Origin: Bacteroidota bacterium
GTDB taxonomy: Bacteria; Bacteroidota; Ignavibacteria; UBA10030; UBA8401
Assembly: GCA_020052095.1 (NCBI GenBank)
Contig: JAGVPT010000118.1
Location: 1 to 32,276 of the forward strand
Length of the DNA: 32,276 nt
Direction of reading: 5' to 3'
Shown here: positions 1 to 32,276 of the stretch, in pieces
Layout: each line of letters opens with the position of its first letter
Position numbering within the stretch: position 1 is the stretch's first letter
Made by a program: the position numbers and the translations under genes
Notes under the pieces: generated by a model
What the model was told of the DNA's origin: nothing
Seen by the model: only the letters and a program-made list of their open reading frames with translations
Databases searched by the model: none

Positions 1-50
1 CAAGGTCGGAACAAGTTTTTGCATGAGCCGTTCGTCACATTTAGTATTGT

Positions 51-123
<73 letters not shown>

Positions 124-203
124 CTGAATGAAAATATCGTCCCGTCTCTATCGGGATCGCAAACTCGAGGCACGAAGAAAATAATTACGGTACGGAGTTT
201 ACA

Positions 204-353
204 GTGAGAGACATCATAACATTAGAATGCACCGTTTGTAAGAATAGGAATTATTCTACAACGAAGAACAAGAAGAAGCAAACCGGACGCGTTGAGTACA
301 AGAAGTACTGTCGCTTCTGTGCCAAGCATACCCAGCATAAAGAGACGAAGTAA
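204..353 (+). CDS. rpmG: 50S ribosomal protein L33 (zinc-binding form)
   Basis: This short gene encodes 49 residues of L33, a small protein near the E site of the large subunit. It starts at GTG 204, with GGAG at 194-197 as ribosome binding site. The protein begins [12 protein letters not shown] and has two CxxC pairs (C9/C12 and C36/C39), which form the zinc knuckle of the C+ form of L33. The Lys-rich middle and the C-terminal KHTQHKETK match the family, and the length is typical (49-55). It lies between tRNA-Thr and tRNA-Trp, a place where many bacteria carry tuf or rpmG just before secE-nusG. Identification is from motif and context. Confidence 0.95.
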
Positions 354-368
354 TTTCTGAATTCTCCT

Positions 369-441
369 ACGTGTGTAGCTCAATTGGTAGAGTAGCGGTC
401 TCCAAAACCGTTGGTTGGGGGTTCGAGTCCCTCCACACGTG
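369..441 (+). tRNA. tRNA-Trp (anticodon CCA)
   Basis: The acceptor arms ACGTGTG (369-375) and CACACGT (434-440) pair perfectly, with discriminator G441. The anticodon arm GCGGT-CTCCAAA-ACCGT gives anticodon CCA, which reads UGG tryptophan codons. The T-arm GGGGG-TTCGAGT-CCCTC (one G-U pair) is canonical. CCA is not encoded at the 3' end. The gene stands 15 bases after rpmG and 46 bases before secE. A tRNA-Trp directly before secE-nusG is a common bacterial arrangement. Confidence 0.97.
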
Positions 442-487
442 CGAAGGCTGTTCAGACCCATTGCACATTTTTATGAGAGCTTGACTA

Positions 488-670
488 ATGAAAGATAAAA
501 TAATCGCGTTCTTTGCGGATGTTTACAAAGAGATGAGTAAAGTGACGTGGCCCAAAAGAGACGAACTGCAGGATTCGACCGTCCTCGTGCTGGTGGTATG
601 TCTCATCATTGCGGCGTTCGTCTATTTTGTTGACACAATTGTGAGCCAGGCGCTCAAAGGAATCTTCTAA
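488..670 (+). CDS. secE: Preprotein translocase subunit SecE
   Basis: SecE is the small clamp subunit of the SecYEG channel in the inner membrane, and it stabilises SecY (encoded at 26362-27702). The protein has 60 residues, the usual length of single-span bacterial SecE. An amphipathic N-terminal helix carries the family motif KVTWPKRDE (residues 18-26), followed by one hydrophobic span at about residues 31-52 and a short tail. The gene lies 46 bases after tRNA-Trp and only 5 bases before nusG, so secE and nusG are certainly co-transcribed. The start ATG 488 has no strong Shine-Dalgarno sequence (GAGAGC at 475-480). Confidence 0.96.
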   Translation: MKDKIIAFFADVYKEMSKVTWPKRDELQDSTVLVLVVCLIIAAFVYFVDTIVSQALKGIF

Positions 671-675
671 ACTCT

Positions 676-1224
676 ATGATAGAAACAGCGGTGGATAAAA
701 AATGGTATGTCGTCCGAACGTATTCGGGACATGAGAACAAGGTGAAAGCATACCTCGAAAGCGAAGTCACACGCGCAGGCATGCAGGAAAAAATCTCCAA
801 CGTTCTCGTTCCATCGGAAAAAGTCTTCGAAGTGAAGGACGGAAAAAAGAAGAGCAAAACGAAGAACTTTTTTCCAGGATATATTCTTATCGAAGCTGTT
901 CTCGATGAGAAGACGAAGTACGTTATTCTCAATACACCATCTGTTATGAGCTTTGTCGGCTCGAAAGAAAAACCGGTGCCCCTGCAACCAGACGAGGTCA
1001 GACGGCTCATCGGCAAGATCGAACAAAAGGGTGACGTTGAGCAAATCGAGGTTCCATTCCATATCGGCGAACCGGTCAAAGTAATTAGCGGCCCGTTCAA
1101 TAATTTTTCGGGTTTTGTGCAAGAAGTGAACGAAGAGAAGATGAAATTGAAGGTCATGGTCAGCATTTTCGGACGGAAAACGCCCGTCGAGCTTGACTTC
1201 AGCCAAGTTGAGATAGAGAAGTAG
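676..1224 (+). CDS. nusG: Transcription termination/antitermination factor NusG
   Basis: NusG binds RNA polymerase, modulates pausing and termination, and can link the polymerase to ribosomal protein S10. The 182 residues show the NGN domain (about residues 9-112, starting WYVVRTYSGHE and including FFPGYI at 65-70) and a C-terminal KOW domain (about 128-155, with GEPVKVISGPF). The length matches the standard bacterial form, without the extra domain seen in some actinobacterial and thermophile NusG. The 5-base gap from secE and the following rplK fit the usual secE-nusG-rplKAJL order. Translation is probably coupled to secE, because no clear ribosome binding site is visible. Confidence 0.97.
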   Translation: MIETAVDKKWYVVRTYSGHENKVKAYLESEVTRAGMQEKISNVLVPSEKVFEVKDGKKKSKTKNFFPGYILIEAVLDEKTKYVILNTPSVMSFVGSKEKPVPLQPDEVRRLIGKIEQKGDVEQIEVPFHIGEPVKVISGPFNNFSGFVQEVNEEKMKLKVMVSIFGRKTPVELDFSQVEIEK

Positions 1225-1256
1225 CATTTTAACCAATTTTTGAGAGAACGTTTCGT

Positions 1257-1682
1257 ATGGCAAAGAAAATCGTAGGTTTCGTGAAGCTGCAAATTCCGGC
1301 TGGACAGGCAAACCCTGCGCCCCCCGTCGGTCCCGCACTCGGTCAAAAGGGAGTCAACATAATGGAGTTTTGCAAGCAATTTAACGCAAGAACTCAGGAG
1401 AAGATGGGACTCATCATTCCGGTAATCATCACGGTATACTCCGATAAATCGTTCACGTTCATTACCAAGACTCCACCGGCGGCAGTGTTGTTAATCAAGG
1501 CCGCAAAAGTGGAAAAAGGTTCTGGTGAGCCCAATCGCTTGAAAGTCGGAAAAGTCACCCGTGCACAAGTTAAGGAAATTGCGGAAATGAAAATGCCCGA
1601 CCTCAATGCTGCTAGTCTTGCAGCCGCGATGAGCATGGTCGAAGGCACAGCAAAGAGTCTCGGCATTACTGTAGAAGGCTAA
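1257..1682 (+). CDS. rplK: 50S ribosomal protein L11
   Basis: L11 forms the base of the L7/L12 stalk, binds the GTPase-associated region of 23S rRNA and helps elongation factors. The 141 residues match the standard length. The N-terminal domain has the proline-rich [19 protein letters not shown] stretch (residues 14-32), which is the thiostrepton-binding side. The C-terminal half (about 75-141) is the rRNA-binding domain and ends with the usual GTAKSLGI segment. The start ATG 1257 follows GAGAGAACG. It is 61 bases upstream of rplA, the usual partner. That spacer contains GCCGCAGGC, a small GC-rich hairpin of unknown role. Confidence 0.98.
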
Positions 1683-1743
1683 ATTATTCACGTGGGAGTC
1701 GCGCCGCAGGCGGACGTTTGCACCACTATATAGAGGATAGGTC

Positions 1744-2436
1744 ATGAAACCAGGAAAACGTTCTAAAACCGCGTTAACCAAAGTCGACAAGAAGAAGTTC
1801 TATACTATAGAAGATGCAGTAGCGCTCGTAAAAGAAACAGCAACGGCGAAATTTAACGAATCAGTCGACATCGCGGTGCGTTTGGGCGTCGATCCGAAAA
1901 AAGCAGATCAGGCAGTCCGCGGAACAGTTTCACTCCCGCACGGTATCGGTAAAGAAGTGCGTGTGCTCGTGATGGCGAAGCCTCCGAAGGATGCCGACGC
2001 GAAGGCTGCAGGCGCTGACTACGCCGGGTTGCAGGAGTACGTGGAAAAGATTCAGGGTGGATGGGCTGACATTGATGTCATTATCGCAACGCCGGATGTG
2101 ATGGTGGAGGTAGGAAAGCTCGGAAAAATTCTTGGTCCGCGCGGACTCATGCCGAATCCGAAAAGCGGAACCGTAACGGCAGATGTCGCGACGGCCGTGA
2201 AAGAAGTGAAAGCGGGGAAGATAGAATTTCGTGTTGACAAGGCCGGCGTAGTCCATGCACAAGTCGGCAAAGCAAATTTTGAAAAAGAGAAGCTGGTTGA
2301 AAATGTCAAAGCGTTTCTTGTGACGATCGGCCGGCTGAAGCCTGCGACGGCAAAGGGACAGTACGTGAAGAGCATTGCAGTTTCTTCAACGATGGGCCCG
2401 GGCATTCATATCGACCGCGGCGTGGTTCAGGGATAA
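1744..2436 (+). CDS. rplA: 50S ribosomal protein L1
   Basis: L1 forms the mobile L1 stalk that moves deacylated tRNA out of the E site. In many bacteria it also represses its own operon. The 230 residues match the family length. Signatures include the N-terminal [19 protein letters not shown], the VDPKKADQ segment, [15 protein letters not shown] in the middle, and a C-terminal [11 protein letters not shown] segment. The start ATG 1744 is preceded by GAGGATAGG at 1733-1741. It lies after rplK. The 131-base gap that follows carries the rplJ leader, so L1 and L10 levels may be set separately. Confidence 0.98.
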
Positions 2437-2500
2437 CCATTGGCACGAAGAGAAATTCTTACTAGAGAAAATCACGCACTCACTTAATTCATTCTTTTGC

Positions 2501-2540
2501 AAGTGATGCCTTCAGCACATCGAGGGGCTTCTCATCGCTT
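2501..2540 (+). promoter_or_regulatory. Probable L10 (rplJ) autoregulatory leader hairpin
   Basis: In the 131-base gap before rplJ, AAGTGATG (2501-2508) pairs with CATCGCTT (2533-2540) as an 8-bp stem with one G-U. Inside it, CCTTC (2509-2513) pairs with GAGGG (2522-2526) around an 8-base loop, leaving a one-sided bulge GCTTCT (2527-2532). This bulged stem at this position resembles the rplJ leaders to which the L10-L12 complex binds to repress translation in many bacteria. The fold is seen in the sequence. Binding by L10 is inferred from family knowledge, and no covariance model was run. Confidence 0.6.
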
Positions 2541-2567
2541 ACAGCAGAAACAACGAAATAACGAACA

Positions 2568-3089
2568 ATGAAAAAGTCAGAGAAAGAACAGATTGTCGCC
2601 GATGTGCGGGAAAAAATCTCCCGTGCCAAGGGTATGTTCTTCACCGATTACAGCGGCATTACCGTGGAGCAAGCGACGGAGCTTCGTCGCGAGTTTCGCA
2701 AATCGGGCATCGACTACAAAGTCGTGAAGAATACGCTCGCTCGGAAGGCACTTGAAAGCGTAACGGGATACGACGGGGTTTACAAAAGCCTCGCGGGTCC
2801 GACCGGTATCGCTTTCAGCTACGATGATCCTGTGACGCCGGCGAAAATCATTAAAAAGTTCCATGATAAAAACGAAAAGCTCTCCTGCAAAGTATGCGTG
2901 ATCGACAAACAGGTCTTCGACGGTGCAAAGCTCGATGAACTGTCGAAACTTCCGTCGCGTGCAGAAATTGTGGCGAGCATTCTAGGGAGCATCCAGGCTC
3001 CGATCAGCGGCATCGTCGGTTCCATTAATGCCGTGTTCAGGGACCTCGTAGGCGTGATCGATGCAATCGAGAAGAAAAAAGCAGCATAG
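2568..3089 (+). CDS. rplJ: 50S ribosomal protein L10
   Basis: L10 anchors the L7/L12 dimers on the ribosomal stalk. The 173 residues match the family. The N-terminal rRNA-binding domain includes FFTDYSGITVEQATELR (24-40) and the KVVKNTLARKAL segment. The C-terminal helix that binds L12 dimers is the last ~40 residues. The start ATG 2568 has only A-rich sequence before it (AACGAAATAACGAACA) and no Shine-Dalgarno motif. This is compatible with translation control by the leader hairpin at 2501-2540. rplL follows 51 bases later. Confidence 0.97.
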   Translation: MKKSEKEQIVADVREKISRAKGMFFTDYSGITVEQATELRREFRKSGIDYKVVKNTLARKALESVTGYDGVYKSLAGPTGIAFSYDDPVTPAKIIKKFHDKNEKLSCKVCVIDKQVFDGAKLDELSKLPSRAEIVASILGSIQAPISGIVGSINAVFRDLVGVIDAIEKKKAA

Positions 3090-3140
3090 CTTTCTGTTCA
3101 ATGAATGTGAAATCAAATTTATCAAAAGGAGAAAGAACCA

Positions 3141-3515
3141 ATGTCAGCAGTAGCAGAATTAGTAGAAAAAATCGAGAAGCTCACCCTGCTTGAAGCAGCG
3201 GAATTGAAGAAAGCCCTTGAAGAAAAATTCGGCGTCACCGCAGCGGCCCCGATGATGATGGCGGGACCGGCAGCAGCGGCAGCAGCTCCTGCGGCCGAAG
3301 TACAAACTGAGTTTACGGTTCTCCTCAAAGAAGCCGGTGGTCAGAAAATCAATGTGATCAAAGTCGTCCGCGCAGCGACAGGTCTTGGCTTGAAAGAAGC
3401 AAAAGACCTTGTTGATAGCGCACCGAAAAGCGTCAAGGAAGGCTTGAATAAGGACGATGCGGAAAAGTTGAAGAAGGAACTGGAAGACGCGGGCGCAAAA
3501 GTAGAACTGAAGTAA
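3141..3515 (+). CDS. rplL: 50S ribosomal protein L7/L12
   Basis: L7/L12 is the multi-copy acidic stalk protein that recruits and stimulates EF-Tu, EF-G and IF2. The 124 residues show the N-terminal dimerisation domain (1-31), an Ala/Pro/Met-rich flexible hinge (about 32-53), and the globular C-terminal domain (54-124) with [16 protein letters not shown], the factor-binding helix. AAAGGAG (3126-3132) lies 8 bases before ATG 3141. This strong ribosome binding site, compared with none for rplJ, fits the need for four or more L12 copies per L10. The gene is followed by a long spacer before rpoB. Confidence 0.98.
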
Positions 3516-3848
3516 TTGCGCTGGTCCTTGCCTGTGAGTCCTTTTTCGAACTTTTTCTGAAGGGTTCATGCTACGTTGTACTCTAAATTGTCTTTCCTAG
3601 TATGATGAACAAGCCGATGGCGCCTGCCTGCGGGCAGAACGCGCTATCGGCTTGTGTAGTCTATTCACTGTTGAACGGAGCAGAAGGCGTAACGGAAGAA
3701 AAGCCCAGTGATTGTGCATCGAGCAAAACCAATACGAGAGTCGTTCCACTCGATGAACAAGAGACGCTTTTCCTTCCTCGTGGCTCACGATAGCATCAGA
3801 ATATTGTTTAACAATTAATGGGTCACACGACCCGAAGGAGCGGTTGCA
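3516..3848 (+). other. Long non-coding spacer between rplL and rpoB
   Basis: This is the only stretch of more than 300 bases without a gene. It holds a large hairpin (3609-3655), a weak promoter-like pair TTGTAC (3576-3581) and TAGTAT (3598-3603) with 16 bases between, and a small palindrome ATTGTTTAACAAT (3803-3815). The rpoB ribosome binding site GAAGGAG (3834-3840) is at its end. A short open frame (3602-3793) inside it looks accidental. In E. coli the rplL-rpoB spacer is also about 320 bases and holds an attenuator and an RNase III site that lower rpoBC output. A similar role here is an inference from position. Confidence 0.7.
3609..3655 (+). promoter_or_regulatory. Strong long hairpin in rplL-rpoB spacer (attenuator or RNase III site candidate)
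   Basis: Bases 3609-3623 pair with 3641-3655 (15 bp, one G-U). An inner stem CTGCC (3624-3628) and GGCAG (3633-3637) closes a TGCG loop, which is a UNCG-type tetraloop on a C-G pair. Only three bases (AAC, 3638-3640) are unpaired on the 3' side. No T-run follows (TGTAGTCTATT), so it is not a normal intrinsic terminator. Position and strength suggest transcript processing or partial attenuation between stalk proteins and polymerase genes. Alternatively it is an inserted palindromic repeat. Confidence 0.7.
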
Positions 3849-6800
3849 TTGAAAAGCCAATCCAATGGATCCATCGGCCAAGAAGGCGGCCGGTTTTCGT
3901 TCGCAAAGATCCCCACAGTCGTTGAATACCCCGACCTGCTGAATGTCCAAATGGAGTCGTTCGAGCATTTCCTGCAAGAACGCGTTCCGCCGCACAAGCG
4001 GAAGACCAAAGGCCTGCAGCAAGTGTTCATCATGAACTTTCCGATCATGGATACTCGCGAGAATTATCTTCTCGAGTTCGTCGAGTACTTTGTTGAAAAG
4101 CCGAAATATTCAATGCGCGAATGTCAGGAGCGGGGATTGACGTACGCAGTACCGCTGAAGGCGAAGCTGCGCCTTTCCACCAAAGCGGAGAACGGAAAAG
4201 ATTTTTCCGATACGATTGAAGAGGTTGTCTATCTCGGGAACCTGCCGTACATGACCGATCGGGGAACGTTTATTATAAACGGCGCAGAACGTGTCATCGT
4301 CAGCCAGTTGCACCGTTCGCCAGGTGTCTTCTTCGGTGAGTCAGTGCATCCGAACGGCACACCGATATTTTCTGCCCGCATTATCCCGTTCCGCGGTTCA
4401 TGGGTCGAGTTCACCACCGATATCAATAATGTGATGTACGCATACATCGACCGGAAGAAGAAATTTCCGGTGACCACGCTGCTTCGCGCACTCGGGTATT
4501 CTTCCGATGACGAGATCCTCGAACTCTTCAGCCTCGTGGAAGAAGTGAAGCTTGTGGATATCGATCTGAAAGATTATCTCGGTCGCATCATTTGCGGCGA
4601 CGTTGTCGATCGAAAAACCGGCGAGATCATCATCAACAAGGATGCAACGCTGAGTGATGAGATGATCAAGAAGATTAGAAAGGCGGAAGTGAAAAAGATC
4701 CGCTTCTTGAAGTCTGAGGAAACGGCGGAGCGCTCCGTTATCGCAAACACAATTCAGAAAGACAGCGTCCATAGCGAGGAAGACGCGCTCGAAGCAATTT
4801 ACCGGCAACTTCGCTCGGGCGATGCGCCTGATCTCGACACCGCGAAGAATCTCATCGACAAGTTGTTCTTCAATCCGAAGAGATACGATCTCGGCGACGT
4901 CGGCCGGCATCGTCTCAACTCGAAATTGAAATTGGACATCTCGGCAGCGACGACGACGTTGACGAAGACCGACATCATCGCCATCATTAAATATTTGCTT
5001 GATTTGCAGCAAGGCAAGACATCGGTCGATGATATCGATCATCTTGGCAATCGCCGCGTGCGGACAGTCGGGGAACAAATTGCTGCGCAATTCAACGTGG
5101 GTCTGTCAAGAATGTGCCGCACGGTGCGCGAGCGCATGAACATCCGCGACCAGGAAGCTTTCACGCCTGCTGACCTCGTGAATGCGCGAACGATTACGAG
5201 CGTCATCAATGCGTTCTTCGGGACGAACCAGCTTTCCCAATACATGGATCAAACGAATCCGTTGGCCGAGCTGACAAACAAGCGCCGCATGTCGGCGCTC
5301 GGACCGGGTGGCTTAACGCGCGAACGAGCTGGCTTTGAAGTTCGCGACGTTCATTACACGCACTACGGCCGCCTGTGTCCGATCGAAACGCCGGAAGGCC
5401 CAAACATAGGATTGATCTCTTCGCTCTGCATGCACGCCCGCGTGAACGAATTCGGATTTATCGAGACACCCTACCGTCCTGTGCGTAAAGGAAAAGTTTC
5501 CGATACGGAAATTGAATTTCTGAACGCCGAACAGGAAGACGAATACATCATCGCGCAGGCAAATGTGCCGCTCGATGAGCGAAACCGATTCAAGACCGAC
5601 CGCGTGACTTCGCGACATCGCGGTGATTTTGTTGTGCATCCGCCCGACGACATTCAGTACATGGATGTGGCACCGACGCAAATTGTCAGTGCGGCAGCGG
5701 CACTTATACCGTTTCTCGAACACGATGATGCGAACCGCGCCCTGATGGGATCGAACATGCAGCGGCAGTCTGTTCCGTTGCTTCGCCCGCATGCGCCCAT
5801 TGTTGGAACAGGGCTTGAGGAAATGGTCGCGCGCGATTCCCGCACGTGCATCATTGCCGAACGCGCAGGTGTTGTTGAAAACGTTTCCGGCGACAGGATC
5901 ATCGTCGTGTACGATATCGACGAAACGAACACCGAAGCCCTCGTCAGTTTTGAGGACAAGCGGCGTGTTGAATATCAGCTGACGAAGTTCTTCCGCACGA
6001 ACCAGGATACCTGTATTAATCAAAAAGCGATCGTGGTGCCCGGACAGCGCTTCAAAAAAAGTGAGGTTCTCGCTGACGGTTGTGCGACCGACCACGGCGA
6101 GTTGGCGCTCGGTCGAAACGTTCTCGTCGCGTTCATGCCGTGGCGCGGTTACAACTTCGAAGACGCCATCATCATGAATGAGCGTATCGTCTCCGAAGAC
6201 GTTTACACCTCGATTCATATAGAGGAGTTTGAGCTGCAGGTGCGCGACACAAAGCGCGGTGAAGAAGAATTAACGCGTGAAATTCCCAATGTGAGCGAAG
6301 AAGCGACCAAAGATCTGGACGAAAACGGAATTATTCGCATCGGCGCGGAGGTGAAAGAGGGCGACATCCTTATCGGAAAAATCACGCCGAAAGGTGAGAC
6401 CGATCCCACGCCGGAAGAGAAACTGTTGAAAGCCATCTTCGGCGAAAAAGCGGGCGATGTGAAGGATGCGTCGTTGAAAGCTCCTCCGGGAATGAAAGGC
6501 ATCGTCATTGAAACGAAGCTCTTCAGCCGGAAGAAAAAAGACGCAGAGACGAAAAAAGAGGACAAGAAGCACCTGGATGTGATTGAGAAGCAGCGGCGCA
6601 AGGATATCAAGGATCACTACGAAAAATTGGGGCGGAAGCTTGACCTTCTCCTCAATGAGGAGAAATCAATCGGTGTGCGCGACACCGCCGGAAACGTGGT
6701 GTTCCGCAGCGGCACACAATTCAAAGAAGGGACGTTCTCGACGTACGACAATCTTGAGAAGCTTGACTTTTCGCAAGACTGGGTCGACGAGAAGCGGAAA

Positions 6801-7640
6801 AATAATTTACTCATCCGTATTTTTGATAACTACTTCGATGCGCTCAACCATATCGAGGAAGCGTACAAGCATGAGAAGAACAAGATCATGCTCGGCGACG
6901 AACTGCCCCCAGGCATTGTTCAACTCGCAAAAGTGTACGTTGCGAAAAAGCGCAAGCTCTCTGTCGGCGATAAAATGGCCGGACGACATGGTAACAAGGG
7001 CGTTGTTGCGGCAATTGTTCCCCGGGAGGATATGCCCTTCATGCCCGATGGGACACCTGTCGACATCGTTCTCAATCCGCTTGGCGTTCCTTCGCGCATG
7101 AATCTTGGACAGTTGTTCGAGACAGCGCTTGGATGGGCGGGGAAGGCACTCGGAGTGAAGTTCGCAACGCCGATTTTCGACGGCGCAAGCTGGGAGGATG
7201 TTCAGGATCAGTTGAAGAAAGCGAGCCTGCACCAGGAATCACGCAGCATCATGCACGACGGACGGACGGGAGAACGCTTCGACCAGGAGGTAACTGTCGG
7301 CTACATTTACATGATGAAGCTCTCGCATCTCGTGGACGATAAGATTCACGCTCGCTCCATCGGACCGTACTCGCTCATCACACAACAACCGCTCGGCGGA
7401 AAAGCGCAGTTCGGCGGTCAGCGATTCGGAGAAATGGAAGTGTGGGCGCTGCAAGGATATGGCGCCGCACATGTGTTGCAGGAAATCCTCACAGTGAAAT
7501 CCGACGACGTTGTTGGACGGGCGAAAGTCTATGAAGCAATCGTCAAGGGAGACAATTTGCCCGATTCGAACATTCCGGAATCGTTCAACGTGTTGATCCG
7601 CGAGCTGCAGGGATTGGGACTCGAAATGAAGATCGAGTAA
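3849..7640 (+). CDS. rpoB: DNA-directed RNA polymerase subunit beta
   Basis: RpoB forms one half of the catalytic cleft of RNA polymerase. The 1263 residues are near the length in Bacteroidota. The start is TTG 3849, chosen because GAAGGAG (3834-3840) sits 8 bases upstream and no ATG nearby fits. The rifampicin region (about residues 460-490) contains [12 protein letters not shown] and [15 protein letters not shown]. The catalytic-side [12 protein letters not shown] motif is at residues 1040-1051. The C-terminus has [19 protein letters not shown] and ends [10 protein letters not shown]. An oddity is Asn477 at the position of E. coli His526, a rifampicin-contact residue. rpoC follows after 77 bases. 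Confidence 0.98.
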
Positions 7641-7717
7641 ACGAAAAAGATGCCGGACGAGCCGAGCGCTACGGTAGCGATGCCGCCGTTAGAAACTTCA
7701 TTATTGGAGATTGGCGT

Positions 7718-10700
7718 ATGCCTTACACACCACACGATACAAACGTTAAGCGTAATTTTACAAAGATCACCATCAGCCTCGCATCATCGGACGCAATATT
7801 ACAGCGTTCGTACGGCGAAGTAACGAAGCCCGAAACGATCAACTACCGATCGTTCCGTCCTGAAAAAGATGGATTGTTCTGCGAGAAAATTTTCGGACCT
7901 GTGCGCGATTGGGAATGCCATTGCGGAAAATACAAACGCATTCGGTATAAAGGAATCATCTGCGATCGCTGCGGCGTCGAAGTAACACAGAAGAGCGTGC
8001 GCCGCGAGCGTATGGGACACATCAGTCTTGCTGTGCCCATCGTTCATATCTGGCACTTCCGCTCGCTGCCGAGCAAAATCGGCTATGTGCTGGGGGTGAG
8101 CAACAAGGACCTCGAGCGCATTATCTATTATGAGAGCTATGTGGTCGTCAATCCCGGGACGACAGGGCTGCAGAAACAAGACTTGATCACCGAAGATCAG
8201 TATTTCGAAATCCTTTCATCACTTCCCGAAAAAAATCAAGACCTGGAAGATGATGATCCCAAGAAGTTCATTGCAAAAATCGGTGGCGAGGCAGTCCGCG
8301 ATTTGTTGAAGCGCGTGGAAATTGAGCCGCTGTCCGCTGAACTTCGGATGCAGGTGAAGGAAGAAACCTCCGCTCAAAAGAAGACGGAAGCGTTGAAACG
8401 GCTCCGCGTAATTGAAGCGTTCCGCGAACGCGAAGGCGGTCCGCCCAACAAGCCGGATTGGATGGTCTTAAATGTTATCCCCGTGATACCGCCGGAACTT
8501 CGTCCTCTTGTTCCCCTCGAGGGCGGACGGTTCGCGACATCGGACTTGAACGATTTGTATCGCCGTGTTATCATCCGCAATAACCGTTTGAAGCGATTGA
8601 TCGACATTAAAGCGCCGGAGGTTATCCTCCGTAACGAAAAGCGGATGTTGCAGGAAGCGGTGGACTCGCTCTTCGACAATTCGCGGCGTGTGAACGCCGT
8701 TCGCAGCGACAACAACCGCGCGCTGAAATCTCTCTCCGATATGCTGAAAGGAAAGCAGGGACGCTTCCGTCAGAATCTTCTCGGCAAGCGCGTTGATTAT
8801 TCCGGGCGCTCCGTTATCGTTGTCGGTCCGGAATTGCAGCTGCACCAGTGCGGTCTTCCCAAAGACATGGCAGTGGAATTGTTCAAACCGTTCATCATCC
8901 GCAAACTCATCGAGCGCGGAATGGCGAAGACGGTGAAAAGCGCAAAGAAAATGGTCGACCGAAAAGGTCAGGAGATCTGGGAAATTCTCGAGCATATCAT
9001 CGATGGGCATCCGGTGCTTCTGAACCGCGCTCCGACGCTGCATCGGCTCGGCATCCAGGCATTCCAGCCAGTGCTTGTTGAAGGAAAAGCACTTCGCATC
9101 CACCCGATGGTCTGCACGGCATTTAACGCAGATTTCGATGGCGACCAGATGGCGGTGCACGTGCCGCTGTCATACGATGCGCAATTGGAAGCCCGTGTTC
9201 TCATGCTGTCAAGTCATAATATTTTGTCGCCCGCCAGCGGTGCGCCGATCGTGACGCCGACACAAGACCAAGTTCTCGGATGCTACTACCTCACCAAGTC
9301 CAGAGCCGGCGATGTTGGAGAAGGGAAAATTTTCTCTTCGCCCGCGGAAGTCATCATCGCGCACAACGAAGATAAAATTTCGCTCCACGCTCGTATCAAG
9401 GTTCGCATCGAGGGAAAACTTGTTGAGACGACAACGGGACGGGTAATCTTCAACGGAATTATCCCCAAGGATATCGGTTTTGTTAACGAACTTCTCAACA
9501 AGAAACGATTGGTGCAAATTATCGCGACGGCGTTTCGCAAGTGCGGCAACCTTCGCACGGCGCGGTTCCTCGATGAATTAAAGACCCTGGGTTTCGCGTA
9601 CGCAACGAAGGGCGGATTATCTGTCAGCGTGGCCGATGTTGCCATTCCCAAAGAAAAAGAGGAGATGATTGGGAAATCGTTGAAGGATGTCGATGCTGTT
9701 GAAAAACAATATCAGAACGGTTTTATCACCAACGGCGAACGCTACAACAAGGTGATCGATATTTGGACGCGAACAACAAGCCGGGTGGCTGAAAAATTGT
9801 TCGATTCGCTGCAGCATTCGCGTGAGGGATTCAATTCGCTCTACATGATGATTGATTCCGGCGCGCGCGGTTCGAAGGAACAGGTGCGTCAGCTTGCGGG
9901 CATGCGCGGATTAATGGCGAAGCCGCAGAAATCTCTCTCCGGCGCAACCGGCGAGTTGATCGAAAATCCGATCATCGCGAACTTCCGCGAAGGACTTTCG
10001 ATTCTCGAATATTTTATTTCGACACACGGTGCGCGCAAGGGTCTTGCCGACACCGCGTTGAAAACCGCCGATGCTGGATATCTGACCCGCCGGCTCGTCG
10101 ACGTTGCCCAGGATGCCATCGTATCTATGGAGGATTGCGGTGCGATCCGGGGCGTGTTGACCAGCGCTTTGAAAGAAGGCGAAGACGTAAAAGAACCGCT
10201 GGCGGAGAGAATTCTCGGCAGGGTGACGGTACATGATGTCGTTGATCCCCTTGCACAGAAAGTTATTATCAAGGCCGGCCATATTATCGATGAGGATATT
10301 GCAACGGCAATCTCGGAAACGTCGATTGAACAAGTCGAGATTCGCTCGGTGCTGACGTGCGAAGCGAAACGCGGAGTCTGTGCAAAATGTTATGGCCGAA
10401 ACCTTACAACGGCGAAACTTGTCGAGGTCGGCGAGACCGTGGGAACAGTGGCCGCGCAATCAATCGGTGAGCCGGGAACGCAATTGACGCTTCGAACCTT
10501 CCACACCGGGGGTACGGCAAGCTTGATCGCGGCTCAGTCGCAGATCGTCTCAAAGTTCGATGGACATATCAAGTATGATGGTCTGAAATCGATTACAGTG
10601 AAAACCGAAGAAGGTTCGAAAATACTTTCTCTCGGCCGAAGCGGGGTTGTGAACGTTCTCGACGATGACAATCGCATTCTGACGAAATACGATATTCCGT

Positions 10701-12019
10701 ATGGTGCAGTCCTTCAGATGAAAAACGGCTCGCCGATCGGAAAAGGCGATCTGATTTATGAGTGGGATCCCTACAATGCGGTCATCATCTCTGAGCATGC
10801 GGGTGTCGTGAAATATCAAGACCTGAAAGAAGACGCGACGTACCGCGAAGAGCCCGATGAGCAGACCGGGCATATTCAAAAGGTCGTCATTGATTCCCGT
10901 GACCGAACAATGAGTCCTTCCATCTTGGTGACGAATAAGAGCGGGTCGAAAATTGCAAACTATATTATTCCGACTCGCGCTCACATGATGGTCGATGATG
11001 GAGAAGAAATCAGCGCGGGCACCGTGTTGGTGAAAATTCCGCGAGACAGCGGAAAGACCCGCGACATCACAGGCGGTTTGCCGAGGGTGACGGAACTGTT
11101 TGAGGCTCGTTCCCCCGCGGATCCGGCAATCGTCGGAGAGATCGACGGCGTGGTTCGCTTCGGCGGACAAAAACGCGGATCGCGCGAAGTGATCGTTGAG
11201 AGCCACGATAAGCAGGACAGCAAAACGTATCTCATTCCGCATGGCAAGCACGTTCTTGTTCAGGAAAACGATGTCATCCGTGCAGGCGAACGGATCTCCG
11301 ACGGCGCGATTGATCCGCACGACATCTTGCGCATCAAGGGAACCGGCGCAGTGCAGGAGTATCTTGTCAATGAGATTCAAGAAGTGTACCGGATGCAGGG
11401 CGTGAAAATCAACGACAAGCACATCGAAGTGATCGTGCGTCAAATGATGCAAAAAGTCCGCATCTCAGATTCAGGCGATACGCGTTTCCTTGAAGGCGAT
11501 TATGTTGACAAAATGAAATTCTCCGAAGAAAATGCCCTGCTGCACGGCACGATCTATATCGAGAGCAAAGGTGATACAAAGTTCAAGAATATGACTGTCG
11601 CGGAAAAGAAGAAAGTGAAAGAGGCGAATACTGAATTAAGGAAGAAAGGGAAGAAGGTCGCTGAATTCAGGGACTCGGAGCCGGCGATGTCCGAACCGAT
11701 TCTTCTCGGTATTACTGCGGCTTCTCTTTCGACGGACAGCTTTATTGCTGCGGCAGCATTCCAGGAGACCACGAAAGTTCTCACCGATGCCGCGATTGAA
11801 GGAAAGGTCGACTATCTGCTTGGTCTGAAAGAAAATGTCATCATGGGCCACCTGATTCCTGCCGGGACGGGTCTGAAAAAATTCAGAGATGTTCTTGTCT
11901 CCTCGAAAGAAGAGTCCAAAGGCGAGGAAAAGATAGCAGTGCCAGTGGAATCGGGGGAGACTGAAGAAGAAGTTGTCGTAGTAAAGAAAACTCGCAAGCG
12001 AACTAAGACGGTCGCGTAA
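7718..12019 (+). CDS. rpoC: DNA-directed RNA polymerase subunit beta'
   Basis: RpoC carries the active-site Mg2+ ligands of RNA polymerase. The 1433 residues are close to the Bacteroidota length. The first zinc site is formed by C67, C69, C82 and C85. The universal NADFDGD motif is at residues 470-476. The second zinc site is formed by C807, C881, C888 and C891. [20 protein letters not shown] lies in the clamp-head region. After the conserved end (about residue 1394) comes a ~39-residue tail, first Glu-rich, then [19 protein letters not shown] (7706-7709) is 8 bases before ATG 7718. The pair rpoB-rpoC is one transcript, and a new promoter lies 64 bases downstream. Confidence 0.98.
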
Positions 12020-12082
12020 GGATGCTCGTGCGCACCGGGCGGGAGGAATATTGGGCTCATCTAAATTATCTGCCAAATAATC

Positions 12083-12111
12083 TTGACTTGGAATGAGCTT
12101 TTTGTTATATT
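12083..12111 (+). promoter_or_regulatory. Sigma70-type promoter for the str group (rpsL)
   Basis: TTGACT (12083-12088) and TATATT (12106-12111) are separated by exactly 17 bases. A TG at 12103-12104 makes it an extended -10. Each hexamer has 5 of 6 matches to the E. coli consensus, and it is the best promoter-like sequence I noticed in the window. Transcription would start near 12118, giving a leader of about 45 bases before the rpsL start at 12163. It sits in the 143-base gap after rpoC, where no clear terminator is visible. Functional use is inferred. Confidence 0.75.
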
Positions 12112-12162
12112 ATTAAGCTAAATTTTTTGGGAAGCCAAAGATCTTTAATCTGGAGCCGCGAT

Positions 12163-12534
12163 TTGCCCACGATAAATCAGTTAGTTCGATCAGGCCGTAA
12201 GAGAATACTTTTCAAGAGCAAGGCACCGGCTCTTGATGGAAATCCGCAAAAGCGCGGCGTTTGCACGCGCGTGTATACTACGACACCGAAAAAGCCCAAC
12301 TCGGCATTGCGGAAAGTTGCCCGCGTACGGTTAACCAACGGCATTGAAGTTACGGCATATATTCCGGGCGAAGGACATAATCTGCAGGAACACTCTATAG
12401 TAATGATCCGGGGCGGCAGGGTGAAGGATCTGCCCGGCGTGAGATATCATATTATTCGCGGGACACTCGATACTGCCGGAGTGAATGAACGAAAACAAGG
12501 ACGCTCAAAGTACGGCGCAAAACGCCCAAAGTAA
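12163..12534 (+). CDS. rpsL: 30S ribosomal protein S12
   Basis: S12 sits at the decoding centre and controls accuracy. I place the start at TTG 12163 because the protein then begins [14 protein letters not shown], the family N-terminus, with GGAG (12152-12155) 7 bases upstream. A longer reading from TTG 12127 would add 12 atypical residues and begin about 9 bases after the predicted transcription start. The 123 residues contain TPKKPNS (41-47) and GGRVKDLPG (84-92). Lysines at the known streptomycin sites (K43/K44, K88) are unchanged, and Asp89 is the residue methylthiolated by RimO where that enzyme exists. rpsG follows after 7 bases. Confidence 0.97.
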
Positions 12535-12541
12535 TTACCTT

Positions 12542-13009
12542 ATGAGAAAAAAAAGAGCTGAAAAAAGACCTGTATTGACCGATCCAAAATTCAATGATCC
12601 ATTGGTGACTCGGTTCATTAATAACATCATGAAGCAGGGTAAAAAGAATGTTGCCCAATCGATTTTTTACGATGCTCTTGAAGTAATAGGTGAGCGAACC
12701 AAGTCCAACGCTATCGATGTCTTCAAAAAAGCTGTAAACAATGTTGCCCCCGTTATCGAAGTAAGAGCTCGACGTGTTGGCGGGGCGACCTACCAAGTGC
12801 CTACAGAAGTTCGTCCCGAACGGCGAACCGCTCTTGCAATCCGCTGGCTTATCAACTACTCGAAAGAACGTTCGGATAAAGCAATGTCGTTAAAGCTTGC
12901 TTCAGAGTTTATGGCGGCCGCGAACGGCGAAGGAAATGCCGTTAAGAAAAAGGAAGATACGCACCGCATGGCTGAAGCGAATAAAGCTTTCGCGCATTTC
13001 AAGTGGTAA
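12542..13009 (+). CDS. rpsG: 30S ribosomal protein S7
   Basis: S7 binds the 3' domain of 16S rRNA and starts head assembly of the small subunit. In E. coli it represses the str operon. The start ATG 12542 gives MRKKRAEKRPVL, the usual N-terminus, and 155 residues (family about 156). An in-frame ATG at 12485 would overlap rpsL by 50 bases and add 19 low-complexity residues, so I rejected it. Conserved parts include FINNIMKQGKKNVAQ (25-39) and RVGGATYQVPTEVRPERR in the middle. No Shine-Dalgarno motif is visible, and translation is probably coupled to rpsL, 7 bases upstream. Confidence 0.96.
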   Translation: MRKKRAEKRPVLTDPKFNDPLVTRFINNIMKQGKKNVAQSIFYDALEVIGERTKSNAIDVFKKAVNNVAPVIEVRARRVGGATYQVPTEVRPERRTALAIRWLINYSKERSDKAMSLKLASEFMAAANGEGNAVKKKEDTHRMAEANKAFAHFKW

Positions 13010-13089
13010 GAATATAATAATTTGTTTCAGTTTTTGAAGTCTAACCCTGGCTTTGAATTACTGTCTGCGTTTCATGGTGTTGGAGAATT

Positions 13090-15192
13090 ATGCCTAGAAA
13101 ATATTCGCTCGAGCGAACTCGGAACATAGGGATTATGGCGCACATCGATGCGGGCAAAACCACAACGACGGAGCGCATCCTGTACTATACGGGAGTTCTA
13201 CATCGCATGGGTGAAGTGCATGATGGCGCAGCGACGATGGATTGGATGGAGCAGGAAAAAGAGCGAGGCATCACTATTACTTCGGCCGCAACCACCTGTT
13301 TCTGGAGAGATCATCAGGTCAATATTATAGACACACCGGGCCATGTCGATTTCACCATAGAAGTTGAACGCTCTTTGCGCGTGCTGGACGGAGCAATTGC
13401 ACTGTTTTGTTCCGTAGGAGGTGTTGAGCCGCAGTCTGAAACGGTGTGGCGGCAGGCCGACAAGTACGGCGTGCCTCGTATTGCGTTTGTGAACAAGATG
13501 GATCGCGTCGGTGCAGATTTTCTCGGCGCCGTGCAAATGATGAAAGACCGCCTCCATGCAAATGCCGTTCCCGTACAATTGCCGGTCGGCGAAGGGGATA
13601 TCTTCAGCGGTATTATCGATTTGATTACGATGAAGGCGCGGATATTCCACGAAGAGTCCAGCGGCGCGACATGGGACGATTTCGAAGTACCACACGACCT
13701 CCAGAAGCTAGCGGCCGAATATAGGATAAAAATGTTGGAAGCTGTCTCCGATGAGGATGATACGCTTCTTGAAAAGTACCTCGAAGGAAAAGAAATTACG
13801 CCGGCAGAAATAACATCGGTATTACGCCGTGCGTGTCTGAAGGCGAGCATTGTGCCGGTGTTGTGCGGTTCGTCGTTCAAGAACAAGGGCGTGCAGATGT
13901 TGCTTGATGCCGTCGTCGATTTTCTTCCCTCACCGATGGATGTCAACAACGGAGAAATTTCAGGCCATCATCCGAATATGCGAGATACCATTGTTCGAAA
14001 GGTGAACGATAACGAAAATTTTACGGCGCTGGCATTCAAGATCATGACCGATCCATTTGTTGGACGGCTGACCTACTTCCGCATTTATACAGGAAGCATC
14101 AAGGCGGGCTCGTATCTTTACAACTCGGTGAGCGAAAAGAAAGAACGCCTCGGTCGCGTGCTTCGAATGCACGCCAATCATCGCGAAGATGTGGACGAAG
14201 GATTTTCCGGTGATATTCTCGCGGCGATTGGATTCAAGGGCACGCGCACCGGTGACACGCTGTGCGATGAAGATGATCCGATTATCCTGGAGAAGATGAT
14301 TTTTCCGGAGCCGGTCATCCACCAGGCGATCGAACCGAAGACGAAGGCCGATCAGGAGAAAATGGGGGAGGCGATGCAGAAGCTTTCGGAGGAAGACCCC
14401 ACATTCCGCATTTCGACGAACGAGGAAACGGGCCAAACGATCATCGGAGGAATGGGCGAGCTTCATCTCGAGATCATTGTCGACCGTATGAAGCGCGAAT
14501 TCAAAGTAGAAGCAAACGTCGGCCGTCCGCAAGTGGCTTATAAAGAGACAATCCGCAAGAAAGTGCAGGCGGAAGGGAAATTTATCCGCCAATCCGGCGG
14601 TAAAGGGCAGTTCGGCCACGTGTGGATCGAAATCGAGCCAAACGAAAAAGGCAAAGGCTACGAATTCGAGGATGCGATTGTCGGCGGTGCTATTCCCCGC
14701 GAATTTATTAAGCCGGTCTCCGTGGGAATTATCGAGGCGATGAAGAACGGTATTCTCGATGGGTATCCGGTTGAAGATGTGAAAGTGAAATTGTTCGATG
14801 GTTCATTTCATGACGTTGACTCGTCTGAGATGGCATTCAAGATTGCCGGCTCGATAGCGTTCCAGGCGGCGGCAAAGAAAGCAAGCCCTGCGATCCTCGA
14901 ACCGATCATGGCGGTTGAAGTCGTAACGCCGGAGGAATATCTCGGCGAGGTTATGGGCGATTTGAATTCGCGGCGAGGAAAAATAGAAGGTATTACGCCC
15001 CGCAAAGACGCGCAAGTCGTCAAAGCGATGGTGCCGCTGTCGGAGATGTTCGGCTACGCGACGCAAATGCGCTCAATGACGCAGGGGCGCGCACTCTATA
15101 CAATGCAATTCTCGCACTACGATGAAACGCCGAAGTCGATTTCTGAACAGATTATCGAAAAGGTTAAAGGCAAAGAAGCCGTTAATGCGTAA
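13090..15192 (+). CDS. fusA: Elongation factor G
   Basis: EF-G is the GTPase that drives translocation of tRNAs and mRNA, and with RRF it recycles ribosomes. The 700 residues match the standard length. GTPase motifs are AHIDAGKTT (17-25), DTPGHVDF (81-88) and NKMD (135-138), with switch [10 protein letters not shown] (58-66). Domain II, III, IV and V segments follow, including GMGELHLEI and GGKGQFGHV. The tip of domain IV lies in the region starting [19 protein letters not shown] (13082-13085) is 4 bases before ATG 13090. It lies 80 bases after rpsG and 54 before tuf, the classic str order. Confidence 0.98.
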
Positions 15193-15246
15193 TTAGTGAT
15201 TGTGACTAACATCTACTTGTTCCCAATTAAGTAAGGAGACATCCTC

Positions 15247-16458
15247 ATGGCAAAAGAAAAATTTGACCGCAGCAAGCCGCACGTAAACGTCGGAACAATT
15301 GGCCACGTTGACCACGGCAAGACAACATTGACCGCCGCCATCACGATGGTTCTGGCGAAGAAGGGATTGTCCGCTGTCCGCACATTCGACAGCATCGACA
15401 ATGCGCCGGAAGAGAAGGCACGCGGAATTACCATTGCAACCGCGCACGTGGAGTACTCGACCGATAAGCGTCACTACGCGCACGTTGACTGTCCGGGCCA
15501 TGCCGACTATGTGAAGAACATGATCACCGGCGCAGCACAAATGGACGGGGCGATTGTCGTTGTTGCCGGAACGGATGGCCCTATGCCGCAGACACGTGAG
15601 CACATTCTTCTTGCACGTCAAGTGGGTGTTCCCCGCATCGTTGTGTTTCTGAATAAGGTTGATGCGGTCGACGATCCTGAACTGCTCGATCTGGTTGAGA
15701 TGGAAATGCGAGATCTGTTGAAGTTCTATGAGTTCCCCGGCGACGAAATTCCGATCATCCGCGGTTCCGCGTTGAAAGCGATGGAAGCCGCTGTGAAGCC
15801 GGATACAAAGCTGGACGATCCTGCATTCAAGTGTATTATGGATCTAATGAACGCAATCGATACGTACATTCCGGTCCCGCAGCGTGATTCTGACAAGCCG
15901 TTCCTGATGCCTATTGAGGACGTCTTTTCGATCACCGGTCGCGGCACAGTCGGTACGGGTCGTGTCGATCGTGGTCGTGCAAAGGTTGGAGACGAAGTGG
16001 AAGTTATCGGTCTCGGCCAGCATAAGAAAACAGTTATCACCGGCGCAGAAATGTTCCGGAAGGAACTTGATGAAGTCGTTGCCGGCGACAATGCCGGACT
16101 TTTGCTCCGCGGAATTGAAAAGGACGATCTCGAGCGTGGGATGGTTGTCGCAAAACCGGGCTCCATCACGCCACACAAGAAGTTCACCGCTCAGGTATAC
16201 GTATTGAAGAAAGAGGAAGGCGGACGACACACTCCATTCTTGAACGGCTATCGCCCGCAGTTCTACTTCCGCACAACGGACGTGACCGGCGTCGTCACGC
16301 TTCCGCAGGGCGTTGAAATGGTTATGCCGGGCGACAACGTCGACAGCATGCAGATCGAACTTATCTCGACCATCGCGATGGAAGAGAAGCTCCGCTTCGC
16401 TATTCGCGAGGGCGGACGCACGGTGGGTTCCGGCGTTGTCACGAAGATCATCGAATAA
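15247..16458 (+). CDS. tuf: Elongation factor Tu
   Basis: EF-Tu carries aminoacyl-tRNA to the ribosomal A site as a GTP complex. The 403 residues include GHVDHGKT (19-26), switch [13 protein letters not shown] (59-70), DCPGH (81-85), NKVD (136-139) and GSALKA. Switch I has Ala64 where E. coli has Asn, a substitution I recall from several other phyla. Domains II and III are complete and end [16 protein letters not shown] (15233-15238) lies 8 bases before ATG 15247. It is the only tuf copy in the window. No second copy stands before tRNA-Trp/secE, where many bacteria keep one. A strong hairpin follows the stop codon. Confidence 0.98.
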
Positions 16459-16474
16459 GCATCATTTACTTAGT

Positions 16475-16505
16475 GAGAGCGTCCCGCTGGTGCGGGACGC
16501 TTCTC
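16475..16505 (+). promoter_or_regulatory. Strong hairpin between tuf and rpsJ
   Basis: GCGTCCCGC (16479-16487) and GCGGGACGC (16492-16500) pair perfectly around a TGGT loop. GAGA (16475-16478) and TCTC (16502-16505) extend the stem to 13 bp with one bulged T. The following bases GTATGGAG are not a T-run, so a simple intrinsic terminator is unlikely. The hairpin ends 4 bases before the rpsJ ribosome binding site GGAG (16510-16513). It could slow or cut the tuf-rpsJ transcript, protect the upstream tuf mRNA from 3' decay, or tune rpsJ translation. It also looks like a dispersed palindromic repeat. Confidence 0.65.
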
Positions 16506-16519
16506 GTATGGAGTCTCAA

Positions 16520-16828
16520 GTGGCAGGTCAAAAAATTCGCATCAAGCTAAAATCGTACGATCATACTCTGATTGATAAATCCGCCGAGAAGATTATCAAG
16601 ACGGTGAAATCAACCGGAGCGGTCGTGTCGGGTCCAATTCCACTGCCGACGAAGCGCACACTCTATACAGTGCTGCGCTCGCCGCACGTTGATAAGAAAT
16701 CGCGCGAGCAGTTTGAAACCCGCGCGCACAAGCGCCTTATTGACATTCTTACATCCGGCACAAAAACCGTCGATGCGTTGATGAAGCTCGATCTTCCAGC
16801 GGGCGTTGATGTTGAAATAAAAGTGTAG
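16520..16828 (+). CDS. rpsJ: 30S ribosomal protein S10
   Basis: S10 is part of the head of the small subunit and also binds NusG/NusB in antitermination and coupling. I place the start at GTG 16520, because GGAG (16510-16513) lies 6 bases upstream and the protein then begins [15 protein letters not shown], as in the family, with 102 residues. ATG 16508 would add four residues but has no ribosome binding site. The segment [20 protein letters not shown] is the conserved loop that reaches into the ribosome, followed by [15 protein letters not shown]. It opens the S10 group 61 bases after tuf. Confidence 0.96.
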
Positions 16829-16889
16829 CGCTCATCCGCGAGCGTCTCTCTCGAACAAGTAGTCAGCAGGCAAGAAAATCCCGGCTGAC
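16829..16889 (+). promoter_or_regulatory. Two hairpins in the rpsJ-rplC spacer
   Basis: CGCTC (16829-16833) pairs with GAGCG (16840-16844) directly after the rpsJ stop codon. A second stem pairs 16862-16870 with 16881-16889 (GTCAGC/GCTGAC plus GG/CC, one A-G mismatch) around a 10-base A-rich loop. The second is followed by CGGTTTCTTAAAAG, which is too weak a T-run for a confident terminator. They lie in a 100-base gap, long for this cluster. They could be processing or r-protein binding sites, but no known element was recognised. Confidence 0.45.
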
Positions 16890-16928
16890 CGGTTTCTTAA
16901 AAGTGCAGATACCGAAGGAGTTTATAAA

Positions 16929-17549
16929 GTGAGCGGCATATTAGGAAAAAAAGTTGGCATGACAAGCATCTTCGATGAGAACGGAGTTTCGATTCCGTGT
17001 ACTGTCATCGAAGCCGGTCCTTGTTTTGTTACGCAGATTCGAACGAAGGAAAAAGACGGCTACGAAGCAGTGCAGTTGGGCTTCGACGAAAAGCCTGACC
17101 GGCTCGTCAATAAACCCGCCAAGGGACATTTCGCCAAAGCAAACGTCAAGGCGTTGCGCCTGTTGCGGGAGTTCCGCGATTTTAAGGCGGCGGGCATCAC
17201 AATCGGCAAAGAAGTGAAGGTCGACCTTTTTGCGAAAGGGGACAAAGTCTCCGTTACCGCGAAGTCGAAGGGAAAAGGATTTCAGGGCGTTGTCCGTCGG
17301 CACCACTTCTCGGGTGTTGGAATGACGACCCACGGGCAATCGGATCGCGTTCGTGCGCCGGGTTCCATCGGCTCCTCGTCCTATCCTTCGCGCGTGTTTA
17401 AGGGCATGCGCATGGCTGGACGAATGGGATTCAGGAATGTCACGGTAAAGAACTTGACGGTAGTGCAAGTAATCCTGGAATCGAATCTGATCCTCGTGAA
17501 AGGTTCGGTCCCGGGTGCAATCAATACGTACGTTGAGATAACGAAGTAA
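16929..17549 (+). CDS. rplC: 50S ribosomal protein L3
   Basis: L3 is a primary 23S rRNA binder whose long loop reaches toward the peptidyl transferase centre. The start GTG 16929 has AAGGAG (16915-16920) 8 bases upstream and gives [15 protein letters not shown], the usual N-terminus. The 206 residues match the family. The loop region reads [16 protein letters not shown] then [20 protein letters not shown], a version typical of Bacteroidota-related bacteria rather than proteobacteria. It is 100 bases after rpsJ and 36 before rplD, in the standard S10 order. Confidence 0.97.
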
Positions 17550-17585
17550 CCTTCAAACGACGTTGCAGAAGAAAGTGCGAGAACA

Positions 17586-18215
17586 ATGGAACTCAATGTG
17601 TTAAAGAAAGATGGTTCAAAATCGGGCGAGACGGTAACGTTGGCCCCGGAAATTTTTGAAGTAACGCCGAACGACCATGCAATTTACATGGCGGTACGTT
17701 CCTATATGGCGAACCAGCGCCAGGGAACGCATCAGACCAAAGAGCGCGGCGATGTTCGCGGCGGCGGCAAGAAGCCGTTTGCGCAAAAGAAAACCGGACG
17801 TGCGCGACAAGGTACAAGCCGATCGCCATTGTTGACGGGCGGCGGAACGGTGTTTGGTCCGCATCCGCATGACTACGTCGTGAAACTGCCGGCAAAGGTA
17901 AAGCGCCTCGCGCGCAAATCGGCGCTGGCCTACAAAGCAAAGGAAGCGAGCATCGTCGTTGTGGAAGACTTCAGCTTCGATGGACCGAAGACGAACGAAA
18001 TGGCCGCCGTGCTCAAGGCATTACAGGTTACGTCGAAGAAGGTGTTGTTCCTCGTTTCAAAAAAAGACGACAACGTGTTGAAGTCCGGACGCAATATACC
18101 AAAGCTAAATGTTCTTGAAGCAGCCAAAGCTTCGACCTACGAAATTGTGGATAGCGCCGTGCTCGTGATGCAGAAAAGCGCGGTTAGTGTCCTTCAGAAA
18201 ACGTTCTCCAATTAA
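17586..18215 (+). CDS. rplD: 50S ribosomal protein L4
   Basis: L4 binds domain I of 23S rRNA and lines the nascent peptide tunnel with L22. In E. coli it also represses the S10 operon. The 209 residues match the family. The tunnel loop is visible as RQGTHQTKERGDVRGGGKKPF (about 45-65), followed by KKTGRARQGTSRSPLLTGGG. The N-terminus MELNVLKKDGSKSGETVTL is standard. The ribosome binding site before ATG 17586 is weak. It lies between rplC and rplW, with only 13 bases to rplW. E. coli-type L4 autoregulation would need a leader before rpsJ, and the only strong hairpin there is at 16475-16505. Confidence 0.97.
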   Translation: MELNVLKKDGSKSGETVTLAPEIFEVTPNDHAIYMAVRSYMANQRQGTHQTKERGDVRGGGKKPFAQKKTGRARQGTSRSPLLTGGGTVFGPHPHDYVVKLPAKVKRLARKSALAYKAKEASIVVVEDFSFDGPKTNEMAAVLKALQVTSKKVLFLVSKKDDNVLKSGRNIPKLNVLEAAKASTYEIVDSAVLVMQKSAVSVLQKTFSN

Positions 18216-18228
18216 AGCGAGTTGACCG

Positions 18229-18519
18229 ATGAGTGTAATTTTGAAGCGTCCGATAATTACCGAGAAGATGACCGCCCTTGCCGTCAAGCGCCAATATGCA
18301 TTTGAAGTCGATCTTAACGCCAACAAGATCGAAATCGCCCGGGCCATCGAAAAGAAATTCAACGTTACCGTGGAGAGCATTCGCACCATTCGCTCAAAAG
18401 GAAAACGCAAATCGCAGATGACAAAGCGGGGACGAATTCCCGGCAAACGGGCCGATTTCAAGAAAGCAATAGTCACGTTGAAGCAAGACCAAAAGATTGA
18501 TTTCTTTGAAAATGTGTAA
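18229..18519 (+). CDS. rplW: 50S ribosomal protein L23
   Basis: L23 sits at the exit of the peptide tunnel and is the docking site for trigger factor and SRP. The 96 residues match the usual 95-100. The N-terminal [14 protein letters not shown] and central [20 protein letters not shown] are family signatures, and the long basic loop [20 protein letters not shown] follows. It has a weak ribosome binding site and lies 13 bases after rplD, so translation coupling is likely. rplB follows after 26 bases. Confidence 0.96.
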
Positions 18520-18545
18520 TACGCACGAGCAACGGAAATAAACTT

Positions 18546-19370
18546 ATGCCATTACGAAAATTAAAACCGACAACAGCAGCGACACGCTATTACTCTATCT
18601 CCACCTTCGAAGAAATTACGAAGACGAAGCCGGAGAAGTCGCTTCTCGGGCCCATGAAGAAATCAGGCGGACGCAACAGCTACGGACGTGTAACTTCGCG
18701 CCATCGCGGCGGCGGTCACAAGCGCCGGTACCGGATCATCGATTTCAAAAGGGACAAGCACGACATTCTTGCAAAGGTCACCGCGATTGAGTACGACCCG
18801 AATCGGGCCACTCGCATCGCCCTAGTGCAGTATGTCGACGGTGAGAAGCGTTACATCCTCGCGCCGGAAGGGTTGAAAGTGAACGACCAGATTGTTGCCG
18901 GGAACGAAGTGGAAATCAAGATCGGCAATGCGATGCCGCTGAAGGCAATTCCCGTCAACACGCAGATTCACAATATCGAAATGCGTGAAGGCAAAGGCGG
19001 ACAAGTTGCACGGAGCGCCGGCAACTTCGCGACCGTACAAGCGAAAGAGGGGAACTTTGTCCTCCTCAAATTTCCGTCCGGAGAAATTCGTAATATCCGC
19101 AGCGGATGTTACGCAACAATCGGAATGCTCGGCAACCTCGATCACCAAAAAATCAGCGTTGGCAAGGCGGGACGTTCGCGCTGGCTCGGCATTCGTTCGC
19201 ACGTGCGCGGTGTCGCGATGAACCCGGTTGATCACCCGATGGGCGGCGGCGAAGGTAAAACGTCCGGCGGCGGTCACCCGGTGAGTCCGTGGGGACAAAA
19301 ATCCAAGGGATTGAAGACACGCAAAAAGAAAAAGTCGTCAAGCAAATACATTGTCAAACGTCGCAAGTAA
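18546..19370 (+). CDS. rplB: 50S ribosomal protein L2
   Basis: L2 is a core 23S rRNA binder close to the peptidyl transferase centre and the inter-subunit bridges. The 274 residues match the family. The N-terminus [17 protein letters not shown], the central [23 protein letters not shown] and the C-terminal region starting [13 protein letters not shown] are recognisable. Met232 replaces the second His of the widespread DHPHGGG motif (the residue I take to be E. coli His229). The DHPM form is, as I recall it, a Bacteroidota/FCB trait. The basic end [15 protein letters not shown] is standard. It lies between rplW and rpsS, 13 bases before the latter. Confidence 0.98.
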
Positions 19371-19383
19371 AGAATAGGATCCT

Positions 19384-19674
19384 ATGAGTCGATCGATTAA
19401 GAAGGGACCGTACATCGATCCCAAGCTGCAACAAAAGGTTGAAGCGTTGAACAAGAGCAACCGGAAGCAAGTGATCAAGACGTGGTGCCGCTCGTCAACC
19501 ATCGCGCCGGATTTTGTCGGCCACACCTTCGCGGTGCACAACGGCAATAAGTTTATCCCGGTGTATATTCAGGAATCGATGGTCGGCCATAAGCTCGGCG
19601 AGTTTGCCCCGACGCGAATTTTCCGCGCACATCCCGGCTTGAAGACAGAAACAACGACAACGCCGTCTGAGTAA
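19384..19674 (+). CDS. rpsS: 30S ribosomal protein S19
   Basis: S19 is in the head of the small subunit and contacts 23S rRNA and the A-site tRNA. The 96 residues are close to the usual 89-93, with a few extra C-terminal residues (TETTTTPSE). The N-terminus [15 protein letters not shown], the segment [22 protein letters not shown] and [11 protein letters not shown] are strong family signatures. AGGATC just before ATG 19384 may serve as the ribosome binding site. It sits 13 bases after rplB and 35 before rplV. Confidence 0.97.
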
Positions 19675-19709
19675 TTATATCAGCGCACGCACAGATTTTG
19701 GAGTACGGT

Positions 19710-20066
19710 ATGGAAGCTAAAGCAATTAATAGATATATCGGAACGTCGCCCCGCAAGATGCGGTTGGTGGTGGATTTGATTCGCGGCAAGTCGGTCGGCG
19801 AAGCGCTGAATATTCTTCATTTCTCGCCGAAACATGCATCGAAGACCGCAGAAAAAGTCTTACGCTCGGCCATTTCTAATCTTCAGAATAAGGATGAAGC
19901 CGGTCACGTCGACACAGATGATATCTACGTAAAAGAATGTTTCGTCGACAGCGGAGCATCGATGAAGCGAATTCTGCCCGCCCCCATGGGACGTGCATTC
20001 AGAATGTTGAAGCGCTCGAATCATGTCACGATCGTTGTGGCGCAGCGCGAAACGGAGAAAAAATAA
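19710..20066 (+). CDS. rplV: 50S ribosomal protein L22
   Basis: L22 lines the peptide tunnel opposite L4, and mutations in its loop give macrolide resistance in other bacteria. The start is ATG 19710, with GGAG (19700-19703) 6 bases upstream. An in-frame TTG at 19698 overlaps that site and was rejected. The 118 residues begin MEAKAINRYIGTSPRKMRLV, a standard N-terminus, and the conserved end includes GRAFRMLKRSNHVTIVV. The loop DSGASMKRILPAPMGRA looks normal. It is followed by rpsC after 62 bases. Confidence 0.96.
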   Translation: MEAKAINRYIGTSPRKMRLVVDLIRGKSVGEALNILHFSPKHASKTAEKVLRSAISNLQNKDEAGHVDTDDIYVKECFVDSGASMKRILPAPMGRAFRMLKRSNHVTIVVAQRETEKK

Positions 20067-20128
20067 GAACAATGCGACGAGTCAATGCTATGACAAACAT
20101 TAAGCCAATCCGGTTTTAGGAGAAGACA

Positions 20129-20767
20129 TTGGGACAAAAAACACATCCAATCGGTTTTCGTTTAGGCGTCATCAAGACGTGGGATTCAAATTGGTACGAT
20201 GAAAAAGGATTCGCGGCAAAACTGAACGAAGATGTCATGATCCGAAATTACGTTCGCAACCGTTTGAAGAAGGCCGGCATCTCGCGGATTCAAATTGAGC
20301 GAACGCCAAAAAATGCGCGCATCACTATTCATACCTCACGTCCCGGCATTGTGATTGGCAAAAGCGGCAAAGAAATATCCCAACTCGAAGAAGAGCTTAA
20401 GAAAATTACGAACAAGGAAGTGAAAATTCTCATCAGCGAAATCAAACGGCCCGAACTGGATGCACAGCTCGTCGCGGAGAATATCGCCTCGCAGCTGGAA
20501 GGACGCGTTTCGTTCCGCCGCGCGATGAAGCAGGGGATTACTGCCGCAATGCGGATGGGCGCCGAAGGCGTTCGCGTGATGTGCAGTGGCAGGCTCGGCG
20601 GCGCAGAAATGGCGCGACGCGAGCAGTACAAAGAAGGACGCATCCCGCTTCATACGCTCCGGGCCGACATCGACTACGCCATTGCAACGGCGCAGACGAT
20701 CTACGGCTTAATCGGCGTGAAAGTCTGGATCTGCAAGGGCGAAGTGCTCGGTAATGCAGCGCGGTAA
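20129..20767 (+). CDS. rpsC: 30S ribosomal protein S3
   Basis: S3 lies at the mRNA entry channel and has helicase-related activity together with S4 and S5. The start is TTG 20129, supported by AGGAG (20118-20122) 6 bases upstream and by the family N-terminus [15 protein letters not shown]. The 212 residues match the shorter S3 form. The KH domain is visible around [20 protein letters not shown], and the C-terminal domain carries [20 protein letters not shown]. It lies between rplV and rplP in the standard S10 order. Confidence 0.97.
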
Positions 20768-20815
20768 CGCAGACGCGGTTTTTGTTGGACAATTTGAAAC
20801 TGGAGAGTACGTTTT

Positions 20816-21238
20816 ATGTTAATGCCGAAGAGAGTTAAGTTCAGAAAAGCACAGCGCGGACGGATGCGGGGCAAAGCCACACGCGGCGCAACAATTGCGT
20901 TCGGCGATTTCGGCCTCAAAGCAATGGAGCCGGGATGGATTACCCAGAGACAAATTGAAGCATCGCGCGTTGCGCTGACGAGGATGATGAAACGCGAAGG
21001 AAAAGTGTGGATCAGAATTTTCCCGGACAAACCGGTAACAAAGAAGCCGGCAGAGACTCGCATGGGAAGCGGTAAGGGAAATCCGGAATTCTGGGTTGTC
21101 GTGATTAAGCCGGGGAGGGTGATGTTCGAAATCGGGGGAGTGAAAAAAGAAATGGCGAAAGAAGCGTTGACACTTGCGGCACACAAGCTTCCCATCAAAA
21201 CAAAATTCGTCACGCGCATCGATTACGACGCACACTAA
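20816..21238 (+). CDS. rplP: 50S ribosomal protein L16
   Basis: L16 helps position tRNA in the A and P sites and is a late assembly protein. The 140 residues match the family. The start ATG 20816 gives [17 protein letters not shown], which agrees with the usual MLxPKR N-terminus, so I preferred it to ATG 20822. The segment [22 protein letters not shown] contains the conserved arginine that is hydroxylated in some bacteria. GGAGAG lies about 9 bases before the start. The next gene rpmC is 18 bases away. Confidence 0.97.
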
Positions 21239-21256
21239 GAAAAGCGAACCACAACA

Positions 21257-21466
21257 ATGAAGACATTCGAAATAAAAGACCTCTCCGACACCGAGTTGGA
21301 GAAGAGAATCGCAGACGAACGAGAATCGCTTGCCCATATGAAGTTCCAGCAGGCGACAAAACAAATCGAAAACACGGCAAAGCTGAAACTCATCCGCCGC
21401 GATATCGCGCGCATGATGACGGCATTAAATCAACGCAAGCGAAACGCTGCAACCGCCAAGCCATAA
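21257..21466 (+). CDS. rpmC: 50S ribosomal protein L29
   Basis: L29 is a small two-helix protein next to L23 at the tunnel exit. The 69 residues begin MKTFEIKDLSDTELEKRI, and the second helix has LKLIRRDIARMMTALNQRK, both family signatures. The short Ala/Lys tail (RNAATAKP) adds a few residues to the usual 60-66. No Shine-Dalgarno sequence precedes ATG 21257. It lies 18 bases after rplP and 24 before rpsQ, so translation is probably coupled. Confidence 0.94.
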   Translation: MKTFEIKDLSDTELEKRIADERESLAHMKFQQATKQIENTAKLKLIRRDIARMMTALNQRKRNAATAKP

Positions 21467-21490
21467 TAGGGTATCGGAGATTGTCATACA

Positions 21491-21751
21491 ATGGAAACTA
21501 GAACCACTCGACGAAAAACACGCGTAGGAAAAGTCGTCAGCACGAAGATGATGAAGAGCATTGTTGTCGCCATTGAGCGGCGCGTGCCTCATGCACTGTA
21601 CAAAAAGTACTTTCGTCGAACCACAAAGCTGATGGCGCACGATGAAAAAGGCGAGGCAGGCCTCGGCGATATGGTACGCATTATGGAAACGCGTCCGCTC
21701 AGCAAAAATAAACGATGGCGGTTGGTGGAAGTAGTAACGAAAGCGAAGTAA
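21491..21751 (+). CDS. rpsQ: 30S ribosomal protein S17
   Basis: S17 is an early-binding OB-fold protein of the small subunit body. The 86 residues match the usual 80-90. The start ATG 21491 gives [23 protein letters not shown], and the middle has [18 protein letters not shown], both typical. The end contains [24 protein letters not shown], the family C-terminal strand. It lies between rpmC and rplN with 20-24 base gaps, in the standard order. Confidence 0.96.
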
Positions 21752-21771
21752 TCGATCCTTAGGAGTTCGTC

Positions 21772-22140
21772 ATGATTCAGGAAGAAACGAATTTGGTAGT
21801 TGCAGACAATTCAGGCGCTAAAAAAGTGCGCTGCATTCGCGTCCTCGGCGGCCACGACAGACGATACGCAAGTGTCGGCGATCTTGTCGTCGTTTCCGTG
21901 AAGTCGGCAATACCCGGCGCCGGCGTCAAGAAGGGCGAAGTTTCCCGGGCTGTTGTCGTCCGCACGAAGAAGGAAGTCGGAAGAAAAGATGGTTCGTACA
22001 TCCGCTTCGATGAGAATGCCGTCGTGCTCATCACACCGTTGAACGAGCCGCGCGGAACGCGAATTTTCGGTCCGGTCGCCCGCGAGCTGCGCGAAAAGCA
22101 ATTCATGAAAATTGTTTCACTGGCACCAGAAGTCCTATAA
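21772..22140 (+). CDS. rplN: 50S ribosomal protein L14
   Basis: L14 is a conserved protein at the subunit interface and the binding site of the silencing factor RsfS. The 122 residues match exactly the usual length. The N-terminus [22 protein letters not shown] and the end [20 protein letters not shown] are near-universal. AGGAG lies 8 bases before ATG 21772. It starts the spc group, and the 20-base gap after rpsQ shows that the S10 and spc groups are continuous here, without an internal promoter that I can see. Confidence 0.98.
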
Positions 22141-22162
22141 CGCTATCCGAGAGTAGAAGTCT

Positions 22163-22486
22163 ATGCAAGTACGAAAAGATGATATGGTAGTTGTCAAAAC
22201 CGGAAACAACGTCGGCAAGGAAGGCAAAGTGCTGAAGGTGTTCCCGGTTGCCGGCAGAGTGATCGTCGAAGGCGTGAACATCATCAAGCGGCATACTCGA
22301 CCGTCGCAACGCAATCCCCAAGGCGGCGTCGTCCAGAAGGAAGCCTCTATTCACTCTTCCAACGTGATGGTGAAGTGCCCGAAATGTAACACGGCAACTC
22401 GTGTTGGGTACAAACATGTCACCGATTCCGGTTCGGGCAAGAAGAAAAGTATGCGAATTTGCCGAAACTGCGGCGAAATGTTTTAG
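22163..22486 (+). CDS. rplX: 50S ribosomal protein L24 (with zinc-finger-like C-terminus)
   Basis: L24 starts assembly of the large subunit by binding 23S domain I. The 107 residues show the KOW motif near the N-terminus (about 5-32) and the NPQGGVVQKEASIHSSNV segment. The last part has two CxxC pairs (C72/C75 and C100/C103) with TRVGYK between, which would bind zinc. This C+ form occurs in many bacteria and is missing in others. The ribosome binding site is weak. It lies 22 bases after rplN. A 75-base gap with a hairpin follows before rplE. Confidence 0.96.
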   Translation: MQVRKDDMVVVKTGNNVGKEGKVLKVFPVAGRVIVEGVNIIKRHTRPSQRNPQGGVVQKEASIHSSNVMVKCPKCNTATRVGYKHVTDSGSGKKKSMRICRNCGEMF

Positions 22487-22519
22487 GCGGTAAAGATTGA
22501 TTTTTTCAACAAGGAACAG

Positions 22520-22542
22520 GTGCTATGCGAATAACATAGCGC
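22520..22542 (+). promoter_or_regulatory. Small hairpin containing a four-codon minigene before rplE
   Basis: GTGCTATG (22520-22527) pairs with CATAGCGC (22535-22542) as an 8-bp stem with one G-U and a 7-base loop. An ATG at 22525 opens a four-codon frame (MRIT, stop TAG 22537-22539) preceded by AAGGA (22511-22515). The stop and start codons thus sit inside the stem. This could be chance, or a small control element for L5 translation. It does not match any known family that I recognise. Confidence 0.3.
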
Positions 22543-22561
22543 ACAATTAAAGGCGTAGAAA

Positions 22562-23203
22562 ATGGGAAAAGAAAAGAAAACAGGTCAGAAGCAGGAAGCG
22601 AAGGAAGTAAAAGTATCGCACTCGCGCGAAGCGGGCGTCTATCCCCGCCTCCTCGATGCGTATAAGAAAGACCTTGTGCCGGCATTGATGAAGCGTTTCA
22701 ACTACAAGAGCATTATGCAGGTGCCGCGCCTCGAGAAAATTGCGCTCAACATCGGCGTCGGAGCCGCAACACAGGATGCAAAATTGCTCGAAACATCGGT
22801 GAAAGAATTGGAACTCATCGCCGGGCAAAAAGCAGCGATCACGAAAGCAAAAAAAGCTATTTCAAATTTCAAACTGCGGCAAGGCGTTCCCATCGGCGCA
22901 CGCGTAACACTGCGCGGCAGGCAGATGTATGAATTCCTTGACCGCCTTGTCAGTATTGCGATGCCGCAAATTAGGGACTTCCGCGGGGTTCCGGACCGCT
23001 CGTTTGACGGACGGGGCAATTACACGCTCGGCATCAAAGAGCAGATCATATTCCGGGAGATCGACGCGGACAAAGTTACGAAAATTACCGGCATGGATAT
23101 CACGTTTGTCACAACGGCGAAGACAGACCTCGAAGCAATGGAGTTGCTCAAGGGTTTCGGCATGCCGTTCGTTAAGCGAGACACTGTTCAAAAAACAAAT
23201 TAA
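22562..23203 (+). CDS. rplE: 50S ribosomal protein L5, with extended N-terminus
   Basis: L5 binds 5S rRNA and contacts the P-site tRNA from the central protuberance. The core is clear: [26 protein letters not shown] (about residues 42-67) and [12 protein letters not shown]. The protein has 213 residues, about 34 more than the usual 179. About 25 Lys/Gln/Glu-rich residues ([20 protein letters not shown]...) precede the normal start, and a few extra residues follow at the end. No internal ATG/GTG/TTG was found that would give the normal start. AAAGG (22549-22553) may serve as ribosome binding site. rpsN follows after 18 bases. Confidence 0.95.
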
Positions 23204-23221
23204 TCTCATCAAGGAGTTGTT

Positions 23222-23407
23222 GTGGCACGATTAGCGATGGTCGTTAAGGCAAAGAAGACGCCGAAATTTCCGGTCCGGAAACACAACCGATGCAGCATTT
23301 GCGGCCGGTCGCGCGCATACATGCGTAAATTTGGCGTTTGCAGATTATGCTTCCGTTCAATGGCGCTCGATGGAAAAATTCCCGGCGTTACCAAGGCAAG
23401 TTGGTAG
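23222..23407 (+). CDS. rpsN: 30S ribosomal protein S14 type Z (zinc-binding)
   Basis: S14 completes the head of the small subunit. The 61 residues are the short zinc form, with C24/C27 and C40/C43 ([20 protein letters not shown]), unlike the ~100-residue zinc-free form. The start is GTG 23222 with AAGGAG (23211-23216) 5 bases upstream, and the C-terminus ends [11 protein letters not shown], as in the family. It lies in the usual place between rplE and rpsH. The gene is also called rpsZ in some annotations. Confidence 0.96.
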
Positions 23408-23457
23408 GTACTCTTCGCGAACGGCGAATCGCAAAAAAACCAGGAGAATAAATTTCA

Positions 23458-23853
23458 ATGTCAATGTCCGATCCCATAGCCGATTATCTCACGCGAGTTC
23501 GTAACGCAGTGCGTGCTCGCCACAAGAAAGTCGATGTCCCCGCGTCAAGTCTCAAAAAAGAGATCAGCCGAATCTTGATGGAACAGAAGTTCATCACAAA
23601 CTTCACGACGGTCGATGACAAGAAGCAGGGCGTCATCCGCATACAACTGAAGTATAACGATACACGCAGCGTCATCAACGGCTTGCGGCGCATCAGCCGT
23701 CCCGGTATCCGCAGTTATCAAAATGTGGGAGAACTGCCCCGTGTTAACAATGGCCTCGGCGTTGCCGTGGTGTCGACGTCCAAAGGGCTCATGACTGATA
23801 AACAAGCCCGCAAGGAAAACGTCGGCGGTGAAGTGCTCTTTTATGTTTGGTAG
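23458..23853 (+). CDS. rpsH: 30S ribosomal protein S8
   Basis: S8 is a primary binder of 16S rRNA. In E. coli it also represses the spc operon. The 131 residues match the family. The N-terminus [17 protein letters not shown] and the C-terminal end [15 protein letters not shown] are clear signatures. The start ATG 23458 has AGGAG (23442-23446) 11 bases upstream, while ATG 23464 is an alternative that removes two residues. It lies between rpsN and rplF. An E. coli-like S8 target near rplE was not found with certainty. Confidence 0.97.
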
Positions 23854-23900
23854 AGCTGTTGAACCCGAAAATCAGAAAACGAGTTTGAAGGAGTCTTACA

Positions 23901-24452
23901 GTGTCACGAATCGGTAGAAAACCAGTACTCATTCCCAAGGGAGTGAAAGTTGAAGTTAAGAACGGCGCGGTGAAAGTTACCGGAGCAAAGGGTGAGCTTT
24001 CCGTCGCAATTCATCCTGATGTGACGGTCGAAGTAAAGGGAGAAGAAGTCCTCGTTACGCGTCATGCCGATCTGAAAGAGCAACGGTCGCTTCACGGATT
24101 GTTCCGCGCGTTGATCGCGAACATGGTCACCGGCGTTACGACAGGATTTAGTCGGAAGCTCGAGCTTGTCGGCGTAGGATACCGTGCAGAACTCAAGGGC
24201 AAAGTGCTGCAGCTTGCGCTCGGCTATTCTCATCCCATTGTGTTTCGCGCCCCGGATTCGATAAAAATTGAAGCGCCGACGCAAACAAACATTACCGTGA
24301 GCGGGATCGACAAGCAATTGGTCGGCTTAGTGGCGGCGAAGATTCGTTCACTCCGTCCACCTGAGCCGTATAAAGGCAAAGGAATCAAGTACGAAGGAGA
24401 ATACATCCGTCGTAAAGCGGGCAAGACTGCAGCAACTGCCGGCGCGAAGTAA
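23901..24452 (+). CDS. rplF: 50S ribosomal protein L6
   Basis: L6 lies near the sarcin-ricin loop and the factor-binding site. The 183 residues match the family. The start is GTG 23901, with AAGGAG (23888-23893) 7 bases upstream and the N-terminus MSRIGRKPVLIPKGV. The two repeated domains are visible, the second including GYSHPIVFRAPD and the conserved RPPEPYKGKGIKYEGEYIRR near the end. It sits between rpsH and rplR in the standard spc order. Confidence 0.97.
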   Translation: MSRIGRKPVLIPKGVKVEVKNGAVKVTGAKGELSVAIHPDVTVEVKGEEVLVTRHADLKEQRSLHGLFRALIANMVTGVTTGFSRKLELVGVGYRAELKGKVLQLALGYSHPIVFRAPDSIKIEAPTQTNITVSGIDKQLVGLVAAKIRSLRPPEPYKGKGIKYEGEYIRRKAGKTAATAGAK

Positions 24453-24490
24453 ACCACGAGCACGATTAACAGTCATCGATAATAGCCATT

Positions 24491-24859
24491 ATGATTAACA
24501 AAAACGCAACACACCGGCGGACGAAAATCAAGGCGTACATCCGCAAGAAAATCAGCGGCACCGCCCAACGTCCGCGCCTGACCGTTTATCGAAGTCTGGG
24601 AAACATTTACGGACAGATTATTGACGACGTGGCGAGGAAGACACTCGTGGAAGCATCGTCAATCTCGAAAGAAGTGAAGGCAGAACTGGCCACCGCGAAA
24701 TCAAAAAAAGAGAAGAGTGCGATTGTCGGGAAGATTCTCGCCAAGAAGGCCCTCGAGAAAAATATTAAGAACGTCGTGTTCGACCGCAACGGATTATTGT
24801 ACCACGGCCGTGTGAAAGCGCTGGCAGATGGAGCGCGAGAAGGCGGATTGAAGTTTTAA
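24491..24859 (+). CDS. rplR: 50S ribosomal protein L18
   Basis: L18 binds 5S rRNA with L5 and L25. The 122 residues match the family. The basic N-terminus [21 protein letters not shown], the segment [20 protein letters not shown] and the C-terminal [21 protein letters not shown] are signatures. The ATG at 24491 lies in a weak AT-rich inverted repeat (ATAAT/ATTAT at 24479-24483 and 24488-24492), and no Shine-Dalgarno sequence is visible. Unusually, the next gene is a tRNA (24893-24963) instead of rpsE. Confidence 0.97.
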
Positions 24860-24892
24860 ATAAATTTTGCAGGGGAAGGATCGCCTTACCAC

Positions 24893-24963
24893 TGTCGGGT
24901 CGTCTAATGGCAGGACAACGCCCTTTGGAGGCGTCTGTAGAGGTTCGAATCCTCTCCCGACAG
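24893..24963 (+). tRNA. tRNA-Gln (anticodon TTG) inside the spc operon
   Basis: The acceptor arms TGTCGGG (24893-24899) and CCCGACA (24956-24962) pair perfectly, with discriminator G24963. The D-arm GTCT...GGAC, the anticodon arm ACGCC-CTTTGGA-GGCGT (anticodon TTG) and the T-arm AGAGG-TTCGAAT-CCTCT complete a 71-nt cloverleaf. CCA is not encoded. It lies between rplR (33 bases) and rpsE (66 bases), same strand, with no promoter or terminator visible. It therefore seems to be cut out of the r-protein mRNA. A small hairpin (24873-24890) ends two bases before it. Confidence 0.96.
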
Positions 24964-25029
24964 CAAAAAAAATCTGCCCCGCCTCAGCGAGACAGAGAAT
25001 TTTATCAATGAAGTGAATGAGGTTTACCC

Positions 25030-25533
25030 TTGGCACGAATAAGGACAAGCGAACTCGACCTGAAAGACAAGCTAGTGCACATCAACCGCGTCGCAAAGGT
25101 CGTCAAAGGCGGACGCAGGTTCAGTTTTAACGCCATCGTCGTTGTAGGCGATGGGAACGGGCACGTTGGTATCGGTCTTGGGAAAGCAAATGAAGTCGCC
25201 GATGCAATCGCCAAAGGCATTGATGACGCTAAGAAGAATGTTGTGAAGGTCACCATCGTCAACGGAACGATTCCGCACGAAGTTATCGGCAAGTTCGGCG
25301 CAGGAAAAGTTTTGCTAAAACCGGCCTCGCCGGGGACGGGATTAATTGCTGGCGGCGGCGTTCGGGCACTGTTGGAATCCGCAGGCGTGAAGGATATCCT
25401 CACCAAACAAATGGGATCATCCAACCCTCACAATGTCGTGAAGGCGACGCTTGCCGGATTGTTGAGCCTCCGGGACGCTCGCGCAGTCGCGCAAGAGCGG
25501 GGCATGTCTCTCCAGGAATTGTTCCAGAACTAA
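25030..25533 (+). CDS. rpsE: 30S ribosomal protein S5
   Basis: S5 works with S4 in decoding accuracy and is the site of spectinomycin-resistance changes. The start is TTG 25030 with GAGG (25019-25022) 7 bases upstream, giving [20 protein letters not shown]. The 167 residues match the family. The double-stranded-RNA-binding-like fold is visible in [20 protein letters not shown] (24-43), and the end includes [21 protein letters not shown]. The gene is separated from rplR by a tRNA-Gln, so its translation cannot be coupled to rplR as in usual spc operons. Confidence 0.97.
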
Positions 25534-25567
25534 CGCCAATTCATTGGCAGCGTGAAGAGAATTACCT

Positions 25568-25762
25568 ATGGCAGCACACAAGAAAATAAAGATTACACAA
25601 ATTCGCAGCGTCGTGCACACGCTGGAAAAACATAAACGCACAATCGAAGCACTCGGATTAGGGCGACCGAATTATTCTGTGGTCCACACCGACACACCTC
25701 AAATCAGAGGCATGGTCGAGACAGTCCGGCATTTGGTTGTCGTTGAAGAAGTGAAATCATAG
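25568..25762 (+). CDS. rpmD: 50S ribosomal protein L30
   Basis: L30 is a small two-strand, two-helix protein of the large subunit, absent in some lineages. The 64 residues are near the usual 58-61. The core KKIKITQIRSVVHTLEKHKRTIEALGLG and RGMVETVRHLVVVEEV are typical. It lies between rpsE and rplO, the usual place. A small perfect inverted repeat GCCAAT/ATTGGC (25535-25540, 25543-25548) stands in the 34 bases before it, and its role is unknown. Confidence 0.94.
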   Translation: MAAHKKIKITQIRSVVHTLEKHKRTIEALGLGRPNYSVVHTDTPQIRGMVETVRHLVVVEEVKS

Positions 25763-25805
25763 CAGGGGTTTTAGATCCCCCAACTGACAGTAAGGGAAAT
25801 GTATC

Positions 25806-26321
25806 ATGGCAGCAATCTTAAGCAATTTACATTACGCAGAGGGTTCCCGGCGGAAAACAAAACGGATTGGCCGCGGGCAAGGGTCGGGTCACGGCGGGAC
25901 TTCAACACGCGGTCACAAGGGCCAGGGCTCGCGTTCCGGATCTGGCGTGAAGCGAGGATTTGAAGGCGGACAAATGCCCCTCACGCGTCGTCTTCCAAAA
26001 TTTGGATTCACAAGTCCATTTCGCGTCGAATTCAACGTCGTGAATGTCGAGACATTGCAGAAACTGTTTACTGATGGAAAAATAAAGGACGCGGTGACCC
26101 CGGAACTTCTTCACTCAATCGGTATCGTCTCAAAGAAATCCGACCCGGTGAAAATTCTTGGGAACGGTGAATTGAAGGCGAAGTTGAATGTCTCCGCGCA
26201 CAAGTTCAGCAAGTCTGCCGCGGAAAAGATAACAGGGGCGGGCGGAACAATCACTGAGATACATTTTGAAAAACCTCCGGTTGCCAGCTCCCCCAAGGTC
26301 TCAAAACCCGTGGGGTCGTAG
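25806..26321 (+). CDS. rplO: 50S ribosomal protein L15
   Basis: L15 is a late-binding large-subunit protein with a long basic N-terminal extension that threads into rRNA. The 171 residues are longer than the usual 144-150. The N-terminal part has RIGRGQGSGHGGTSTRGHKG and GFEGGQMPLTRRLPKFGF, both strong signatures. The extra length is a C-terminal tail (about 155-171) rich in Ser, Pro and Lys. It lies between rpmD and secY, so the r-proteins of this part of the cluster end here before the membrane channel gene. Confidence 0.97.
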   Translation: MAAILSNLHYAEGSRRKTKRIGRGQGSGHGGTSTRGHKGQGSRSGSGVKRGFEGGQMPLTRRLPKFGFTSPFRVEFNVVNVETLQKLFTDGKIKDAVTPELLHSIGIVSKKSDPVKILGNGELKAKLNVSAHKFSKSAAEKITGAGGTITEIHFEKPPVASSPKVSKPVGS

Positions 26322-26361
26322 TTAACTCGTTGAGCGGCAAGATTATTCTTAGCAAATCTCC

Positions 26362-27702
26362 ATGAGCAAATTAGACGAAAACATTCGGAATATTTTTAAG
26401 ATCCAGGAGTTGCGGTCGAGGGTCCTGTTTACCGCGGCGCTCCTAATCGTTGTTCGCATCGGTTCGCACGTCACGTTGCCCGGTGTCGATGCCTCGGTTC
26501 TCGCCGAATCAATGCGCAATCAGGCGTCGAACACGTTGTTTGGATTGTACGATTTGTTCGTGGGAGGGGCATTCAGCAACGCGGCGATATTTGCCGAAGG
26601 CATCATGCCCTATATCAGCGCTTCCATTATCATCCAGTTGCTCGGCGCTGTTGTTCCGTTCTTCCAGAAACTTCAGAAAGAGGGAGAAAATGGACGGAAG
26701 AAAATTACGCAATACACTCGCTACGGCACTGTGATTATTGCGATGTTGCAGGCGTGGGGCGTGAGCGTTCGTCTGGAAAGTCTGAATGCCGCCGGTGTGC
26801 CGATTGTTCCGGCGGCAGTGCAGGGTTTCGGTTTCATGGTGAGCACTATTATTGTGTTGACAACGGGAACGATGTTCATGATGTGGTTGGGTGAACAAAT
26901 CACCGAACGTGGTATCGGTAACGGTATCTCGCTGATTATTTTTATCGGAATCATCGCCCGGTTTCCACACGCGATTTTAGATGAGTTCCAACTCGTCAGC
27001 TCCGGCGCGAGGCCGATCATCGTAGAGTTGATCATCTGGGCGTTCATGTTGTTAATCATTGCCGGTGTTGTCCTGGTAACACAGGGAACGCGGCGAATCC
27101 CGGTACAATACGCAAAGCGTGTCGTCGGACGCAAAGTGTACGGCGGGGTCACCCAGTATATCCCGATGCGCGTGAACACGGCCGGCGTCATGCCTATCAT
27201 CTTTGCGCAGTCGATCATGTTTGTTCCGAGTACGATCTTGACGTTCTTTCCGGAAAGTGAATTTGTGGCGTCGATCGCCGAATATCTCGACTATACCTCG
27301 TTCACATATTCATTCTTCTACGGGCTGATGATCGTGTTCTTTACGTATTTCTACACTGCTATTGCTTTTAACCCGAAAGACGTGGCTGACAATATGCAGA
27401 AGCAAGGTGGGTTCATTCCAGGTATTCGGCCGGGGAAGCACACATCAGATTTTATCGACAATATTCTCACAAAGATAACGCTGCCTGGCTCAATTTTCCT
27501 TGCCATTGTCGCCATTCTACCGGCGTTCATGGTCCGTTTTGGAATCACGTCGAGCTTCGCGTCGTTCTTTGGTGGAACGAGCTTGCTCATTATCGTCGGC
27601 GTTGCCCTCGACACACTTCAACAAGTTGAGTCTCACTTGTTGATGCGCCACTATGACGGATTTATGAAGAGTGGAAAGATCAAGGGGCGAATCGGACGAT
27701 AA
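26362..27702 (+). CDS. secY: Preprotein translocase subunit SecY
   Basis: SecY is the channel of the Sec translocon in the inner membrane and works with SecE (encoded at 488-670). The 446 residues fit the family and show about ten hydrophobic spans. Known loops are visible: RIGSHVTLPGVDAS near the first periplasmic plug region, GEQITERGIGNGISLIIF, and the cytoplasmic loop KQGGFIPGIRPGKHT, whose arginine is important for SecA-driven export. No Shine-Dalgarno sequence precedes ATG 26362. It is followed by map after 28 bases, without adk between them. Confidence 0.98.
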   Translation: MSKLDENIRNIFKIQELRSRVLFTAALLIVVRIGSHVTLPGVDASVLAESMRNQASNTLFGLYDLFVGGAFSNAAIFAEGIMPYISASIIIQLLGAVVPFFQKLQKEGENGRKKITQYTRYGTVIIAMLQAWGVSVRLESLNAAGVPIVPAAVQGFGFMVSTIIVLTTGTMFMMWLGEQITERGIGNGISLIIFIGIIARFPHAILDEFQLVSSGARPIIVELIIWAFMLLIIAGVVLVTQGTRRIPVQYAKRVVGRKVYGGVTQYIPMRVNTAGVMPIIFAQSIMFVPSTILTFFPESEFVASIAEYLDYTSFTYSFFYGLMIVFFTYFYTAIAFNPKDVADNMQKQGGFIPGIRPGKHTSDFIDNILTKITLPGSIFLAIVAILPAFMVRFGITSSFASFFGGTSLLIIVGVALDTLQQVESHLLMRHYDGFMKSGKIKGRIGR

Positions 27703-27730
27703 TTTTCCGGCAGGCGGCGGTGCTGTACCC

Positions 27731-28489
27731 ATGGTAACAATTAAGACAGAAAAAGAAATTGACCTGATTCGCGAGAGCTCGAAGATTGTTGCGGACGTGC
27801 TGCGGTTGCTGGAAAAACAAATCACTCACGGCATCACGACGAAAGAGTTAGATGATCTGGCGGAAGATTTTATTCAAAGCAGCGGAGGCATTCCTGCTTT
27901 TAAGGGATACGGCAATGATCGTCACAACCTTTATCCTGCTTCGATTTGCGTATCGGTTGATGACGAAGTTGTACACGGGATTCCGGGAAAACGAGTATTG
28001 AAGGAAGGCGAGATTGTCTCTGTTGATGTCGGCGTGTTGAAGAACGGTTTTTTTGGGGACGGCGCCTCGACCTTCCCCGTCGGGAAAGTTTCAGAAGGAA
28101 AAGCGCGGTTGATGAAAATTACGCGCGAAGCATTGGACAAGGGCGTGGAGCAGGCTGTTGAAGGGAATTATCTTCACGATATCTCATCCGCCGTCCAGCA
28201 CCATGTGGAGGCCGCCGGATTTTCCGTTGTCCGGGATTTGGTCGGACACGGCATCGGAAGAGAGTTGCACGAGGATCCACCGGTTCCGAATTATGGCAAG
28301 GCGAGGACCGGGTTGAAATTGAAGGAAGGAATGACGCTCGCTGTTGAACCGATGGTGAATTTCGGAATTTACAAAGTGCACACGGCCCCCGATGGCTGGA
28401 CAATTCAAACAACCGATGGCGAGCCGTCGGCGCACTATGAACACACGGTTGTCGTTCGACAACACAAAGCGGAAATTCTAACTCAGTAA
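27731..28489 (+). CDS. map: Methionine aminopeptidase, type I
   Basis: This enzyme removes the N-terminal methionine from new proteins in the cytoplasm and uses two metal ions. I place the start at ATG 27731, giving [19 protein letters not shown], because an upstream ATG (27671) overlaps secY and adds 20 atypical residues. The 252 residues match type I. The five metal ligands are D99, D110, H173 (GHGIG), E206 (EPM) and E237 (EHT), with H82 and H180 at the active site. Between GY and the PAS segment there are a few extra residues (GNDRHNLY). infA follows 11 bases later. Confidence 0.97.
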
Positions 28490-28500
28490 ACGCATCAACA

Positions 28501-28719
28501 ATGGCAAAGCAAGGAGCAATCAAGGTTGACGGAACGATTACTGAAACGTTGCCGAATGCTTCTTTCAAAGTGAAGCTGGACAACGGTCATGAAATCCTTG
28601 CGCATATATCCGGCAAAATGCGGATGAACTACATCAAGATTTTGGTCGGTGATAAGGTGACGGTGGAGCTATCGCCATACGACTTATCTAAGGGACGAAT
28701 CACCTACCGCTATAAATGA
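28501..28719 (+). CDS. infA: Translation initiation factor IF-1
   Basis: IF-1 binds the A site of the small subunit during initiation. The 72 residues, including an S1-type OB fold with [22 protein letters not shown] (20-41) and [13 protein letters not shown] at the end, match the family exactly. It lies 11 bases after map and 19 before rpmJ, so the three are one translation unit. No Shine-Dalgarno sequence is visible, and translation is probably coupled to map. Confidence 0.98.
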
Positions 28720-28738
28720 GTGAGGAAAGGAACATTTA

Positions 28739-28852
28739 ATGAAAGTTCGTGCGTCTGTAAAACGATTGTGTGAGAATTGCAAGATTATCCGGCGTAAGGG
28801 CGTTGTGAGAGTTATTTGCAAGAACCCAAAACACAAACAGCGTCAGGGATAA
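28739..28852 (+). CDS. rpmJ: 50S ribosomal protein L36 (zinc-binding)
   Basis: L36 is the smallest r-protein and binds 23S rRNA near the factor-binding side. The 37 residues begin [21 protein letters not shown] and end [10 protein letters not shown]. Cysteines C11, C14 and C27 with H32 form the zinc site of the C+ form. The ORF is 114 bases including the stop, exactly the family size. It is preceded by GAGGAAAGGAA (28722-28732). It is the last gene before a 73-base spacer and the rpsM-led alpha group. Confidence 0.97.
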
Positions 28853-28855
28853 AAC

Positions 28856-28878
28856 CCCCAGGCATCCTCTCCATGGGG
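28856..28878 (+). promoter_or_regulatory. Possible hairpin in the leader of the alpha group
   Basis: CCCCA (28856-28860) pairs with TGGGG (28874-28878) around a 13-base loop in the 73-base gap between rpmJ and rpsM. In E. coli the S4 protein binds a folded leader just before rpsM to repress this group. The position suits such a role, but the stem is short and I recognise no S4-pseudoknot pattern, so this is a weak call. Confidence 0.3.
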
Positions 28879-28925
28879 ATCACTTTGAAATGCTCATAGG
28901 CGTTGTTTAACAAGGAGAAAAAAAC

Positions 28926-29309
28926 GTGGCTCGTATAGCTGGAGTTGATTTACCAAAAAATAAACGGTCGGAGATCGGTCTGACCTACATCTACGGCATC
29001 GGTCGCGCAACATCGAAGAAAATTCTGGAAAAAGCCGGCATCGATGTGAACAAGAAAATTGGCGATCTCACCGACGATGAAGTTTCAAAAATCCGCAACA
29101 TCATCCAGGCAGAGTACAAGACCGAAGGTGCGATGCGCAGCGAGATGCAGATGAACATTAAGCGGCTGATGGATATCGGTTCGTACCGGGGCCTGCGGCA
29201 TCGCAAAGGTCTGCCGGTCCGCGGACAACGAACGAGAACAAATTCCCGCACAAGGAAGGGTAAGCGCAAGACGGTTGCAGGAAAGAAGAAAGTCTTGGCG
29301 AAGAAATAA
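28926..29309 (+). CDS. rpsM: 30S ribosomal protein S13
   Basis: S13 is in the head of the small subunit and touches the P-site tRNA and the large subunit (bridge B1). The start is GTG 28926 with AAGGAG about 7 bases upstream, giving [21 protein letters not shown]. The 127 residues match the family. The end includes [20 protein letters not shown], a near-universal signature, followed by a very basic Lys/Arg tail. It leads the alpha group rpsM-rpsK-rpsD-rpoA-rplQ. Confidence 0.98.
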
Positions 29310-29373
29310 TTAATCTCTCCCAAAGGATACTCTTTGGTTGAACATTGAAAACGCAATTCGTTGAGGAGCACAG

Positions 29374-29817
29374 GTGGCAAAAGAACAGACACAGGCAGCA
29401 GGAAAAACACAGGCACCATCGACGACTGCAGCCGCACCGGCCGCAGTAAAAAAGAAAAAGAAAATTCATGTCGATGTGAACGGCAAGGCGTTCATCAAGG
29501 CGACATTCAACAATGTCATCATTACGCTTACTGACATTTACGGCAATACCATCGCATGGTCATCGGCCGGGAAGAACGGATTTAAGGGATCGCGCAAGAA
29601 CACGCCGTTTGCGGCGCAGGTCTCTGGAGAAGCGGCTGCGAAAGAAGCGTACGCTATGGGATTGCGCAAAGTTGAAGTGTTTGTCAAAGGACCGGGGTCG
29701 GGCCGCGAGGCTGCAATTCGTTCGTTGCAGACGGCAGGATTGGAAGTAACGATTATCCGGGACATTACGCCGATTCCGCACAATGGATGCCGGCCGCCGA
29801 AGCGTCGCCGAGTGTAA
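29374..29817 (+). CDS. rpsK: 30S ribosomal protein S11, with N-terminal extension
   Basis: S11 lies on the platform near the mRNA exit. The start GTG 29374 has GAGGAG (29363-29368) 5 bases upstream. The core starts near residue 30 and includes [22 protein letters not shown] and the conserved end [15 protein letters not shown]. The protein has 147 residues against the usual 126-130. The extra ~20 are an Ala/Thr/Gln-rich N-terminus ([20 protein letters not shown]...) followed by a run of lysines. The extension is seen directly, and its function is unknown. Confidence 0.97.
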
Positions 29818-29865
29818 CAAGATTTGAGAGTGCAATTATTCATCACTTAAAGGAAGCGAACAGAA

Positions 29866-30495
29866 ATGGCAAGATATATTGACGCCAGTTGTAGGTTGTG
29901 CAGACGAGAACGCCAGAAACTTTTTCTCAAGGGGACGAAATGCTTTACGGAGAAATGTCCGGTCGAACGGCGAAATTATCCGCCCGGACCACATGGACAG
30001 TCGCGCCGCCAAAAGGTCTCGGAATATGGTCTTCAACTCCGCGAGAAACAAAAAATCCGGCGCATGTACGGTCTTCTCGAAACGCAATTCAGGAATTACT
30101 TCGAGAAATCGCTCCGTCAGACCGGAAGAACTGCTGAAATTTTAGTGAAGACTCTCGAGCGTCGTTTCGATAACGTCGTGTACCGCATGGGATTTGCGCC
30201 GTCCCGCAAGACCGCGCGCCAGCTTATCCTCCATGGACATTTCTCCATCAACAGTAAACCTGTCGATGTGCCGTCGGTATTGTTGAAGGCGGGGGACGTG
30301 ATCGGCGTGAACGAGCGAAGCAAGAAATTGGAAGTCATTCACAATTCTATGAAACGGATGAAAGACAGCTCGATGTTGCCGTGGCTCAGTCTGGATAAGG
30401 CAAACCTGAACGGAACGTTCTTGCAAGTTCCCGAACGTACGGATATTCCCCTTCCGGCAAACGAGCAATTGGTCGTTGAGTTGTATTCAAAGTAA
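29866..30495 (+). CDS. rpsD: 30S ribosomal protein S4 (zinc-binding form)
   Basis: S4 is a primary 16S rRNA binder and, in many bacteria, the translational repressor of the alpha group. The 209 residues fit the family. The N-terminus has cysteines C9, C12, C26 and C31, the zinc-binding C+ form, with PPGPHGQSRRQKVSEYGLQL following. The S4 RNA-binding domain is visible near FDNVVYRMGFAPSRKTARQL. AAAGGAAG precedes ATG 29866. It lies between rpsK and rpoA as usual. Confidence 0.97.
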   Translation: MARYIDASCRLCRRERQKLFLKGTKCFTEKCPVERRNYPPGPHGQSRRQKVSEYGLQLREKQKIRRMYGLLETQFRNYFEKSLRQTGRTAEILVKTLERRFDNVVYRMGFAPSRKTARQLILHGHFSINSKPVDVPSVLLKAGDVIGVNERSKKLEVIHNSMKRMKDSSMLPWLSLDKANLNGTFLQVPERTDIPLPANEQLVVELYSK

Positions 30496-30544
30496 ATAAA
30501 ATTTTTTCTACACAATCTAAAACGTGTGAAAGTGAGTGAATCTC

Positions 30545-31531
30545 ATGAGTCTTGTAAACTTTCAAATGCCTGAAGGAATCGTCCTGGATGAAACTAGTCA
30601 TTCGACAACGTTTGGCAGGTTTATTGTACAGCCGCTGGAAAAAGGGTTTGGAGTAACAATCGGGAATGCGTTTCGGCGCGTGCTCTTATCATCGTTGCCG
30701 GGATACGCAATTACCGCAATTCGCGTCGAAGGTATCGTGCATGAATTCTCGACATTGCCGGGGCTTGTCGAGGATGTCTCGGACATGATTTTGAACCTCA
30801 AAGAGGTGCGCCTGAAAGCGACAAATAAAAAGGTCGGCAAGGTGATGGTGCACTTGAAGGGTCCCGGAAAATTCACCGCCGGCGATATTCAAAAGGCAAG
30901 CGCGGAAGTCGAGATTCTGAATTCCACGCACCATATCGCGACGCTGAACAAAGATGCCGATTTCGATATCGAATTGCGCATCGGCCGCGGCAAGGGATAC
31001 GTCACTTCGGAAGAGAATAAATTGCCGGATCAAACTCTCGGCGTGGTCGCCATCGATTCGATTTTCACTCCGGTCAAGAATGTCCGCTATTTTGTCGAGC
31101 CGACGCGCGTCGGACAACAGACAGACTACGAGAAACTGCTCCTTGAGATCGAGACCGACGGCTCCATTGCTCCGGAGGAAGGATTGACCTACGCCGGAAA
31201 GATCTTGCGCGAGCATATCCAACTCTTTATCAATTTTGATTCGGAACCTGAAGCCGAGAAAGAAGAGGTGGAAGAAGACGCCGAGGTAGCACGCATTCGA
31301 AAGGTACTGAAGACAAGCGTGGACGACCTCGAGCTTTCTGTACGTTCGCACAATTGTCTCCGCTCAGCAGACATCAAGACCATTGCAGAGCTGGTGCGAC
31401 GCGAGGAAGCGGAATTGCTGAAGTTCCGCAATTTCGGACGGAAGTCTCTCGCAGAACTTTCGGCTATTATCGAAGAAGAAGGACTGACATTTGGAATGGA
31501 CGTCGACAAATATTTAAAGGACAGTGACTAA
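30545..31531 (+). CDS. rpoA: DNA-directed RNA polymerase subunit alpha
   Basis: RpoA dimers form the platform for RNA polymerase assembly, and the C-terminal domain contacts UP elements and activators. I place the start at ATG 30545 (MSLVNFQMPEGIVLDE, 328 residues). GTG 30536 is an alternative that adds three residues, and neither has a strong ribosome binding site. The N-terminal domain (about 1-230) has GFGVTIGNAFRRVLLSSLPG (34-53). An acidic linker (234-247) leads to the C-terminal domain (about 258-320), with the DNA-contact residues R267, N270 and C271 (E. coli R265, N268, C269). Confidence 0.98.
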   Translation: MSLVNFQMPEGIVLDETSHSTTFGRFIVQPLEKGFGVTIGNAFRRVLLSSLPGYAITAIRVEGIVHEFSTLPGLVEDVSDMILNLKEVRLKATNKKVGKVMVHLKGPGKFTAGDIQKASAEVEILNSTHHIATLNKDADFDIELRIGRGKGYVTSEENKLPDQTLGVVAIDSIFTPVKNVRYFVEPTRVGQQTDYEKLLLEIETDGSIAPEEGLTYAGKILREHIQLFINFDSEPEAEKEEVEEDAEVARIRKVLKTSVDDLELSVRSHNCLRSADIKTIAELVRREEAELLKFRNFGRKSLAELSAIIEEEGLTFGMDVDKYLKDSD

Positions 31532-31546
31532 GCAGAGGACATCTCA

Positions 31547-32119
31547 ATGATTCACGGCAGATCAGGTCGGAAACTTAAACGAACGGCAAGTCATCGCAAA
31601 GCGACGCTCAGTGCGCTCTCGACAGCGGTGCTCCGCCACAAGAAGATTCGTACGACGCTTGCGAAAGCGAAAGAGGCGCGGATGGTTGTCGAAAAGATCA
31701 TCACACGTGCCAAGCGCGCAGTTGCTAAAGAAGTCGATGGTGCACCGAAAGACATCCACGCGCGGCGTGAAGTGGCGCGGTTCATTCACGACAAAGACGT
31801 AGTGAAAATGCTCTTCGGAGAGATCGCGGCAAAAGTTGCGCAGCGTCCGGGCGGCTATACGCGCGTTGTGAAATTAGGCCGGCGTTTCGGCGATGCGGCA
31901 GAAGTTGCCGTGTTGGAGTTGGTGGACTACAATACCGGCAAAGATGAATCGAAGCCGGCTGTGAAACCAAAACGTGCCCGTCGATCGCCCCGGAAGAAAG
32001 CCGAAACTGCGAAAGGTCCTGAATCCGCTCAAGCCGGACACGCCGAGACTGCGCGCGCGTCAGAATCAGAAACCGCCGCGCAGCCGCACAAAGAGGCCAA
32101 GGTATCCACGAAAGGATAG
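31547..32119 (+). CDS. rplQ: 50S ribosomal protein L17, with long C-terminal tail
   Basis: L17 lies near the tunnel exit. The core (1 to about 129) contains KLKRTASHRKATLSALSTAV (9-28), HKKIRTTLAKAKEAR and PGGYTRVVKLGRRFGDAAEV. The 190-residue protein is longer than the E. coli form (127). The tail (about 130-190) is rich in Lys, Ala, Glu and Ser, and longer L17 with such tails is, as I recall, common in Bacteroidota. GAGGA lies 9 bases before ATG 31547. It ends the cluster, 15 bases after rpoA. No clear terminator follows. Confidence 0.97.
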   Translation: MIHGRSGRKLKRTASHRKATLSALSTAVLRHKKIRTTLAKAKEARMVVEKIITRAKRAVAKEVDGAPKDIHARREVARFIHDKDVVKMLFGEIAAKVAQRPGGYTRVVKLGRRFGDAAEVAVLELVDYNTGKDESKPAVKPKRARRSPRKKAETAKGPESAQAGHAETARASESETAAQPHKEAKVSTKG

Positions 32120-32156
32120 CGATGCGCTGTCCTTTCCCATTTTAGGTGTCCGTCTG

Positions 32157-32172
32157 CTAGTGTGCCGTCTCG
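32157..32172 (+). repeat. Left arm of 16-bp inverted repeat
   Basis: CTAGTGTGCCGTCTCG stands 37 bases after the rplQ stop. It matches the reverse complement of 32261-32276 in all 16 positions. The outer four bases CTAG are themselves a palindrome. Confidence 0.95.
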
Positions 32173-32260
32173 CAAGCACGTCGAATATTTTTCTTGTGGT
32201 TTTGCTTGAAAATCATTCAAATTCGCCTTTTCACTGATCGGGACTTATTCAAGGTATTTC

Positions 32261-32276
32261 CGAGACGGCACACTAG
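32261..32276 (-). repeat. Right arm of 16-bp inverted repeat at the window end
   Basis: CGAGACGGCACACTAG is the last sequence of the window and the exact reverse complement of 32157-32172. Whether the match continues beyond the window cannot be seen. The inner bases next to the arms (CAAGC and ATTTC) do not pair. Confidence 0.95.

Follow-up and report, generated by a model that had tools for sequence, protein, structure and literature searches.

Some tRNA genes lie on the same strand within clusters of translation-machinery operons. Thus, four tRNAs (tRNA-Thr, Tyr, Gly and Thr) precede tufB in the tufB operon, and a tRNA-Trp is part of the secE operon (PMC8046335). A tRNA may also share its transcript with a protein gene, as in the secG-leuU pair of E. 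coli, whose joint transcript is described as a substrate of RNase P (Mohanty and Kushner 2008, as cited in PMC3985628). The canonical spc operon has no tRNA between rplR and rpsE in the operon table of PMC1924603.

The window analyzed here, a stretch of 32,276 nucleotides from a Bacteroidota bacterium of the class Ignavibacteria, carries a tRNA-Gln(TTG) gene precisely at this junction, referred to below as the slot. The window itself begins with a tRNA-Thr and a tRNA-Trp called by ARAGORN. The locus resembles the tufB and secE operons in having a same-strand tRNA gene inside a cluster of translation-machinery operons, but the tRNAs there accompany tufB or fall between operons, whereas the tRNA-Gln of the window is nested in the core of the spc operon, with a ribosomal-protein gene before and after it. 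As for secG-leuU, a tRNA would share its transcript with a protein gene. However, leuU is located downstream of secG, whereas the tRNA of the window has ribosomal-protein genes on either side, which its release would separate. The gene order around the slot is that of the canonical spc operon, with S8, L6, L30, L15 and SecY encoded at their usual places, and the operon is normal except for the tRNA. Literature searches, mostly over openly accessible papers, turned up no description of a tRNA in the rplR-rpsE junction, and the arrangement is apparently an undescribed form of the known mixed tRNA-mRNA operon. The features of the junction are the following.

24491 to 24859, plus strand: rplR (L18), from the list of open reading frames; TIGR00060, 125.8 bits; the stop codon ends at 24859
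24860 to 24892, plus strand: spacer of 33 nt separating rplR from the tRNA; its hairpin is weak and not conserved
24893 to 24963, plus strand: tRNA-Gln(TTG), 71 nt, supported by ARAGORN, RF00005 and covariation
24925 to 24927, plus strand: anticodon TTG at position 33 of the tRNA, from ARAGORN
24964 to 25029, plus strand: 66 nt between the 3' end of the tRNA and rpsE; a GAGG near 25018 resembles a Shine-Dalgarno sequence
25030 to 25533, plus strand: rpsE (S5) with a TTG start, from the list of open reading frames; TIGR01021, 220.1 bits

The whole gap between rplR and rpsE reaches 170 nt, whereas it mostly spans 15-40 nt in relatives devoid of the slot tRNA (15-36 nt at the slot-less junctions of the f5 type). 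A tRNA and protein genes that share one strand, short gaps of 33 and 66 nt and an arrangement kept in relatives fit a mixed tRNA-mRNA operon. An earlier note, made from the letters of the window, had proposed a complete tRNA-Gln(TTG) on the same strand between rplR and rpsE, at a boundary normally occupied by a short gap and without visible promoter or terminator. The tRNA and its place were borne out: the gene is recognized by both ARAGORN and RF00005, and the bacteria examined outside the lineage lack a tRNA at this boundary. A consensus scan of the gap reveals neither promoter nor terminator on the plus strand, in a lineage that such a consensus covers poorly.

The identity of the gene is supported by several lines of evidence. 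On the plus strand, ARAGORN calls a tRNA-Gln at 24893-24964 with anticodon TTG, the last base of the call lying beyond the discriminator, and the RF00005 match at 24893-24963 on the same strand scores 60.9 bits for a gathering score of 29 (E 5e-11). The terminal pair is U-A (U1-A72 in standard tRNA numbering), the discriminator is G and CCA is not encoded. The gene thereby combines the RF00005 score, the conserved UUG anticodon, and the weak U-A terminal pair with discriminator G by which a bacterial tRNA-Gln(UUG) is recognized. Among 65 distinct tRNA sequences, 99.5% of the cloverleaf stem cells are paired, and compensatory changes on both sides are found at many stem pairs, such as 2-69, 3-68, 29-39 and 47-63. 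The TTG anticodon is present in 64 of these 65 sequences, the terminal pair is U-A in 63 and A-U in two, and the discriminator is G in 54 and A in 11. Since CCA is encoded at only 7 of 104 loci, its post-transcriptional addition is needed in most of them.

One slot tRNA (L186, G092:C46:24847-24917) displays a tRNA-Gln body with a GTG (His) anticodon resulting from one base. The same genome also contains a normal tRNA-His and a tRNA-Gln(CTG), and no TTG tRNA-Gln was found in it. The GTG anticodon is probably a base error in this metagenome-assembled genome (MAG), otherwise a decoding oddity.

The genome of the window is a draft MAG of 281 contigs, 98.8% complete, containing 42 RF00005 matches, for which ARAGORN provided anticodons in all cases but one weak match (46.1 bits). 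The earlier note had called for a count of other tRNA-Gln genes, and none was found among these 42 matches of the draft MAG. As the expected tRNA-Ala(TGC) and tRNA-Ile(GAT) were likewise not found in it, a second tRNA-Gln could be missing from the assembly. The slot tRNA-Gln(UUG) is thus probably, though not certainly, the main or only tRNA-Gln of this genome. Glutaminyl-tRNA synthetase and GatB are both encoded, and the RNase Z matches are all below the family cut-off. A link between the slot tRNA and the charging route was considered and rejected, the slot tRNA occurring in genomes with and without an above-cut-off match for glutaminyl-tRNA synthetase.

Comparing the junction across related genomes had also been suggested in the earlier note, and rpsE regions were collected from the family, the order and the class of the genome of the window as well as from named genomes. 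Within the order, the slot tRNA is kept in 57 of the 86 genomes with a readable slot, and the empty slots (29 out of 29) all belong to family f5. One further slot of the order (L021) contains a partial tRNA interrupted by NN in the assembly. The signature of the D-arm and anticodon of the slot tRNA is found in 58 of 98 genomes of the order, with a single match each except for two genomes with an additional CTG version, and in 143 of 294 genomes of the class. In the class genomes outside the order that have this signature and for which both coordinates are listed, the tRNA directly precedes rpsE, in the same orientation, in 63 cases out of 63. The named Ignavibacteria and Melioribacteraceae records carry a tRNA in the same slot and strand, and no tRNA occurs within the stretch fetched around rplR-rpsE at the Bacteroidia and Calditrichia loci. 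An assembly artefact is ruled out by the many independent assemblies, single-contig genomes included.

On a tree of L18 and S5 with 177 rows, a two-protein tree in which deep branches are weakly supported, the state of the slot changes 7 times versus at least 47 times with shuffled labels. The simplest reading, short of proof, would be one ancient gain followed by several losses, and the comparison across genomes indicates that the arrangement is real, ancient and vertically inherited rather than a local insertion. Lineages lacking the slot tRNA are f5, f7, f12, f9 and f22. In family f10, two genomes (loci L304 and L305) house a tandem of tRNA-Gln(TTG) and tRNA-Gln(CTG) in the slot, the CTG isoacceptor being apparently born by duplication in place. 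In two genomes of genus g145 (L302 and L303), the tRNA-Gln(TTG) that occupies the slot, AGTCCCATGGTGTAATGGTAGCAC..., differs strongly from the usual one and has apparently replaced it in place. The slot retains a tRNA-Gln even as the sequence turns over. In the one f5 genome read (G046), a proteobacteria-like tRNA-Gln(TTG) is located outside the slot (L299, C33:258021-258092) and a tRNA-Gln(CTG) is also present elsewhere, a set consistent with loss of the slot tRNA after replacement.

The route of expression was approached through the flanking sequences. The tRNA starts 3-8 nt past the rplR stop at 14 of 77 distinct junctions, so that any private promoter there would have to lie within rplR. 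The Bacteroidota-type -7 promoter motif, TANNTTTG, occurs upstream of the tRNA at 1 of the 77 junctions, and no conserved promoter motif was found upstream of the slot tRNA among them. Together with the gap devoid of promoter and terminator, the tight spacing between rplR and the tRNA and the rarity of the -7 motif make transcription with the operon the most likely route, and the slot tRNA is likely expressed by co-transcription and release by RNase P. On the minus strand, a terminator-like hairpin with a T-run is located at 24973-24997, inside the gap between the tRNA and rpsE; such sites, on the wrong strand, are about as frequent as in shuffled sequences and were discarded.

The earlier note had further described a small hairpin at 24873-24890, just upstream of the tRNA. 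This element did not hold up: it is a fold of 3+2 bp (z -1.2, within chance), absent or different in relatives, and the 55 upstream leaders of relatives fold with a mean z of -0.4 and a median of 0.0. A protective or regulatory role for an upstream hairpin was therefore rejected as a general feature, leaders being on average equivalent to shuffles. Among relatives, the spacer upstream of the tRNA ranges from 3 to 106 nt and the downstream one varies widely. No conserved structure was detected on either side of the slot tRNA, where spacers fold on average no better than shuffles, and both observations speak against an elaborate conserved regulatory structure.

It is quite probable that the tRNA-Gln(UUG) gene of the window is functional and has travelled with the spc operon as a stable passenger by vertical descent. 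It is probably the main tRNA-Gln gene of its genome, if not the only one, and is most likely transcribed with the operon, the tRNA being released by RNase P. The tRNA would be transcribed from the spc operon promoter, its 5' end would be freed by RNase P and its 3' end trimmed by endo- or exonucleases before a CCA-adding enzyme attaches CCA. Because processing of a co-transcribed tRNA cuts the RNA, as is established for cases such as secG-leuU, a split of the transcript is likely here. The piece carrying rplR would end at the tRNA or shortly before it, and the piece carrying rpsE would acquire a new 5' end, so that translation of rpsE would have to start from the ribosome-binding site of this gene itself; the earlier note had suggested that rpsE could thereby be uncoupled from rplR. 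The main benefit would probably be an abundant production of the tRNA, coupled to the making of ribosomes.

Two other readings concern the nature and the expression of the element. That it would be a pseudo-copy, or an mRNA structure resembling a tRNA, rather than a working tRNA is suggested by its position alone and is barely credible in view of the intact cloverleaf, the fixed anticodon, the compensatory changes and a genome in which no other tRNA-Gln was found. A promoter of its own inside the rplR reading frame, making part of the tRNA supply independent of the operon, is rather improbable. One sigma-70-like match at 24466-24495 could be invoked, although it is upstream of rplR and close to chance expectation; the consensus scan, in this poorly covered lineage, shows no promoter-like site on the plus strand between 24500 and 24892, and the 77 junctions of relatives share no motif.

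Other readings deal with the meaning of the place. The tRNA may be a frozen neutral insertion: it would have entered a strongly expressed operon a single time and, once no other copy was left, have become hard to lose, the place being devoid of benefit. This is a plausible reading, if somewhat short of the balance of probability; it is compatible with expression through the operon and differs from the preferred explanation on the benefit only. One ancient state with several losses agrees with it, as do the replacement tRNA-Gln(TTG) and the tRNA-Gln(CTG) found elsewhere in the f5 genome, as expected if replacement precedes loss, whereas duplication and replacement in place suggest that the slot is at least good for a tRNA-Gln. 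The split could also act as a regulatory device, or the coupling of glutamine-tRNA supply to ribosome synthesis could have been selected. Excision of the tRNA would then be a selected cut, rplR and upstream genes versus rpsE-rpmD-rplO-secY gaining differing stability or translation, or the tRNA processing capacity feeding back on ribosomal-protein expression. Such a selected cut is unlikely. Retention over many families argues for it, and slot-bearing genomes of the order mostly start rpsE with TTG or GTG, as does the window at 25030 (TTG), whereas slot-less f5 genomes use ATG after their short gap. However, TTG or GTG starts also occur in some tRNA-less lineages and ATG in some tRNA-bearing ones, so this link may be a habit of one lineage; the lack of conserved structure on either side, the variable spacers and repeated tRNA losses without other visible change also argue against it. 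A class-wide processing site, at which maturation of the sole tRNA-Gln would obligatorily split the spc transcript, setting the ratio of the rpsE-secY half to the rplR half or their relative timing and thereby linking ribosome assembly to the maturation of the tRNA, is a long shot.

Few gene strings of bacteria are as conserved as the spc operon, and a tRNA is held inside it over many families. The lineages without the slot tRNA, set against those that retain it, provide a natural experiment on whether splitting a ribosomal-protein transcript matters. For the organisms that keep it, the arrangement would make all or most glutamine decoding dependent on the transcription of ribosomal-protein genes.
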